From Thalassospira lucentensis (GTDB lineage: Bacteria; Pseudomonadota; Alphaproteobacteria; Rhodospirillales; Thalassospiraceae), in NCBI RefSeq assembly GCF_001613805.1, contig NZ_LPVY01000005.1:248001-312000 (forward strand): a DNA stretch of 64,000 nt, written 5' to 3'. The position numbers were made by a program, and so were the translations under genes. A model generated the notes under the pieces. The model was not told the origin of the DNA and did no database searches. It saw only the letters and a list, made by a program, of their open reading frames with translations. Of this stretch, positions 1-64,000 are shown in pieces (position 1 is the first letter of the stretch; each line of letters opens with the position of its first letter).

Positions 1-1
1 C

Positions 2-205
2 ACGCCGACCAACGATATCAAGAAATTCGCCCATACGCTGCTTGAACTTGGCTACGAAGCACCGATCCGCTGGCCGCGTGGCCGCGATATTCTGGCTGCC
101 TGCGGCCAGTTGAAATCCGAAAGCCAGCGCCAGCGTAAATCGCGTGTCGGCGGCTGTGGCAATGCTTCGGGCAACGAAAGTACCAATGTGGTTGCCGCGC
201 AGTAA
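2..205 (+). CDS. rlmN: RlmN, 23S rRNA/tRNA A2503 methyltransferase (C-terminal part)
   Basis: The last 67 codons of a radical-SAM RNA methyltransferase; the gene enters from the left of the window. The end of the family is recognisable: a [15 protein letters not shown] stretch, then the conserved [12 protein letters not shown] segment, which contributes a late conserved cysteine. RlmN makes 2-methyladenosine at A2503 of 23S rRNA and at A37 of some tRNAs. The protein ends with a short Ser/Asn-rich tail and is followed at once by a strong terminator. Only the tail is visible, so the family call rests on that motif. Confidence 0.85.
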
Positions 206-240
206 CTACCGCGCAGAACACGGTAAACATCTGGAATTAC

Positions 241-272
241 AAACGGGCAGGTTCATCCTGCCCGTTTTCTTT
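241..272 (+). terminator. Rho-independent terminator of rlmN
   Basis: An 11-bp perfect stem (241-251 with 257-267), a 5-nt TTCAT loop and a T-rich tail. It lies 35 bp after the rlmN stop and separates that gene from the opposing minus-strand genes. Confidence 0.85.
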
Positions 273-359
273 TTTGGTGGAAAAATATCCACCTTTGTTA
301 CTGCCAAGAAGAAACATATTTTATAAATATAAAATCAATCATTTATTTCTGATTGATAA

Positions 360-725
360 TTATACCCATTTCGCCTGAAGTTTCTTCGGAGGTAAGTCGT
401 CAGGCGTTTTCATATCCGAAATATCAAGATTGATTGCCAGGACTCCGCCCAGTCCACCGACCGTCATTTCTGAAATACGGCGACCGACCCCGTCCTTGTC
501 CAGACCGGAAAGATACGCATCACGGGCCGCCCCATCGACGAAATCAATGGTCAATACATGGGTGAAACCCTGACTAAGCCCGCTTCCCAATGTTTTGGGA
601 CCCGCAGCAAAGGCCAGAATTCCCGGCGTTTCAAGGGCAACTTGCGATAATTCTTCAAGAAGGTCCGTGATCTGTGCTGCCAAAACACCGTCTCCGATCT
701 GTAACAGCACGATGTGACGCAACAT
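360..725 (-). CDS. Dabb (stress-responsive alpha/beta barrel) domain protein
   Basis: A 121-aa protein with the Dabb pattern: it starts MLRHIVLLQ, has a middle strand THVLTIDFVDGAARDAYL and a LAINLDI strand near the end. Dabb proteins are small dimeric barrels with diverse or unknown functions. Its ATG overlaps the mltA stop by one base (TGATG), so it is probably translationally coupled to mltA as the last gene of that transcript. The substrate or role cannot be read from the sequence. Confidence 0.8.
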   Translation of the reverse strand: MLRHIVLLQIGDGVLAAQITDLLEELSQVALETPGILAFAAGPKTLGSGLSQGFTHVLTIDFVDGAARDAYLSGLDKDGVGRRISEMTVGGLGGVLAINLDISDMKTPDDLPPKKLQAKWV

Positions 726-2017
726 CAGGGTTTGGCCTCCGCCAGTTTGGCCGGATCAACAGACGCCGGCAGCAAAACAAATTTACGTCCCATGCGGTTC
801 ATATGACCGGCATGCAGGGCGGCATCTTCGCCTGGACCAAAGAAGATATCCCCGCGTACCGGGCCACGAATGGCGCCGCCCGTATCTTGCGCAACCATCA
901 GACGATGAAATCTGGCATCGGCATTCATCGCATCATCGGTTTCAAGCCAGATCGGAACTCCCATGGCATGGAAACGCCGATCAACAGCCAATGACCGCCC
1001 TGGTTCCAGCGGTACGCCCTGCGATCCAAGCGGCCCGGCATCGGGGTCATCCGGATCGGTTTTCAGCGGATTGAAAAACACAAAGGATGCGTTGGTATTC
1101 ATCACATCATCGGCCTGATCCGGATGGGTGGATAACCATTGCCGAATGGTTTGCAGCGATACGGTTTCGCGCGTCAGTTCACCCCGTTCAATCAATTCCC
1201 GACCAATGGCGAAATAGGGATGGCCATTGGTGGCGGCATATCCGATGCGCAATACACTGCCATCTGGCAACACAACCCGGCCTGATCCCTGGATTTGAAG
1301 GAAAAATGCATCCACCGCGTCATCAACCCAGACAAGTTCAAGATCACGCCCGGCAAGAGCACCATTTTCAATCGCTTCTCGGTCATAATACGGCTTAACG
1401 CTTTTACCCTCGATCCGGCCAACCAGCGTTGTGCCCTTAAGGTCCTCGCGAAACGCACCAAGATCAATGGAAACCATATCTTCGGGTTTCAGGTAGATCG
1501 CCGTCTGAAATGGTCCTTCGCGCGTCAGGTTACCACGCAGTTCCGGTTCGAAATAACCGGTAAACAATCCTTCGGGATCATTGTTATTTCCGACCAGATA
1601 TGGCTTGAACCCACTTTGGAAAAAAGTTCGTGCATCTTCCTTGCGGATAGTATCGGGCTCCAGCGCCAATGCGGTTTCACATAATCTGCGCCAGTCGCCA
1701 ACCGTTCCCATCCGCGGGTCCGGGCCGATATCGCGTTCATCTCCTCGCTTGATCATTGCCGCACAGGACCGCTGAAACGCTTTCAGGCTGCCACGCATAT
1801 CGTCTGTCTGCCAACCATCAAGCTGGCTGAAATCGGTTGCGTTAAGCGTCAGCGTATTAGCAGGTTTTTCAACCACGTCGCCCAGTCCGAGAAGACCGGC
1901 GATATCGGTCCAAAACAGCCAGACAAGGGCACCAGCCGCCCCGATAAAAACCGCAAAAAATGAAAGAAGGCGCGACAAAACCAGACGTCTTTTCAAGGCA
2001 AAACCCGTTATCTGCAA
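725..2017 (-). CDS. mltA: MltA, membrane-bound lytic murein transglycosylase A
   Basis: A 430-aa protein with one N-terminal membrane segment at about residues 15-45. The MltA barrel follows (GYFEPELRGN near 150, QIQGSGRVVLPDG near 240, GYAATNGHPY) and then the 3D domain with the catalytic Asp in VAQDTGGAIRGPVRGDIF. It cleaves peptidoglycan to 1,6-anhydromuropeptides at the cell envelope. No ATG lies in frame at the N-terminus; the first start is a TTG and another TTG follows at residue 8, so the exact start is uncertain. A Tim44-like gene lies upstream on the same strand behind a terminator. Confidence 0.92.
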   Translation of the reverse strand: MQITGFALKRRLVLSRLLSFFAVFIGAAGALVWLFWTDIAGLLGLGDVVEKPANTLTLNATDFSQLDGWQTDDMRGSLKAFQRSCAAMIKRGDERDIGPDPRMGTVGDWRRLCETALALEPDTIRKEDARTFFQSGFKPYLVGNNNDPEGLFTGYFEPELRGNLTREGPFQTAIYLKPEDMVSIDLGAFREDLKGTTLVGRIEGKSVKPYYDREAIENGALAGRDLELVWVDDAVDAFFLQIQGSGRVVLPDGSVLRIGYAATNGHPYFAIGRELIERGELTRETVSLQTIRQWLSTHPDQADDVMNTNASFVFFNPLKTDPDDPDAGPLGSQGVPLEPGRSLAVDRRFHAMGVPIWLETDDAMNADARFHRLMVAQDTGGAIRGPVRGDIFFGPGEDAALHAGHMNRMGRKFVLLPASVDPAKLAEAKP

Positions 2018-2154
2018 ATTCGGATCAAAATCGGCATGATTGTTTGATCAATACTCGAATATTTCGATTATTTGCCGCGATTGTCCAAAAACATGTTTAA
2101 CAAGCCGATAATCGAAACCTGCCGGAGGCCATCAAACCGGTAAAATCAGGCAAT

Positions 2155-2183
2155 AAAAAAGGCGATCCGTATGGATCGCCTTT
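2155..2183 (-). terminator. Terminator after the Tim44-like gene
   Basis: Perfect 8-bp GC-rich stem (2161-2168 with 2173-2180) and a GTAT loop. Read on the minus strand it ends in a TTTTTT run, so it terminates the Tim44-like transcript before mltA. Confidence 0.8.
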
Positions 2184-2232
2184 GTCTTTTTGTCCCGCAA
2201 TGCGCCAAGCCATTGCAAAATCCTAGTGAAAC

Positions 2233-2997
2233 CTACTGCGTGGTTTCTTCTTCCGGCGTTTCAGTCGCAACCAGCTGCCAGTTGGGATCGCGGCTTTCGA
2301 TATTGCGCGCAAATGTCCAAAGGTCTTCGGCCTCGATCACCTGATTCGGATCGCCCGAAACCACATCGCCGTCATTGTTGCGAATGACCGATACTTCCTC
2401 GGACACGAACTTGATCGTAATATAGGCGGTTCGGCCTTCAAGCATGGCGTCGTGGATGGTAGCACTCTTGATACCGACCAGAGTGGTTTCCTCGCGCTCG
2501 CCCTTTTCGGCGCGGGCATCAATGGCTGCGGCAAAATTCTTGTAAACCTCGGCTGAAAGAAGCGGGCTCAAACCATCCTTGTCGCCCTTGGCAAAATATT
2601 CGACAATCATTTCGAATGCCATTCGCGCTCCGTTCAGGAAATCCTGCTGGGTAAAGTCGGGATCGGCTTTCTGGATTTGCTGCAATACGCCAAAGGTGCT
2701 GCTGTCGGCTGCGACCGTTCCGTCAGTCTTTCCGGCTGCCTTATCGGCATCGGGCAGGCGATATACATTATCCGTCGGTTGCGGCGCGCCATTTTTGGCA
2801 CCTTTGCTGTCATCCTCGTGTGAACGACGGCCAAAAACATCCGTGGGACCCTGCTTTTCCTCGCCATTGCGGCGCCCAAGGGTACTGCGCAGGCGCAAAA
2901 CCAGAAAAACAGCGATCAATGCGAAAAGAATGATGTCGAAATACTGCAAGCCCGGACTCTTGATCTGTAAGGTTTCGAAAAACGCCAAAAACAGCAA
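2233..2997 (-). CDS. Tim44-like domain protein (TimA-type)
   Basis: About 254 aa. One N-terminal transmembrane helix (YFDIILFALIAVFLVLRLRS) is followed by LGRR and a charged linker, then a Tim44-like globular domain at about residues 110-250 (FLNGARMAFEMIVEYFAKGDKDGL, then YITIKFVSEE). This architecture is typical of alphaproteobacterial Tim44 homologues, which are thought to work at the inner membrane in protein translocation or assembly. No in-frame ATG precedes the membrane helix; the long form starts at TTG, and another TTG (MQYFD) just before the helix has an AAGAG-like ribosome site, so the start is uncertain. Divergent from fxsA. Confidence 0.85.
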   Translation of the reverse strand: MLFLAFFETLQIKSPGLQYFDIILFALIAVFLVLRLRSTLGRRNGEEKQGPTDVFGRRSHEDDSKGAKNGAPQPTDNVYRLPDADKAAGKTDGTVAADSSTFGVLQQIQKADPDFTQQDFLNGARMAFEMIVEYFAKGDKDGLSPLLSAEVYKNFAAAIDARAEKGEREETTLVGIKSATIHDAMLEGRTAYITIKFVSEEVSVIRNNDGDVVSGDPNQVIEAEDLWTFARNIESRDPNWQLVATETPEEETTQ

Positions 2998-3331
2998 AAC
3001 TGCCGTGGTCGAGAAATGGTATGGACCGAAGCGAATGCAAGGGCAACTCCCGATCGCATTTAAAATGTGATCGGTTTCACCATGTTCATTCGCACAATCA
3101 TTATATTGTCGCGAACACGGTGGTAAACTGCCGCATTTTCGTCCAGTTATACCTGTAGTTTGCCGCCAAATTCAGAAAGTATTTCAGGCAAGATTAAAGC
3201 GAAATACCTGAAAACCAACATGTTTATGCAATACTGCGCTTTGCGGACCGGTCCTGTCAAAGTATGTTTGCCTGACAGGCTGTGATCAAACCTGATCATA
3301 TCGACCAAATGCAAAGCCGAGCGGAGCAAAA

Positions 3332-3910
3332 ATGGGCTTTTATTTTCTGGCCATCTTCGTGGCCATGCCGATCATCGAAATTGCCGTCTTCATTCAGGCG
3401 GGCGAACTGATTGGCCTGTGGCCGACGATTGGCATCGTCATCCTGACCGCCGTGGTCGGAACCTCGCTGATGCGCGCCCAGGGTTTGCAAACCCTTGCCC
3501 GTGCACAGGCCCAGATGGATCAGGGCGAAATGCCGATTGGCGAGCTGTTTGACGGCATCTGCATTCTGGTTGCCGGTGTGCTGCTTCTAACTCCGGGTTT
3601 TGTCACCGACACCATGGGCTTCCTGTTGTTGGTCCCACCACTACGCAGGGCGGTTGGTGCCGGCGTCATTATGAAACTGGTTCAGTCAGGTAATATCCGC
3701 ACCAATTTCTCGCGCCGAACCTATGGCAATCCGGGCTCGTCATCAGGCGGTGCTTCTGCTCGCCCCGGGCGACGTCCAGGCAGTGGTCCGATCATTGATG
3801 GTGATTTCGAAAACGTCAGTCCAGCCAACGGAAATGGCGAGGGCCGAGATGGAACGGGTCACGACACCAATGATGATGATCCCCGCAATCTGCCACCCAA
3901 AAATTTGTAA
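3332..3910 (+). CDS. fxsA: FxsA family membrane protein
   Basis: 192 aa. The FxsA core fills residues 1-115: an N-terminal hydrophobic helix starting GFYFLAIFVAMPIIEIAVFI, a second helix (LWPTIGIVILTAVVGTSLMR), the DGICILVAGVLLLTPGFVTD segment and PPLRRAVG. The remaining 75 residues are polar, Gly/Asn/Asp-rich and probably disordered. In E. coli FxsA relieves F exclusion of phage T7; its normal role is unknown. The ATG has a GGAG site. In many alphaproteobacteria fxsA stands beside secB and the Tim44 gene, as here. Confidence 0.9.
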   Translation: MGFYFLAIFVAMPIIEIAVFIQAGELIGLWPTIGIVILTAVVGTSLMRAQGLQTLARAQAQMDQGEMPIGELFDGICILVAGVLLLTPGFVTDTMGFLLLVPPLRRAVGAGVIMKLVQSGNIRTNFSRRTYGNPGSSSGGASARPGRRPGSGPIIDGDFENVSPANGNGEGRDGTGHDTNDDDPRNLPPKNL

Positions 3911-3960
3911 TATCGATCTTCCGCCTCGTTTGGTGTAACCGATTGCATTGATCGATATCG

Positions 3961-3999
3961 ACAGGACCTTTGGCCATGCGCCGGGTCCTGTTTTCGTTT
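3961..3999 (+). terminator. Terminator of fxsA
   Basis: An 8-bp stem, ACAGGACC (3961-3968) with GGTCCTGT (3984-3991), followed by TTTCGTTTT. Confidence 0.7.
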
Positions 4000-4299
4000 T
4001 GGTGGCACGTTCAATGCCTTGCAAGACGATCTTTAAACCTGACCAACCAGACCGCAGACAATCACATACCAAATGCCCATGTTGCGCCATTTATGACGTT
4101 ACGGGATGTTACGGCGATTTTCTTGCCCGTACCCGGAAGACATGCTAGGCCATGAGAAGACATGCCGCAGGGTTGCGGCGTCAGAAACAAGCATATCAGC
4201 CAGTTTCAGATTATCTGACCATGTAGCCAATGCCTTGGCAGATACATTCTGAACGGCTTGTTTCTGATCAAGACCAAGATTTAAGGGAGTTAGACTTTA
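4000..4299 (+). promoter_or_regulatory. secB upstream region with a long-range inverted repeat
   Basis: About 300 bp without a gene. It holds a perfect 12-bp inverted repeat, TCAGAAACAAGC (4181-4192) and GCTTGTTTCTGA (4256-4267), whose arms are 63 nt apart and which ends 32 nt before the secB ATG. If transcribed it would close the leader into a large stem-loop. I see no known riboswitch motif. The secB ribosome site lies outside the stem. Confidence 0.45.
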
Positions 4300-4794
4300 A
4301 TGGCCGAAAACACCACCGGTGCAGCACAGGGCGGCGAAGAACAGAAGCCGGCTGGCAACCCGATCACGATCCATACCCAGTACATCAAGGATCTTTCCTT
4401 TGAAAATCCGAATGCACCGGAAAGCGTAGCCCTTCAGCAGCAGCCGAAAATCAACATCGACGTCGATGTTGAGGCGCGCACCACGCAGGACCAGAAACTT
4501 CACGAAGTTACCGTCAAGATCAACGTCAAGGCCGATGTTGCCGACAAGGTCGCCTTCATTGCCGAACTTCAATATGGCGCGGTCGTAACGCTTAATGTTG
4601 CCGACGAACACCGCCTTCCGGTTCTTCTGATCGAAGTTCCGCGTATGCTGTTCCCCTATGTCCGCAAAATCATCTCTGACCTGACTGCCGATGGCGGATT
4701 CCCGCCCTTGATGATGCAGCAGATTGATTTTGCTGATCTTTTCCGCAAAAAATTTGCCAAGCAGATGGAAGGCCAGCCAGCTGGCAACGCCTGA
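4300..4794 (+). CDS. secB: SecB, export chaperone
   Basis: A 164-aa chaperone that keeps preproteins unfolded and hands them to SecA at the membrane; it works as a cytosolic tetramer. Typical SecB features are present: HTQYIKDLSFENPNAP at about residues 25-40, PKINIDVDVEA, the EVTVKINVKADV strand and PRMLFPYVRKIISDLTADGGFPPLMMQQIDF near the C-terminus. It has a variable N-terminus and a short Ala/Gly tail, and family length. A strong terminator follows. Confidence 0.97.
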   Translation: MAENTTGAAQGGEEQKPAGNPITIHTQYIKDLSFENPNAPESVALQQQPKINIDVDVEARTTQDQKLHEVTVKINVKADVADKVAFIAELQYGAVVTLNVADEHRLPVLLIEVPRMLFPYVRKIISDLTADGGFPPLMMQQIDFADLFRKKFAKQMEGQPAGNA

Positions 4795-4830
4795 TTTCCT
4801 GCTTTGAGCGTTTTGGTATGATATCAAAAC

Positions 4831-4862
4831 AAAGGCCGCCCGTTTGGCGGCCTTTTTATTTT
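4831..4862 (+). terminator. Terminator of secB
   Basis: A 10-bp perfect stem (4831-4840 with 4846-4855), CGTTT loop and a T-rich tail. The A-run on the left gives some activity in the other direction, towards the end of hemJ. Confidence 0.88.
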
Positions 4863-4905
4863 AATAACGAAATGATATTCACGATCAAGCTTGGATGATT
4901 CTGGC

Positions 4906-5334
4906 TCAGAACGGCCGCGCGATCACCATAAAGACGATGATCACCATTAGAACCGCCGGTACTTCGTTGATAATACGATAAAATTTTTGTGGCTTCGTAT
5001 TATTGTCCGCTTCAAACTGGCGACGGCATCGCGCCAGTATCATGTGGACGCCGGTCATGATCACAACGCACAAAAGCTTTACGTGGAACCATCCTTCGGT
5101 CATCGCACCGCTAGCATGGATCAGGTAACCTCCGAAAATCCAGGCCGCAATCATCGCGGGATTCATGATCGCACGCAGCAATCGGCGTTCCATGATCTTG
5201 AACTTCTCGGCCGCTTCCGAACCTGGCGCTACTTCGCAGTGATAAACAAAAAGCCGCGGCAAATACAAAAGTCCTGCCATCCAGGCAATAATGCTGATGA
5301 CATGCAGGGATTTGATGACGCTATAGGTATCCAT
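4906..5334 (-). CDS. hemJ: HemJ, protoporphyrinogen IX oxidase
   Basis: A 142-aa inner-membrane protein with four hydrophobic segments. The HemJ hallmarks are the His in SLHVISIIAWMAGLLYLPRL, the following FVYH, and GWFHVKLLCV in the third helix, which bind a b-type haem. It converts protoporphyrinogen IX to protoporphyrin IX, the step before HemH. The ATG at 5334 was chosen because an AGAGAGAG site precedes it; an upstream in-frame start lacks one. It lies next to hemH and hemE on the same strand, a haem-synthesis block beside the origin. Confidence 0.93.
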   Translation of the reverse strand: MDTYSVIKSLHVISIIAWMAGLLYLPRLFVYHCEVAPGSEAAEKFKIMERRLLRAIMNPAMIAAWIFGGYLIHASGAMTEGWFHVKLLCVVIMTGVHMILARCRRQFEADNNTKPQKFYRIINEVPAVLMVIIVFMVIARPF

Positions 5335-5464
5335 GTCTCTCTCTTCTGACCGATCCGGGATCATCGATATCAGGCGATTTTAAACAGGATAACCGTTTGA
5401 ACGGCATACGGAAATGCTCAAACACATAACCGCCTGCCGCATCGCGCCTGAAATCAGGATTTTA

Positions 5465-6577
5465 TCACGCTTTGCCCGCACTCAGCGGCTGCTTGGCAAC
5501 GGCACAGCTATGCTCGTCCGGGCACCACCAACCGCGCGTTTCCACCGTATAATCATCGGGTCCGTTCTGATCAAGTGCCTGCTGCGTCTCGTTGACCACT
5601 TCAACCAGTCCGCTGATAAAGCGCGGATGTGAACACACGGTACGAACCCGTTCATAGACCGGGATTTTCAGTTCGTCGGCAATCTCGCGATATTCGATAT
5701 CGAGCTCGACCAGCGTTTCGGAATGCTCGGTGACAAAGGCAATCGGAACGATCACGAGCGGTACACCATCCTTGCCAGCACGTTCAATCTCGTGCTCGGT
5801 CGAGGGGCCAATCCATTCCATCGGGCCAACCCGACTTTGATAGCAGACCAGCCAGTCCAAATCCGCAATCGCCATCTTGTCGACCACGGCCTGAGCCGAT
5901 TTTTCAATCTGCGACTGATAGGGATCGCCGCGTTTGGTAATCACGGCCTTTGGCACCCCGTGGGCGGAAAACAGCAGGCGCGGCCTGCCAACGTCAAGCT
6001 CGACCGACTTTTTCAGGGCATTTTCATATCCGTCCTTGACCATTTCGGCAGATGCTTCAACAAAACCCGGATTGGTCGGATAACAGCATGCGGTTTTTAT
6101 CGGCGCATTCAAACCAACCTTATGGCAAGCCCGTTTCCAGTCCTTGACCGACGATCCACTGGTGGTCGTTGAAAATTGCGGATAAAGCGGCAGCAAAATC
6201 TGCTCATCCGCGCCCCATGCCTTGACCGCTGCCGCACTGTCATCGGCAAACGGTTTCCAGTAACGCATCGCAATGAAACAGCGGTTTTCATAACCGTCAT
6301 CAAGCCCGTTAAGCGCTGTTTCAAGCGCATCTGCCTGATCCTGGGTGAGTTCCAGTAACGGCGATTTTCCGCCGATATGATCATAAATCTCGCGCGCAAT
6401 AGGTGCGCGGCGGCTGGAAATAAGCTTTGCCAGAAAATACCGGAACGGATTGGGCAAACTGATAATCGCCGGATCATTAAACAGATTGAACAGGAACGGT
6501 TTCACCGCATCCGGCCCATCCGGCCCACCCAGATTGAAAAGAATTATCGCGCGTTTTTTACGCTTCGTTTCGGACAT
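5465..6577 (-). CDS. hemH: HemH, ferrochelatase
   Basis: About 370 aa. It inserts Fe(II) into protoporphyrin IX. Visible motifs are the N-terminal AIILFNLGGPDGPDAV, LLFSAHGVPKAVI with the catalytic His, CYQSRVGPMEWIGPST, and the signature FVTEHSETLVELDIEY with the second metal-site residues. The C-terminal part has WWCPDEHSCAV, a Cys-rich end. The start at 6577 (MSETKRKK) is preferred because AAGGA lies 7 nt upstream; an ATG 15 bp earlier has no such site. Confidence 0.95.
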   Translation of the reverse strand: MSETKRKKRAIILFNLGGPDGPDAVKPFLFNLFNDPAIISLPNPFRYFLAKLISSRRAPIAREIYDHIGGKSPLLELTQDQADALETALNGLDDGYENRCFIAMRYWKPFADDSAAAVKAWGADEQILLPLYPQFSTTTSGSSVKDWKRACHKVGLNAPIKTACCYPTNPGFVEASAEMVKDGYENALKKSVELDVGRPRLLFSAHGVPKAVITKRGDPYQSQIEKSAQAVVDKMAIADLDWLVCYQSRVGPMEWIGPSTEHEIERAGKDGVPLVIVPIAFVTEHSETLVELDIEYREIADELKIPVYERVRTVCSHPRFISGLVEVVNETQQALDQNGPDDYTVETRGWWCPDEHSCAVAKQPLSAGKA

Positions 6578-6756
6578 TGGCATATCCTTCATGGCGTTTT
6601 GAAACTGTCCGGTTCATTCCGGAAGCCTCGTTTTTGGATAGACCCGTCCCGCTTCTTTTAATCCCGCGGTCATAATGGCCAAACAGGATATAAGCGCAAC
6701 GGGTTTAAGCCATTTTACGCATTGAATTTTTTAATCGATTTGATCGATTTCAATTA

Positions 6757-7794
6757 TCACCGATAATTTCGAATAAATTCGATCAGTTTGCCGACATTCT
6801 CAGGTGATGTTTCCGGCGTGATGCCATGGCCCAGATTGAAAATGAACGGACCATTGCGCAGGGTATCAAGAATACGGCGGGTTTCCTTGATCATCTCGTC
6901 TCCGCCCGTAATCAGATACATCGGATCAAGATTTCCCTGCACCGGTCCCAGCGGCTGAAGGTTTTCCGCCACCCACTTCAATGGCACACCACTATCAAGA
7001 CCAACCGCATCCACACGGGTATGCTGTTTGAAGTCGATCAGATGCAAACCGGCACCTCTTGGGAAGCCAATCACCGGCAAATCCGGATGTACTGCCTTAA
7101 GATTTGCGACGATTTTTTTGGTCGGCTCGATCACCCAACGTTTGAACCCGCTTTCCGACAGTACTCCGCCCCAGGTTTCAAACAGCTGGATGCACTCTGC
7201 ACCAGCTTCGACCTGTTTCAGCAGATATTGTGTTGTGGCTTCGACAAGAATGTCGATCAGGCGTGAAAATCCGTTCGGATCGCCATAGGCAAACCGCCTG
7301 ATATTGGCAAAATCCTTGCTGCCTTTGCCCTCAACCATATAGGTCGCCACCGTCCATGGTGCACCGGCAAAGCCTATAAGGGAAGTATGTGACGGAATGG
7401 ATGCCGAAAGCTTTGCCACTGTCTCGTAAACCGGGCCCAGCGTATCGTGAATGCGATCAACATTTAGGATACCAAGGCCAGATGCATCGCGAATGGCGTC
7501 CAGCTGCGGTCCTTCTCCCTGCTTGAAGGCCAAATGCTGTCCAAGTGCCTGTGGTATCACGAGGATATCGGAAAACAGAATTGCCGCATCGAAGTCATAG
7601 CGCCTGAGCGGCTGCAAGGTAACTTCGCAGGCAAGATCAGGATTATAGCAAAGATCGAGGAATGAACCTGCCTCGGACCGTGTTGCGCGATATTCCGGAA
7701 GATAGCGACCCGCCTGGCGCATCAGCCAGATCGGCGGTACCGGCAATGTTTCACCGGCAAGGGCACGCAAAAAGGTCTTGGTTGGTTTGGGCAT
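6757..7794 (-). CDS. hemE: HemE, uroporphyrinogen decarboxylase
   Basis: 345 aa, full length. It makes coproporphyrinogen III from uroporphyrinogen III. The N-terminal signature [16 protein letters not shown], the second signature [16 protein letters not shown] at about residue 150, and the [16 protein letters not shown] end are all present, as are the catalytic Asp in FSDILV and the conserved GFPRGAG segment. It borders the origin region, the position hemE holds in many alphaproteobacteria. Confidence 0.97.
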
Positions 7795-7867
7795 GACGTT
7801 TCCTGTTTGACTGCCCGGAACTGCCTTTCAAGGGGCGTTTCCGGGTATGCTAGTCCCGATCCTTTTT

Positions 7868-7887
7868 GTCAGGCACGATAGCCTGAC
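7868..7887. promoter_or_regulatory. Inverted repeat upstream of hemE
   Basis: GTCAGGC (7868-7874) and GCCTGAC (7881-7887), 6 nt apart, lie 74-93 bp before the hemE start. It could be an operator or a small hairpin in the leader. No known site was matched. Confidence 0.3.
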
Positions 7888-7959
7888 GTTTATGTCCGGT
7901 TCCCTGTTCCTGACCCGTGAATTGTGTCCTGAAGCCTGTCCAGGCCGTTTTTCCACCGT

Positions 7960-8345
7960 GTCTCTAACAAAACCTTCTTTAATAAAAAAGGATGTTGTTT
8001 GTTAGTGGTTCTCTGTGGATAACGGGGATCAAATTTGGTGCACAGTTTATCCACATTGCGACTCGGGAAAAATGATTCATCTCAAACGGTCTTGGGGAAA
8101 ACTGGGGACGACTCCGAACGACTCCCAAAGGTAAGCTTGGGAAAAGCCGTTTTTGAATAATGGGGATAACGGGGATTAATCTGGTTTTTGCCTTGTTATC
8201 CCTGCTATTAGGGAAAAAATTTTCCGACTATCCCCCGTGGGATGGTTGCTTTGAGAAATTTTGTATGACGTGCAGGATAAAATCTGTGGAAAAAATTTGG
8301 CCGGAGTCGCCCCCGTTATCCACAATTATCCACAGGCCCGACTCC
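7960..8345. other. Chromosomal origin of replication, oriC
   Basis: The 666-bp gap between hemE and ppsR, the usual place of the alphaproteobacterial origin. Perfect DnaA boxes (TTATCCACA) lie at 8047-8055, 8316-8324 and 8326-8334 on the plus strand and at 8014-8022 on the minus strand; TGGGGATAA at 8161-8169 and TGTGGAAAA at 8285-8293 are near matches. A 13-bp repeat, GGATAACGGGGAT, occurs at 8017 and 8164. AT-rich stretches lie at 7966-7990 and 8205-8225. Six GANTC sites fall between 8060 and 8344. Most genes on both sides point away from it. dnaA itself is not in the window. Confidence 0.88.
8316..8334 (+). promoter_or_regulatory. Tandem perfect DnaA boxes
   Basis: Two copies of TTATCCACA start 10 bp apart, about one helical turn, so two DnaA molecules could bind on the same face. 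They lie 127 bp before the ppsR start. Confidence 0.85.
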
Positions 8346-8460
8346 GTCGGTTTAATTTGTGGTTGGGATTGCAGTGCCCTGTCAGATGACAGATGATCGA
8401 AATATCGAACACCGGATTTCGGTTAAGTGATGTGAAACGCTGGCAGATTGCAGGACTGCG

Positions 8461-9285
8461 ATGATTGACGACGACAATATCTTTCACCTTCATCTGGTAT
8501 CGGATTCCACCGGTGAAACCGTTGACGGGGTTGCGCGTGCCTGCATCGCGCAATTTCCCGATGTACGCGCACATGAACATGTCTGGTCACTGATCCGCAC
8601 TGATGCGCAGCTTGCCCGTGTTCTGGCCGATATCGAACGCAACCCGGGCATTGTGCTTTATACGGTTTTCGATATGGATATTCGCCGCAAGCTCGAAGAA
8701 GGCTGTCGCCGTCTGCAGGTTCCGCACAGTCATGTACTCGACAACACCATCACCATGATGGCGGGTTATCTGGGGCAGCAATCGCGCGGCCGTACCGGGG
8801 CTCTCCATAAAATGGACGAGGATTACTTCAACCGGATCGAAGCCATTGATTACACCCTATCCCATGATGATGGGCAATCTACCTGGGATCTTGAAGAGGC
8901 CGATGTCGTGATTGTCGGTGTATCGCGCACGTCAAAAACCCCGACCTCGGTCTATCTGGCCAATCGCGGTATCAAAACCGCGAATGTGCCGTTTGTTCCG
9001 GGTTGCCCGTTACCACCGGAACTCGACAAACTCAAAAATCCGCTGGTGGTTGGCCTAATAAAGGATGTCGATCAACTGGTATCGATCCGCAAAAACCGCT
9101 TGCGCCAGATCGAACGGGGTGAGGGCGGGGATTATGTCGACCCGGTTGCCGTGCGAAACGAAGTCCATCAGGCACGCCGTTATTTTACGGATCGCAGCTG
9201 GAAGATTATCAATGTCACAAGGCGTTCGATCGAAGAAACCGCTGCCATCATTCTGTCGACCATGTATGACCGGCGCGGTCATTAA
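8461..9285 (+). CDS. ppsR: PPDK/PEP-synthase regulatory protein (DUF299, PpsR/PDRP type)
   Basis: A 274-aa bifunctional kinase/pyrophosphorylase that switches pyruvate phosphate dikinase or PEP synthase by ADP-dependent phosphorylation and Pi-dependent dephosphorylation. It has the N-terminal HLVSDSTGETV, the P-loop-like GVSRTSKTPTSVYLANRG at about residues 152-170, FVPGCPLPPEL, and a C-terminal WKIINVTRRSIEETAAIIL. It is the first gene on the right of oriC and heads a plus-strand run with maf, aroE, coaE and dnaQ. Which target enzyme it controls cannot be told from this window. Confidence 0.94.
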   Translation: MIDDDNIFHLHLVSDSTGETVDGVARACIAQFPDVRAHEHVWSLIRTDAQLARVLADIERNPGIVLYTVFDMDIRRKLEEGCRRLQVPHSHVLDNTITMMAGYLGQQSRGRTGALHKMDEDYFNRIEAIDYTLSHDDGQSTWDLEEADVVIVGVSRTSKTPTSVYLANRGIKTANVPFVPGCPLPPELDKLKNPLVVGLIKDVDQLVSIRKNRLRQIERGEGGDYVDPVAVRNEVHQARRYFTDRSWKIINVTRRSIEETAAIILSTMYDRRGH

Positions 9286-9318
9286 TTAAGACATCACGTA
9301 ATTACAGGGTACCGATAC

Positions 9319-9915
9319 ATGACCAGACTGATTCTGGCGTCTAGCAGCAAAGCCCGACATTCCATGCTGACAAATGCCGGTGTGGATTGTGAGGCAATTG
9401 CCTCGATGATCGACGAAGACGGTTACAAGCAATCGATGAAGGCCGAAGGTGCCAGTGCTGCCGAAGCTGCCGAAACGCTTGCCGAAATGAAGGCGTTGCG
9501 CATGTATCGGCAGCAACCCGATGGCATCGTTATTGCCGCCGATCAGATGCTGGAATGCAACGGGATCTGGTTTGACAAGCCGCGCGACCGCGATAATACC
9601 CGCGCCCAGCTGCGCGCGCTTCGCGGTAAAACTCATCAGCTGGTTTCGGCAGCGGTGATTTACAAGGAAGGTTCGCGCATCTGGGGTACCATCGATACCG
9701 CCAATCTAACTGTCCGTAACTTCACTGATGAATGGCTCGAAGACTATCTCGATGCTGCCGGGGAAGAGATTTATAACTGTGTTGGCGGTTATCAGCTTGA
9801 AGGTATCGGCGCACAGCTTTTTACCGAAGTCCGCGGTGATTATTTCACTGTGCTTGGTTTGCCGCTTTTGCCGCTGATTGGCTTCTTGCGCGATCACGGT
9901 ATTCTCAAAGCATAA
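9319..9915 (+). CDS. maf: Maf-family nucleoside triphosphate pyrophosphatase
   Basis: 198 aa. The N-terminal LILASSSKARHSMLTNAGV is the Maf substrate loop, and the EEIYNCVGGYQLEGIGAQLF segment and FTVLGLPLLPLIGFLR end are typical. Maf proteins hydrolyse non-canonical or methylated NTPs to NMP and pyrophosphate. The central motif reads VIAADQML where many relatives have GADT, so it belongs to a diverged branch and the exact nucleotide is uncertain. It lies 33 bp after ppsR and 30 bp before aroE, so they probably share a transcript. Confidence 0.9.
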   Translation: MTRLILASSSKARHSMLTNAGVDCEAIASMIDEDGYKQSMKAEGASAAEAAETLAEMKALRMYRQQPDGIVIAADQMLECNGIWFDKPRDRDNTRAQLRALRGKTHQLVSAAVIYKEGSRIWGTIDTANLTVRNFTDEWLEDYLDAAGEEIYNCVGGYQLEGIGAQLFTEVRGDYFTVLGLPLLPLIGFLRDHGILKA

Positions 9916-9945
9916 TAAACGACATTAAGGCAGGAAATTTTCATC

Positions 9946-10812
9946 ATGACTTCGCGGATTCCTTATCGAACGCTGTCGGGGACCTCGCGTCTTGCCGGTG
10001 TGATGGGCTGGCCGGTGTCACATTCCAAATCGCCGCGATTGCATGGCTACTGGCTGGCAAAATACGGGATCGACGGGTCCTATATGCCGCTTCCAGTCGA
10101 ACCGAAGAATTTTCAGGATGCCCTGAAATCCTTGCGTAATCTGGGTTTTTCCGGGGTCAATGTCACCATTCCGCAAAAGGAAATGGCGATGCCCGAATGT
10201 GATGAACTGTCCGACCGTGCCCGTCGCATTGGGGCAGTCAATACCGTGACCTTTGCCAAGGACGGCCGCGTATTGGGCGATAACACCGATGGGTTCGGCT
10301 TTATCGAAAACCTTCGCCAGGAAGCTCCGGATATCGATTTTGCATCAGGTCCTGCGGTGGTGTTGGGGGCGGGCGGGGCGTCACGGTCGGTTTTGGTTGC
10401 CTTGCTTGACGAAGGAATCCTTGAAATCCGCATCGCCAACCGGACACGCAAACGTGCCGATGATCTGGCGGCCGAGATTAACGATCCGCGCATCAAAGTG
10501 GTGAACTGGCCGCTTGATCCGGCGGATTTGGCCGATGCGTCGCTTGTGGTTAATACCACAAGCCTTGGTATGGTCGGGCAGCCGAAACTTGAAATCGATC
10601 TTGAAGGTTTGCCAAAAACCGCCCTTGTGACCGATATCGTTTACGCGCCGCTGATCACTGATCTGCTGGCACAGGCCAAAAAACGTGGTAATCCGGTGGT
10701 TGATGGGCTGGGCATGCTGTTGCATCAGGCACGTCCGGGATTCCATCGCTGGTTCGGGATTGATCCGGAAGTCACGCCAGAGCTTCGCGAATTTGTTCTT
10801 TCGCCGGATTAA
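9946..10812 (+). CDS. aroE: AroE, shikimate dehydrogenase
   Basis: 288 aa. It reduces 3-dehydroshikimate to shikimate with NADPH. The shikimate-binding GWPVSHSKSPRLHGYWL, the catalytic-Lys motif GVNVTIPQKE, GAVNTV and DNTDGFGF are followed by the Rossmann loop VLGAGGASRSVLVAL and ANRTRKRA, whose arginines favour NADP(H). The C-terminus carries DGLGMLLHQARPGFHRWFG. All catalytic residues are in place. Confidence 0.97.
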   Translation: MTSRIPYRTLSGTSRLAGVMGWPVSHSKSPRLHGYWLAKYGIDGSYMPLPVEPKNFQDALKSLRNLGFSGVNVTIPQKEMAMPECDELSDRARRIGAVNTVTFAKDGRVLGDNTDGFGFIENLRQEAPDIDFASGPAVVLGAGGASRSVLVALLDEGILEIRIANRTRKRADDLAAEINDPRIKVVNWPLDPADLADASLVVNTTSLGMVGQPKLEIDLEGLPKTALVTDIVYAPLITDLLAQAKKRGNPVVDGLGMLLHQARPGFHRWFGIDPEVTPELREFVLSPD

Positions 10813-10843
10813 TCCGAATTAAGATCACAGGGCACTATTTATT

Positions 10844-11437
10844 ATGGTTATTTTGGGACTGACCGGGTCCATCGGCATGGGTAAATCGACCGCGGCGGGG
10901 ATGTTTCGTTATCTTGGCGTGCCGGTCCATGATGCCGACGCGAGCGTCCATCGTTTGATGGTACCGGGCGGGGCGGCGTTTGATCCTATCATCTCCGTAT
11001 TCCCCGATGTTCTGAAAGACGGCCGGATTGATCGCCAGATACTGGGGGCAATCGTTTTTGCCGATTCCGATGCGCTGAAACGTCTTGAAGCCGTCCTGCA
11101 CCCGCTGGTTCGGGCTGAAGAAAACAGATTTCTCAAACTTAACCGTCTGGCGCAAAGATCACTGGTTGTGCTGGATATTCCACTTCTGTTTGAAACAGCA
11201 GGTGAAAAACGCTGTGATCACGTTGCTGTGGTATCAGCACCAGAATTCATTCAACGCCAACGTGTTATGGCGCGATCAGGGATGACGGAGGCCAAATTTT
11301 CCGCCATTCTTGCCAAACAGATGCCGGATCGCGAAAAACGTCGCAAAGCTGATTTTATCGTTCCGACAGGCTTGGGTCGGGCTGTAACTTTCGCTACGAT
11401 ACGAACCATCGTTGACCAACTGGAAAATCGGACCTGA
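10844..11437 (+). CDS. coaE: CoaE, dephospho-CoA kinase
   Basis: 197 aa. The last step of coenzyme A synthesis, phosphorylation of the ribose 3'-OH. The P-loop is [12 protein letters not shown] at residues 5-16, followed by [12 protein letters not shown] with the catalytic Asp, VLHPLVR, and the lid region with [10 protein letters not shown]. The stop codon is one base before the dnaQ ATG, so the two are co-translated. Confidence 0.96.
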
Positions 11438-11438
11438 T

Positions 11439-12143
11439 ATGCGTGAAATTGTCCTTGATACGGAAACTACAGGCCTTGATCCCTATGCTGACCATCGCCT
11501 TGTGGAAATCGGGTGTATCGAGCTTTTCAATCACATGCCGACCGGGCGGCAATATCACCAATATATCAACCCGCAGCGTCCAATGCCCAAAGAGGCATTC
11601 GATGTCCACGGTCTTGGCGACGATTTCCTCAAAGACCAGCCGGTCTTCGCGGAGGTGGTAGACGATTTTCTCGAATTTATCGGTGATGATTCACATCTCG
11701 TGATCCATAACGCTGCATTCGATATGAAGTTTCTGAATGCGGAACTTGAATGGTTGAGCAAGCCGAAAATAGCGATGGACCGCGCGATTGATACCGTGCA
11801 GATGGCGCGCAAAAAATTCCCCGGATCCCCGGTCAGTCTTGATGCGCTATGCCGCCGCTTCAAAATTGATAACTCGAACCGTACTTTGCACGGGGCGCTA
11901 CTCGATTCCGACCTTCTTGCATTGGTTTATCTTGAACTGCTGGGTGGCCGGCAGCACGGCCTTTCGCTTGATTCCAAGGTTACTAAAAAGGTTGTTATTG
12001 ATACGCCGCGCATTGTGGGGCCAAAAGAAAACTACCTGGAACCAAGACCACATATTCTCAGTGAAGATGAGCTTGCAGCGCACCAGAGTTATATTGAGAA
12101 AAAGTTCTCTGCTGCCATCTGGCTCAAGCGCGAAGAAGTTTGA
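11439..12143 (+). CDS. dnaQ: DnaQ, DNA polymerase III epsilon subunit (proofreading exonuclease)
   Basis: 234 aa. A DEDDh 3'-5' exonuclease: ExoI DTETTGLD with the first two acids, Exo[16 protein letters not shown], and ExoIII with [17 protein letters not shown], which supplies the catalytic His and the last Asp. A C-terminal extension probably binds the polymerase alpha subunit. The ATG directly after the coaE stop was used; it puts the ExoI motif at residue 6. Confidence 0.96.
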
Positions 12144-12153
12144 TGTGACCGGC

Positions 12154-13146
12154 ATGTTTTTCCGATATGCCGCTTTTTCGAAATTTAGCTCTCTTCTCCA
12201 AATCCTCTCGTCACTTTTTCAACGTCTATTCTTGGGCCGGTCGGTTTTTAAAGGGTCGGACATTATCGGCCGTTCGGTGATTGCTCTACTGGTGTTGGCA
12301 TTTGCGGTACGGGATGTTCGAGCGCAATACCTGCCCGAACCCGAAATTCCGGTTCAGCCGCAGACAACAGACAGTTTTATCAATGGGAAACTTGCTTATA
12401 CCATCCACCGGTCAGAAGGTGGTGGTGATCCTATTCGTCCCGAACCTGGTTATTTCGATGATCTTGTCGTCTCGGTCTTTCAGGATGCCGATCTGCCTTA
12501 TGTCATTGCCGAGCAGGCGCCTTGGAAACGCGTCATGGAACAGGCAATGCAGGGAGCCCGGCATGTTATCTATCCGACAACTCGCACGGCTGACCGCGAG
12601 GACAGCTTTAAATGGGTTGGCCCGATCAGCCGCACGATCTGGAACCTGTATGGTTACGCGGACGCGAAATGGCAAAACATGCCGTTCGAGGAAATCCTTG
12701 CTTCGGCCCGGATCGGGGTTTTGCTGGGATCTGCTCGCGAACCTTATTTGCGCAGACGTGGCGCTCAGCAGCTTGTTCTGGTGCCGCGTGAAGACCTTCT
12801 ACTGCCGATGCTGCAGGCCGACCGAGTTGATCTGATTGCGATTGGTGGTTCTGTATTGCGACACTATCGCGACATTGTTGATCCCAGCGCACAGCAACGC
12901 GACATTGACGGCATTTTGCCCTATCGCAGCTGTTTCCTCTATATGGCGATCAGTAACGCTGCTCCGGTTGATGAAGTAGAAACTCTACAAAATTCCCTTG
13001 ATAAGAATAAGAAAAGTGGTCAATTCATCGAATTGCGCGAAAAACATGGCCTATCTTCGGATACCGACAGCGCCTTTTTGCGGGCAATGTTGAATCTCGA
13101 TAATAACGGTGTCGCCTGTCTTGATCTTTTCGGGCGAGATGACTGA
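12154..13146 (+). CDS. Periplasmic solute-binding protein, family 3-like
   Basis: About 330 aa. A hydrophobic stretch (IIGRSVIALLVLAFAVRDVRA) some 35-55 residues in looks like a signal peptide or anchor. It is followed by a domain with the family-3 pattern: YFDDLVVSVFQDADLPYVIAEQAPWKRVMEQAMQG, then YPTTRTADREDSFKWVGPISR, which is the DREKxFxFSxP-like region of amino-acid or polar-solute binders, and GVLLGSAREPYL. No permease or ATPase is adjacent, so it may be an orphan. An in-frame GTG 9 bp upstream is an alternative start. The ligand is unknown. Confidence 0.75.
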   Translation: MFFRYAAFSKFSSLLQILSSLFQRLFLGRSVFKGSDIIGRSVIALLVLAFAVRDVRAQYLPEPEIPVQPQTTDSFINGKLAYTIHRSEGGGDPIRPEPGYFDDLVVSVFQDADLPYVIAEQAPWKRVMEQAMQGARHVIYPTTRTADREDSFKWVGPISRTIWNLYGYADAKWQNMPFEEILASARIGVLLGSAREPYLRRRGAQQLVLVPREDLLLPMLQADRVDLIAIGGSVLRHYRDIVDPSAQQRDIDGILPYRSCFLYMAISNAAPVDEVETLQNSLDKNKKSGQFIELREKHGLSSDTDSAFLRAMLNLDNNGVACLDLFGRDD

Positions 13147-13483
13147 CACAGTTTGTGAAGACGCGGACATGCTGCGATCACCCGGTGCCAAAAACGCGGT
13201 TTCTGAAACCGGCAGCCTGATGCTGCAAAGGGGGGCGGATATGCCTTATACGCTTCCCGATACCCATATTGCGGTTTTGAAAGCCAGCGATATCGTTGGA
13301 ACTTATGAAGAAGTATGGCCGCGGTTGCGCGAACGGGAAGGAAACGGCAATATGCCGCGAACATTCCTTTGGGTGATGGGCCCGTCGCGAACAGGCGATA
13401 TCGAACAGACGATACAGCTGGGTGCGCACGGACCGCGCCGTTTGCATATCGTTCTGGTGGATGACACAAAAGAAAACTCATAA
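13139..13483 (+). CDS. LUD (LutC/YkgG-like) domain protein, N-terminally truncated
   Basis: 114 aa matching only the C-terminal half of LUD proteins: AVSETGSLML, LPDTHIAVLKASDIVGTYEEVW, then GPSRTGDIEQTIQLGAHGPRRLHIVLVDD. Full LUD proteins are about 200-230 aa, so the first half is missing. The ATG overlaps the preceding stop region by 8 bp and the end overlaps smr by 23 bp, so the ORF is embedded in an overlapping gene string. It may be a surviving small protein or a decaying remnant. Confidence 0.72.
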   Translation: MTDTVCEDADMLRSPGAKNAVSETGSLMLQRGADMPYTLPDTHIAVLKASDIVGTYEEVWPRLREREGNGNMPRTFLWVMGPSRTGDIEQTIQLGAHGPRRLHIVLVDDTKENS

Positions 13484-14108
13484 AAGACGGCGCTCCGTTA
13501 GCGACGAAGAAAAAGCCCTTTGGGAAATCTTCACGCGTGATGTCAAACCCTTGCGTTCCAAACAGCGAAAGGGCAGTGAAACCGTGTTCGAGCTGGACAA
13601 GGATCATCCCAAAAGCGATACGGCGATGCCGCTTCCTGACGATCTGCAGGGTGAAATCAACAAGGCGGAAGAAGTCCGGGCCGTGCGAAACCTGCCGTCC
13701 GCGCGTAATGCTGATCGCGGACCGCAGATCAAAAACCGCGCCTTGGTCGAACTTGAACCGGGTGTTACCGACAATATCGATAAATCGACGGCCAAAAAAT
13801 TCCAGAAAGGCCAGATGTCAATTGATGGTCGTATTGATCTGCACGGTATGACCCAGGATGTAGCCCATCATGCGCTTAACGCGTTTATTGAAGATAGCTG
13901 GCGAGCCGGAAAACGTTGCGTTCTGGTGATCACCGGTAAGGGATCGCGCGCCGATGAATATGGCCGCACCGGTCTTTTACGACAACGCACGCCGCAATGG
14001 CTTAGCGCGCCACGCCTGCGTACCCGCATTCTTGCCATCAGCGAAGCCCGTATCCAGCACGGCGGATCGGGCGCTTTTTATGTTCTGCTGAAACGGAGAC
14101 GCCCGTGA
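13461..14108 (+). CDS. Smr-domain protein
   Basis: 215 aa. A charged, Lys/Arg-rich N-terminal half is followed by a C-terminal Smr domain at about residues 120-212: RIDLHGMTQDVAHHALNAFIED, VLVITGKGS, then LRTRILAISEARIQHGGSGAFYVLLKR. The LHGM and GSGAFYVLLKR motifs are those of nuclease-type Smr domains, which cut branched DNA or mRNA. The ATG at 13461 puts the basic N-terminus in frame. Its stop overlaps the next gene by 4 bp. Confidence 0.9.
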   Translation: MTQKKTHKRRRSVSDEEKALWEIFTRDVKPLRSKQRKGSETVFELDKDHPKSDTAMPLPDDLQGEINKAEEVRAVRNLPSARNADRGPQIKNRALVELEPGVTDNIDKSTAKKFQKGQMSIDGRIDLHGMTQDVAHHALNAFIEDSWRAGKRCVLVITGKGSRADEYGRTGLLRQRTPQWLSAPRLRTRILAISEARIQHGGSGAFYVLLKRRRP

Positions 14109-14464
14109 CACCCTTTGGCAATCGTATTCGCGAATTACGGGCGCGGCACAATGTCACCCTGACAGATATGGCAAACGCCTTGCAGCTTTCGCCGGCTTAT
14201 CTTTCTGCCCTTGAACACGGACATCGCGGTCGGCCAAGCCCTGGTCTGGTGCAGCAAATCTGCGGTTATTTCAATCTCGTCTGGGATGAAGTTGACGAAA
14301 TCAAACGTCTGGCACAGCTTTCCCATCCGAAGGTAACAGTCGATACAGCGGGGCTTGAACCGGAGGCAACCGAACTGGCCAATCTTTTGTCGGAACGGAT
14401 TGCCGGTTTAAGCGATGATCAGCTTGCCCGAATGCTGGCTATCATCAGCGAACGGGTCGGTTGA
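14105..14464 (+). CDS. XRE-family helix-turn-helix regulator
   Basis: 119 aa with a GTG start that overlaps the smr stop (GTGA). The HTH covers residues 6-60: IRELRARHNVTLTDMANALQLSPAYLSALEHGHRGRPSPGLVQQI. A short C-terminal helix region follows. It is likely translated together with Smr. The operator and target are unknown. An Smr-XRE pair of this kind follows mltA in several alphaproteobacteria, as far as I recall. Confidence 0.88.
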   Translation: MTPFGNRIRELRARHNVTLTDMANALQLSPAYLSALEHGHRGRPSPGLVQQICGYFNLVWDEVDEIKRLAQLSHPKVTVDTAGLEPEATELANLLSERIAGLSDDQLARMLAIISERVG

Positions 14465-14799
14465 GCAGAATCCACGTGATCGGTTCGCCGGTTGGTTGAA
14501 GGATATCTTTCGCCGCTTCGAGCCGGGCAGACGGCGTAGGGATGGCAGTTCTGCAACAGGTACAGGTGATATTGCCTTAATGGCGTGAAACACGGTTTGA
14601 CTATTGGTTCAATCGGAGTTATCAATCTGTGGTGTTTCACACCTGAAACATGAAACAGTCCTGCCTGCTTCACAACTACAAGGTTACGACCGGTCCGCAG
14701 AAACTATGATCTGCCTGACCGTCAACCGCATTCCTTTCTTTACATCTCCTCCTTCAATCATCGCCCTTCCCGGCAATCACAAGATCATTAAACGCACAT
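14465..14799 (+). promoter_or_regulatory. rho leader region
   Basis: 335 bp without a gene, probably the promoter and leader of rho, which is autoregulated in many bacteria. It holds GTGAAACAC (14585-14593) and GTGTTTCAC (14632-14640), which pair across 38 nt. TGTTTCAC-AC-CTGAAACA (14633-14650) resembles a parS with a 2-bp insertion. No tRNA or riboswitch signature was seen. Confidence 0.4.
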
Positions 14800-16062
14800 A
14801 TGCATCTTCAGGAACTCAAAAAGAAATCCCCGACGGAGCTTCTTGCCCTGTCCGAGGAACTCGAAATCGAAAACGCCAGCACGCTCCGTAAACAGGAGCT
14901 GATGTTTGCAATTCTCAAACAGCTGGCTGAAAACGATCATGCTATTTTCGGCGAAGGCGTGTTGGAGGTTCTGCCGGACGGCTTCGGCTTCCTGCGCAGT
15001 CCCGAGGCAAACTACCTTGCCGGTCCGGACGATATCTATGTCTCGCCAAGCCAGGTGCGCCGCTTTGGTCTGCGCACGGGTGACACGGTTGAAGGCCAGA
15101 TTCGTTCGCCCAAGGAAGGCGAGCGTTATTTCGCGCTACTCAAGGTCGACAAAGTCAACTTTGATGCGCCCGAAAAAGTCCGCCATCGCATCAATTTCGA
15201 TAACCTGACCCCGCTTTACCCGGACGAGCCGCTCAAGATGGAGCGTCACCTCGATCAGGAAGGCAACAAGGACATCACCAACCGTGTGATCGAACTTGTT
15301 TCGCCTTTGGGTAAAGGTCAGCGTGCCCTGATCGTCGCGCCACCGCGCACCGGTAAAACCGTGATGCTGCAAAACATTGCGCATGCGATTGAGGAAAACC
15401 ATCCGGAAGCCTATCTGATCGTTCTTCTGATCGATGAACGTCCGGAAGAAGTGACCGACATGGATCGCTCGGTGAAAGGCGAGGTCATCAGTTCGACCTT
15501 TGACGAACCGGCACAGCGTCACGTCCAGGTTACCGAAATGGTTCTGGAAAAGGCAAAACGCCTGGTCGAGCACAAGCATGATGTCGTCATCCTGCTGGAC
15601 TCGATCACCCGCCTTGCACGCGCTTACAACACCGTTGTTCCGAGCTCAGGCAAGGTTCTGACCGGTGGTGTCGATGCCAACGCCCTGCAGCGCCCGAAAC
15701 GCTTCTTCGGTGCCGCACGTAACATTGAAGAAGGCGGCTCGCTGACCATTATCGCAACCGCGCTGATCGATACCGGCTCGCGCATGGACGAGGTCATCTT
15801 TGAAGAATTCAAAGGGACCGGTAACTCTGAGCTTATTCTGGATCGTAAACTGTCTGACAAGCGTATCTTCCCGGCGATCGATATCCTTAAATCGGGTACC
15901 CGTAAGGAAGAATTGCTGGTTGAGAAAAGCGCGCTTTCCAAAATGTGGGTTCTGCGCCGTATTCTCAACCCGATGGGTCCGCAGGACGCGATGGAATTCC
16001 TGCTTGGCAAACTCAAATCGACGAAGAACAATGACGATTTCTTCGATTCAATGAATGGTTAA
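14800..16062 (+). CDS. rho: Rho, transcription termination factor
   Basis: 420 aa, full length. The N-terminal helical domain ([21 protein letters not shown]) is followed by the RNA-binding cold-shock-like domain with [16 protein letters not shown] and [16 protein letters not shown]. The RecA-type ATPase then has P-loop [15 protein letters not shown] at about residues 178-192, Walker [17 protein letters not shown] and the Q-loop/R-loop region. It is a hexameric RNA helicase. It is normally close to hemJ/hemE in relatives; here it lies on the other side of oriC. Confidence 0.98.
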
Positions 16063-16095
16063 TCGTAGTTCGATCCTGTAATCGAACTATCATTG

Positions 16096-16127
16096 AAAAC
16101 CCCCGGCAATCTGCCGGGGGTTTTTGT
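16096..16127 (+). terminator. Terminator of rho
   Basis: A near-perfect GC-rich hairpin, left arm 16097-16108 and right arm 16112-16123 with a 3-nt loop, followed by a T-rich tail. It lies about 35 bp after the rho stop. Confidence 0.9.
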
Positions 16128-16181
16128 TTGGTTCTGGCTCGCCTCGGTAAAGCAGTCTGCGTCTGCTACAAGCGGGTCCAT

Positions 16182-16246
16182 TGTGTAGGCGTGCCAAACC
16201 ACTGTGATCTACTTCGCTTGAAGCGAGACTGGCACCTGCCTACATA
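16182..16246. repeat. Compound inverted repeat / hairpin of unknown role
   Basis: TGTAGGC-GTGCCA (16184-16196) pairs with TGGCAC-(CT)-GCCTACA (16230-16244), with extra GU and AU pairs outside. Inside is a second small hairpin (16214-16218 with 16222-16226). The segment sits between the rho terminator and the GNAT gene and has no T-run, so it is not a simple terminator. Confidence 0.5.
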
Positions 16247-16277
16247 GCGCAAAGCATAAATAACATATTGTTTTGCA

Positions 16278-16853
16278 ATGAAAATTACGTTTCCCTCTAC
16301 ACCGATTCAGACAAATCGCCTGTCGCTTCGCCCCTTCATGGCGTGCGATTTTGACCAATATGCTGCCTATCATTCCCAGCCATCGGTCTATCGCTATCTT
16401 TACGCTGCACCTCCAGCGGCAAATGCGCTGACAGAACAGTTTTCCATCGTGCTGACCGCGCCCTTTGATGCTGAAGGCGATGTATTTCGTTTGGCGGTAA
16501 TTAACCGGGACGATGATACCCTCCTAGGAGAGGTTCTTTTGAAACTTGCCAGCATTGCAGCCCTTCAGGCTGAAGTCGGTTATATCTTCAATCCGGATTT
16601 TTCAGGCCACGGCTATGCGACCGAGGCCGTATCGGCGATGATTGATCTTGGTTTCAATCATTTTGGTTTTCACCGGATTTTTGCTCGCCTTGACACCGAA
16701 AATATCGGATCGGTCGGCATTGTTGAACGGCTTGGCCTGCGATGCGAGGCGCATCTGATCGAAAATGATCGCTTCAACGGTGTCTGGGGTGATGAATATA
16801 TCTATGCGGTTCTGGCCGCCGAATGGCAGTTACGCAGCCGCAACCGGGCTTGA
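16278..16853 (+). CDS. GNAT-family N-acetyltransferase
   Basis: 191 aa of the RimJ/RimL type: TNRLSLRPFMACDFDQYAAYHS at the start, then EVGYIFNPDFSGHGYATEAVSAMIDLGF, which is the acetyl-CoA binding motif A, and GFHRIFARLDTENIGSVGIVERLGLRCEAHLIEND. These acetylate protein N-termini, aminoglycosides or small amines; the substrate here is unknown. It is the first of several unrelated genes between rho and mnmE, where relatives often have few or none. Confidence 0.9.
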   Translation: MKITFPSTPIQTNRLSLRPFMACDFDQYAAYHSQPSVYRYLYAAPPAANALTEQFSIVLTAPFDAEGDVFRLAVINRDDDTLLGEVLLKLASIAALQAEVGYIFNPDFSGHGYATEAVSAMIDLGFNHFGFHRIFARLDTENIGSVGIVERLGLRCEAHLIENDRFNGVWGDEYIYAVLAAEWQLRSRNRA

Positions 16854-16873
16854 TCGGCTACTTCTTCGTGGAA

Positions 16874-16889
16874 TGTTTCATGTCAAACA
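16874..16889. repeat. Degenerate parS-like site
   Basis: TGTTTCATGTCAAACA differs from the perfect parS of this window at 2 of 16 positions. It lies between the GNAT and LysE genes. Confidence 0.3.
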
Positions 16890-16956
16890 TTGGCGTTTGA
16901 AAATTCCTTTTGCGCGGTGATAGGGTTTCCTATCAACAGCAAAGGACTTTGGCGTC

Positions 16957-17610
16957 ATGTATATGATGGAACTCGGGACGGTGATGGTCGGGATTGCCTT
17001 GGCACAGATATCGCCGGGGCCAAACATGATGGCAGTATCATCAGCCGCACTTTCCGGCGGGCGGCAGCCCGGATTGCTGAGTGCTGTGGGAGTTGCCACC
17101 GGCGTTTTCATATGGTCGGTGCTGTTTTCCTTTGGCATTGGCGCGGTCATTGATGCTTTCCCTCAAAGCCTGACGGCGATGAAGCTGGTGGGCGGGGGAT
17201 ATTTCCTTTATCTCGCGCTGAAATCGTTGTGGTCTTGCTTGAAAGGTTCTGGTTCGGTTGGTAGCGCGCGCGATAATCTGTATAGCCCTGCGTCAAAGAT
17301 TGGTTTCACTGCCTATCGCACCGGCTTACTCGTTGTTCTGACCAATCCCAAGGCTGCATTGATGTGGGTGGCGGTTTTGATGTTTCTGGCCTCTGCCCAG
17401 GGCACGCATCCTGCATTGATCGTTATCGGGGTACTTGCGTCGTGTTCGGCAATGGTTATTTACGGTATCTATGCTCTGCTGTTTTCCACTGGTGTTGCCG
17501 TTCGGGCCTACCAGCGGTTTTTCCGCGTTGTTGACGGCATTTTTGGTGCAGTATTCGGCGTAATCGGCAGCAAGATTTTGATTGATGGCATGCGCGATCT
17601 GCGTAGTTAA
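16957..17610 (+). CDS. LysE/RhtB-family exporter
   Basis: 217 aa with about six hydrophobic segments. The family signature SPGPNMMAVSSAALSGGRQPGL lies at residues 19-40, and GGGYFLYLALKSL plus LTNPKAALMWVAVL follow. Members export amino acids such as lysine or homoserine lactone from the cytoplasm; the substrate cannot be assigned. An 8-nt spaced AGGAC-like site supports the ATG. Confidence 0.9.
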   Translation: MYMMELGTVMVGIALAQISPGPNMMAVSSAALSGGRQPGLLSAVGVATGVFIWSVLFSFGIGAVIDAFPQSLTAMKLVGGGYFLYLALKSLWSCLKGSGSVGSARDNLYSPASKIGFTAYRTGLLVVLTNPKAALMWVAVLMFLASAQGTHPALIVIGVLASCSAMVIYGIYALLFSTGVAVRAYQRFFRVVDGIFGAVFGVIGSKILIDGMRDLRS

Positions 17611-17624
17611 GCTGATTGCTTTCC

Positions 17625-17927
17625 CTAAGCTAAAGCCAATGTCAATTCGGCAATGTGACCATCAAGCTTCTGCCGGATCAGTTTGCTGTCACCTGGTTCG
17701 ACCTGAAGCTTTCCATTGCCAAGATGAAGCCCGATATGATGCATCCCGTATCGCAGGGTGATGGTGAGTTCGTCAGCCGCAACGATTTCGCAATCGGACT
17801 GGCTGTTGGCAGCCAGATGATGGGGTGGGGCGGATTTCCAGCCGGTTTGCGGTGCCAGACTGGTCAGATGCAGGGGTTCGGTGCCGGTATTTTGCAGGAT
17901 CAGCTTAAGGTTCATTTCCCCGGGCAT
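17625..17927 (-). CDS. Small protein of unknown function
   Basis: 100 aa. Not recognised. It alternates hydrophobic and polar residues (LKLILQNTGTEPLHLTSL, then LTITLRYGMHHIGLHL) as a beta-sandwich would. A strong AAGGAGG ribosome site lies about 10 nt before the ATG on the minus strand, which favours this strand over the overlapping ORF opposite. It is convergent with lysE. Confidence 0.55.
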   Translation of the reverse strand: MPGEMNLKLILQNTGTEPLHLTSLAPQTGWKSAPPHHLAANSQSDCEIVAADELTITLRYGMHHIGLHLGNGKLQVEPGDSKLIRQKLDGHIAELTLALA

Positions 17928-18064
17928 GTCTCTCTCGCCTCCTTGATTTTGGCTCTTTCCTGTATGTAAGGCGCAGATTTTCGATGTCGATAGCCATCAA
18001 TGCTTGCAGTGGCCGCAATCACATGTGACTCTGGTGCTGTTCTTCCACTACGTTTTCAAGGCTG

Positions 18065-18616
18065 ATGCAGCTTTTACTGAAATCCGTCGATTTTGCCGCC
18101 CGAGCGCATCGTGATCAGCGCCGCAAGGGCCCGGCTAATGAACCCTATATTAATCATCCGATCGAGGTTTCGCGCCTGATCGTCGAATGCGAACCGGGCA
18201 CGGACGAATATGTGCTGTGTGCCGCGGTTCTGCATGACGTGATTGAGGATTGCGGTGCGACCCGCGATGAAATTGCCGCCTGTTTCAACGAAATGATTGC
18301 CGATATCGTGCTTGAGGTCAGTGACGACAAAGCCTTGCCGCGCGATGACCGTAAAGCCCGTCAGATCGAAACCGCTCCGCATCTCAGCGACGGCGCAAAA
18401 CTGGTCCGTCTGGCGGATAAGGTCGCCAATGTCGGCGCGATGCTGACCGATACGCCGGTCGGCTGGGACCGTGAACAGATTCTGCGCTATGTCGATTGGG
18501 CCGAGGCCGTAATTGCACCTTGCCGCATTGCTAGCCCTAGTCTGTCGGATCGTTTCGATGCCATCGCACGTGATGTCCGCGCCTGGCACACCGAAGAAGA
18601 AGAGGCAGGGGTTTAA
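18065..18616 (+). CDS. MESH1-like HD hydrolase (small alarmone hydrolase)
   Basis: 183 aa, a single HD domain like the hydrolase half of SpoT/RelA: AARAHRDQRRKGPANEPYINHPIEV, CAAVLHDVIEDCGATRDEI with the metal-binding HD pair and ED, then ARQIETAPHLSDGAKLVRLADKVANV. There is no synthetase or TGS domain. Relatives hydrolyse (p)ppGpp or NADPH 3'-phosphate. It stands alone on the plus strand between two minus-strand genes. Confidence 0.85.
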   Translation: MQLLLKSVDFAARAHRDQRRKGPANEPYINHPIEVSRLIVECEPGTDEYVLCAAVLHDVIEDCGATRDEIAACFNEMIADIVLEVSDDKALPRDDRKARQIETAPHLSDGAKLVRLADKVANVGAMLTDTPVGWDREQILRYVDWAEAVIAPCRIASPSLSDRFDAIARDVRAWHTEEEEAGV

Positions 18617-18684
18617 CCCTACCTCTAGCTGCAAACGGTCATTCCCGCGAGGGTGGGAATCCATGTTTTCAATGGCATTCTGTC

Positions 18685-19659
18685 TTATGGCTTCAAAATC
18701 ACCGAGCCGGTGGTTTTGCGGCCTTCAAGATCGTCATGGGCCTGTTTGGCGTCCGCCAAGGCATAGGTTGCACCGATGTCGATCTTCACCACACCGGATT
18801 TCAGCACGTCAAATAGCTCGTTCGCGGTTGCCAGAAGCTCTTCGCGAGTGGCGGTATATTGAAAGACGCTCGGACGGGTCAGGAAATAGGCTCCGGGTGC
18901 GAGAGCTTTAAGCGGGACGGGTGGGACAGCGCCTGATGACTGGCCGAAACTGACCATCATGCCAAGACGTTTCAGGCAATCCAGCGAGTCGTCAAAAGTA
19001 TCCTTACCGACGGAATCATAAACAACTTCAACGCCTTGGCCGTTGGTGATCTCTTTGACACGCTCGGATACCTTTTCCTCCCGATAGAGGATCGGATAAT
19101 CGCAACCCTTGGATTTGGCGATCTCGGCCTTTTCCTTCGATCCGACGGTGCCGATCACGGTGGCACCCAGATGTTTGGCCCACTGGCAGACAATCTGGCC
19201 AACCCCGCCTGCTGCCGCATGGATGAGGATCGTATCGCCTTTTTTGACGTGATAGGTTCGGCGCAGCAGATATTGTGCCGTCATGCCCTGCAACATGGCG
19301 GCGGCTGCAAGATCAAAGCTGATCCCGTCGGGGATCTTAACCAAACCCTTGGCCGGCATTACACGTGCCTCGGCATAGGCGCCAAGTGGCTGTGCGGCAT
19401 AGGCAACTCGATCACCAGCTGCAAGGTCGGTTACGCCGTCACCAACCGCCTCGATCACGCCCGAACCTTCAAGCCCTAGGCCCGATGGCAGGGACGGGGC
19501 CGGATAAACCCCGGAACGGAAATAGATATCGATATAGTTCAGTCCGATGGCTTCCTGTCGCAGGCGAACTTCACCGGTACCTGGTGCACCAACCTCGACA
19601 GCTTCAAAACGCAGGACATCGCTGCCGCCGGTTTCATAAAATCGGAAAGCTTTGGTCAT
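18685..19659 (-). CDS. Quinone oxidoreductase, zinc-free MDR type
   Basis: 324 aa. The GroES-like half has GEVRLRQEAIGLNYIDIYFRSG and GLEGSGVIEAVGDGV; the Rossmann half has ILIHAAAGGVGQIVCQWAKHLGATVIGTV at about residues 140-170. The NYIDIYFR motif and the lack of structural-zinc cysteines fit quinone reductase (QOR) type enzymes, which reduce quinones with NADPH. A GGGAGG site is close to the ATG. Confidence 0.93.
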   Translation of the reverse strand: MTKAFRFYETGGSDVLRFEAVEVGAPGTGEVRLRQEAIGLNYIDIYFRSGVYPAPSLPSGLGLEGSGVIEAVGDGVTDLAAGDRVAYAAQPLGAYAEARVMPAKGLVKIPDGISFDLAAAAMLQGMTAQYLLRRTYHVKKGDTILIHAAAGGVGQIVCQWAKHLGATVIGTVGSKEKAEIAKSKGCDYPILYREEKVSERVKEITNGQGVEVVYDSVGKDTFDDSLDCLKRLGMMVSFGQSSGAVPPVPLKALAPGAYFLTRPSVFQYTATREELLATANELFDVLKSGVVKIDIGATYALADAKQAHDDLEGRKTTGSVILKP

Positions 19660-19834
19660 GGAGACCTCCCGTTAATGCGCCATTTTGGCGCTTGTCTGAT
19701 CAATGGACCAAGTCTATGTTAGAAAACGGCATTTTGCTATCCGGCAGGTTTGGTTTTGCCCGTTTCGACGGGTGTTAAAAGACGGTATTTCATCTGATGG
19801 AATGCCAGACAAAATTGGCTGATAGCTGCTTTGT

Positions 19835-20320
19835 TCAGAACAGGTTGCCCTGATCGCTTGGGATAACCAGATCGACGCCTTCGATTTTCAAAAGCGCGCG
19901 TTTGGTTTCAAGCCCACCATCGCCGGAATAACCGCCCGGTTTGCCGCCGCTCGCCAGAACACGGTGGCATGGAATGATTATGGGAATTGGATTAAGCCCG
20001 CAGGCCGTACCAACAGCCTGATAGGCCGTTGGTGCCCCGGCTGCAATCGCCAGATCCTTATAGGTCGCGGTTTTGCCCAGCGGGATTTTGCACATCGCCT
20101 TCCATACGGCCTTGTGGAAATCGGTGCCATCGGGGGCCAGCGGCAGGTCAAAGGTATCGAGCTTACCGGTGAAATAGGCGTTAAGCTGCGCCTTCGCTTC
20201 GTTCAGGACGGGACTTGGTTCCATATCCTCGACAAAGCCCCAGTCGACCGCGACAATTTTATCGTCAAACTCGAAAACCGTAATCGCCCCGACCGGGCTG
20301 TTCATCGAAATCTGGGGCAT
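19835..20320 (-). CDS. ogt: Methylated-DNA-protein cysteine methyltransferase
   Basis: 161 aa. The active-site motif IIIPCHRVLASGGKPGGYSGDGGLETKRALLKIEG carries the acceptor Cys. VWKAMCKIPLGKTATYKDLAIAAGAPTAYQAVGTACGLNPIPI is the helix-turn-helix DNA-binding part. It removes alkyl groups from O6-guanine in a suicidal reaction. No Ada regulatory domain is fused. The ATG at 20320 fits the usual family start. Confidence 0.93.
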   Translation of the reverse strand: MPQISMNSPVGAITVFEFDDKIVAVDWGFVEDMEPSPVLNEAKAQLNAYFTGKLDTFDLPLAPDGTDFHKAVWKAMCKIPLGKTATYKDLAIAAGAPTAYQAVGTACGLNPIPIIIPCHRVLASGGKPGGYSGDGGLETKRALLKIEGVDLVIPSDQGNLF

Positions 20321-20405
20321 TGGCGAAATCCTGCGGTTCGTGCGGGGCAAAAGGTAAAATAGAGATAGCGGGGCGTAAGGCGGGCGGGGTAGCCTCATCC
20401 ATCCG

Positions 20406-20421
20406 ATGTTTCACGTGAAAC
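20406..20421. repeat. parS site 1
   Basis: A perfect TGTTTCACGTGAAACA, inside a 24-bp perfect palindrome (20402-20425). It lies between ogt and the yyaL-type gene, about 12 kb from oriC. Confidence 0.93.
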
Positions 20422-20455
20422 ATCGGAAATGGACAGGAGCCACATCACCTGTTCT

Positions 20456-22507
20456 TTATGCCGCGCTGGTCGGTAGATCGGCAAGCAGTTTGGCAAGGTC
20501 CGGGGCATTGGTTACCGGCTTAGAACAGACAGGTCCCTGACAGACATAGGCGGTTTCATGGCCATCGATCGCGGTTTTGCCCTTGGCCGGGTGAAGATCG
20601 GGCAGGGCATCGGTATCGGCAAGGATGGTAATCGCCCGGTTCGGCAGATAGGCGGCAAAGATTGCGTGGCGCATTTCCAGATAAATCTGGCTGCGTTCCT
20701 TCGCGACCAGTACGATTTGAAGTGGGTTTTGTAGCATTTCGGCTGCCAGAAGCAGTCCCGGCATATTGGGGAATTGTTCGTTTAATCGCCCCGAAAAGGC
20801 GGCAATGGTGACTTCCGCTCGGTCGCGATATCTGGTATCGCCGGTCAGCGCATAAAGCCGGGCCAGATTTTGCGCCATTACCGAATTGCCAGCCGGAACA
20901 GCATTATCCATATGTGGTTTCTGCCGAACCACCAGATCGTCAGCATCTGAGGCCGATTGGAAATAACCGCCCATGGCATCGGCAAACAGGATTTCGACCG
21001 TTTCGCACCACTCGGTGGCTTCGCGAAGATATGCATCTTCGCCAAAGCATTCGTACAGCCGAAGTGCTGCCCGGATCATATGGGCGTAATCTTCAAGCAT
21101 CCCGGCATGTTGTGCCTTGCCATTGCGATAACTGTGCAGAAAGCGACGGTCATTCTGATCGCCGGTCATCAGGCTATTGATCACGAAATTATAGGCAAGT
21201 TTGGCGTAATCAAGCCAGTCTGCGTGTTTGAATACCATCGCTGCCTCGGCCAGGGCGGCGATGGTCATTGCGTTCCAGTCGGTCAGTGCCTTGTCATCCC
21301 AACCCGGCCAAATGCGCTTGTTTCGCACCGCCAAAAGCTTTGCCCGCATTTCGGAAAGCTTCTTTTCGATTGTCGCATCCGAAAGCCCAAGTCCGGACTG
21401 TGTGCGGTTCAGGATGTTTTGATGTTCCCAGTTGCCCGTCGGGCTGACGTCATAAATCTGTTTGAACAGGGAGGCATCATCGCCAAGAGTTTTGTCAATT
21501 TCGTCTTCATCCCAGACATAGAATTTGCCTTCGATTCCTTCGCTGTCGGCATCGAGGCTGGCGGCAAAGGCTCCGCCTGGAATGCGCATCTCGCACAGAA
21601 TCCAGTCAATAGTTTCGACAATCCGGGCTTCATAAAGCGAATTACCGGTTTCACGCCAGACATCGCACAAAAGATCAATCAGCTGCGCATTGTCATACAG
21701 CATCTTTTCGAAATGCGGCACCAGCCATTGGTCATCCACGGCGTAGCGGGCAAAACCGCCGCCGACATGGTCATAGATACCGCCCTGACACATGCGATCA
21801 AGACTATGGCGGACAATGCGTTTAAGCTCCGTATTATTGGTGCGAACACCCGTACGCCAAATAAAGGCCAGAAGGTTTGGTTGTGGGAATTTCGGTGCGC
21901 CATTGGTGCCGCCATTTTCCCCGTCCATAATCTGCAAACAGCCATGCCCGCACTGATCGATCATTGCAAGCGAGGGCACCGAGCCGGTGGCACCGCTATT
22001 CATTTTAAGCAGGGCCTGACCGATTTGCGTGACGTTATGGCGGATATTTTCGGGCTGTTCGGCATAGATTTCCGCTACAGATTTCAAAACATCGCCAAAT
22101 CCCGGGCGGCCATAGCGTGCTTCTTTGGGGAAATAGGTCCCCCCCCAGAAGGGTTCGCCGTCCGGCGTCAGGAACATGGTCAATGGCCATCCGCCCTGCT
22201 GGCCTAGCAAGGCCAGCGCATTTTGATAGACACTATCAAGGTCGGGGCGTTCTTCGCGGTCGAGCTTAATACTGACGAACAGCTCATTCATCAGGGCTGC
22301 GATGCCATCATCTTCGAAACTTTCATGCGCCATGACATGGCACCAGTGACATGCCGCATAACCTACCGACAGAAGAACCGGTTTGTTTGCTGCCTTGGCG
22401 GCGGCCAGAACTTCGGAACTCCAGGGTTGCCAATGCACCGGATTGTCGCGGTGCTGCAAAAGATAGGGGCTGGTTTCCGAACCGAGATTGTTCTGTGCGA
22501 GTTTCAT
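20456..22507 (-). CDS. YyaL/SSP411-type thioredoxin-domain protein (DUF255)
   Basis: 683 aa. The N-terminal thioredoxin-like domain has YAACHWCHVMAHESFEDD with a CxxC pair and LDREERPDLDSVYQ. It is followed by a long helical (alpha/alpha)6 barrel with GGIYDHVGGGFARYAVDDQWLVPHFEKMLYDNAQL and EDYAHMIRAALRLYE. The exact reaction is not known; the barrel resembles N-acylglucosamine epimerase-type domains. The order and length fit the family. Confidence 0.92.
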   Translation of the reverse strand: MKLAQNNLGSETSPYLLQHRDNPVHWQPWSSEVLAAAKAANKPVLLSVGYAACHWCHVMAHESFEDDGIAALMNELFVSIKLDREERPDLDSVYQNALALLGQQGGWPLTMFLTPDGEPFWGGTYFPKEARYGRPGFGDVLKSVAEIYAEQPENIRHNVTQIGQALLKMNSGATGSVPSLAMIDQCGHGCLQIMDGENGGTNGAPKFPQPNLLAFIWRTGVRTNNTELKRIVRHSLDRMCQGGIYDHVGGGFARYAVDDQWLVPHFEKMLYDNAQLIDLLCDVWRETGNSLYEARIVETIDWILCEMRIPGGAFAASLDADSEGIEGKFYVWDEDEIDKTLGDDASLFKQIYDVSPTGNWEHQNILNRTQSGLGLSDATIEKKLSEMRAKLLAVRNKRIWPGWDDKALTDWNAMTIAALAEAAMVFKHADWLDYAKLAYNFVINSLMTGDQNDRRFLHSYRNGKAQHAGMLEDYAHMIRAALRLYECFGEDAYLREATEWCETVEILFADAMGGYFQSASDADDLVVRQKPHMDNAVPAGNSVMAQNLARLYALTGDTRYRDRAEVTIAAFSGRLNEQFPNMPGLLLAAEMLQNPLQIVLVAKERSQIYLEMRHAIFAAYLPNRAITILADTDALPDLHPAKGKTAIDGHETAYVCQGPVCSKPVTNAPDLAKLLADLPTSAA

Positions 22508-22796
22508 GGCATCGTGTCCTGTGCCCGTCCGGTTTTACTATGCAGGTGGCGAGCTTTTTATGGTTTGCGGGAAGGGTGGCGTTCCCATTTCTCATCATTT
22601 ATGGATGTAAGGGTAAAGACCCTGAATGGAAAGGCAAGGGGGGGGCAAATGGATGGGAATGGCAAAATATTGCGATTTTATCGGATTTTAACCGATTGGA
22701 GCGGAATGGAGGGCGATAGTGATTGAGAAAGCAACGCAGGGGCGTCCATAATGGGCGTAACAAAAACCATAAAATCAAACCGAGGAGATCAGGGCG
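22508..22796. other. Intergenic region, divergent genes
   Basis: 289 bp between the yyaL-type gene and the small DUF6489-type gene. It must hold both promoters. A G-run lies at about 22639-22648. No repeat or RNA structure was recognised. Confidence 0.4.
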
Positions 22797-23057
22797 ATGA
22801 AAGTTTCCGTGGATATCGATTGCACACCGGAAGAACTGCGCACCTTTTTTGGTCTGCCTGATGTGCAGCCGATGCAGCAGGCCTTAATGAAAGATATCGA
22901 GGACCGTATGAAAGCCAATCTTGCGGCGATGGATCCCGAAACCATGCTCAATACGTGGCTGCCGCAAGGCATGCAGAACTGGGAACAGCTCCAGAAAGCC
23001 TTCTGGAGCCAGTTTAACGCTGCCGGCAACAGCACTGGCAAGAACACCAAGGACTGA
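22797..23057 (+). CDS. Small conserved protein, DUF6489-like
   Basis: 86 aa: MKVSVDIDCTPEELRTFFGLPDVQPMQQALMKDIEDRM, then WLPQGMQNWEQLQKAFWSQF. I associate this with the DUF6489 family of Rhodospirillales, from memory. It is helical, acidic and without a signal peptide. A GAGGA site precedes the ATG. The ferredoxin gene begins 5 bp after its stop. Confidence 0.7.
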   Translation: MKVSVDIDCTPEELRTFFGLPDVQPMQQALMKDIEDRMKANLAAMDPETMLNTWLPQGMQNWEQLQKAFWSQFNAAGNSTGKNTKD

Positions 23058-23062
23058 TCAGC

Positions 23063-23392
23063 TTGACCACCGAGGCACATTTTTATCAGGCGCATGTTTT
23101 CGTGTGCCAGAACGAGCGTCCCGTGGGACACGAACGCGGATGCTGCAATACCAAAGGCGCGACAAAGCTTCGCAATTACATGAAAATCCGCGCCAAAGAA
23201 CTTGGTTTGCCGATGACCCGGATTAATACCGCCGGGTGCCTTGATCGCTGTGAATTGGGCCCGGTGATGGTGATTTATCCCGAAGGGACTTGGTATCGTT
23301 ACGAGACAATGGAGGATGTCGATGCCATCCTCAACGATCATCTCGTCGGTGGGAAGGTGGTTGAACGGCTGCGGCTAAGCCCGGATCAATAA
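23063..23392 (+). CDS. Thioredoxin-like [2Fe-2S] ferredoxin
   Basis: 109 aa with a thioredoxin-like fold and four candidate cluster cysteines: VFVC, GCC, then AGCLDRCELGPVMVIYPEG. The LDRCELGP motif is typical of this family, of which members are also domains of NADH dehydrogenase and cobalamin-synthesis proteins. It starts with TTG; AAGGA 9 nt upstream supports it. It follows the small protein directly and may be co-transcribed. Confidence 0.88.
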   Translation: MTTEAHFYQAHVFVCQNERPVGHERGCCNTKGATKLRNYMKIRAKELGLPMTRINTAGCLDRCELGPVMVIYPEGTWYRYETMEDVDAILNDHLVGGKVVERLRLSPDQ

Positions 23393-23445
23393 CTCTGGCA
23401 GATGGGCGTAATTACTCACTACCTCTTCAATAGAATGATGACTCC

Positions 23446-23479
23446 AAACGGCTCCAGCAGGGGCCGTTTTGTGTTTTTC
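23446..23479 (+). terminator. Terminator after the ferredoxin gene
   Basis: AAACGGC (23446-23452) pairs with GCCGTTT (23463-23469), followed by TGTGTTTTT. Confidence 0.65.
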
Positions 23480-23642
23480 GGAAACCGGGGCCGGAAGGGG
23501 CGGATATACCGCTTTGATATTCTTTTGTGGCCTTAAAGCCCTGTTTGCAATTGCAGCTATATGTTGACCTGTGCGGGATGCTGACCGATATGGACAGCCA
23601 GCAGCATTTTCCTTTGGATAGCGGACGGATTAGGCAGGACGG

Positions 23643-25052
23643 ATGACGATTAACGTGACCCACAATGGAACCCCGATCCAAGGGGGCCAGACAGATACCA
23701 TCTTTGCCCTTTCCAGCGGCGCTGGGCGGGCCGGGGTGGCGGTAATCCGGTTATCCGGGCCAATGGCGGGGCCGACGCTCTGTGCGCTTCTGGGGCGCGA
23801 TAACCTGCCAAAGGCGCGCCATGCGATCTATGCGCCGATCCGTGATCCGAAAACGGAAGAACGGCTTGACGATGCGGTGGCGATCTATTTCGCTGGACCG
23901 GCCAGCTTTACAGGCGAGGATGTCGTCGAGCTTCATACTCATGGCGGGCGTGCGGTAATCGACGGTGTTCTTGATTGCTTGGCCGCTCGACCGGGCCTGC
24001 GTATCGCCGAACCGGGGGAATATACCAGACGTGCCTTCGAAAATGGCAAAATGGACCTGACCGCGGCCGAGGGCATTGCCGATCTGATCGATGCCGAAAC
24101 TGCGGCCCAACGCAGGCAGGCCGTGCGCCAGATGGCAGGCGAATTGGGCACCCTTTACGAAAACTGGCGCGCGCGTTTAATGAAGGCATTGGCCTACATC
24201 GAGGCGGATATCGATTTTCCGGACGAAGATTTGCCTGGTGGTATTGTGCCTGTGGTGCGTGGTGATTTGTCATCCGTTCACGGCGAGATGGATAAACATC
24301 TCGCCGACAACCGGCGCGGCGAACGGTTGCGCGAAGGTTTCCAGATCGTGATTCTCGGTGCGCCTAATGCCGGTAAATCAAGCCTTCTGAACCGGCTGGC
24401 AATGCGTGAGGCGGCGATTGTGTCCGAGATCGCTGGAACCACGCGCGATATGATCGAAGTCCATCTTGATCTTGGTGGTTTTCCCGTCACCATGGTGGAT
24501 ACTGCGGGCCTTCGCGAAAGTGGCGATGTGATCGAAACCGAGGGTGTTCGCCGTGCAACCGCCCGCGCGGAGGATGCGGATTTGCGGCTTGTTGTGGTGG
24601 ATCGTTCCGACTGGCCCCACATCGACGCAGAGGCTGCGCGCCTGATTGATGCCAATACGATCCTTCTGGTCAATAAGGTGGATGGTTTGGATGTTGGCGA
24701 TATCCCGACAGTCTGGTCTGGAAAATCGGCAATAGGTGATCGGCTTGAGCTGCCCGTTTTGCCCATATCGGCCATGACCGGGCAGGGGATGGAAAGCCTC
24801 TTGCAACTGCTGGAGACTCGCGTAAAAGAAGGGCTCGATTTTGCGGGACCAGTTCCCCTGACACGGCTGCGGCACCGCCAGGCACTTGAGCGTGCCAGTG
24901 ATCATCTGGATCGCGGATTGCAGACCGATATTGCCGAATTGGCGGCCGAGGATGTTCGCCTTGCCGTGCGTGAAATCGGTAAAATCACCGGACGCGTCGA
25001 TGTGGAAGACCTGCTTGATATTATCTTCGGCGACTTCTGTATCGGCAAATAA
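23643..25052 (+). CDS. mnmE: MnmE, tRNA U34 modification GTPase
   Basis: 469 aa. With MnmG it makes 5-carboxymethylaminomethyl-uridine at the tRNA wobble position. The N-terminal folate-binding domain has ALSSGAGRAGVAVIRLSGP. The GTPase G domain has G1 GAPNAGKSSLLNRL at about residues 239-252, DTAGLR (G3) and NKVD (G4). The C-terminal FCIGK is the conserved CxGK motif. It leads the mnmE-mnmG-rsmG-parA-parB string. Confidence 0.97.
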   Translation: MTINVTHNGTPIQGGQTDTIFALSSGAGRAGVAVIRLSGPMAGPTLCALLGRDNLPKARHAIYAPIRDPKTEERLDDAVAIYFAGPASFTGEDVVELHTHGGRAVIDGVLDCLAARPGLRIAEPGEYTRRAFENGKMDLTAAEGIADLIDAETAAQRRQAVRQMAGELGTLYENWRARLMKALAYIEADIDFPDEDLPGGIVPVVRGDLSSVHGEMDKHLADNRRGERLREGFQIVILGAPNAGKSSLLNRLAMREAAIVSEIAGTTRDMIEVHLDLGGFPVTMVDTAGLRESGDVIETEGVRRATARAEDADLRLVVVDRSDWPHIDAEAARLIDANTILLVNKVDGLDVGDIPTVWSGKSAIGDRLELPVLPISAMTGQGMESLLQLLETRVKEGLDFAGPVPLTRLRHRQALERASDHLDRGLQTDIAELAAEDVRLAVREIGKITGRVDVEDLLDIIFGDFCIGK

Positions 25053-25065
25053 GATTATCAGAAAT

Positions 25066-25081
25066 TGTTTCACGTGAAACA
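25066..25081. repeat. parS site 2
   Basis: Perfect TGTTTCACGTGAAACA, 14 bp after the mnmE stop. Confidence 0.93.
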
Positions 25082-25197
25082 TCGGCCATTTCGATGACAC
25101 GTGGTTTTGAATTAAGACCTGAATAAGACTCGCAAGCTGTGTTGCATTGAGCAGATGTCATGGCTTGGCGTAGTCAAGGAATTCAACGAGGAATTCG

Positions 25198-27096
25198 ATG
25201 TCGGATAACCGATTTGATGTGATTGTTGTTGGCGGGGGCCATGCCGGGTGCGAGGCAGCGGCTGCGGCTGCGCGCATGGGGGCGAAAACCGCACTGGTCA
25301 CACACCGTGCTGATCGTATCGGTGAAATGTCTTGCAACCCGGCTATTGGCGGGCTTGGCAAGGGGCATATGGTTCGCGAGGTCGACGCGCTTGACGGTGT
25401 GATGGGTCGTGCGATTGACCGCGCTGGGATCCAATTCCGAATGCTGAACCGTTCCAAGGGACCGGCTGTGCGCGGCCCACGCGCGCAGGCTGATCGGAAG
25501 CTGTATCGCGAAGCGGTGCAGGATATTCTGGCCAATCAGGAAAACCTGACGATCATCGAAGGCGCGGTTCACGACCTTAAAATTGCCGAGGGCGATGACA
25601 GCCGCGTGACCGGTGTGATCACCGAAGACGGGCGCGAATATGATGCCGGGGCGGTGGTTCTGACAACGGGCACGTTCCTGCGCGGTCTTATTCATATTGG
25701 CGAAAAAACCACACCGGCGGGCCGCATCGGCGATGCGCCAGCTCTTGGTCTTTCGGAGACGCTGGAAAAATTCGGCTTCCGTTTGGGGCGCCTGAAAACA
25801 GGTACCCCAGCACGGCTTGATGGCCGCACCATTGATTGGGCGAGCCTGCAGGAACAGCCGGGGGATAATCCGCCAGATCCGTTTTCATTCCTGAACAGCG
25901 AAATCACCGTGCCGCAAATCCCGTGTCACATGACCTGGACGATCGAGGCGACGCACGAAATTATTCGCGCGAACCTGCATCGCGCACCGATGTATAGCGG
26001 CCAGATCAAGAGCAGCGGCCCGCGTTATTGCCCGTCCATTGAAGACAAGGTTGTGCGTTTCGCCGAAAAGAATCAGCACCAGATTTTCCTGGAGCCGGAA
26101 GGGCTTGATGATCCTACGGTTTATCCGAACGGTATTTCGACCTCATTGCCTGAGGAAGTTCAGCTTGCGATGCTCGCCACTATTCCGGGGCTTGAGAAGG
26201 TCGAGATTTTCCGCCCTGGCTATGCCGTCGAATATGATTTCGTTGATCCGCGCGAGCTGCGCCATACGCTGGAAACCAAGAAAGTCGGTGCGCTGTTCTT
26301 TGCTGGTCAGATCAATGGCACGACAGGTTATGAAGAAGCTGCCGGGCAGGGACTTGTTGCCGGTGTCAACGCGGCGTTGGTTGCGGGCAGTACTGCGGGG
26401 GCGGTTGATCGTGAGTTTGTTCTGGATCGTGCCGATGCCTATATCGGTGTGATGATCGACGATCTGGTGACGCTCGGTACGCGCGAACCCTATCGCATGT
26501 TTACGTCGCGCGCTGAGTATCGCCTGATGCTGCGCGCTGATAATGCTGATCAGCGTCTGACTGGTCGCGGTCTTGAAATCGGTTGCGTTGCCTCGCACCG
26601 CGCGCAAGTTTGGGGTGACAAGAAGCTTGCCCTTGAGGCGGCCAAGCGGACGGTTTCTGATCTGACGGAGACGCCGAATGGTCTCGCCAAGCACGATATC
26701 AAGATCAATCAGGATGGGGTGCGGCGCTCTGCGTATGATCTGCTGGCCTATCCGGACATTGATTTCGATACGCTGACTCGTGTCTGGCCGCAGCTTTCGG
26801 AAATTACTCCGGAAATCCGCGACCAGGTGTCAATTGATGCTCAGTATAAAGGTTACCTCGAACGACAGTCGGCCGATGTTGCGGCCTTCCGTCGGGACGA
26901 GGAATTGCGCCTGCCGCGCGATCTTGACTTCGACAGCGTTGGTAGCCTGTCAGCGGAAATCCGGTTGAAGCTCAAAGAAATTCAGCCTGAAACCATCGGT
27001 GCGGCATCACGTATTCCGGGTGTGACTCCGGCGGCAGTGACCGCTTTGCTTGGTCATATCAAAAGCCACAAACACAAGATTGTTCGTAGCGCCTGA
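25198..27096 (+). CDS. mnmG: MnmG (GidA), tRNA U34 modification FAD enzyme
   Basis: 632 aa. It is the FAD/NADH partner of MnmE. The N-terminal FAD motif is [20 protein letters not shown], followed by [24 protein letters not shown] and [15 protein letters not shown], and [27 protein letters not shown]. The C-terminal helical domain ends with [12 protein letters not shown]. The conserved Cys residues are present. Strong terminator follows. Confidence 0.98.
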
Positions 27097-27133
27097 GACT
27101 CTATCAGACAATTGGGTTGGTCATAAGGTTAGG

Positions 27134-27163
27134 GCAGCACACATATATGTGTGCTGCTTTTTT
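27134..27163 (+). terminator. Terminator of mnmG
   Basis: A 24-bp perfect palindrome (27134-27157) followed by six T. Confidence 0.9.
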
Positions 27164-27186
27164 ATTGTCTGTTGAAGCCGGTGAAA

Positions 27187-27202
27187 TGTTTCACGTGAAA
27201 CA
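27187..27202. repeat. parS site 3
   Basis: Perfect TGTTTCACGTGAAACA in the mnmG-rsmG gap, 24 bp after the mnmG terminator. Confidence 0.93.
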
Positions 27203-27305
27203 TTTTCTTTCTTTTGCCAAAGTTTTCCGTTTTCGACGCGGGAAAAAGTGTTTGTTAGAAAAATCAAGTCTGGTGCGATTCGTTAACGCGGATTATAACT
27301 CGAAC

Positions 27306-27941
27306 ATGCAATCCATTTCAGAACCCGTAAAAACATGGTTTGAGGCCGATTTAAATGTTTCACGTGAAACATTGGATCGTCTTGGACTGTATGCTGATCT
27401 CGTTGTCAAATGGCAGCCGAGGATCAATATTGTTGGTGCCAGCACAGCGGAAGACGTTTGGGCGCGCCATTTGCAGGACTCAGCGCAGCTTTGGTCATAT
27501 CTGAATGAAGTAGTCGGTAGCGGGAAGATCGTTGATTTCGGCTCCGGGGCAGGATTTCCGGGCATCGTTTTGGCTATCTTGGGCGCAAATGACGTGACTT
27601 TAATGGAATCAAACACCAAAAAAACCGTGTTTTTGCTGGAAGCGGCGCGTGTTTGTGGTGTGCTGGCGCAGACAAAGATTGCCCGCGAACGGATCGAAAC
27701 CGCTGCACCGCGTGAAGCGGACGTTATTACGGCCCGTGCGTTTGCGCCACTGCCAAGGCTTCTGGAACTTGGTCAGCGTCATCTAAAACCGGATGGGTAT
27801 TATGTATTGCTGAAGGGACGTGCCTTTGAGGATGAACTGGCTGAAGCACGTGCGGCCGGTTGGACATTCACTGTAACCACCCATGCCAGTCTGGTTGATC
27901 CCGAAGGCGTGGTGATGATTTTGCAAGGAGTTGACCGGTGA
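27306..27941 (+). CDS. rsmG: RsmG (GidB), 16S rRNA m7G527 methyltransferase
   Basis: 211 aa. SAM-dependent; it methylates G527 of 16S rRNA, and loss can give low-level streptomycin resistance. The SAM-binding loop is IVDFGSGAGFPGIVLAI at about residues 75-90. The ATG at 27306 is chosen because it gives the family-length protein; earlier in-frame starts only add non-conserved residues. The NVSRET codons near residue 20 contain a parS site. The stop overlaps the parA GTG by 4 bp. Confidence 0.95.
   Translation: MQSISEPVKTWFEADLNVSRETLDRLGLYADLVVKWQPRINIVGASTAEDVWARHLQDSAQLWSYLNEVVGSGKIVDFGSGAGFPGIVLAILGANDVTLMESNTKKTVFLLEAARVCGVLAQTKIARERIETAAPREADVITARAFAPLPRLLELGQRHLKPDGYYVLLKGRAFEDELAEARAAGWTFTVTTHASLVDPEGVVMILQGVDR
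27356..27371. repeat. parS site 4, inside rsmG
   Basis: Perfect TGTTTCACGTGAAACA in the coding sequence of rsmG, read as part of the NVSRET codons. It is both protein-coding and a ParB-binding site. Confidence 0.93.
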
Positions 27942-28762
27942 CCGACGTTATTGATCTGCCGCTTTCAATCTCTTCCGAGGCCGGTCACCGGCCGCGGATC
28001 ATTGCCGTTGCCAATCAGAAGGGCGGAGTCGGCAAGACCACAACCACGATCAATTTGGCGACCGCACTGGCGGCTGTAAACCAGCGGGTTCTGATCGTAG
28101 ATCTTGATCCGCAGGGCAATGCCAGCACCGGTTTGGGCCTGCGTCCGTCGGAACGGCAGATCAGTTCCTATGACGTATTGATCAATGGCAATACTCTTGA
28201 AGAGGCGCGCAAGCCGACCGCCATTCCGCGGTTGAGTATCGTGCCTTCGGGTATGGATCTGTCAGGCGCGGAGATTGAGCTTGTCGATTTTGACCGCCGC
28301 GAAATGCAGCTTAAGGAATCGCTGGGTCGCTTACCGCATGATGTTGATTACGTGCTGATTGATTGTCCGCCATCGCTTGGGTTGCTGACGTTGAATGCGC
28401 TGGTGGCGAGTGACGCGGTATTGGTGCCGTTGCAGTGCGAATTCTTTGCCCTTGAAGGAATCAGCCACCTCGTGCGCACCATCAAGCGGGTGAAAAAGGC
28501 GTTTAATCCGGCGCTCGAAATCCAGGGCATCGTTTTGACGATGTATGACAAACGCAATAATCTGTCGGCACAGGTTGCCAATGACGTGCGCGATTATTTC
28601 GGTGATGTAGTTTACCGCACGGTGATCCCACGCAATGTTCGTGTGTCCGAGGCGCCGAGCCATGGAACGCCGGTGCTGGTTTATGACATGAAATGTCCGG
28701 GGTCACGGGCATATCTTAATCTGGCAAGCGAAGTTCTGAAACGCGAAGGGGTGAAGGCATGA
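27938..28762 (+). CDS. parA: ParA, chromosome partition ATPase
   Basis: 274 aa. The deviant Walker A loop KGGVGKTTTTINLATAL at about residues 28-45, the Walker A' DLDPQGNASTGLG, and Walker B VDYVLIDCPPSLGLLT are present. ParA binds DNA non-specifically in its ATP state and moves the ParB-parS complex away from the pole. It starts with GTG inside the rsmG stop and overlaps parB by 4 bp (ATGA). Confidence 0.97.
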   Translation: MTDVIDLPLSISSEAGHRPRIIAVANQKGGVGKTTTTINLATALAAVNQRVLIVDLDPQGNASTGLGLRPSERQISSYDVLINGNTLEEARKPTAIPRLSIVPSGMDLSGAEIELVDFDRREMQLKESLGRLPHDVDYVLIDCPPSLGLLTLNALVASDAVLVPLQCEFFALEGISHLVRTIKRVKKAFNPALEIQGIVLTMYDKRNNLSAQVANDVRDYFGDVVYRTVIPRNVRVSEAPSHGTPVLVYDMKCPGSRAYLNLASEVLKREGVKA

Positions 28763-30000
28763 GCGAAGCAAAGAAGCGCGGTTTGGGACGTGGACTTTCG
28801 GCCCTGCTGGGCGAGGAAGACGAGGATGTCGGCGCAGCGGTTGCCGGTGGCAACGAGAATGCAGCTCATCCCGGCCCGGGTGGTACCACACAGCTGATTG
28901 CTATCACCGACCTGAAACCGTCACCATTCCAGCCTCGTAGCAATTTCGATGATGAGGCGATTGACGATTTGGCGGCATCAATCCGCCAGAAAGGCATTAT
29001 TCAGCCCATTTTGGTGCGTGCATCCTCTACTGGCGAAACAACATACGAAATCATTGCTGGCGAACGGCGCTGGCGCGCGGCACAGCGGGCACAATTGCAC
29101 GAAGTACCGGTTCTGGTGCGCGATTTTGACGACCGGGAAACCGCCGAGATTGCTCTGATAGAAAACCTGCAACGGCAGGATCTGTCGCCGCTTGAGGAAT
29201 CCGAGGGGTATAGCCGCCTGATGAGCGATTTCTCGCATACTCAGGAAGCACTGGCTCAGGCGCTTGGAAAAAGCCGTAGTCACATTGCCAACAGCCTGCG
29301 TTTGTTGACCCTGCCGGCACCGATCAAACAGATGTTGTCGGATCGGGTGTTAAGCCCAGGTCATGCACGTGCGCTTTTGGGGGCGGACAATGCGGTCGAG
29401 CTGGCGACCCATATCGTCAGGAAGGGCCTGAACGTTCGCCAGACCGAAAAACTGGTGAAGACTGATGGTGGTAAAACTGCACGCCAGAAGAAGTCTTCAT
29501 CGACACGTGGGATCGAAAAAGATCCAGATACAGTGGCTTTGGAACGCGATCTTAGCAATATGTTGGGGTTAGCGGTAAATATCGATTTTGACGGGGCGGG
29601 GGGTAAAATCTCTGTCCGGTATGAAACGCTGGAGCAGCTTGACGATATTCTGAAACGGCTTAGTCAGGGACGGTTAGGCGAAACGGCGCAAAGCTCCGAT
29701 GATGATCCGCTCGTTCCACAGAATGAAGGTGACAATGAATTCGACTCGATGTTCATCGATGATGAAGATGATAGCGATGGTGATCTTCTTACCGACGAGC
29801 TCGAATCGATTGCCGATGCAACCGACATAGTGTTTGACGTGGATGAGGATGCCGAAAGTGCGTTTTCCGATGAGCCGGAAGGTGACATGCCAATCGAGCA
29901 AGACGAAGTCGGTGAAGAGGCGCTTGAGACATTGTCGGATGCGGAAATTGTGCAAAACAATCGTCTAGCAGAAAAGAAAGCGCAAACGCGAGGAAGCTGA
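28759..30000 (+). CDS. parB: ParB, centromere-binding CTPase with long acidic C-terminal tail
   Basis: 413 aa, about 110 longer than usual. The CTP-binding N-terminal domain has FQPRSNFDDEAIDDLAASI and the GERRWRAAQRA motif, followed by IALIENLQRQDLSPLEE. The DNA-binding HTH has EALAQALGKSRSHIANSLRLL. The usual dimerisation end GGKISVRYETLEQLDDILKRL is at about residues 279-300. The remaining ~106 residues are a low-complexity acidic tail with about 38 Asp/Glu and 4 Lys/Arg. Confidence 0.95.
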   Translation: MSEAKKRGLGRGLSALLGEEDEDVGAAVAGGNENAAHPGPGGTTQLIAITDLKPSPFQPRSNFDDEAIDDLAASIRQKGIIQPILVRASSTGETTYEIIAGERRWRAAQRAQLHEVPVLVRDFDDRETAEIALIENLQRQDLSPLEESEGYSRLMSDFSHTQEALAQALGKSRSHIANSLRLLTLPAPIKQMLSDRVLSPGHARALLGADNAVELATHIVRKGLNVRQTEKLVKTDGGKTARQKKSSSTRGIEKDPDTVALERDLSNMLGLAVNIDFDGAGGKISVRYETLEQLDDILKRLSQGRLGETAQSSDDDPLVPQNEGDNEFDSMFIDDEDDSDGDLLTDELESIADATDIVFDVDEDAESAFSDEPEGDMPIEQDEVGEEALETLSDAEIVQNNRLAEKKAQTRGS

Positions 30001-30089
30001 CCAGGTTTTATCGATATTTCGTTCACGTTAAATGGCCCTGTGCGACTCGATTGCCGGGGCTGTTTTTCTTTGCAAAATATTCGGGTTTG

Positions 30090-31121
30090 TTAACGTCTGC
30101 CCTGTTTTTGACGGGCGACGGCGACCTTGATCATGGCGCGGTGTGCGATGGTTTCCGGGATGGCAAGACCGCTTTTGCAGTCCTTTTCTGCTTCGAGCAG
30201 GATTTGCAGGGCGCGTTGCAGATTGTTAAGAGCCCAATTGTTCAAATTGGCGCGAAACTGATCTGCGGCCTTGAAAAACAGGGGGGGACGCAACGATTTC
30301 ATCGCCTGTTCGGCATTCGTGCCTTGTGCCATCTGGCCTTTGACCAGATGCAGTTTTTGAAAATAGCCGATCATCATGCGAAGTGCGCCAACCGGATTGA
30401 GGCCTTCTTCGACCAGGCGGGTCAGGGCGCTATCGAGGCTTGCGACATTGCCCTGGGATACGGCTTGCACGACATCGTCATAATGGCGGGCGGAACTATC
30501 CCCGACACAGGCCATCGCGTCGGCCAATGTGACCTGACCTTCTTTCAGAGCGTAAAGAGCCAGTTTTTCAAGTTCGCTTCGTGAAATCATCCTGTCAGAG
30601 CCGAGATTACCGACCAGATAGCGTATGGCATCGCGATCAATGCGCAGTTTGTGATCTTCCATGACGGAATTGATCAGGGCTTCGATATCCCGGCCGCTGT
30701 CGGCATAGCAGGGCAGCGCCATGCCATTACCGGCTTTCTCGATCGTCTGACGCAGTTTGGATTTGGACGAAAGGCTGCCGGCTTCGATGACGATCAGGGC
30801 ATCACCGGCGGGATCGGCAAGGAAATCGGCAATTACGGGCGCCTGTGCCTCGCCAATATCGCGGATTCGGATCACACGGCGCCCACCGCCGAAACTGATT
30901 GCGGCGGCTTCATCGCGCAGACGGCTGGCGTCTTCCTTAAGCTGGGCAGTGCTAAGTTCGATTACGCGGAATGGGTCCTTGATATCCTCGACCACGGTTT
31001 TGGCAAGTCTGACCGCACGTTCTCGTACAAGCCCCTCATCCTCGCCATAGATCAGGACGAGTTGCGCCTTGGCATCGGGAGCGCGAAGGAAATTTTCGGC
31101 CTGTGCTGCCTTGAGCTTCAT
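30090..31121 (-). CDS. holA: HolA, DNA polymerase III delta subunit
   Basis: 343 aa. The clamp-loader subunit that opens the sliding clamp. It has the N-terminal KLKAAQAENFLR, LIYGEDEGLVRERAVRL, the LIVIEAGSLSSKSKLRQ stretch and the C-terminal helical collar. As usual for delta it lacks an active P-loop. It runs convergent to parB and follows lptE by 13 bp on the same strand, so they are probably co-transcribed. Confidence 0.94.
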   Translation of the reverse strand: MKLKAAQAENFLRAPDAKAQLVLIYGEDEGLVRERAVRLAKTVVEDIKDPFRVIELSTAQLKEDASRLRDEAAAISFGGGRRVIRIRDIGEAQAPVIADFLADPAGDALIVIEAGSLSSKSKLRQTIEKAGNGMALPCYADSGRDIEALINSVMEDHKLRIDRDAIRYLVGNLGSDRMISRSELEKLALYALKEGQVTLADAMACVGDSSARHYDDVVQAVSQGNVASLDSALTRLVEEGLNPVGALRMMIGYFQKLHLVKGQMAQGTNAEQAMKSLRPPLFFKAADQFRANLNNWALNNLQRALQILLEAEKDCKSGLAIPETIAHRAMIKVAVARQKQGRR

Positions 31122-31134
31122 GGCGTGATATTAC

Positions 31135-31644
31135 CTAACGTCCGCTGCGCAGGCCAACGGCGACCTGATTGGCAAGCTGTCGGGCAAGATTCCGGGCAGC
31201 ATCTGAGCGGGCGGCGGACTCTGCTTCTAGTGAGGCAAAGTCGGAGTCGACAAGGTTGTAAGTTGTTCGGGCGCGAAGCGTGCCTGAACGGAGTATTCTT
31301 GAGTCGGAAATTCGAGAAAGTTGGTACTGGGCGCTCAAAATGTAGTCGGCAATGGTTGCTTCATTGTCCTTGGTATAACCGAGTTCGGAAGTTGATTCAT
31401 CAAGAGTAATATCGAGGGTATATTCCGGCCGAACAGTTTGGCCGCGCGGGGTCAGCGTTTCGACCAGAACGTTACGTGTTATTTGTCCGATTCGGTCTTC
31501 CATCATCGATATTTTGACCCTCGCCATATCTGCCGCGGTACTGTCACCGCCTTTATCCTCGGCATAAAGAGGGCGGAAGCCGCAAGCGGTGAGGCCGGTC
31601 AGGGCAAGCACGGCGATAATCGATAACAGGGCGCGCAACGTCAT
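31135..31644 (-). CDS. lptE: LptE, outer-membrane LPS-assembly lipoprotein
   Basis: 169 aa. The signal peptide ends in a lipobox LTAC at about residues 18-21, followed by GFRPLYAED, the conserved start of the mature LptE/RlpB. It plugs the LptD barrel and helps insert LPS. Its ATG overlaps the upstream ORF stop by 4 bp, so translation is coupled. Confidence 0.92.
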   Translation of the reverse strand: MTLRALLSIIAVLALTGLTACGFRPLYAEDKGGDSTAADMARVKISMMEDRIGQITRNVLVETLTPRGQTVRPEYTLDITLDESTSELGYTKDNEATIADYILSAQYQLSRISDSRILRSGTLRARTTYNLVDSDFASLEAESAARSDAARNLARQLANQVAVGLRSGR

Positions 31645-32330
31645 TCCTCGCTATTTTTTGCGTGATGGTTTTTGCCGAAAGGCGCATGACCATGACGATA
31701 CAATAGTTCCGATCCGATCAAAGGGCAAAACAGAGTTAGGTTCGTGATGAAAGAAAGTCTGAGTTCAAGATCTTTAGCTGAGTCGCTGTTATTTGAAAGA
31801 GACTTGAAGTCGCAGCGCAGGTTCGCAACGGCCGTATTGAAACGACCCTTTGCAAGCTCGTCTACAATTTTGCTTTTCGGCGTATCTTGTAAACTCTGAG
31901 CCTGGGCTTCAGGCACAAAGGTAAAGGTCTGCTCGCCTGTCGCCAGTTTGCTCCAAACCTGACGCAGCCATCGCCAATGGCCGATCAGGCTGCTTTGGGT
32001 AATATGCAAAGGACGATCAAGTGGCACATCTGCCAGAAGCGTGAGGCACAAGATATCACTGCCTATCTGGGAATGAAGCTTTGCCAGATTGTTTTCGATG
32101 ATGTCTGTTGAAACCGGTCCTGCATTTTTTGGCTGGCGGGGAAAATCCTTTTGTTCTTCGCAAGCAGGAAGCAGGCCAAGAATTTCGCACGCGATTGCAA
32201 GTCGCCCAGCGCGCAGATCATCCCCGTATTGTGATAATGCAGGTCGATGAAGGGCCAAGACAAACCCCCATTCACGTGTCAGCGAATGGGGGTTGTATTG
32301 ACCTGACACATATATAGGTGTGTCTGGCAT
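31641..32330 (-). CDS. LeuS-derived ORF: anticodon-binding-domain-like protein, no catalytic domain
   Basis: 229 aa, no HIGH or KMSKS motif and no editing domain. Residues from about 75 on resemble the LeuS stretch after KMSKS: IIENNLAKLHSQIGSDILCLTLLADVPLDR, then GHWRWLRQVWSKLA (compare the GAWRFLxRVWRL of LeuS), GRFNTAVANL, and LTLFCPLIGSELLYRHG (compare LxAPMMPHLAEELW). The C-terminal tail of LeuS is absent. It sits between DUF3576 and lptE, where leuS stands in many alphaproteobacteria. The frame is open and overlaps lptE by 4 bp, so it looks maintained. ATG at 32330; a TTG 6 bp earlier is an alternative. This is inferred by eye from motifs and position. Confidence 0.6.
   Translation of the reverse strand: MPDTPIYVSGQYNPHSLTREWGFVLALHRPALSQYGDDLRAGRLAIACEILGLLPACEEQKDFPRQPKNAGPVSTDIIENNLAKLHSQIGSDILCLTLLADVPLDRPLHITQSSLIGHWRWLRQVWSKLATGEQTFTFVPEAQAQSLQDTPKSKIVDELAKGRFNTAVANLRCDFKSLSNNSDSAKDLELRLSFITNLTLFCPLIGSELLYRHGHAPFGKNHHAKNSEE
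32263..32294 (-). repeat. Hairpin near the start of the LeuS-derived ORF
   Basis: AACCCCCATTC (32263-32273) and GAATGGGGGTT (32284-32294) form an 11-bp perfect stem with a 10-nt loop, covering codons about 13-23 of the ORF. It could slow or regulate translation. Confidence 0.5.
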
Positions 32331-32345
32331 ATCCAAACAGAATGC

Positions 32346-32915
32346 TTATTGTGCGGTTGCGCTGTCAATGCGCAGTTGACGCGCACGGGTCAGAATCGAG
32401 TCTTCCATTGCGGTTACCGTACTTGGTTCAACCACAGCATCTGCCCATTGGTCCGTTCCAACGCGGACCTGGCGGAAGACAGCGACCTTGATTGCGTCAG
32501 AGCGAAGGGCGGTACCGAGGATATACCCCGTAATCTTGAAACGCTCGTTTGGTGTTTCCGGTGGGCTGTACCAATCGGTAATGATCACACCGCCAAACGG
32601 ATCGGCCGAGTTGAGCGGCATGAAGGAGAGCGTATCAAGCGATGCGCGCCAAAGGAAGCTGTTGACGCCGATGCCGGTGCCACCGCCTTGTTGTTTCTCG
32701 TTGTCATCACCGAGAAAGTTAAAACCCTCTGGCCCAAAAAGGGTACCGTCCCTTTTCTGGTCTGCAATTGTTTGAGCACGCCCAGTTGTTCCATCACGTT
32801 TATTTCCTGGGGCTGAGCCCGGATAACTATCATAATCCGATTGGGAACCAGCGCATGCAGCAAGGAGCATGCAGATTGTGATTGGGGCAATTACTCTAAC
32901 AAAAGACAGTCGCAC
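32346..32915 (-). CDS. DUF3576 lipoprotein
   Basis: 189 aa. A signal peptide with lipobox LLAACAG at about residues 17-23 and then a DUF3576 domain: TLFGPEGFNFLGDD, GIGVNSFLWRASLDTLSFMPLNSADPFGGVIITDWY, then ERFKITGYILG. Predicted outer-membrane lipoprotein of unknown function. It leads the operon into the LeuS-derived ORF, 15 bp away. Confidence 0.9.
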   Translation of the reverse strand: MRLSFVRVIAPITICMLLAACAGSQSDYDSYPGSAPGNKRDGTTGRAQTIADQKRDGTLFGPEGFNFLGDDNEKQQGGGTGIGVNSFLWRASLDTLSFMPLNSADPFGGVIITDWYSPPETPNERFKITGYILGTALRSDAIKVAVFRQVRVGTDQWADAVVEPSTVTAMEDSILTRARQLRIDSATAQ

Positions 32916-33159
32916 AGGTTCGTTCCTTTACAGGGCACCATATATTCGTCCGCACTATAAGGCGGGCAGCAATTTCAGCAAACAAAAACATATGTGCTAA
33001 ATTTGTCACTATAATGCAAAAATGTCGCATTTTGATCAGGGTGTTGTTGACTTGACGTGCTTTTGCTGGCTCCATTGGCCTCGAACCGAACGGCGAAAAG
33101 TCGTTCACTAAATTTTTGTTGGGCGGTTTTCCGCACTTGCAAAGACGTTGAGGGAAAAG

Positions 33160-34188
33160 ATGAAAAAGATTCTTGTTGCTTCGAGCGCGCTCGTCGCTGT
33201 TGCTTTTGCCGGTCAGGCATCCGCGTCCGAAAAAATCCAGCTCTCAGTTGGTGGTTATATGGAACAGTGGGCTGGTTTTGCTGATACCGATAACCCTCAG
33301 AACATCCCTTCTACCCGTCTGGGTTCTGATGGTCGTGTAAACGCATTCCAGTCTGACGTCGAAGTTTATTTCCGTGGCTCGACCACCCTTGATAATGGCA
33401 TCGAAATTGGTGCAGTTATCGAACTCGAAGGTGAAACCTCCACTGATCAGGTCGACGAACAGTACATGTTCGTTAACGGTGGCTTTGGCCGCGTTGAAAT
33501 GGGCAAAAACGACAGTGCCGCTGACGCAATGGGCGTAACTGCTCCGGCAGTTGGCCCGGTTGGTGTTAACGACGGCGACATGCAGAACTGGGCGAACGTT
33601 GACCTTATTGACACCGTTCCGTCAAGCGGTGACCAGAAGCGCGTCACCTATTACACCCCGGTCTTTGGTGGGTTCCGCGCTGGCGTTTCCTATGCCGATA
33701 TGGATAACTCGACCAACGACGCTGAAACCGTTGCTAACGGTGAAAATGTCCTTTCTGCTGGCCTCGAATACAAAGGTGACTTCGATGGTTTCTCGCTCGG
33801 CCTCTCGGCTGAAGGCGAAAACAACAACGAAGGCAACTGGTATGGCGCAGGCGTGAACGTTGGCTTCGGCAACTTCACCGTTGGTGGTTCCTACGGCCAC
33901 ACCGAAGACGACTACAACCAGGCCAATGGCGCAGCTCCGCGTGCTGACGATACCGATGCATTCGACATCGGCGTTTCTTACGCAATGGACGCAGCCGCTG
34001 TTTCTCTGACCTATGGTTATCAGGAAACCGGCAGCCAGGAAATCAGCGCTGTTGATCTTGGTTTCGCTTACACCCTCGGTGCTGGCGTTGCTTGGAAATC
34101 TTCTGTCTTCTGGTTCGACGAAGACGTCAATGCAACGACCAATACCGATGGTTATGGTGTTGTTACCGGTATTCGCCTCGACTTCTAA
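33160..34188 (+). CDS. Porin 1 of three
   Basis: 342 aa. The signal peptide MKKILVASSALVAVAFAGQASA is cleaved before SEKIQLSVGG, then a beta-barrel of alternating strands ends in the C-terminal aromatic residue (RLDF) required for insertion by the BAM complex. It belongs to the general porin family of Rhodospirillales. The ATG at 33160 matches the start of its two paralogues; an upstream TTG is ignored. A GAGGG site precedes it. It is the only one of the three whose upstream region is not another porin. Confidence 0.93.
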   Translation: MKKILVASSALVAVAFAGQASASEKIQLSVGGYMEQWAGFADTDNPQNIPSTRLGSDGRVNAFQSDVEVYFRGSTTLDNGIEIGAVIELEGETSTDQVDEQYMFVNGGFGRVEMGKNDSAADAMGVTAPAVGPVGVNDGDMQNWANVDLIDTVPSSGDQKRVTYYTPVFGGFRAGVSYADMDNSTNDAETVANGENVLSAGLEYKGDFDGFSLGLSAEGENNNEGNWYGAGVNVGFGNFTVGGSYGHTEDDYNQANGAAPRADDTDAFDIGVSYAMDAAAVSLTYGYQETGSQEISAVDLGFAYTLGAGVAWKSSVFWFDEDVNATTNTDGYGVVTGIRLDF

Positions 34189-34214
34189 TCCTTCTTAGAT
34201 TAGATGAGATGCTA

Positions 34215-34247
34215 GAAGGGGACGGTTTTCCGTCCCCTTCTTTTTTT
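34215..34247 (+). terminator. Terminator of porin 1
   Basis: An 11-bp perfect stem (34215-34225 with 34230-34240), 4-T loop and seven T. Confidence 0.9.
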
Positions 34248-34924
34248 GTTTGTCAGAGTCATGCAAGTTTTTTTGGGGCGCAATTAGCAAACATCCTGCT
34301 GTGTAAATCCATCAAATGCTGGGACTAAACACTTCTAGCGCCGATAGAAGTCGATCCACGAGTGTAGAAATGCATTAACGATCTTTCATGAACGCTTCGA
34401 AATATTTTGCGAATAAATGACATATGGTCCCGATTAGGTACTCTGCGTGTAATGAGTGCGGTTGGTATCTATGTGTTTTCCCGAAATTCCAACGAGTTAC
34501 ACTTCGTAGGAAGAATATATATAGAGTACCGTTGAGAAATCTTCCTCTGCGCCGGAGTTTCAGATTCTATGCATCAATCTGGCAGACCAAAAACTGGTGG
34601 CTATTTCTTGCATAATTGAGTCTGCGGACGAGAAGTGACGAGCAACTATATAATGAATTTTGGTCATATATTATTAAAATGGATGAATATCTGATCTTAT
34701 ATTATATTTACATAATGTAAAAATGATTTTCAGTCAGCAAAAATGTCAAGAAAAAGGCAAAAATAGTGACTTAATTATCACTAACGTAACTATAATTGTC
34801 CTTTGGTCATTTAAATTAATTGACCATAAGTCACTAAATCCGTTCTACTCTCGCTCAGTGATCAGCCGCCATGCTGTGTGGAATGTGGTGTTGCTGATCT
34901 GCTACAGATCATTAAGAGGGTAAG
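34248..34924. other. AT-rich region upstream of porin 2
   Basis: About 680 bp with no credible gene, clearly richer in A+T than its neighbours. It must carry the porin 2 promoter and probably its control sites. A few short ORFs here have no recognisable domain. The ribosome site AAGAGGG lies just before the porin 2 ATG. Confidence 0.5.
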
Positions 34925-35944
34925 ATGAAAAAGATTCTTGTTGCTTCCAGTGCGCTCGTCGCTGTTGCTTTCGCTGGCCAGGCTTCGGCTTCCGAGCCAA
35001 TTAAACTGTCGGTTGGCGGTTATATGGAACAGTGGGCCGGCTTCTCTGACGAAGACACTACCGCTGCTGGCGGTCGTCCGAATGCTTTCCAGTCCGACAC
35101 CGAAGTGCACTTCAAAGGTTCGACCACTCTTGATAACGGCATTGAAGTTGGTGCGGTTATCGAGCTTGAAGGCGAGACCTCGGGTGACCAGCTTGACGAA
35201 CAGTACCTCTACATCAATGGTGGTTTTGGTCAGTTCAAGCTGGGTAAAGACGACAGTGCAGCCGATGACATGGGTATCACTGCACCGGCAGTTGGCCCGG
35301 TTGGCGTTAACGACGGCGACATGGACCAGTGGACCAACGCATATCTGATCGATACCGTTCGTTCGAGCGGTGACCAGAACCGTGCGACCTACTACACCCC
35401 GGTCTTTGGTGGCTTCCGTGCTGGCGTGTCGTTTGCTGACGACAGCAACCGTAACGGCGCGACCCAAATCGGTGGTACTTCTACTTATGATAACGTCAGT
35501 GGTTCCGGCGACAACATCGTCTCTGGTGGTCTTGAGTACAACCACGACTTTGGCGCTGTAGCACTCGGCCTGTCGGCTGTTGGTGAAAACTCCGGCGACG
35601 GCAGCTGGTACGGCCTTGGTACCAATGTTGGCTTCGGCAACTTCACCGTCGGTGGTTCCTATGGTCACACCGAAGACGATTATGGCCTGAACAGCCGTAA
35701 TACCGATCTTGACGCGTTTGACATTGGTGTATCTTACTCCATGGACGCTGCTGCCGTTTCCCTGACCTATGGTTATGAAGATTTCGGTACCGGTGACATC
35801 AGCGCGGTTGACCTTGGTCTGCGTTATGCTCTTGGTGCTGGCGTTTCATGGCGTTCGTCGGTCTTCTGGTTCGACCAGGAGAACGATACCACTGCCGATA
35901 ATGACGGCTACGGTGTTGTAACTGGTATTCGTCTCGACTTCTAA
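34925..35944 (+). CDS. Porin 2 of three
   Basis: 339 aa. The signal peptide is identical to porin 1 through FAGQASAS. The mature barrel is close to porin 1 and porin 3, and diverges mainly in loops, as at DEDTTAAGGRPN near residue 45. Ends RLDF. It is preceded by its own long AT-rich region, so it is probably transcribed separately from porin 1. Confidence 0.93.
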   Translation: MKKILVASSALVAVAFAGQASASEPIKLSVGGYMEQWAGFSDEDTTAAGGRPNAFQSDTEVHFKGSTTLDNGIEVGAVIELEGETSGDQLDEQYLYINGGFGQFKLGKDDSAADDMGITAPAVGPVGVNDGDMDQWTNAYLIDTVRSSGDQNRATYYTPVFGGFRAGVSFADDSNRNGATQIGGTSTYDNVSGSGDNIVSGGLEYNHDFGAVALGLSAVGENSGDGSWYGLGTNVGFGNFTVGGSYGHTEDDYGLNSRNTDLDAFDIGVSYSMDAAAVSLTYGYEDFGTGDISAVDLGLRYALGAGVSWRSSVFWFDQENDTTADNDGYGVVTGIRLDF

Positions 35945-35967
35945 TTCATCCCGAATTAGTTCGATTT

Positions 35968-36000
35968 GAAGGGGGCGGTTTTCCGCCCTCTTCTTTTTTT
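35968..36000 (+). terminator. Terminator of porin 2
   Basis: GAAGGGGGCGG and CCGCCCTCTTC with a short T loop and a T-tail, related in sequence to the terminators of porins 1 and 3. Confidence 0.88.
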
Positions 36001-36493
36001 GATGATCCCGCCGCGTTACAAAACGTTGAGCGGGATTTTTCATATGGAAATGATTAAAGCTCCAGTGGCTATAAGGCAAAATCTTTCAAGGGTATTTTTC
36101 TTAACATCAATCAACCTATGGGTGCTTCGTTGTAAGAGAAAAAGTTCGCGCAGATAGAGCGAATGACTGCGCCATGATGTTTCTTTGGTCATGCTTGTTT
36201 GTGGATAACCATGGTTCCAGTGCTTATTGCTTCTGGTTGGGAATTTAAATGACTGCAAGTCATATGAATAAAGATGATTGGTATTACAAAGTTCCTGAAA
36301 CAATATTATGTTTCCCAGAAGGAGCGGATCTCACGTCTTGATGTGCTTATTCTGCAACAGATATGCGACAAAACACATTCCCGCATTATTATAATTGACT
36401 GACGGTCATTTATAGCGTTCTGTCGGTTAGGAAATTTCGGGCATATATTGTCAAGACAAATGCCCGGTTCACACGTAAAATCAAGAGGCTAAA
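36001..36493. other. Region upstream of porin 3
   Basis: About 490 bp without a credible gene, again AT-rich. It should contain the porin 3 promoter. A short AGAGG ribosome site precedes the ATG. No repeat shared with the porin 2 upstream region was found by eye. Confidence 0.5.
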
Positions 36494-37534
36494 ATGAAAA
36501 ACATATTGATCGCGTCCAGTGCAATCGTCGCTGCTGCGTTTGCCGGACAGGCTCAGGCGTCCGAGCCGATTAAATTGTCGGTTGGTGGTTACATGAACCA
36601 GTGGGCCGGTTTTGCCGATCAGGAAGTCGGTGATCGCAACAACGCCTTCCAGTCCGATACCGAAATTCATTTCAAGGGCTCGACCACCCTTGATAACGGT
36701 ATTGAAGTTGGCGCGGTGGTCGAGCTAGAAGGCGAAACGTCCAGTGACCAGATTGACGAGCAGTACCTGTATGTCAGCGGCAATTTCGGCCGCATCGAAA
36801 TGGGCAAAAACGACAGCGCAGCCGATTCGATGCAGATAGTTGCACCAGCAGTCGGCCCGGTTGGCGTTAACGATGGTGACCTCGACATTTGGGTTAACTC
36901 CTATCTGATCGATACCACCATTCCTACTGGTGACCAAAACCGCGTGACCTACTTTACGCCGAGCCTCGGTGGCTTCCGTGCGGGCGTTTCGTTTGCCGAT
37001 GATAGTAACCGCAACGGTGCAACCGAAATTGGTGGCACTTCGACCTATAACAACGTTAGCGGATCTGGCGACAACATCGTTTCTGGTGCCCTTGAATATA
37101 CCGGTGACTTCAACGGTATTTCACTTGGCGTTTCCGCGATTGGCGAAAACTGGGGTGAAGGCAACCTTGTTGGCGGCGGTCTGAATGTCGGCTTTGGTAA
37201 CTTCACAGTTGGCGGTTCGTATTCTCACACCGATGACGACTATGGCTTCAGCGAAGGCAGCAGAAATCCTGACGATACCGATCAGTTCGACATCGGTGTT
37301 TCCTATGAAATGGATGCTGCAGCTGTATCCCTGACCTATGGCTACGCTGAATATGGCAATGGCAGCCGTGGTAACGGCACCGGTGAAATCAGCACTGCCG
37401 ACCTAGGCCTTGCTTACACCCTTGGTGCCGGCGTTGCCTGGAAATCTTCGATCTTCTGGTTCGATGATGAGGTCGATGGTGCAGAAGACAATGACGGCTA
37501 CGGCGTTGTGACCGGTCTGGCACTGACTTTCTAA
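36494..37534 (+). CDS. Porin 3 of three
   Basis: 346 aa. The signal peptide is slightly changed (MKNILIASSAIVAAAFAGQAQA). Same barrel as its neighbours, with longer surface loops such as the one with GNGSRGNGTGE near residue 295. It ends LALTF, with the terminal Phe. Its greater divergence suggests an older copy. Confidence 0.93.
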   Translation: MKNILIASSAIVAAAFAGQAQASEPIKLSVGGYMNQWAGFADQEVGDRNNAFQSDTEIHFKGSTTLDNGIEVGAVVELEGETSSDQIDEQYLYVSGNFGRIEMGKNDSAADSMQIVAPAVGPVGVNDGDLDIWVNSYLIDTTIPTGDQNRVTYFTPSLGGFRAGVSFADDSNRNGATEIGGTSTYNNVSGSGDNIVSGALEYTGDFNGISLGVSAIGENWGEGNLVGGGLNVGFGNFTVGGSYSHTDDDYGFSEGSRNPDDTDQFDIGVSYEMDAAAVSLTYGYAEYGNGSRGNGTGEISTADLGLAYTLGAGVAWKSSIFWFDDEVDGAEDNDGYGVVTGLALTF

Positions 37535-37556
37535 TTCCTCAGAATTAGCATGATTT

Positions 37557-37589
37557 GAAAAGGGCGGTTTTCCGCCCCTTTCTTTTTGT
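37557..37589 (+). terminator. Terminator of porin 3
   Basis: AAAAGGGCGG with CCGCCCCTTT around a short T loop, then TCTTTTT. Same design as the other porin terminators. Confidence 0.85.
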
Positions 37590-37610
37590 CCATGATCTGT
37601 GGATTTCGGT

Positions 37611-38831
37611 TCAGATACCGATATCCTGCCGTAGAAAAGCTAAAAAGCGATCTTTCCGCGCGACAAGGTCGGCGACACAGGGGACCGGTTTTTCGGTCGC
37701 AAGCTGTTCGGCCAGTGCCCTGTCTGAATTGACCGGCAGGTTGCCGAGTTCCGATATCGGAACTCGGAGGCTGCCCATGCAGCCGATTGTACCCGATGCG
37801 GTCGCGCGCAGTTTGGCAAGCCCACAGGGGGCTTCGCAAAAATCACCCTTGTAGCTGCTTTGCCAAGGGCAAAGGTTGCGGTGGCGGCCCTGTAACACAG
37901 CGGCAGAGGCTGAACTATAAATACCAATTCCCGGTGTCTGAAACAGTTTTGTGATATGGGCCGGGCCGCTATCGGCCAGCACGACATAATCCTGTTCGCT
38001 GATGAAAGACACAAGATTTCCGATGGTTTTGAAGCCATCGACAATCCGGATATTCGGCTGGTCAAACGGTCCTATCGTATCCTTGTACTTCTTCATCACA
38101 CCCTGATAGGCGTTAAGGATCAGGGTGATGTCAAATCCGGCTTTTGCAAGAAATTCTGCGATTTCGCGTACCAGTGCAGGCGGCAGGGTGCGAAGCGGCG
38201 AAGATGCCATTGGCAGAATGCCGATCCTGGCACCCGGTGCCAGCTTCGGCGAACGCTTCGATGCAAGCGGGATTGGGGAAATGTCGAAAGCCTCGCAAAG
38301 TGCCTCTTCCGGGTTTACCGGCATGGTCGCGATATCTTTCCAACCTTCCATCTCGCTGAAGTCGATCAGGTAATCAAATGTCTTCAGTCGTTTGACCGAA
38401 ATAAAAAGCTGAAAAACCGTGACATCGGAAAGGGTTGCAAATATGTCCGATGCGCTACCACTGTTAAGCACGGCAATCTTTGCACGAGGATATTTTACCG
38501 CAAAAGCCCGCAAAAACAGGGCCATGCCAACACAATCGCCAATCGCATCATCGGGGATCAGGAACAGAACCCGTTTGCGATCAAAATCAGTATCGGCCCA
38601 TGCATCGCGTGCCAACACATCAGGATGAACAGTGTCTGAAATGATCTTTACCGACGGGGCATTGGCCAGAACTTGTTGCCGCAAAAGCGATGTTGTACGC
38701 GTCAGATATGCAGGGCTGTTGTCGGATGCTTGTGTGAGCTCCGCACTGACATTGGGCAGACCGAACCGGAACGGCTGTTTTGACGCGAACCGGGTAAATT
38801 TTTTCCGGGCGGGATGGTGATGTGCAGGCAT
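37611..38831 (-). CDS. Glycosyltransferase family 9 (heptosyltransferase-like)
   Basis: About 406 aa. RVLFLIPDDAIGDCVGMALFLRAFAVKYPRAKIAVL is the N-terminal GT9 region, and NLVSFISEQDYVVLADSGPAHITKLFQTPGIGIYSS is the donor-binding end (D-S/T-G-x-x-H). GT9 enzymes transfer ADP-heptose or similar sugars to LPS or glycans; donor and acceptor are unknown. A GTG 21 bp upstream is an alternative start. It follows thiE on the same strand. Confidence 0.88.
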   Translation of the reverse strand: MPAHHHPARKKFTRFASKQPFRFGLPNVSAELTQASDNSPAYLTRTTSLLRQQVLANAPSVKIISDTVHPDVLARDAWADTDFDRKRVLFLIPDDAIGDCVGMALFLRAFAVKYPRAKIAVLNSGSASDIFATLSDVTVFQLFISVKRLKTFDYLIDFSEMEGWKDIATMPVNPEEALCEAFDISPIPLASKRSPKLAPGARIGILPMASSPLRTLPPALVREIAEFLAKAGFDITLILNAYQGVMKKYKDTIGPFDQPNIRIVDGFKTIGNLVSFISEQDYVVLADSGPAHITKLFQTPGIGIYSSASAAVLQGRHRNLCPWQSSYKGDFCEAPCGLAKLRATASGTIGCMGSLRVPISELGNLPVNSDRALAEQLATEKPVPCVADLVARKDRFLAFLRQDIGI

Positions 38832-38865
38832 TGGCGGGCGATCTCCGGTCACCTTTTACTCGGTG

Positions 38866-39504
38866 TTATGTGGCAGAGAACCCGATCCCGGCCAAAGATG
38901 CAACGCCAGATCCCCTTAACATGGCAACATTGTCAGGGTTTATGCCGCCAAGGGCAATGGGGATGAGGCCAAGACTCCGGCAAAGGGCGGTTCGTTGCAG
39001 AAAGGCCGAAAATGCCATACCCGGTTGGTCAGGATGGCTTTCGGTGGCAAAAACCGGCGAGATCAGAACCCCGTCCGGGCGTTGATCGGGGGTAAGAAGT
39101 GCCAGCAGGTGCAGCGTTTGCAATCTGTGGCAGGCAGACGTCACAAGCATGTCGCGTGGAATTTGCCGATAGGCATGCGGTGTTTTCCTAATGCGATATT
39201 CCGGCAAATGGATACCGTCGGCATCAAGGTGCAATGCCAATGCCAGATCATCGGCGATCAGACAGAGATGGCCGTATTGGCGACAGGTGCGTCGGACCCG
39301 GTAGGCTAGTTTGCTGCGGTCCGCAGGCGCGAGGTCGTAATGACGAAAGATCACCATACTTCGGGATGGCAGGCCGATGATAGCCGGGATCGGATCGGGC
39401 AGGCGCTTTTCATCGGTCATCAGCACGATCGACGGGATCGGGCAGTTCGGGCCGCCATTGCGTAAATTGAGTTGGCGTGCCTGCTTTGCCAGTGTGGCAT
39501 CCAT
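38866..39504 (-). CDS. Thiamine phosphate synthase (ThiE/TenI family)
   Basis: About 212 aa, ATG at 39504 with GGGA 8 nt upstream. It has the TIM-barrel pieces LIADDLALALHLDADGIHLPE, LISPVFATESHPDQPG and IALGGINPDNVAMLRGSG. ThiE joins the pyrimidine and thiazole halves of thiamine; TenI relatives can isomerise the thiazole instead. The usual GRRVHLSNE-type lysine and serine of ThiE are not clearly seen, so a TenI role is possible. It is divergent from yggS. Confidence 0.8.
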   Translation of the reverse strand: MDATLAKQARQLNLRNGGPNCPIPSIVLMTDEKRLPDPIPAIIGLPSRSMVIFRHYDLAPADRSKLAYRVRRTCRQYGHLCLIADDLALALHLDADGIHLPEYRIRKTPHAYRQIPRDMLVTSACHRLQTLHLLALLTPDQRPDGVLISPVFATESHPDQPGMAFSAFLQRTALCRSLGLIPIALGGINPDNVAMLRGSGVASLAGIGFSAT

Positions 39505-39559
39505 TGATAGTATCCCGATTCTGTTCAACCGATTCCTGTTCCGATTTAGGCCATCATCT

Positions 39560-40255
39560 ATGAGCGATCATATTCTGTCATCCGGCAATGCCGATATCGC
39601 GGCCAATCTTGCCAAAATTCAGCAAAATATCGACACAGCCTGTGCGGTGGTTGGCCGCGAAAACAGCGATGTGACCCTGATATGCGTCAGCAAGAACCAT
39701 GATGCAGATCATGTGCGCCCTGCACTTGTCGCCGGGCGTCGGGTGTTTGGTGAAAACCGGGTGCAGGAAGCCGCAGGAAAGTGGCCGGACTTGCGCGAAC
39801 AGTTCCCCGATATCGAGCTGCACCTTATCGGGCCGCTTCAGACCAACAAGCTGAAGGATGCCGTTGCCCTGTTTGATGTGATTGAGACCGTTGACCGGCC
39901 AAAAATTGCCAATGCGCTGGCAAAACACCGGGACAATACCGGTGAATGCCCTGACCTTTATATCCAGATCAATATCGGTGAAGAACCGCAAAAGGCAGGC
40001 ATAGACCCGGCGGATGCCGACCCGTTTATCACCGATTGCATCGAACGCCTGAAATTGCCGATCAAGGGACTAATGTGCATACCGCCGGTGGATGAGGAAC
40101 CGGCACAGCATTTTGCGCTATTGGGTAAAATCGCCGACCGTCATGGCCTGACCATTCGCAGCATGGGAATGAGTGGTGATTACGAGGCGGCAATCCGGCT
40201 TGGCGCGACACATATCCGTGTCGGGACAGCCATTTTTGGGTCGCGGGGCTATTAA
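39560..40255 (+). CDS. yggS: YggS/PLPBP, PLP homeostasis protein
   Basis: 231 aa. It binds pyridoxal phosphate without catalysis and balances B6 and amino-acid pools. VTLICVSKNHDADHVRPAL carries the PLP lysine (VSK), then GENRVQEAAGKW, LHLIGPLQTNKLK, QINIGEEPQKAGI and MGMSGDYEAAIRLGATHIRVGTAIFG. The ATG at 39560 is chosen because it matches the family length. Confidence 0.94.
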   Translation: MSDHILSSGNADIAANLAKIQQNIDTACAVVGRENSDVTLICVSKNHDADHVRPALVAGRRVFGENRVQEAAGKWPDLREQFPDIELHLIGPLQTNKLKDAVALFDVIETVDRPKIANALAKHRDNTGECPDLYIQINIGEEPQKAGIDPADADPFITDCIERLKLPIKGLMCIPPVDEEPAQHFALLGKIADRHGLTIRSMGMSGDYEAAIRLGATHIRVGTAIFGSRGY

Positions 40256-40531
40256 ATTGCCAGAAGGTGCCATTCAGGGGCACCAAAAATGCAATTTCAG
40301 CCGATCTTATTGCAAATAAAGTGCTGTTTAGGCCGGTTTAAGACCATTAAAGCGTTGTTTTTGAGCAAAATCCGGAATCTGGCAAAAAAATGTGGATAAC
40401 TTGGCCAGAAGTATAGGACGCATTCAAAGCCGTTTTGTGACGAAAAAAATCAAAAAAAATCCCGCCGGACGGTTTGGTCCGGCGGGTTTCTTGCAAATCG
40501 GCATGATTTCAAGGGGGAGCACGCGTGCGGA
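40256..40531. other. Intergenic region between convergent yggS and the response regulator
   Basis: 276 bp; apart from the terminator at 40461-40489 nothing recognisable was found. Confidence 0.4.
40461..40489. terminator. Bidirectional terminator
   Basis: A 10-bp perfect stem (40461-40470 with 40477-40486), with A-tracts on the left and TTTC on the right, so it can stop transcription from both sides. Confidence 0.8.
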
Positions 40532-41221
40532 TCAGGGAACCAGTTTATAACCACCCGGTTCGGTCACCAGAATCGTCGCGTTTGATGGATCCTTTTCAAT
40601 TTTCTGGCGCAGGCGATAGACGTGGGTTTCCAGCGTGTGGGTCGTCACCCCTGCGTTATAGCCCCAAACCTCATCAAGCAGGGTTTCGCGTGTGACCGGC
40701 TTGTCGCCAGCCCGGAACAAGAATTTCAGGATCGAGGTTTCCTTTTCCGTCAGGCGAACTTTTTTCTCGGTCGCTGTTTCGATCAGAAGTTTGGCGCTGG
40801 GCTGAAAGCTGTAGGGGCCGATAACGAAAACAGCGTCTTCGCTTTGTTCGTGCTGGCGGATATGGGCACGAATGCGCGCCAGCAGCACGTTCAGGCGGAA
40901 CGGTTTGGTAACATAGTCGTTGGCACCCGATTCAAGGCCCAGGATCGTGTCGGAATCGCTATCGGCACCGGTCAGCATGATGATCGGGGATTTGACCCCG
41001 GCGCGCCGCATCAGTTTGCAGACATCGCGGCCATCCATATCGGGCAGACCGACATCAAGAAGGATAATGTCGTAGTAATTTTCTTTGGCGACTTCGAGGG
41101 CGTTTTGGCCGCTATTGGCAACGACACATTCGAATTCCTCATGAAGCCGGAGTTGTTCGGTGAGAGACTGGCTCAGTGCCGCGTCATCTTCAACCACCAG
41201 AACCTGTTTACCTGTCGACAT
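40532..41221 (-). CDS. OmpR-type response regulator, orphan (CenR-like)
   Basis: 229 aa. The receiver domain has VLVVEDDAALSQSL, phospho-acceptor Asp in ILLDVGLPDMDG, Thr in MLTGADSD and Lys in VTKPF; a winged-helix domain follows (KVRLTEKETSILKFLFR, then HTLETHVYRLRQKIEKDP). No histidine kinase lies nearby. Position near the partition locus and the C-terminal EPGGYKL suggest CenR, an envelope regulator of alphaproteobacteria, but this is inference. The start ATG is the one directly before the receiver. Confidence 0.9.
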   Translation of the reverse strand: MSTGKQVLVVEDDAALSQSLTEQLRLHEEFECVVANSGQNALEVAKENYYDIILLDVGLPDMDGRDVCKLMRRAGVKSPIIMLTGADSDSDTILGLESGANDYVTKPFRLNVLLARIRAHIRQHEQSEDAVFVIGPYSFQPSAKLLIETATEKKVRLTEKETSILKFLFRAGDKPVTRETLLDEVWGYNAGVTTHTLETHVYRLRQKIEKDPSNATILVTEPGGYKLVP

Positions 41222-41457
41222 TCGCCATCCCTTGCTGCTTGCTAAATCCCGCCTATATTCTGAGCCTGCCGACGGTTCTTTTTGTGGCATTGTTCTCGTA
41301 GGCCCGCCATATACTTAGGATTAGAGTCTCATACTGCGTTTTCAAGAACAAACTGTTTTCGCTTTAGCCCATTGACGTGCATCTTATCCAGCCCCATACC
41401 GACCGGATCGCGATGTTGTGATCATCCGTGACAGACCCTGAAGAAACAAAGACTGCA

Positions 41458-42606
41458 ATGACCCAATCTGCTGCCGTGCCATCGAAAGCCAATGTTTCCG
41501 CGACCGATCTGGTGACCGTATCGCGTGCTGTTGCCGATTTGCGGCGCGGTGAAATCGTTCTGGTTCAGGGACAGGCAAACGGCATTGCCCATTGTGTTGC
41601 AGTTATTGCCGCCGAACCGCTTTCGGATCAAGGGCTTGCAAGGCTTCATGACATTGCCGGTAAAAGCGGAAATACCGCGATTGTTTTGCCGCGCGTGCGG
41701 GCCAAGTCACTGGGACAGGCCTGCAAGAACGATCATTTCATTGCTTTTGTAAGTGCAAAAAAGTCCGGCGTTGATGCACAGACCCTGGCCGAGATCGCCA
41801 ATCCGTTGCTGGACCTTGAAAGCATGCCTGCTGGTGCATGGCGCCCGGTTACTATGGCCGAAAGTGCAGCCATACGGCTTGCCAAGCTGGCAAGGTTGTT
41901 GCCAGCTGTCGTGATCGCGCCGGTTGAACCTGAGCAGCTTGAAATGTTGTCGAAGGCGCAGAACCTTCTAGTGCTGCAGTCTGAGAGCATCAACGGATAC
42001 GAAGACGCATCCGCTGCGACCCTGCGTCAGGTCAGTGAAGCGCGCGTGCCGCTGGAAAATGCCGAAAATGCCACGGTGATTGCGTTTCGTCCCGAAGATG
42101 GCGGCCAGGAACATCTGGCGATTGTGATCGATGAACCGGCACATGATCAGCCGGTTTTGATCCGCTTGCATTCGGAATGCTTTACCGGGGATTTGATCGG
42201 ATCGCTCAGGTGCGATTGTGGGCCGCAATTGCGCGGGGCAATTGCCGAAATTGCCAAAAGCGGGCAGGGCGGGATTATCCTTTATCTGCGACAGGAAGGG
42301 CGCGGTATCGGGCTTGTGAACAAGCTGCGTGCCTATGCGTTGCAGGACCGCGGATTTGATACGCTTGATGCCAACGAGGAACTTGGCTTTGATGCCGATG
42401 AACGTGTTTATCGTCCGGCGGCTGAAATGCTGCGCCAGATGGGCTTTGAAACCGTTCGGCTTTTGACCAACAACCCCGAAAAGCTTACCGGACTTGAAAG
42501 CTGGGGCGTGACCGTGGTTGAACGCGTACCGCACAAATTTCCTTCCAACGGTCATAACGAATTTTACCTTCAGACCAAGAAGGATCGGGCCGGTCACCTG
42601 TTTTAA
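41458..42606 (+). CDS. ribA: RibA, GTP cyclohydrolase II with DHBP-synthase-like N-terminal domain
   Basis: About 382 aa. The C-terminal half is GTP cyclohydrolase II: HSECFTGDLIGSLRCDCGPQL with the zinc cysteines, YLRQEGRGIGLVNKLRAY and LLTNNPEKLTGLESWGVTV. The N-terminal ~190 aa resemble RibB (ADLRRGEIVLVQG) but lack the RPGHxFPL core motif, so DHBP synthesis is doubtful. It makes the first riboflavin precursor. An upstream in-frame GTG (41428) is possible. Confidence 0.93.
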   Translation: MTQSAAVPSKANVSATDLVTVSRAVADLRRGEIVLVQGQANGIAHCVAVIAAEPLSDQGLARLHDIAGKSGNTAIVLPRVRAKSLGQACKNDHFIAFVSAKKSGVDAQTLAEIANPLLDLESMPAGAWRPVTMAESAAIRLAKLARLLPAVVIAPVEPEQLEMLSKAQNLLVLQSESINGYEDASAATLRQVSEARVPLENAENATVIAFRPEDGGQEHLAIVIDEPAHDQPVLIRLHSECFTGDLIGSLRCDCGPQLRGAIAEIAKSGQGGIILYLRQEGRGIGLVNKLRAYALQDRGFDTLDANEELGFDADERVYRPAAEMLRQMGFETVRLLTNNPEKLTGLESWGVTVVERVPHKFPSNGHNEFYLQTKKDRAGHLF

Positions 42607-42759
42607 TCCTTGCATGACGGCTCGCGTGGGTTAACAGCAGGGAGGCATTATCATGACCTTCCTGATTGCCACCCGGCAGAAGATTCCGACGGGCAGTTTT
42701 ACGTCATGTCTGAATTATAAAAATCCTTTTAAAATCAACGAATTGATAAATTCCAAAAC

Positions 42760-42775
42760 TGGCACTCCTTTTGCA
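42760..42775 (+). promoter_or_regulatory. Sigma-54 (RpoN) promoter
   Basis: TGGCAC-N5-TTGCA, matching the -24/-12 consensus with correct spacing (42760-42765 and 42771-42775). The predicted transcript starts near 42785, just before an AGGAGG site and the ATG at 42802. Confidence 0.75.
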
Positions 42776-42801
42776 AAATAGTCGGCAAGAGGAGGACAGA
42801 C

Positions 42802-44331
42802 ATGTCGATTGGTGCAGATTGGCGGCAAATATCGCCCGGTAACGGGGCAAGCATTGCAAGCGGAACGGCTGGTAGCGCTTCTGCCGGATCAAGTGCGGCC
42901 AAGCAGCTTGTCGATGGTGAGCCGGAAGAACGAAGCTTTTCCGAATATGTATTCGGCGATGACGGCTTTGAATTCACCGATTTCCTCGACGTAATCAATC
43001 CTTTGCAGCATATCCCTGGCGTGGGCATGATTTACCGCAGCATCACCGGTGACGAGCTGGGGAATGGTGCGCGGGTTGTCGGCGGTGGTTTGTTTGGCGG
43101 TATTTTCGGTCTGGCCGGTGCCGCCGTTGATGCGGTTGTCGATCTGACGACCGGAGAGGATACCGGTTCGCACATCATGGCAATGTTCGAGGACGACCAA
43201 GCCCCGGCAGACCTGCCTGTGATGGCTGATGCATCCGGTGCCGGTGTCGCCGCCGGTGGTGCAGGCGATCTTGTTCTGCCATGGGCGGCTGGCGATACAT
43301 CAATGGCGGGCATCAATGGCCTGCAGGTTGATCCGGTCGAACAGGCAACTATTACCAATGCCGCCCCGGTGGCCGGTGTTGAAACGCTGGCAATTAACGG
43401 CGCGTCAGCCGCGGCAGCCAAATCCGGTACGAACGCATACAATGCGGCTGATCTGGTGACGCCGTGGGGTGGTGTAGAAAGTAATACCGGTACCAAACTG
43501 GTAACCAGCCCGACCAAAGCGCAAACCGTGGCGCAGTCGGTTGCCCCGCAACCAGCAGCACCTTCCGATGATCCGGCAATCCAGGCCGCCCAGCGCCTTT
43601 TGGCGCAGGCAGGCGATGATGTTGCTGGCACGAATATCAATGCACAGGATGCCGATCCGGCCGAACTGGCCGTGGCGATAGCCCGTGCCGGACAGACCGA
43701 TATCGCATCAAACATGACCATGCGCGCTGCAGAAGCCAGCCGCAATGGTCATCAGGGCATGATCCAGCGAGCTTCCTTTAACAGCGATAATGGCGATACG
43801 GTCTGGGCACGTGCACAAAGTTCCGGCCGTCTGAGCCGTGGTCCTTCGCAATTTGGTGTGTCCCCGGAAATTGCTGCGCGCGACGCAAAATATGCCAAGC
43901 TTAATCAGGATGATGTGACCAAACAGGCGGCATCGCAGAAGCCCAATACAGGACTATCAGCACAGCAGGGGCAACAAGGCCCGTTGAGTGCTGCGGAAAT
44001 GGCGGCACGCTTTAATGCGGCCCTCGGCCGTGACCGCGCGCAGACGATGGCAAATGATGCTGTTGCGTCGACCAATGCAGTTGCGCAGGATAAACCCACG
44101 GTTAGCAATCAGGCCAACCGCAATGATGGCGCTATCAATACCCGGCAAGTTGCGCGCAACGATAGTGCAGCCGAGGTCGAAACCGTCCATCCCCTGATGG
44201 AGCAGGCGCAAACCCATGTGCAGAATGACGAGCCGGTCGGTGTCTGGTTCAGCCAGACCATGATGGACGGATTGAAAAAATATCAGGCAATGCAGCAAAG
44301 CCGCCAGCAGCCTGTGGGCAATTCGATCTGA
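42802..44331 (+). CDS. Unknown protein under sigma-54 control
   Basis: 509 aa, no signal peptide, no catalytic motif. Only residues 50-130 look folded: DFLDVINPLQHIPGVGMIYRSITGDELGNGARVVGGGLFGGIFGLAGAAVDAVVDLTTGEDTGSHI, which combines an amphipathic and a Gly-rich hydrophobic part. The rest is Ala/Gln/Asn-rich and low complexity, with repeated APWGG/VTPWGG-like bits (LVLPWAAGDT, LVTPWGGVES). A strong AGGAGG site lies just before the ATG. I believe similar N-terminal segments occur in other alphaproteobacteria, without a known role. Confidence 0.85.
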   Translation: MSIGADWRQISPGNGASIASGTAGSASAGSSAAKQLVDGEPEERSFSEYVFGDDGFEFTDFLDVINPLQHIPGVGMIYRSITGDELGNGARVVGGGLFGGIFGLAGAAVDAVVDLTTGEDTGSHIMAMFEDDQAPADLPVMADASGAGVAAGGAGDLVLPWAAGDTSMAGINGLQVDPVEQATITNAAPVAGVETLAINGASAAAAKSGTNAYNAADLVTPWGGVESNTGTKLVTSPTKAQTVAQSVAPQPAAPSDDPAIQAAQRLLAQAGDDVAGTNINAQDADPAELAVAIARAGQTDIASNMTMRAAEASRNGHQGMIQRASFNSDNGDTVWARAQSSGRLSRGPSQFGVSPEIAARDAKYAKLNQDDVTKQAASQKPNTGLSAQQGQQGPLSAAEMAARFNAALGRDRAQTMANDAVASTNAVAQDKPTVSNQANRNDGAINTRQVARNDSAAEVETVHPLMEQAQTHVQNDEPVGVWFSQTMMDGLKKYQAMQQSRQQPVGNSI

Positions 44332-44352
44332 TCATCAGATCTCGAGGCATAA

Positions 44353-44390
44353 AAAAACCGGCAGTCATATGATTGCCGGTTTTTGTTTTG
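44353..44390. terminator. Bidirectional terminator
   Basis: AAAACCGGCA (44354-44363) with TGCCGGTTTT (44374-44383), an A-run to the left and a T-run to the right. It ends the sigma-54 gene and can also end trpS. Confidence 0.85.
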
Positions 44391-44406
44391 ATTTGGCAAT
44401 AAAATT

Positions 44407-45405
44407 CTAGCTGTTCAGGAAACCAACGGTTTCCTTGACCTCTTTGAGGATCGGCTGGGCAATTGCATTGGCACGTTCTGCACCCTTTGCCAGAATTGCG
44501 TCGATATAGGTGTTATCGGCCTTGAGACGTGCCATTTCTTCGGTGATCGGGGCCAGTTTTTCGACAACGACATCGGTCAGAGCCTGCTTGAAGCCCGAGA
44601 ATTGGGTTCCACCATGTTCGGCCAAAACGTCAGCGACATTTGCATCGGTCAAGGCCGCATAGATGGTGATCAGATTCTTGGCTTCGGGGCGGCCCTCAAG
44701 ACCGGCGGCTTCGCTTGGCAGCGGTTCCGGATCGGTTTTGGCCTTGCGGATTTTTTTGGCCAGCGTATCGGCATCATCCGTCATGTTGATGCGCGACATG
44801 TCCGATGCATCGGATTTCGACATCTTTTTCGAACCGTCACGCAGTGACATCACACGTGTTGCCGGACCAAGGATTAGCGGATCCGGCTGGGGGAAAAACT
44901 CGACACCGAAATCGTTGTTGAATTTGATCGCGATGTCGCGGGTCAGTTCAAGATGCTGCTTCTGGTCTTCGCCAACTGGCACATGGGTGGCCTTGTAAGC
45001 CAGAATGTCGGCTGCCATCAGACTCGGATAGGCATAAAGACCAAGTGATGCGTTTTCACGATTCTTGCCAGCCTTTTCCTTGAACTGGGTCATGCGATTG
45101 AGCCAGCCGATGCGCGCGACACAGTTGAAAATCCAAGCCAGTTCAGCATGGGCCGAAACCTGGCTTTGATTGAACAGGACATGTTTTTCCGGATCGATGC
45201 CAGATGCAATCATACTGGCAGCAAGTTCGCGGATATTGGAACGCAGTTCATTGGGCTCTTGCCAGACGGTGATGGCATGAAGGTCAACGACGCAGAAGAT
45301 GCATTCGAAATCCTTCTGAAGGGTGACCCAGTTGCGGATCGCGCCAAGATAGTTGCCAAGATGAAGATTACCGGTGGGCTGAGCACCTGAAAAAACACGT
45401 TCCAT
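44407..45405 (-). CDS. trpS: TrpS, tryptophanyl-tRNA synthetase
   Basis: 332 aa. Class I synthetase: [20 protein letters not shown] holds the HIGH-like motif and [11 protein letters not shown] the KMSKS loop. [17 protein letters not shown] is also typical. The start at MERVFSG was chosen to match the family; an in-frame ATG 15 bp earlier is possible. Confidence 0.96.
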
Positions 45406-45578
45406 AACGATGTCGTCCATTTCCAAAAAATATGTTGAGTGACCTGCATGCTCCGCCAGGTTTTGGACACCCGCCGGCGGACGAGCCTGCAAATCTTCGG
45501 GCGGGAGTTAAGCCGCCGGACCGGATTTGGTCAAGCGGCTTGTCCCGAAATGACCGAAATAACATGCAATATCCGTAC

Positions 45579-47129
45579 TCAGACGGTTTTGCCGCGTTTC
45601 AGCGTGGTCTTGAGTTCGGAAAAACTGGTGGCACCGCAAAGCTGGGCGGTAATGGCGTAAACCAGTAATCCGCCACAGACCAGACCGGCCATGGTGATGA
45701 TGCGCGTGATCGACAGAGCGTCATTCTGCCAAAGCCAGGTGATGGCAAACCATAGCGCCACCCCCATCAATACCGATGACAGCAGGATGCGCGGAACGCG
45801 GCGTTTTAGTCGGTTGTCAAAAACAAGATCGCCGCGTTTGTGCAAAATCCATCCCAGTGACAGGGCATTGATCCAGACCGAAGTCGAGGTCGCGGCTGCG
45901 ATGCCAAGATGGCCAAATGCCGGCATCAGGGCGACAATCAGCACGATATTGATCACCATGGCGGTAATGCCGATGCGGATCGGGGTTTTGGTGTCTTCGC
46001 GTGCGAAAAAGCCGGGGGCCAGAACTTTGACCAGAACCGACGCCGGCAGGCCAAAGGCAAAAATGGTCAGGGCCATTCCGGTCATCAGTGTTTCACTGGT
46101 GCCAAAGGCGCCGCGCTCAAACAGAACATTGATAATCGGAATACCCATCACACCGAGTGCGATGGCAGAAGGCAGCGTAAGCAGCAAGGCGATTTCGATA
46201 CCGCGATTCTGGCTATACATTGCGATTTTCGGGTCTGAACCCTGAAGCTGGCGCGACAGGGTAGGCAGCAGGGCAGTGCCAATTGCAATGCCTATGACGC
46301 CAAGCGGTAATTGATGGACGCGGTCAGCGTAGTAAAGCCAGGATACCGCACCATCCGAAACAAGAGATGCCAGCATGGTATCAATCAGAAGGTTCAACTG
46401 ATAGACGCCTGCACCGATCATGCCCGGGATCATTCGTTTGCCCAGCAGTTTCACGCGGTCATCAATTTTGGGCAATTGCCATTTGATGGCAAAGCCGGCG
46501 CGCTTGCAGGCAATCACCAGACAGATGAACTGAGCGACACCGGCAATCGCAACCCCCCATGACAGGGCATGGGCCGGGGTTTCGGTCATGGGTGTCAGCC
46601 CCAGAAGGGCACCAATCAGACAGATATTAAGAATGATCGGGGCACCAGCGGCAGCGGCGTAGCGGTGCAGGGTGTTTAGAACCCCTGACATCAGGGCAAC
46701 AGCCGAAATGAACGCGAGATAGGGGAAGGTGATGCGCGACAGTTCGACAGCAAGGGCGAATTTTTCCGGGTCTTCGGCAAAGCCTGGTGCAAAAACATGC
46801 ATCGCCCAAGGCATGGTGATTTCGATGATCGCGACCAGAAAGCCGGTAATCAGGACTAGCATCGACATGGCGCGTGCGGCAAATTCGCGCGCGACATCGA
46901 TGCCGCGTTTTTCGATATCACCGGCAAGCAAGGGCACAAAGGCAGCGTTAAACGCGCCTTCGCCAAACAGGCGGCGAAACAGGTTGGGGAATTTGAACGC
47001 AACAAAAAAGGCATCTGCCATGCCACCGGCACCGAGCATTGCGGCAATCATGATGTCACGGGCAAAGCCCAGAAGACGCGAGATCAGGGTAAAACCACTG
47101 ACCGTGGCAATGGAACGTACAAGCGACAT
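45579..47129 (-). CDS. murJ: MurJ, lipid II flippase
   Basis: 516 aa of about 14 membrane helices. The N-terminal TLISRLLGFARDIMIAAMLGAGGMADAFFVAFKFPNLFRRLFGEGAFNAAFVPL is the MurJ/MviN signature, including essential arginines and the cavity-lining residues. It flips the peptidoglycan precursor lipid II. It lies in the usual mutS-glnD-murJ-trpS order. Confidence 0.96.
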   Translation of the reverse strand: MSLVRSIATVSGFTLISRLLGFARDIMIAAMLGAGGMADAFFVAFKFPNLFRRLFGEGAFNAAFVPLLAGDIEKRGIDVAREFAARAMSMLVLITGFLVAIIEITMPWAMHVFAPGFAEDPEKFALAVELSRITFPYLAFISAVALMSGVLNTLHRYAAAAGAPIILNICLIGALLGLTPMTETPAHALSWGVAIAGVAQFICLVIACKRAGFAIKWQLPKIDDRVKLLGKRMIPGMIGAGVYQLNLLIDTMLASLVSDGAVSWLYYADRVHQLPLGVIGIAIGTALLPTLSRQLQGSDPKIAMYSQNRGIEIALLLTLPSAIALGVMGIPIINVLFERGAFGTSETLMTGMALTIFAFGLPASVLVKVLAPGFFAREDTKTPIRIGITAMVINIVLIVALMPAFGHLGIAAATSTSVWINALSLGWILHKRGDLVFDNRLKRRVPRILLSSVLMGVALWFAITWLWQNDALSITRIITMAGLVCGGLLVYAITAQLCGATSFSELKTTLKRGKTV

Positions 47130-47673
47130 TCGCGATCAAATCCGAATTAGATTATGAACCAGAGTATGTTTTTATGGCAGCAAAGATGCAGCCAGCTCGG
47201 CAGGTATGAAATCTGCCAGTCGAAAGTGAATAACTCGTAATGACGGCGGATTGGCGGTGGTTAAAGCGGGATTATTTCTATGCACAATGACGTCCGAACG
47301 TTGAACTTTTGTGAAATGGCGCGTGTTTTTGTAAAAAATTCAGCTGGTTGTGATAGCCGTCACAGAAAATATGTCGCATTCCTCATACATTGCATCTCGC
47401 TGAGGATTCGTTGGGACGCGAGCCTCGCTATTCTGACCGGACGAGGGATAAAGGCGCTCCACCTCAACCTGCTGCACTCCGAGGAATATGATGTTACGGG
47501 ACAACAGGCCATAACATCAGGTTTCAGGACCGACCAGCCCTCGTCCGTTCAAACTTCCGATACAAAACAGAATTCGATCATGGCGCTTGCGCCATTGAAC
47601 ACGGATCCCCGCCGGGGCGATTTGGCGTTTGGCCAATCGCAGGGGCGGGGGTTTTGTGTTTTCGGGATCGTGT
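47130..47673. other. Intergenic region between murJ and glnD, possible small RNA
   Basis: 544 bp between two minus-strand genes. It holds a palindrome ATGGCGCTTGCGCCAT at 47580-47595 and a large terminator-like hairpin at 47607-47662. No recognised RNA family. An ORF on the plus strand here runs into glnD and looks non-coding. Confidence 0.45.
47607..47662 (+). terminator. Terminator-like hairpin, plus strand
   Basis: CCCCGCC (47607-47613) with GGCGGGG (47644-47650) and GCGATT (47617-47622) with AATCGC (47635-47640), separated by an internal loop, then GGTTTTGTGTTTT. No annotated plus-strand gene ends here, so it hints at an unrecognised transcript. Confidence 0.4.
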
Positions 47674-50427
47674 TCAGCCGTTTTCCAACGTCTGGGTCAG
47701 GGTTTCCTTGACCTGCAGAAACTTGGTGCGGCTGTCAATTTTCAAACCAAACACATCCTTGACGTAGAAAACGTCAACCGCGCGTTCTCCAAAGGTTGAA
47801 ATACGGGCTGAAGCGATTTGTAGCGACAAATCGCGCAACGTGCGGGTGACATCGTAAAGCAGACCTTGCCGGTCACGCGCGGTGATTTCGATCACGGTGT
47901 GGGTGCGGCTGGCCTTGTTGTCGATGATGACGTTTGGCTCGACCTTGAAGACTGCCGTGCGGTGCTTGTTATCCTTGATCTGGCGGCGTTCGATTTCCTG
48001 ACTGGGACGCAGACGACCCGAAATCACCTGTTCAAGCGTTTCGCGCAGTTTTTCGAGCTTGGCTTTGTCGTTAAATGCCTCGCCATTGGTATCCTGAATA
48101 AAGAAGGTATCAAGTGCCATGCCATCGGCAAGGGTCAGGATTTTGGCATCGACAACGTTGGCCCCGCAAAGCGCCATCGACCCGGCAATCTGGGAAAACA
48201 GGCCAGGATGGTCGGTGGTGTGAACAATAATTTCGGTGGCGTCGATGTCGGTTTCGATACGCATATCGACCGTGATGTCCGCCCCGCTTGCCTTGGCATC
48301 ACGGGTCAGATGGGCATGACGTACATGGGTTTCGGTATCAAAACTGAGCCAGTAGGAAGGATAGCCGCGATCGATGAAATCCTCGACATCCTGTTCTGAC
48401 CAGTCAGAACCGGGTGCGGTAAGGGCATCACGCAATTCCTGCTGGGCGCGCGCGACGCGCGAATCGCGACTGTCGGCATTCAGGCCGCCCGAAAGCAGAT
48501 CATCGGTGGCATAGAAAAGTTCGCGTAGGAGCGTCGCTTTCCACCCATTCCAGACATTCGGACCTACGGCCCGGATATCGGCAACCGTGAGGCACAGCAA
48601 CAAACGCAACCGTTCCTGTGACTGGACCAGATCGGCAAAGGCACGAATGGTAGTCGGATCGTTCAGATCGCGCTTGAATGCGGTCAGGCTCATCCACAGA
48701 TGGGCCTTAACCAGCCAAGCGACAGTTTCGGTATCGGCAGGCGACAGACCAAGACGCGGGCATAGCTTTTCGGCGACTTCGGCACCGAGTTCGGAATGAT
48801 CACCGCCCCGGCCTTTGGCTATATCATGGAGTAATACCGCGACATAAAGCACGCGACGTGAAATCACCTTTTCCATGATGCGGGTGGCAACCGGGGCTTC
48901 TTCGGCCAGCTCGCCACGTTCGATCTGGTTCAATATGCCAATCGCACGGATGGTATGCTCGTCCACCGTATAGGTGTGGTACATGTCATATTGCATCTGG
49001 GCAACGACACGACCGAAATCCGGAATGAAGCGGCCCAGCAATCCAGCCTCGTTCATTTTGCGAAGCGGGATATCCGGGGTATCGCGGTGGGTGAGGATTT
49101 CAAGGAAGACCTCGTTTGCGGCCGGATCTTTTTGCAGCTTGTGATCAACCAGTTTCAGACTTTGCGTCACCCATCGCAGTGTTTCGGGGTGAATGCCAAC
49201 CCCGTTCTGATGGGCGACAAGAAACAGGCGCAAAATCTGGATCGGATCATTTTGAAGGGTTTCGAGGCTATCGACCGTCAGGCGATCATTGCGTAGCTGA
49301 AAACCGTCGACTTCCTTGCTGCCAAAGAAGCGGGCCGGAAAGCGAATCAGGGGTTTGCGTTGATGACGTTCTTCAAGGGCAGCACAGAAGATGCGGGTCA
49401 GGTTGCCGACATGCTTCACCATCAGATAATAGTGTTTCATGAAGCGTTCGACGCCTGACGCGCCGGCATGATCGGTATAGCCAAGCTTATCGGCAATATC
49501 GCGCTGCATATCAAATGTCAGGCGGTCTTCTTCACGCCCGGTGAGGTAGTGCAGCCAGCAGCGTACCGACCACAGGAAGTTTTGCGCTTTCAGAAAGCCT
49601 TGTGCTTCCTTGCGGGTCAGCACCTTGAGGTCGACCAGTTCAAGCGGGTTGCTGACGCGGTATAGGTATTTGCCAATCCAGAACAGGGTATGAAGATCGC
49701 GAAGGCCACCTTTTCCGTCTTTGACGTTGGGTTCAACGACATAACGTGAATCACCCATGCGGATGTGACGTTCATCGCGTTCGTTTAGCTTTCCTTCGAT
49801 GAATTCAAGCCCGGTGCCCTTGACCAGTTCTTCCATGAATCGGGTGCGGAAGGTTTTATAGACATCCTCATCCGCCCAGACGAACCGGCTTTCAAGCAGG
49901 TTTGTGCGGATGGTGATGTCCTGTTTACCCATGCGCAGGCAATCATCAATCGAACGGGTGGCATGACCGACCTTAAGCCCCAGATCCCAAAGCATGTAAA
50001 GGATGTATTCGACAACCTGTTCGCCATGCGCGGTTTGTTTGTAGGGAAACAGAAACAGGATATCGACATCGGATTGCGGCGCCATGTCGCCACGACCGTA
50101 ACCGCCAACTGCGACAACCGCCATGCGTTGCTCATTGGTTGGATTGTGCAGAGGATAGACGAATTTCAGGGCGAAATCGTGGATCAAACGCACGATCTGA
50201 TCGATCAGGAAGCTGTTGGAGAAGACTGCGTCCTGCCCGGAATTCGTTTCTTCGAAGCGGGCACGAATAACCTTACGGCCTTCTTCCAGAACGGCTTTGA
50301 GGCGTTTGAGGATTTCCGCACGCTGTTTGAAGGATGTCAGCTCTGCATTGGCAGCGATGGACTCAAGCTCGGCAAAGATTTTGCGGCGGTCGATGATTTC
50401 GCGCTGTTTCTTGATTCTATACGTCAC
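47674..50427 (-). CDS. glnD: GlnD, PII uridylyltransferase / uridylyl-removing enzyme
   Basis: 917 aa. It senses glutamine and adds or removes UMP on PII. The nucleotidyltransferase motif VAVGGYGRGDMAPQSDVDILFLFP lies at about residue 105, the HD domain HDIAKGRGGDHSELGAEVA near residue 510, and two ACT domains at the end (TDHPGLFSQIAGSM and TARDRQGLLYDVTRTL). It starts with GTG, supported by AAGGAAA about 10 nt upstream. mutS lies upstream on the same strand. Confidence 0.96.
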   Translation of the reverse strand: MTYRIKKQREIIDRRKIFAELESIAANAELTSFKQRAEILKRLKAVLEEGRKVIRARFEETNSGQDAVFSNSFLIDQIVRLIHDFALKFVYPLHNPTNEQRMAVVAVGGYGRGDMAPQSDVDILFLFPYKQTAHGEQVVEYILYMLWDLGLKVGHATRSIDDCLRMGKQDITIRTNLLESRFVWADEDVYKTFRTRFMEELVKGTGLEFIEGKLNERDERHIRMGDSRYVVEPNVKDGKGGLRDLHTLFWIGKYLYRVSNPLELVDLKVLTRKEAQGFLKAQNFLWSVRCWLHYLTGREEDRLTFDMQRDIADKLGYTDHAGASGVERFMKHYYLMVKHVGNLTRIFCAALEERHQRKPLIRFPARFFGSKEVDGFQLRNDRLTVDSLETLQNDPIQILRLFLVAHQNGVGIHPETLRWVTQSLKLVDHKLQKDPAANEVFLEILTHRDTPDIPLRKMNEAGLLGRFIPDFGRVVAQMQYDMYHTYTVDEHTIRAIGILNQIERGELAEEAPVATRIMEKVISRRVLYVAVLLHDIAKGRGGDHSELGAEVAEKLCPRLGLSPADTETVAWLVKAHLWMSLTAFKRDLNDPTTIRAFADLVQSQERLRLLLCLTVADIRAVGPNVWNGWKATLLRELFYATDDLLSGGLNADSRDSRVARAQQELRDALTAPGSDWSEQDVEDFIDRGYPSYWLSFDTETHVRHAHLTRDAKASGADITVDMRIETDIDATEIIVHTTDHPGLFSQIAGSMALCGANVVDAKILTLADGMALDTFFIQDTNGEAFNDKAKLEKLRETLEQVISGRLRPSQEIERRQIKDNKHRTAVFKVEPNVIIDNKASRTHTVIEITARDRQGLLYDVTRTLRDLSLQIASARISTFGERAVDVFYVKDVFGLKIDSRTKFLQVKETLTQTLENG

Positions 50428-50566
50428 TTGAAGCGGTTTCCTTGGGTCGGGTCTGGTTTGGCCAGTTAGATATTAATAGGCAGGTTGCCCTTTGGGCATG
50501 TCCCAATGCATATGGCATGCCGTATTGCCAATGCCAGTCGCAAGCGGCCCACCAGAGAGTGTAGCA

Positions 50567-50614
50567 TCAAAAAGCAAACAGGCACTTGCCTGATATAAGG
50601 GCAAAGTGCCTGCT
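50567..50614 (-). terminator. Terminator of mutS
   Basis: CAGGCACTT (50579-50587) with AAGTGCCTG (50604-50612), extended by GCC/GGC pairs inside. Read on the minus strand a TTTGCTTTTT run follows. Confidence 0.75.
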
Positions 50615-50656
50615 TTTAATGCGATGACCGACCGTTATTTTTCGAGCGACCCGGAA

Positions 50657-53380
50657 TCAATCGCGCATGGCACGCAAACGATATAGCGCGTCAAGGGCTT
50701 CGCGCGGGGTCATGTTGTCGGGATCTATTTCCCCCACCGCGTCCAAAAGAGCCTTCTGTAACGGCGATAGTGCCGGGGTTTTGGCCTTTTCTTCCTGTTT
50801 AACCTGCTCAATCGCGGCAGCAAAAAGCGGCAGATCGTCAGCCAGTTTTGAAACTGCACCGCCCTGTTCGCCCTTTTCAAGGGTCTTAAGCACCTGTTCG
50901 GCGCGTTTGATTACCGGTTTGGGCAGGCCAGCAAGCTGGGCGACATGAATGCCATAAGACCGATCCGCACTGCCCGCGCCAACTTCGTGGAGGAAGACGA
51001 CTTCGCCCTGCCATTCCTTGATCAGCATTGTGTGACAGGACAGATGGGCGAGCTTGGCGGCAAGGGCTGTCAGTTCGTGATAGTGAGTCGCGAAAAGGCC
51101 GCGACATTTATTGACCTCATGCAGGTTTTCGACAACCGCCCAGGCAATAGACAGACCATCAAATGTTGCGGTGCCGCGCCCGATTTCATCAAGGATCACC
51201 AGCGAACGATCGGATGCCTGATTAAGAATGGCGGCGGTTTCGACCATTTCAACCATGAAGGTCGAACGGCCACGCGCCAGATCATCCGCTGCCCCGACGC
51301 GCGAAAACAGCCGGTCAATCACACCGATATGGGCGGTTTCAGCGGGCACAAAGGCACCGATTTGGGCCAGAACCGCGATCAGGGCATTCTGGCGCAGGAA
51401 AGTCGATTTACCGGCCATGTTAGGGCCAGTAATCAGCCACAGGCTTTGTTCGCCTTCAAGGCGGCAGTCATTGGCGACAAATGGACTGTCGCCATTTTCG
51501 CGTAGGGCGGCTTCCACCACCGGATGGCGACCACCACGGATATCAAAGGCAAGGCTGTCATCAATGGTTGGGCGGATACATCCCTGATCACGCGCCAGTT
51601 CGGCCAAGGCGGCCGACACATCAAGTCCGGCCAGCGCCTGCGCGCAGCGGGCAATGGCATCGGCATGTTCAAGTACATTTGAGACCAGTGTGTCAAACAG
51701 TTCAAGTTCAAGAGCAAGCGCCTGATCCCCGGCCTTGGAAACCTTGCTTTCGAGTTCGGATAACTCGACCGTGGTGAAACGGACCGCATTGGCCATGGTC
51801 TGGCGATGAATAAATTCATCGATTTCCATCATCCGGTCGGCCTGTTTGGCCGGTACTTCGATGAAGTAGCCAAGGACGTTGTTGTGCTTGACCTTAAGGC
51901 TGGTGATGGCCGTTTGTTCGGTATATCGGGCTTGAAGATTGGCGATCAGCTTTTTGCTTTCGCTTGAAAGCATGCGCAATTCGTCAAGCGGTGGGTGATA
52001 GCCGCCTGCTATAAAGCCGCCGTCACGTGCCAGCAGCGGCAGATTCTCGCTGAGCGACCGGCGCAGAAAATCAACCAGATCGCCATGATGGCCCATACCG
52101 GTCAGATGATCGACAAGGGCAGCGGGTTGGGTCGTCAGTCCGTTATTGCCACCGTCGGGTTTGTGCAGAAGGTTACCAATCGCAAAGGCGCAGGCCAGAC
52201 CATCACGCATCGCAGCAAGGTCGCGCGGGCCGCCACGACCAACTGACAGACGTGACAATGCACGTTCGATATCCGGGCATTCGCCAAGGGCAGCACGCAG
52301 ATCGGACCGCAGGGCATCGCGATCATGGAAATAGGAAACCAGATCAAGACGTTTATTGATCGTGCTGGCGTCGGTCAGTGGTGCGGACAGGCGGGCGGCC
52401 AGCAACCGCGCGCCGGCACCCGTCCGGGTCCGGTCGATGACCGAAAGAAGCGATCCTTTGCGTTCGCCTGATTGGGTCTGGGTTAGTTCCAGCGACCGCC
52501 GGGTGGCGGCATCGATTTCCATCGCGGCACCCGCAGCCATGCGTTGCGGCGGGGAAAGGCGCGGCATCTGGCCCTTCTGGGTCAGATCGACATAATCGAT
52601 CAGGGCACCGGCAGCGGAAAGTTCGGCAACTTCAAAGCCGCCAAATGCATCAAGTGCGGCGACTTCATAAAGTTTCTTCAGGCGCAACTGGGCATTTTCG
52701 GCATCAAAGCGCGATGCGGGCTGTGGGGTAATGATGTTTTTATATTCAGCATAGATATCGAACATTTCCGAACGGTTCAGAAGTTTGTCTGATATCAGAA
52801 GTTCACCCGCGTCAAGACGTGCCAGTGCAGCCGGAAGCCCCCCCATATCGCAGGGCTGGACATAAAAATCGCCAGTCGACATATCAAGCCACGCCAGACC
52901 GACTTTACCGCGGACCTCGGATACGGCGGCCAGATAGTTATGGCGCCGGGCATCCAGAAGGCTGTCTTCGGTAAGGGTACCAGGCGTGATCAAACGAACG
53001 ACACCCCGTTTGACCACGGATTTGGCACCGCGTTTTTTAGCTTCGGCCGGGTCTTCCATCTGTTCACAAACGGCAACACGGAAACCTTTGCGGATCAGAC
53101 GCTGCAAATAGGTTTCGTGACTGTGGACCGGAACACCGGCCATGGGAATTTCGTTACCCTGGTGCTTGCCGCGTTTTGTCAGTGCGATATCGAGCGCCTC
53201 GGCCGCTTTCACGGCATCGTCGAAGAACAGCTCGTAAAAGTCGCCCATCCGGTAAAACAGAAGGCAGTCCTGATACTGTTCCTTGATTTCAAGGAACTGC
53301 ATCATCATCGGGGTCGCACCTTCGGTATCGAACGAAAGTGGGACGGTTTTGGTATCGGAAGGATCGGCAATATTGTTCAT
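50657..53380 (-). CDS. mutS: MutS, DNA mismatch recognition ATPase
   Basis: About 907 aa. The mismatch-binding domain has [17 protein letters not shown] (Phe-x-Glu type), the lever and clamp follow, and the ATPase has [34 protein letters not shown], and [16 protein letters not shown]. The ATG at 53380 was preferred over an in-frame start 30 bp upstream. It is divergent from the small stress-type protein. Confidence 0.96.
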
Positions 53381-53564
53381 GACGAGTGTGATAGCAAACC
53401 CTGAAGGCATTGACGAGGGGATGAAACGGCCCGGTAGCCGTTTTTGACCTATGCCATTGCAATGCCTGATTTTCTGTAAAATATGTTAAGATACGCAGGT
53501 AGCAAAGCAGCGCGATCATCGCTGATTTGCCGTCCTTTGACCAGTGACCAAGGAGACTAAGAAG

Positions 53565-54062
53565 ATGGCAGCAGACCAAGCGACCCGTCAGGCACCGGAA
53601 CTGGTTGGATTGTTCGAGACAAAAGACAGCTTTGATGCCGCGGTTCGGGAATTGCGCGATAGCGGATTTTCGCGCACGGATCTGTCGGTTTTAAGTTCCC
53701 ATGAATCGATCGATGTTGCCGGGGCGGATGGTCGGTCCTGGTCCGATGTGCTGACCGCACTGGTTGGTGAAGCAAAATACGAGGTGCCTTTGGTGGCATC
53801 GGGGGCCATTGCCTTGTTTGGCGGGGCGGCAACCGCGCCGGTGGCACTTGCGATTGGTGCCGGTGTGGGCGCAGTAGCACTGCGGGAATTTATTGAAGAA
53901 GTGACATCCACTCCGCATACCGAGGATTTCGCACGTGCGATCAATGCCGGTTCTGTAATCCTTTGGGTGCGGATTGATCCCGACAAGGACGATGCAGAAG
54001 CCAAGGCGACCGCAATCCTGAAAAAGCATGGTGCGGAAAATATCCACCTGCATCAGGGATAG
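53565..54062 (+). CDS. General-stress-type protein (YflT-like)
   Basis: 165 aa. LVGLFETKDSFDAAVRELRDSGFSRTDLSVLSS resembles the flavin-free general stress protein 17M/YflT domain; it is followed by a hydrophobic Gly/Ala-rich stretch (ASGAIALFGGAATAPVALAIGAGVGAVALREF) that may enter the membrane, and a C-terminal strand-helix (VILWVRIDPDKDDAEAKATAILKKHGAENIHLH). The ATG at 53565 has AAGGAG upstream. The role is unknown; envelope or stress-related is a guess. Confidence 0.75.
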   Translation: MAADQATRQAPELVGLFETKDSFDAAVRELRDSGFSRTDLSVLSSHESIDVAGADGRSWSDVLTALVGEAKYEVPLVASGAIALFGGAATAPVALAIGAGVGAVALREFIEEVTSTPHTEDFARAINAGSVILWVRIDPDKDDAEAKATAILKKHGAENIHLHQG

Positions 54063-54125
54063 TCCATTGTTCTATCGTGCATATCAGGCTTCTTTATTGT
54101 AACAGCTATCGTTTGGTGAAACGTC

Positions 54126-54153
54126 AAAGGCGATCATGAATGATCGCCTTTTT
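54126..54153 (+). terminator. Terminator after the stress-type protein
   Basis: An 11-bp perfect stem (54126-54136 with 54141-54151), TGAA loop and a T-tail. Confidence 0.85.
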
Positions 54154-54357
54154 CATGTCCGGTTAGCATATGATGCGCTGCAACATACGGAAAATGCTAC
54201 GTAATTTTGCGGTTGCCGTTAACGTCGCCTTTGACCCGGGGCCAGAAGCCTGATTTATTGAGCGGTCCAGCATGACGGCTCCACACCTGATTGCCGAGTT
54301 AAAGTTTACAGGTTCTCACCGCTTTCCAACCCACCACGCAAGCGTCAGTGAAAATAT

Positions 54358-56625
54358 ATGTCAGATTCAGAAATCAAGGTTCGTGACCGTGAAGCGCTGC
54401 TGTTTCATTCAAGTGGCCGCCCCGGAAAAATCGAAATCACTCCGTCGAAGCCGCTGACCACACAGCGCGATCTTTCACTTGCCTATTCACCAGGTGTGGC
54501 GGTGCCATGCCTCGAAATTGCCAAGAATCCTGCGACGGCCTATGACTATACGTCCAAGGGCAATATCGTTGCCGTGATCTCAAACGGTACGGCCGTTCTG
54601 GGACTTGGCAATCTGGGTGCGCTGGCATCCAAGCCGGTAATGGAAGGCAAGGCGGTCCTGTTCAAGCGTTTTGCCGATGTTGACGGTTTTGACCTGGAGG
54701 TATCTACCGAAGACGTCGACGAGTTCGTCAATTGCGTGCGCTTCCTTGGCGCGTCGTTTGGCGGGATCAACCTTGAAGACATCAAGGCCCCGGAATGCTT
54801 CATCATCGAGCAACGCCTGCGCGAACTGATGGATATTCCGGTCTTCCATGATGACCAGCATGGTACAGCAATTATTGCCGCATCCGGTCTGATCAATGCC
54901 TGCGACCTAACCGGGCGCAAGCTTGAAGACATCAAGTTGGTCATCAACGGTGCGGGTGCTGCGGCCATCGCATGTTGCGAACTGGTCAAAAGCATGGGTG
55001 TCTCGCCCGACAATGTCATCATGTGTGACTCGCGCGGGGTTATCTATAAAGGCCGTGAAGACGGCATGAACCAGTGGAAATCGGCGCACGCGGCCGAAAC
55101 AGATGCCCGCACGTTGGAAGAAGCGATGGACGGGGCGGATGCGTTCTTTGGCCTGTCGGTCAAGGGCGCGGTTACCGCAGCCATGGTCAAAAGCATGGCC
55201 AAACAGCCGATCATCTTTGCCATGGCAAACCCGGACCCGGAAATCAGCCCGGAAGAAGTCGCCGCGATCCGCAATGACGCGATCTGTGCCACCGGGCGTT
55301 CGGACTATGCCAACCAGATCAACAACGTACTTGGCTTCCCCTATATTTTCCGCGGGGCGCTTGACGTCCAGGCATCCACGATCAACGAGGAAATGAAGAT
55401 TGCCGCGGCCCACGCGGTGGCGTCGCTGGCGCGTGAAGATGTTCCTGACGAAGTTGCGGCGGCTTATTCCGGTCGTCGTCTACAATATGGTCCGGAATAT
55501 ATCATTCCGGCACCGTTTGACCCGCGTCTGATCATTGCGGTGCCCAAGGCCGTTGCGCAAGCCGCGATGGATAGCGGTGTGGCACGTCGCCCGATCATCG
55601 ATATGGCCGAATATGAAAATCAGCTGCGCGGGCGCCTTGACCCGACTGCGGCACATCTGCAGCTGATTTCCGACTATGTAAGGGCGCATCCGAAACGCAT
55701 AGCTTTTGCCGAGGGCGAAGAAGAAACGGTTATTCGTGCAGCGGTGGCGTATCGCAATTCCGGTTATGGTACCCCGATCCTGATCGGGCGCGAGGACCGG
55801 ATCGCGGAATCGGCCAAATCGCTTGGTATTGAAAGCCTTGAGGGCGTTGAAATCAGCAATGCGGCACTTTCGCACAAGAACAAGGAATATGCCGAGTTCC
55901 TGTATGGCCGCCTGCAACGTAAAGGTTTCCTGTGGCGTGATTGCCAGCGCATGGTCAACCAGAAGCGCAACGTCTTTGCCGCTGTTATGGTGGCAAAAGG
56001 CGATGCGGACGGCCTGATTACCGGATTGACGCGCAACTTCCATCGCAGCTTTACCGATATCAGTTCGGTAATTGATGCCAAGCCGGGTGAAATCCCGATG
56101 GGTCTTTCGATTGCAATTGCCAAAGGCCGCACCGTGTTTATTGCGGATACGCGCGTACATAACATGCCTGATGCCGAGCAGCTTGCCGAGATTGCGATCC
56201 AGGCGGCCGAGAAAGCCCGGCAGCTTGGTCACGAGCCACGCGTGGCAATGGTGTCGCATTCAACATTTGGCAACCCCTGGAGCGCTGATACGGACCGTAT
56301 CCGCGAAGCGGTCGGCATCCTTGAACGCAGCAATGTCGACTTTGAGTTCGATGGAGATATTGCGGTGGATGTGGCGCTTGATACCGAACTGTTGAAGCTT
56401 TATCCATTCTGCCGCCTTTCCGGCCCGGCCAACGTGCTTGTAATGCCGGCCCTTCATGCGGCGACAACAGCGTCAAAGCTTCTGGACAAGCTGGGCGGAG
56501 GTACGGTTGTTGGTCCGGTGATGATCGGGCTCGAGAAGCCGGCACAGATCACCCAGATGGGCAGTACGGTCAACGACCTTGTCAATCTGGCTGCATTGGC
56601 CGCACACGAGGCCGAACACGGCTAA
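54358..56625 (+). CDS. maeB: MaeB, NADP-dependent malic enzyme with phosphotransacetylase-like domain
   Basis: 755 aa. The N-terminal malic-enzyme half has SLAYSPGVAVPCLEIAKNP, NIVAVISNGTAVLGLGNLG, VFHDDQHGTAIIAASGL and the Rossmann VINGAGAAAIACCELVK; the C-terminal half from about residue 430 is the PTA-like domain. It decarboxylates malate to pyruvate, making NADPH. The fused domain is usually inactive and used for allosteric control by acetyl-CoA. Confidence 0.96.
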   Translation: MSDSEIKVRDREALLFHSSGRPGKIEITPSKPLTTQRDLSLAYSPGVAVPCLEIAKNPATAYDYTSKGNIVAVISNGTAVLGLGNLGALASKPVMEGKAVLFKRFADVDGFDLEVSTEDVDEFVNCVRFLGASFGGINLEDIKAPECFIIEQRLRELMDIPVFHDDQHGTAIIAASGLINACDLTGRKLEDIKLVINGAGAAAIACCELVKSMGVSPDNVIMCDSRGVIYKGREDGMNQWKSAHAAETDARTLEEAMDGADAFFGLSVKGAVTAAMVKSMAKQPIIFAMANPDPEISPEEVAAIRNDAICATGRSDYANQINNVLGFPYIFRGALDVQASTINEEMKIAAAHAVASLAREDVPDEVAAAYSGRRLQYGPEYIIPAPFDPRLIIAVPKAVAQAAMDSGVARRPIIDMAEYENQLRGRLDPTAAHLQLISDYVRAHPKRIAFAEGEEETVIRAAVAYRNSGYGTPILIGREDRIAESAKSLGIESLEGVEISNAALSHKNKEYAEFLYGRLQRKGFLWRDCQRMVNQKRNVFAAVMVAKGDADGLITGLTRNFHRSFTDISSVIDAKPGEIPMGLSIAIAKGRTVFIADTRVHNMPDAEQLAEIAIQAAEKARQLGHEPRVAMVSHSTFGNPWSADTDRIREAVGILERSNVDFEFDGDIAVDVALDTELLKLYPFCRLSGPANVLVMPALHAATTASKLLDKLGGGTVVGPVMIGLEKPAQITQMGSTVNDLVNLAALAAHEAEHG

Positions 56626-56647
56626 ACCTCAGCAAAACAATATTTTT

Positions 56648-56688
56648 GAAATGGCGGAATTGCGGATGCAATCTCCGCCATTTTACTT
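56648..56688 (+). terminator. Terminator of maeB
   Basis: AATGGCGGA (56650-56658) pairs with TCCGCCATT around a 15-nt loop, followed by TTACTTTA. Confidence 0.7.
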
Positions 56689-56739
56689 TAAGAGGCTGTT
56701 ATATAACAAAAAACAACCGTTAATCGTGGGAACGAGACG

Positions 56740-57186
56740 TTGGAATTTATACGCAAATGGCGCATCGGATTTTGTGCCGTTCTATTGATGCTGGTTGCTT
56801 GCAATGAATCCGGGCCATTGCCGGAGATCGTTACAGCCAGCTTGAAAGAGTCGCATGAAGAAACCCTGATCGGGTTAGTATCGCATCTTGAAGATGTCAC
56901 GATTTCGGGGATCGAACCGATTGCCAGTGATCGCAGTCGGATATCGGTTCGGTATGAACTTGTGTTTGACATGGGTTTCTCCCGAGCCATCCGCATATTG
57001 GCCGATCCGGGTTCGGTTTCCGGGGGTGAACGTGAACGGTTTCGGGATCATCTTGGTATTATTGGAACTGTCGAATTGACAGGGCTAACCAGTCTTTATG
57101 GTGAATTTGAAAAAGGTCAGCGCTTTAACGTGGTCCACGAGATCGATTTCGTTAAGATAAAGGGGAAATGGGTTGGGCAACCCTGA
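56740..57186 (+). CDS. Lipoprotein A of a tandem pair
   Basis: 148 aa. The signal peptide ends LLMLVACNE, a lipobox with the Cys at residue 21. The mature part shares SVRYELVFD and GEFEKGQRFNVVHEIDFVKIKGKWV with its neighbour, so the two are paralogues. It begins with TTG; no ATG is available before the signal peptide. Function unknown, predicted envelope lipoprotein. Confidence 0.7.
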   Translation: MEFIRKWRIGFCAVLLMLVACNESGPLPEIVTASLKESHEETLIGLVSHLEDVTISGIEPIASDRSRISVRYELVFDMGFSRAIRILADPGSVSGGERERFRDHLGIIGTVELTGLTSLYGEFEKGQRFNVVHEIDFVKIKGKWVGQP

Positions 57187-57289
57187 TGATTGATACTGGT
57201 TCGTTACCGGCATATCGACCCGATTTCTGCCACATCGGACTGTAATAGGTCAGCGCCATAAACCGCATTCAGGTACAAGGAACTTATAG

Positions 57290-57751
57290 ATGCAGCGCAT
57301 CAACCGTTTTTTTGCATTTTTCCTGATTTTGCCGTCGCTGGCGATATTGTCTGCCTGTGATGATGCGACAACGGAAGGGCCAACCGGGGACGAAATCACC
57401 ACAGCAGTGATCGAACGGTTTCGTGATGATCCGTATGCCAAAGTCGGCCACGTTGAAAATGTGACCAAGACCAACAGCATCAAAGAAGCAAATGATGAAA
57501 CGACCGTCATGGTGCGTTACGATCTGGTATTTGATCGTTCGATTGCCGATTTCGCGGATGATGTGACGGAAAAGGGTAAGTCGGCCGGTGATCTTGATAC
57601 GGTTGGCAATACGGTCAGCGAGGCGATCGACCTCGTGAAGACCAAGATGCTGGCCCTGAAGGAAGGCGATTTCAAAGCCGGTGACCGACGTATCGTCGAA
57701 AGTGAAATCAGGCTGGTCAAATCCGAGAAGGGCTGGATTTACAGGCCTTAA
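57290..57751 (+). CDS. Lipoprotein B of a tandem pair
   Basis: 153 aa. Signal peptide with lipobox ILSACDD. Shares VRYDLVFD and GDFKAGDRRIVESEIRLVKSEKGWIYRP with lipoprotein A. ATG start, 103 bp after the first gene. Function unknown. Confidence 0.82.
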   Translation: MQRINRFFAFFLILPSLAILSACDDATTEGPTGDEITTAVIERFRDDPYAKVGHVENVTKTNSIKEANDETTVMVRYDLVFDRSIADFADDVTEKGKSAGDLDTVGNTVSEAIDLVKTKMLALKEGDFKAGDRRIVESEIRLVKSEKGWIYRP

Positions 57752-57774
57752 ATCTGCAATATCCTTCGTCAAAT

Positions 57775-57810
57775 AAAAAAGGGACCGGCTTATGCGCGGT
57801 CCCTTCTTTC
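57775..57810. terminator. Bidirectional terminator
   Basis: AAGGGACCG pairs with CGGTCCCTT, with six A to the left and TCTTTC to the right. It separates lipoprotein B from the convergent Bax-like gene. Confidence 0.75.
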
Positions 57811-57827
57811 GTACATGGTCCGCGCAA

Positions 57828-58814
57828 TCAGTCTGACAGCAGAGCCAAGACATTTGGCGGTGGCGGGATGTCACCGGATGCAAATCCGATCCCGTCAAAT
57901 GCCTCCAGACCGTTTACGCGCATTATCGCATGCAGCGAGTCGACATATTCTGCACCGCGCTCGGAATATTTGGTCAGGGTATCCGCGAGGTCCCAACCAA
58001 GCACCACTTCACCACCTTCGCGAAGCTTGGCGCGCTCAGCCCGCAATTCGGCATATGCCGGATGCGAGTTGATGTTGCGTGCATAGGCACGAACACTATC
58101 GATCAGGCTGTTGAACGACTTGATCACATGGGTTTTGCCTTCGGCGCGGTCCTCGGGAACGATGCCTTCTTCATCCCAGGCCCACTGACCGAACAGGGCA
58201 TTACCCTTACGCACGAACCGGGAGGTGCCCCAGCCGCTTTCTTCCGCTGATTGTGCAAGCATCAGCGATGGCGGAATGATATCGATGCGCTCCAGCAGTG
58301 CGGTCACACCACCGTCGGTTACGCGATAGCGTTTAAGCATCTGGTCAACCCATTCTTTTTCAGCCGAGCTGATCGGGTCACCGGAATATTTCTTGCTCTG
58401 GATGGCCATCAGGCGTTCGCGACGTGCCATGATTTCCTCGTTCACACGCAGAGAAAGAGGCAACATGATACGCAGGAAAATCTGTTTGCGTTCGTCAACC
58501 GATGCCAGATCCCGCAGGCCTTTCGGGACGCGTTTGATATAGACGCGCGGAATTTCCTGTACACCCGACAGGCTGTAACCGATGCTTTGATAATACTGGT
58601 TAAGCGCGATCACTTCCGGATCGCGGCGGTAGAGCGATTTGACGTTTTTCTTTTCCGGTGCAACGGTGGTTGCAGCCACTTCATCAAAGCTCATTCCTTT
58701 TGGGGATGGGGTCACATCCCATCCGCCAATAATACCAACATACAGTAATCCTACTGCTCCAAACACTGAAGCAAGCGCAATTTTACGGTAACTGCCTTCT
58801 TTTGCGCTATTCAT
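57828..58814 (-). CDS. Bax-like glucosaminidase-domain protein
   Basis: About 328 aa. One N-terminal membrane helix (IALASVFGAVGLLYVGIIGG). The C-terminal half is a glucosaminidase-type domain: IIPPSLMLAQSAEESGWGTSRFVRKGNALFGQWAWDEEGIVPE, with the catalytic Glu in the AEESGWGTS motif. It is a predicted peptidoglycan hydrolase anchored in the inner membrane. Confidence 0.88.
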   Translation of the reverse strand: MNSAKEGSYRKIALASVFGAVGLLYVGIIGGWDVTPSPKGMSFDEVAATTVAPEKKNVKSLYRRDPEVIALNQYYQSIGYSLSGVQEIPRVYIKRVPKGLRDLASVDERKQIFLRIMLPLSLRVNEEIMARRERLMAIQSKKYSGDPISSAEKEWVDQMLKRYRVTDGGVTALLERIDIIPPSLMLAQSAEESGWGTSRFVRKGNALFGQWAWDEEGIVPEDRAEGKTHVIKSFNSLIDSVRAYARNINSHPAYAELRAERAKLREGGEVVLGWDLADTLTKYSERGAEYVDSLHAIMRVNGLEAFDGIGFASGDIPPPPNVLALLSD

Positions 58815-59009
58815 TATGTTTCTCCAGATCAGTAAAACTGTCGGTTCCAAAAGAGCCGTTATCTATGCCCGTCTGCGGGTTTAATCGCAACCTGCAATAT
58901 CACAAAGGTTAATTTTCCCTTAACCACGTTTGCGTTGGGCGCGGAATAACAACGCCCGGCATCGCGTTTTGTGCGCGCCGGGCGGAAAAAATTTTCGCGA
59001 ATCGGAAAA

Positions 59010-59579
59010 TCAGTCAGCCATGACTGGCTCAACGGCCTGAACTTCAGGCACGTAATAACGCAGCATGTTTTCGATACCCATTTTCAGCGTCGCGGTGCTG
59101 CTGGGGCAACCGGAACATGCGCCATGCATTTCAAGGAAGACAACGCCGTCTTCGAACTTGTGGAAGACGATATCGCCACCATCCTGTGCTACGGCCGGGC
59201 GCACACGGGTATCAAGCAGTTCCTTGATCTGGCTGACCAATTCATCGTCGCCATCGGACGCAGTGCTTGCACCTGTGGCCGCGCCGGAATTCTGATCCAG
59301 AACTGGCTGTCCCGAGGTGTAATGCTCCATGATACCGCCAAGGATTTGTGGCTTCAGCGTCTGCCAGTCCTTGGCATCATCCTTGGTAATGGTGATGAAA
59401 TCACCACCCAGAAACACCCCGGTGATGCCTTCAACTTCAAACAGCTTTCGGGCCAGCGGTGATTTCACATCAGCATCGGTTACCGTGAAGTTGGCGGTGC
59501 CCTGACGGCCCATGACATCCTCGCCGGGTAGGAATTTCAGTGTCGCCGGGTTCGGTGTTGGTTCGGTTTGAATGAACAT
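59010..59579 (-). CDS. nfuA: NfuA-type iron-sulfur scaffold (Nfu family)
   Basis: 189 aa. The N-terminal Scaffold Nfu/NifU-N domain starts MFIQTEPTPNPATLKFLPGEDV, and the C-terminal Nfu domain has ACSGCPSSTATLKMGIENML, with the CxxC cluster ligands. It assembles or delivers [4Fe-4S] clusters. The ATG at 59579 gives the usual N-terminus. Confidence 0.93.
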   Translation of the reverse strand: MFIQTEPTPNPATLKFLPGEDVMGRQGTANFTVTDADVKSPLARKLFEVEGITGVFLGGDFITITKDDAKDWQTLKPQILGGIMEHYTSGQPVLDQNSGAATGASTASDGDDELVSQIKELLDTRVRPAVAQDGGDIVFHKFEDGVVFLEMHGACSGCPSSTATLKMGIENMLRYYVPEVQAVEPVMAD

Positions 59580-59742
59580 GTCGGCTTGTCCTCTCACTCT
59601 GGGTGCCGGGGCAAAACCTGCCCGCACGGCGTTCCCTATTTCATCTGGTTAGGCCCTAAATGGGGCAAAAACAGGAAAAGATCAAGTCTGAGCGCGCAAC
59701 TCAGGTATTCGTGATCTGATACCCGATGTTAGGGAGCCAGTT

Positions 59743-60717
59743 TTATCGCTGCAGGATAGAGCTGATTTCACGCATCTGGGTGCGGGCGCGAAGCAGGTAA
59801 AAGCCAAGCCCGGCCAGATGATTGGGAAAAATAATGCCATCAGCCGAACCGTTGACGACTACCAGCGGATCAAGTGCGGCAGCAGCCTGAAGCGATCCGA
59901 TCATTTCTGCCCAAGCCGGTGCAACCTGACGTTCATTGATGACCTGTTCGAAATCCGTACCCAGATCACGAAGGATCAGGCTGTAAGCGTAAAGACGCCC
60001 CTTGGTGGCGTAGAATACGTCATCTGCCGTGCGATCAAACAATGACGGGTCTTCGACCTTGTCATCAATCAGGGCCGAGGCGGACCCAAGGTCATTGGCA
60101 AAACGATTCAGGGTTTCCTGCAGATTGTCGGCACGGCGTTCAAAAACGGCCTGACCGTCTGCCAGGCGCTGGTTGTAACGGTCAAGTGCGGCAATTGCCT
60201 GACGGTATTGCTGTTCGGAGGTAACCCCGGGCAATAGGGATATGCTGGGATCAAACACCCATTTGTCGCCGCGGAATTTCAGGAGACCAGCGGCATCATC
60301 CAGATCCGGATCGACCTGACTGGATCCGCGGGTACGACCGATCTGATCGGACAGTTCTATGGCAAAGCGCGACAGGGCATAGACAATACCGGTCTGAAAG
60401 TTCGGCATGTTATCCAATGCGGCACTTGGCAGGAAAAAGGGATCGTTTGCCGTCCAGCGGTTCTGATTGATTTCTCGGTTAATCAGGGCGGACGCGGTGC
60501 TGACCGAATGACTTCCACCCTGATAGTTACCTGTGAAATCAGGATTATCATCGATCTTGTGCACGATGGCCATGCCGACCGGATAATAAACGACAGCAAC
60601 CAATACAATAACAGCAAAGCCACGCAGCCAGAACTTGCGCGATCCGAAAACACTTCTCATGCGTGCTCCGAAGCCGGAAATGCCGTCTTTTTTGTAGAGA
60701 TAATCGTCTTCAATCAT
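59743..60717 (-). CDS. DUF2333 membrane protein
   Basis: 324 aa with one N-terminal transmembrane helix (FAVIVLVAVVYYPVGMAIVHKI) followed by SALINREINQNRWTANDPFFLPSAALDNMPNFQTGIVYALSRF, the DUF2333 core, and a helical periplasmic-type region. Function unknown in the family. Confidence 0.88.
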   Translation of the reverse strand: MIEDDYLYKKDGISGFGARMRSVFGSRKFWLRGFAVIVLVAVVYYPVGMAIVHKIDDNPDFTGNYQGGSHSVSTASALINREINQNRWTANDPFFLPSAALDNMPNFQTGIVYALSRFAIELSDQIGRTRGSSQVDPDLDDAAGLLKFRGDKWVFDPSISLLPGVTSEQQYRQAIAALDRYNQRLADGQAVFERRADNLQETLNRFANDLGSASALIDDKVEDPSLFDRTADDVFYATKGRLYAYSLILRDLGTDFEQVINERQVAPAWAEMIGSLQAAAALDPLVVVNGSADGIIFPNHLAGLGFYLLRARTQMREISSILQR

Positions 60718-60786
60718 GATCCGTCCCGGTCAATGTCTTACCGCATGAAACTAGGGTGTCATTGCCGTGACGACAAGTCCATGATT

Positions 60787-61329
60787 TTACATATCGATCC
60801 GGATATAACTTTCTGCTGTGCACATCGACAACACGGTCTCAAGATCGTGTTCTGATAGGGCGATGCAGCCCTCGGTACCGCTGTAGTCCGGTCGGGCAAT
60901 ATGCATGAAGATTGCCGAACCCTTGCCGGGGACAGGTGGATTGTCATTGTGCCCAAGCACGACAATGATGTTGTAAAGCCCGTCTTCACGAAACAGTTTT
61001 TCGTGGCTGGCATCAAACGGCAGCTTTACAGGTCGGTTGTAATCGGGATGGGCTGGATCATCGCACCAGCCGTCTGAAAAGGAAATCGTCGTTACCGGAA
61101 GATCGGTGTGTGGGCAGGGCCGACGATCCGAACGATACATGACATAATGCAACCGCCAGATTCCTGCTGGAGTTTTGCCGTCTCCTTCAGTCTTGGCATC
61201 GGCAGATATCACGCCGTTTTTACCAAGCGCACAGCAAAATTCCCGATCTTCAAAGCGTAGCACTCCATTTGTCGAGACAATCATCTCGACCGGTTCTGAT
61301 GAGGTGCTGGTTTGCAAGTTACTGTGCAT
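60787..61329 (-). CDS. L,D-transpeptidase-family protein (YkuD fold)
   Basis: 180 aa. The catalytic region is HIARPDYSGTEGCIALSEHDLETVL, with Cys in GC; the residue before it is Glu instead of the classical His, as in a known subgroup. It lacks an obvious signal peptide, so an unusual cytoplasmic or non-classical location is possible. It lies 12 bp downstream of the macro-domain gene. Confidence 0.78.
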   Translation of the reverse strand: MHSNLQTSTSSEPVEMIVSTNGVLRFEDREFCCALGKNGVISADAKTEGDGKTPAGIWRLHYVMYRSDRRPCPHTDLPVTTISFSDGWCDDPAHPDYNRPVKLPFDASHEKLFREDGLYNIIVVLGHNDNPPVPGKGSAIFMHIARPDYSGTEGCIALSEHDLETVLSMCTAESYIRIDM

Positions 61330-61341
61330 CGGTTCGAAACT

Positions 61342-61902
61342 CTAAATCCCGGATACATTACGTATTGATGTCAGGGCGCTTTGGAGAAAATCGTGGGAAG
61401 ATGCTGAAAAACAACAAAGGTAAATTTGTGGCAACGCAGTCTCAGCGGCAATCAGGTCACGCAAGGTTGATACGGTAATATTTGCAGCCAGATCCTCGGG
61501 GTAGCCGAAAATACCTGTGGAAATGGCGGGAAAGGCAATGGATCGCAGCCCGTTCTGCCGGGCCAGGAGAACGGAATTTCGGTAACAGGATGCGAGAAGT
61601 TCGGCCTCACCCTGATCTCCGCCGTGCCAGACGGGCCCGACTGTGTGGATCACATATTGGACTGGAAGGTTGAATGCTGGCGTCAGACGGGCTTGGCCAG
61701 TTGGACAGGGGGCCAAGGGTTTACAGGCACGCGCTAGCTCCGGCCCGGCAGCACGATGTATCGCACCACAAACACCGCCACCGGGCAAAAGAGCCTCGTT
61801 CGCTGCATTTACGATGGCATCGACTTCAAGGCCGGTAATATCGGCTTCGACGATATGTATCGTAGCGGATGGAGTTCGATATGATCGCTTGTCAGAAGAC
61901 AT
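61342..61902 (-). CDS. Macro-domain protein (O-acetyl-ADP-ribose deacetylase type)
   Basis: 186 aa. DAIVNAANEALLPGGGVCGAIHRAAGPELARACKPL and VIHTVGPVW, then RSIAFPAISTGIFGYPEDLAA are the ADP-ribose-binding macro motifs. It removes or reads ADP-ribose on proteins or acetyl-ADP-ribose. ATG at 61902 (MSSDKRSY) is used. Confidence 0.93.
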   Translation of the reverse strand: MSSDKRSYRTPSATIHIVEADITGLEVDAIVNAANEALLPGGGVCGAIHRAAGPELARACKPLAPCPTGQARLTPAFNLPVQYVIHTVGPVWHGGDQGEAELLASCYRNSVLLARQNGLRSIAFPAISTGIFGYPEDLAANITVSTLRDLIAAETALPQIYLCCFSASSHDFLQSALTSIRNVSGI

Positions 61903-61973
61903 AGACACGGAACAAATCCTTTGCCGGATATATCCCCCAACCAATTGAGATCATGTATGTTTTTTGGTTTCAT

Positions 61974-62018
61974 GTCAAAATAGGGACGCCCCGCACCGGA
62001 AGAACCGGGCGGGGCGGT
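61974..62018 (-). terminator. Terminator of ppa
   Basis: CGCCCCGC (61987-61994) pairs with GCGGGGCG (62009-62016); read on the minus strand TATTTTG follows. Confidence 0.55.
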
Positions 62019-62042
62019 AAAAGCCATTACACATCAACCGGC

Positions 62043-62567
62043 TTATTTGCCGAGACGCGTCACACCTTCTTCAATCAGTTTGGCTGCTTTTTCAGCGCCT
62101 TCCCAGCCGGTGACTTTAACCCATTTGCCTTTCTCAAGGTCTTTGTAACGCTCGAAGAAGTGCTGAATCTGATCGCGCAGAATTTGCGGAAGATCTTCAT
62201 GGGATTTGATATCGGTGTAATATGGATCGATTTTATCGTGCGGTACACAGATCAGTTTTTCATCCTGACCGGCTTCGTCTTCCATCATCAGCACGCCAAT
62301 CGGACGGGCGCGGATAACCGAACCGGCGACGACAGGCTCGCGGAACATGACCATGGCATCGACCGGATCTCCGTCAAGGCCAAGAGTGTTCGGGATGAAA
62401 CCGTAATTGACCGGGTAATACATCGAGGTATGCAGGAAACGGTCAACGAAGACAGCACCGGAGTCTTTGTCGACTTCGTACTTGATCGGCCCGCCCTGCG
62501 GGATTTCGATGACGACGTTAACGTCCCAGGGAACATCTTTGCCAACGGCAATCTTGCTGAGATCCAT
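62043..62567 (-). CDS. ppa: Ppa, inorganic pyrophosphatase
   Basis: 174 aa. Family I enzyme that hydrolyses pyrophosphate to phosphate. The signature DGDPVDAMV with metal-binding Asp, and [33 protein letters not shown] and [14 protein letters not shown] are present. A short leader with a GGGAT site precedes the ATG. Confidence 0.97.
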
Positions 62568-62721
62568 GTGGGAAAATCCCTTTCATTCTTTGATCAAATG
62601 CCCGTTTCCGGGGTGATGGCAACGCACTGACACCCGAGAAACCCTAGGGTGCGGTAAATTATGGAGCCCCTTTTATCGCGAAATCTGTGCCGTTCCAAGA
62701 GCCGGTATCGGTTCGACAGCC

Positions 62722-63561
62722 TTATGCGGAAGCAGCAATCGGGATGAGCGCACTTTTTCTTGGCTGGAACCGGTGAATATCTGCTTCAAGCTCTTTGAAA
62801 TAAGCACCGTTATTTGACTTGTTCGCATGCCGCTGCCCGATCGACCGTCCGTGATAAAGGTGAAGCACAGGTGAGCTGTATTCGACAGATTTCCGTCTGA
62901 CTCCCGACCGGATCATGCGCAACACAAAATCGGAGTCTTCCAATCCGTGTCCTTCGTAGGCTTCGTCAAATCCACCGATTGCCAGAATGTCGTGACGAAA
63001 AGCCGCAATATTGCAGCCTTGTGCTTTTTTCCAGCAATTTTGATGAGCCCAAAGACTCTCATCCTTTTGCGGGATTGGCATGAACTGAAAGGGGCGATTG
63101 CATTGCCCGGAAAGGCCCAGCATGAACAGAAGGGCGCGAGGCCATTTATGGAATGCAAAGCGCTTTTCCATAACCAATTTGGTGAATCGTCGCTTGAGGA
63201 AAACGCGTTTTCCTGTGACAAAACACCCCGGTTCGGCTGCTTTCCTGTGACTTGATACGAAATCTGGCATGAGGCAGCAATCACCGTCGGTAAAGACGAT
63301 AATGTCACCTTCTGCGAGGTTGATTGCGCCGTTGCGGACTCGTGACAGGCGATAACCGATGTCTTCCTGCCAGAAATGCTTGATTGGTACCGGAGACTTT
63401 TGCTGCAAACGGGCAATGGTTGTTGCTGTTTCCGGACCGGACCCGTCATCCGCCACGATCACCTCGAAATTGCTGTCTTTCTGGTCGATCAGCGATTGCA
63501 AAACCATTTCAAGCGCTTCGGGCCAGTTATAGGTCGAAACGATCACAGAAACCTTATGCAC
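62722..63561 (-). CDS. Glycosyltransferase family 2
   Basis: About 279 aa. KVSVIVSTYNWPEALEMVLQSL starts the GT2 domain; VIVADDGSG and IIVFTDGDCCLMPDFV carry the DXD metal motif. GGFDEAYEGHGLEDSDFVLRM near the end is a galactosyltransferase-like segment. A GTG at 63561 has GGGGGA 5 nt upstream and is preferred over the ATG at 63588. Likely makes a surface polysaccharide, with the adjacent galE-like gene. Confidence 0.86.
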   Translation of the reverse strand: MHKVSVIVSTYNWPEALEMVLQSLIDQKDSNFEVIVADDGSGPETATTIARLQQKSPVPIKHFWQEDIGYRLSRVRNGAINLAEGDIIVFTDGDCCLMPDFVSSHRKAAEPGCFVTGKRVFLKRRFTKLVMEKRFAFHKWPRALLFMLGLSGQCNRPFQFMPIPQKDESLWAHQNCWKKAQGCNIAAFRHDILAIGGFDEAYEGHGLEDSDFVLRMIRSGVRRKSVEYSSPVLHLYHGRSIGQRHANKSNNGAYFKELEADIHRFQPRKSALIPIAASA

Positions 63562-63711
63562 GTAATTCCCCCAATTACAGTAATGCATAGAACCAGTGTC
63601 CCCGGTGGTTCTTGATGCAGGAGCCAATTTTCGCTCCGTTTGGTCAATTATAAAAAAGTTGTAACTCACAAAATCGTATATCACATGAACACGTTACCAA
63701 TTTGTGTTCAT

Positions 63712-64000
63712 TCATGACTTTTCGGAGTTGTCACAATAGTAGCTCCATGCATGAGAAATCATTTCGCGTGGGTCTGCGTATCTTGGTGTCCAGTTTAATA
63801 ATGATTTCGCCTTTGCCGGGTTGGCAACCAGCCTTGCCGGATCACCGGGGCGACGTGCCGTAGTAGATATCGGAAATTTGCTACCAGTCACTTCTTGGCA
63901 AAACAACAAGATGTCACTTACGGAACAACCTTTTCCAGTTCCGATATTCACGATATCAAAAAAGGAATTCGTCTGAGCGATCAGATAATCAAGAGCCCTG
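63712..64000 (-). CDS. UDP-glucose 4-epimerase-like protein (C-terminal part)
   Basis: About 95 codons of the end of a GalE-type short-chain epimerase; the start is beyond the window. FFDIVNIGTGKGCSVSDIL and ARRPGDPARLVANPAKAKSLLNWTPRYADPREMISHAW are the conserved C-terminal features of the family. It probably supplies sugar nucleotides for the neighbouring GT2. Confidence 0.88.
   Translation of the reverse strand, partial: RALDYLIAQTNSFFDIVNIGTGKGCSVSDILLFCQEVTGSKFPISTTARRPGDPARLVANPAKAKSLLNWTPRYADPREMISHAWSYYCDNSEKS

Follow-up and report, generated by a model that had tools for sequence, protein, structure and literature searches.

In the 64,000-nucleotide stretch of Thalassospira lucentensis DNA analysed here (the window), a small open reading frame (ORF) stands where leuS, the gene of leucyl-tRNA synthetase (LeuRS), would be expected. 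An earlier note, made from the sequence alone, had read it as the anticodon-binding part of LeuRS surviving as a separate protein, either as a tRNA-Leu-binding factor or as a slowly decaying relic. What is this ORF, where does it come from, and what might it do as a protein? Our reading, to which we give a probability of roughly 0.4, is that the native leuS was displaced and its stump retained as a putative non-catalytic adaptor for tRNA(Leu) or another RNA.

The ORF and its surroundings

The ORF, referred to here as mini-LeuRS, is the frame delimited in the earlier note, read from its ATG (Table 1); an alternative in-frame TTG start at 32336 would give a protein of 231 aa. As that note had described, the frame is stop-free and coupled to lptE, with positions 31641-31644 shared by the two genes. 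On the upstream side, the stop of the DUF3576 gene is followed by 15 bases and then by the ORF start. The product of the lptE-like gene scores 22.8 bits with Pfam LptE, slightly below the cut-off of 23, and that of the holA-like gene scores 21.3 bits with PF06144, for which the cut-off is 21. No Rfam match was found at E 0.1 across window positions 30000-33300, and a PHROGs search gave no match.

Table 1. Features at the mini-LeuRS locus (window coordinates)
Feature	Position	Strand	Remarks	Basis
DNA polymerase III delta subunit-like gene (holA)	30090..31121	minus	downstream of lptE	
lptE-like gene	31135..31644	minus	4-bp overlap with mini-LeuRS ORF	
mini-LeuRS ORF	31641..32330	minus	229 aa from ATG	
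Residues 79-214, LeuRS anticodon-binding domain	31689..32096	minus		hhalign, residue conservation, Foldseek
Residues 23-78, variable linker	32097..32264	minus	replaces ~600 missing LeuRS residues	alignment
Residues 1-22, N-terminal tip with YNPHSL..EWG	32265..32330	minus	putative LeuRS N-terminus (YN-x7-W)	
DUF3576 protein gene	32346..32915	minus	upstream neighbour of ORF	Pfam PF12100, E 1.5e-43

Beyond the DUF3576 gene lie three tandem paralogous porin genes on the plus strand with near-identical starts (33148-34188, 34925-35944 and 36494-37534), the first of which alone was run against Pfam Porin_4. Over window positions 24000-34250, the genome G060, assigned to the same species, is just 89% identical, and its ORF 62%. 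Genomes of other species, G009 and G025, are 92-93% identical over 24000-27180 and 99.4% in LptE. The locus at 24000-34250 is probably a recombined mosaic.

Homology to the anticodon-binding domain of LeuRS

With the NCBIfam profile leuS_bact, residues 89-219 of the 231-aa version match profile positions 621-762 of 843 (E 2.4e-5); the score falls far under the family cut-off, as would be expected for a part of the enzyme. At E 0.01 the same profile matches 19 of the 29 family members described below. When the 29 genus sequences, taken as a profile, were aligned to a profile of 16 native LeuRS enzymes of the order, hhalign returned 96.2% (E 2.5e-9), with mini-LeuRS columns 81-208 corresponding to native residues 624-770 of 856; aligned to the genus's own LeuRS, it gave 82.6% (E 9.6e-6). 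In a profile search of PDB sequences the best match was Thermus LeuRS, residues 651-791 (E 2.5e-8), and LeuRS accounts for 16 of the 18 chains found up to E 10, with two weak, unrelated chains besides. Pfam Anticodon_1 (PF08264), which does match the genus's full LeuRS, is silent at E 0.1 in all 29 members, so that standard annotation would miss mini-LeuRS.

HIGH-type and KMSKS-type signatures and the catalytic core are absent from all 29 aligned sequences, and the editing and C-terminal domains are likewise absent, the alignment covering native residues ~624 to ~770 of 856. The alignments thus indicate that the ORF has lost ~600 residues containing HIGH, the editing domain, the catalytic core and KMSKS, together with the C-terminal domain, whose loss goes beyond what the earlier note had listed.

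The same homology appears in predicted structures. AlphaFold predicts helical structures both for the window's member and for one deep-branching member, with pLDDT values of 76.1 and 81.4 and pTM values of 0.79 and 0.82; the linker carries a predicted helix at residues 39-52. Foldseek lists nothing but LeuRS, at probability 1.00, in its first 48 rows for the window's model and in the best 50 rows for the deep-branching one, with TM-scores normalised by query of 0.37-0.49 for both models. Judged by these models, mini-LeuRS has the helical-bundle fold of the LeuRS anticodon-binding domain. Query-normalised TM-scores below 0.5 and the lack of a Pfam match might also be expected of a helical protein that has no relation to LeuRS, was inserted where leuS had been and resembles it by chance; that such a protein would be singled out as LeuRS by three independent profile comparisons, and by Foldseek in each of its first 48 rows for the window's model, while lying at the leuS site of relatives, makes this explanation highly improbable. 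Profiles, synteny and the two predicted folds concur in identifying the 229-aa ORF as a reduced LeuRS with the anticodon-binding domain, and both the sequence profiles and the predicted fold bear out the likeness that the earlier note had seen by eye.

At the other end of the protein, the pattern Y.S..[YF]NPH.L...WG is present near the start of all 29 members. When the 11-residue tip motif was scored against all 842 native LeuRS windows, the best was the N-terminus (YNFKETEAKWQ, z ~4.6), although another LeuRS window scored 15.7 against its 16.0, and in a 20-residue scan the N-terminus came second, not first. Thermus LeuRS begins EKYNPHAIEAKWQ, a likeness to the tip that is eye-catching, though not significant alone. 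A second segment of the PDB search pairs the tip with Thermus LeuRS residues 2-20, at an independent E of 380 that is no evidence by itself. The tip of mini-LeuRS, a part on which the earlier note had not remarked, is probably the old LeuRS N-terminus, in which case the missing ~600 residues were internal and the variable linker stands in their place.

Genomic place and distribution

In all 16 loci of the order that were compared outside the genus, a full-length leuS (~850 aa) lies directly upstream of lptE, and in 14 of them DUF3576 precedes leuS; no DUF3576 match was present in the stretch read for the other two. These loci agree with the place between DUF3576 and lptE that the earlier note had given for leuS, on the lptE side in every one and on the DUF3576 side in all but two. 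Within the window's genus, the arrangement DUF3576, mini-LeuRS ORF, lptE was found in 29 of 29 genomes (the window's own, 27 relatives and one more from a further search), stop-free in every case. By gene order, the position of mini-LeuRS is orthologous to that of the native leuS.

Outside the genus, 996 genome rows (219 from the order, 383 from the class and 394 from the phylum, in overlapping samples) showed no small form. The order search matched 76 of 248 genomes; 29 of these are the genus, and the non-genus matches listed lie in frames of at least 769 aa. At E 1e-14 the class search matched 4 of 385 genomes: two belong to the genus, and in the others the matching frames span 852 and 739 aa. 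The phylum search matched 4 of 398, all of the genus. L065 and G008 are one genome, and L065 is thus not an independent case.

Several candidates were set aside. A 275-aa frame in G034 is the C-terminal half (profile 588-842) of a leuS split over two contigs, with profile positions 1-550 on another contig, and a 557-aa frame in G047 starts at a contig end. A full leuS broken in assembly was rejected for the ORF itself, given that the frame is stop-free and the short form recurs in 29 assemblies. As for a viral copy, a single weak match among viral contigs (L145:5001-5165), with a short HWRWLRAVW-like stretch and no long frame, was taken as chance.

Purifying selection on the ORF

Does selection act on the protein? 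Across the 29 genus genomes (IQ-TREE, GY model), the omega of mini-LeuRS is 0.328, with lnL -13719.2 compared with -14043.4 at omega 1, a difference of 324 units. By part, omega is 0.340 for the N-terminal tip, 0.390 for the linker and 0.281 for the anticodon-binding domain. A neutral simulation (substitution-only, on the same tree with an arbitrary root, starting from the L012 sequence) left a mean of 1.8 of 29 frames open and a maximum of 3 in 200 runs, against 29 of 29 observed. A random ORF is ruled out by this conservation and by omega; retention in related genomes and dN/dS across the genus, both raised in the earlier note, gave the same place in 29 of 29 genomes and a value of 0.33.

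The conserved residues also carry information. Thirty-one columns are invariant in the 29 members, 8 of them in the first 22 residues. At 34 positions of the domain part, conservation is 90% or more. Of these, 17 have the native majority residue, including G90, D92, D101, P103, W119, R120, W126, A167, A169, R172, P203 and G214, and 11 hold residues absent from the 16 native LeuRS enzymes (V102, P107, L115, W121, R123, F175, F194, L200, F201, C202 and L210). An old fold kept together with new constraints gives the picture of a new role and not of decay.

The omega of the ORF is nevertheless ~4 times that of its neighbours (0.094 for lptE, 0.082 for DUF3576), as might be expected if it were a translated leader that couples lptE translation and whose amino acids are of little weight. 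The junction lends itself to such an arrangement: the 4-bp overlap is kept in 21 of the 29 genomes and the genes abut directly in 2, and a scan limited to the sigma-70 consensus found no promoter-like site in 31000-33200. Five genomes, however, have a 4-base gap instead of an overlap (the start was unresolved in 1 of 29), and an omega of 0.33 with 31 invariant residues, 8 of them in the first 22 and distant from the coupling site, runs against amino acids of little weight. We regard a leader as improbable.

More delicate is the window's own lineage. In the closest trio (G000, G009 and G025) omega is 0.94, indistinguishable from 1 (lnL -1103.98 versus -1104.91), or 0.68-0.83 by pairwise counts; 38 codons carry amino-acid changes and 12 carry silent ones. 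These values would suit a functionless relic that is slowly decaying, at least in this lineage; yet just 24-36 changes separate the pairs, so the power of the trio omega is low, and all 31 invariant residues hold in the trio. For the genus as a whole, the omega of 0.33, the values of 0.30-0.39 in four other genus subsets and the excess of open frames over the neutral expectation speak against it, and we consider this explanation quite improbable. The earlier note's slowly decaying relic is thus disfavoured for the genus as a whole, but it may still apply to the window's closest relatives. An absence of protein constraint, which would point to a pseudogene, is not what the genus-wide omega of 0.328 suggests, the trio standing at 0.94; the window's own twig may be relaxed, or may be too short to tell. 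With dN/dS of the ORF close to 1 in the window's closest relatives (the trio L009, L010 and L011), the neighbours lptE and DUF3576 are still strongly constrained.

Replacement of the native LeuRS

A functional leuS elsewhere in the genome, which the earlier note had predicted, was located: the same genome encodes a complete LeuRS of 1001 aa at G000:C20:331675-334665, with KMGKR in place of KMSKS, and it is of a foreign type. Full-length matches to the genus LeuRS at E 1e-100 occur in only 2 of 299 phylum genomes, both of the genus, with two others partial. In a scan of named genomes, the relatives outside the genus among the matches listed share 37-50% and come from Actinobacteria, Planctomycetes (Phycisphaerae), Bacteroidetes and other groups. 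A tree was built of 47 LeuRS enzymes, in which 27 of the 80 fetched foreign loci are included (28 were picked, and L143 gave no frame and was dropped); here the genus enzymes are set apart from the native ones by a branch 1.05 long and supported at 100/100. Their group also takes in actinobacterial enzymes and L066 (97.6/99), with weak support for the exact sister (43.7/83). No match to the genus LeuRS came from a search of plasmids. That the genus LeuRS is a horizontal replacement of Actinobacteria/Planctomycete type is well supported by these comparisons; the donor is less so. As an essential enzyme exchanged in this way, the genus LeuRS is a rare case.

From which LeuRS, the native or the foreign one, does mini-LeuRS descend? 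In AU tests, grouping of the ORF with the genus's own LeuRS was rejected (p 0.037); native grouping was accepted (p 0.50), as was a deeper placement with all foreign types (0.55). The ORF branch is very long in the anticodon-binding-domain tree, which holds 15 of the 29 mini sequences, and 4 of the 15 tested members, all from the deep clade, have a mean score slightly better against foreign than against native LeuRS. A copy of the genus's own LeuRS was rejected on the AU result and on its weaker profile E of 9.6e-6, against 2.5e-9 for native LeuRS. Place and profile scores favour descent of the ORF from the native leuS.

Proposed function of mini-LeuRS

The analysis establishes homology to LeuRS, the shared place, the replacement, retention throughout the genus and purifying selection, and an origin as the stump of the native LeuRS, kept under purifying selection, is highly probable. 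The course of events is well supported: an ancestor of the genus acquired the foreign LeuRS, which became the enzyme that charges tRNA(Leu), and the native gene, lying between DUF3576 and lptE, then shed in frame the parts for catalysis and editing and the C-terminal part. It left a small helical protein made of the anticodon-binding bundle, the probable N-terminal tip and a variable linker. This remainder may have been retained because it acts in trans without catalysis, as an adaptor holding tRNA(Leu) or a similarly shaped RNA; it could serve as a tRNA chaperone or as the targeting subunit of a tRNA-modifying or regulatory partner.

By analogy, the simplest reading is that the module would still hold tRNA as it does within the enzyme, without charging. 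We put a tRNA or RNA adaptor role somewhat short of even odds, and it is a more tentative proposal that the module has become a new factor of translation or regulation, specific to the genus, that would act on tRNA(Leu) in trans. Two features of the sequence weigh against an adaptor: the LeuRS C-terminal domain is missing, and the protein is not markedly basic. The pI of mini-LeuRS ranges from 5.8 to 9.2 (6.5 for the window's member, with a net charge of -2), values that are neutral on the whole and not overtly basic; native LeuRS anticodon-binding domains are more acidic, at pI 4.7-5.9.

The same lack of basic character would fit a retained bundle that no longer contacts RNA and serves as a protein-protein module, with the LptE/LPS assembly products or the foreign LeuRS as partners. 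The newly fixed residues are mainly hydrophobic or aromatic (W121, F175, F194, F201, C202), and every one of the 29 genomes retains the operon partners DUF3576 and lptE, though that shared place is simply an inheritance from leuS. LptE is an outer-membrane lipoprotein; unlike it, mini-LeuRS has no signal peptide evident in its sequence. Moreover, at half of the positions conserved in the domain the residue is that of the ancestor that bound tRNA, and we judge a protein-protein module unlikely, if worth keeping in mind beside the RNA adaptor that we prefer.

Relation to known systems and significance

Compared with native alphaproteobacterial LeuRS (TIGR00396), mini-LeuRS shares the anticodon-binding domain, probably the N-terminal tip, and the DUF3576/lptE place. 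It differs in having no HIGH, KMSKS, editing or C-terminal domain, in its size (229 versus ~850 aa), in its omega of 0.33 and in the 11 fixed residues that the 16 native enzymes lack.

The nearest parallels come from synthetase-derived proteins. DALRD3, as outlined in the relevant part of PMC7237682, is a separate protein with an ArgRS anticodon-binding domain and without a synthetase catalytic motif, which binds tRNA-Arg and guides a methyltransferase. Mini-LeuRS is similarly a separate protein with a class I anticodon-binding domain and without that motif; DALRD3, in the same account, has a further N-terminal part, is vertebrate only and has METTL2 as its partner, whereas mini-LeuRS is LeuRS-derived and bacterial. 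LeuRS-I of Sulfolobaceae and LeuRS2 of Halobacteria are additional LeuRS-derived proteins that, in the summary given by PMC9437257, have lost or strongly reduced charging and keep tRNA(Leu) affinity. They resemble mini-LeuRS as extra LeuRS-derived proteins, the affinity being known for LeuRS-I and LeuRS2; they are near full-length duplicates with catalytic domains (PMC9437257), in contrast to the stump of a displaced gene. The isolated C-terminal domain of human mitochondrial LeuRS, by the description in PMC3927953, binds tRNA and acts without catalysis. It too is a non-catalytic LeuRS part, in the human case one that works by itself on tRNA, but it is an engineered construct (PMC3927953), and this domain is the one missing from the mini form. 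YadB/GluQ-RS and HisZ are synthetase-derived single-module bacterial proteins that, as PMC9437257 presents them, keep the catalytic core, the opposite part to that kept in mini-LeuRS. A full-text search of open-licence papers for LeuRS stumps, and under the genus name, found nothing.

To the known free-standing synthetase parts, mini-LeuRS adds a well-supported genus-wide case, remarkable as the stump of a displaced essential enzyme. It offers a view of the aftermath when an essential enzyme is replaced by horizontal transfer: the non-catalytic tRNA-side module of the loser is kept genus-wide under selection. That the stump is kept as a separate protein under selection suggests that it has a job of its own. 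Since Pfam misses mini-LeuRS, similar stumps near other displaced synthetases may hide among hypothetical proteins. Class I anticodon-binding domains are known mainly within synthetases, and a natural free-standing bacterial LeuRS domain gives a direct handle on what such a domain does alone. If our reading is true, an essential enzyme, once displaced, would have become a tRNA adaptor devoid of catalysis without leaving its old place.
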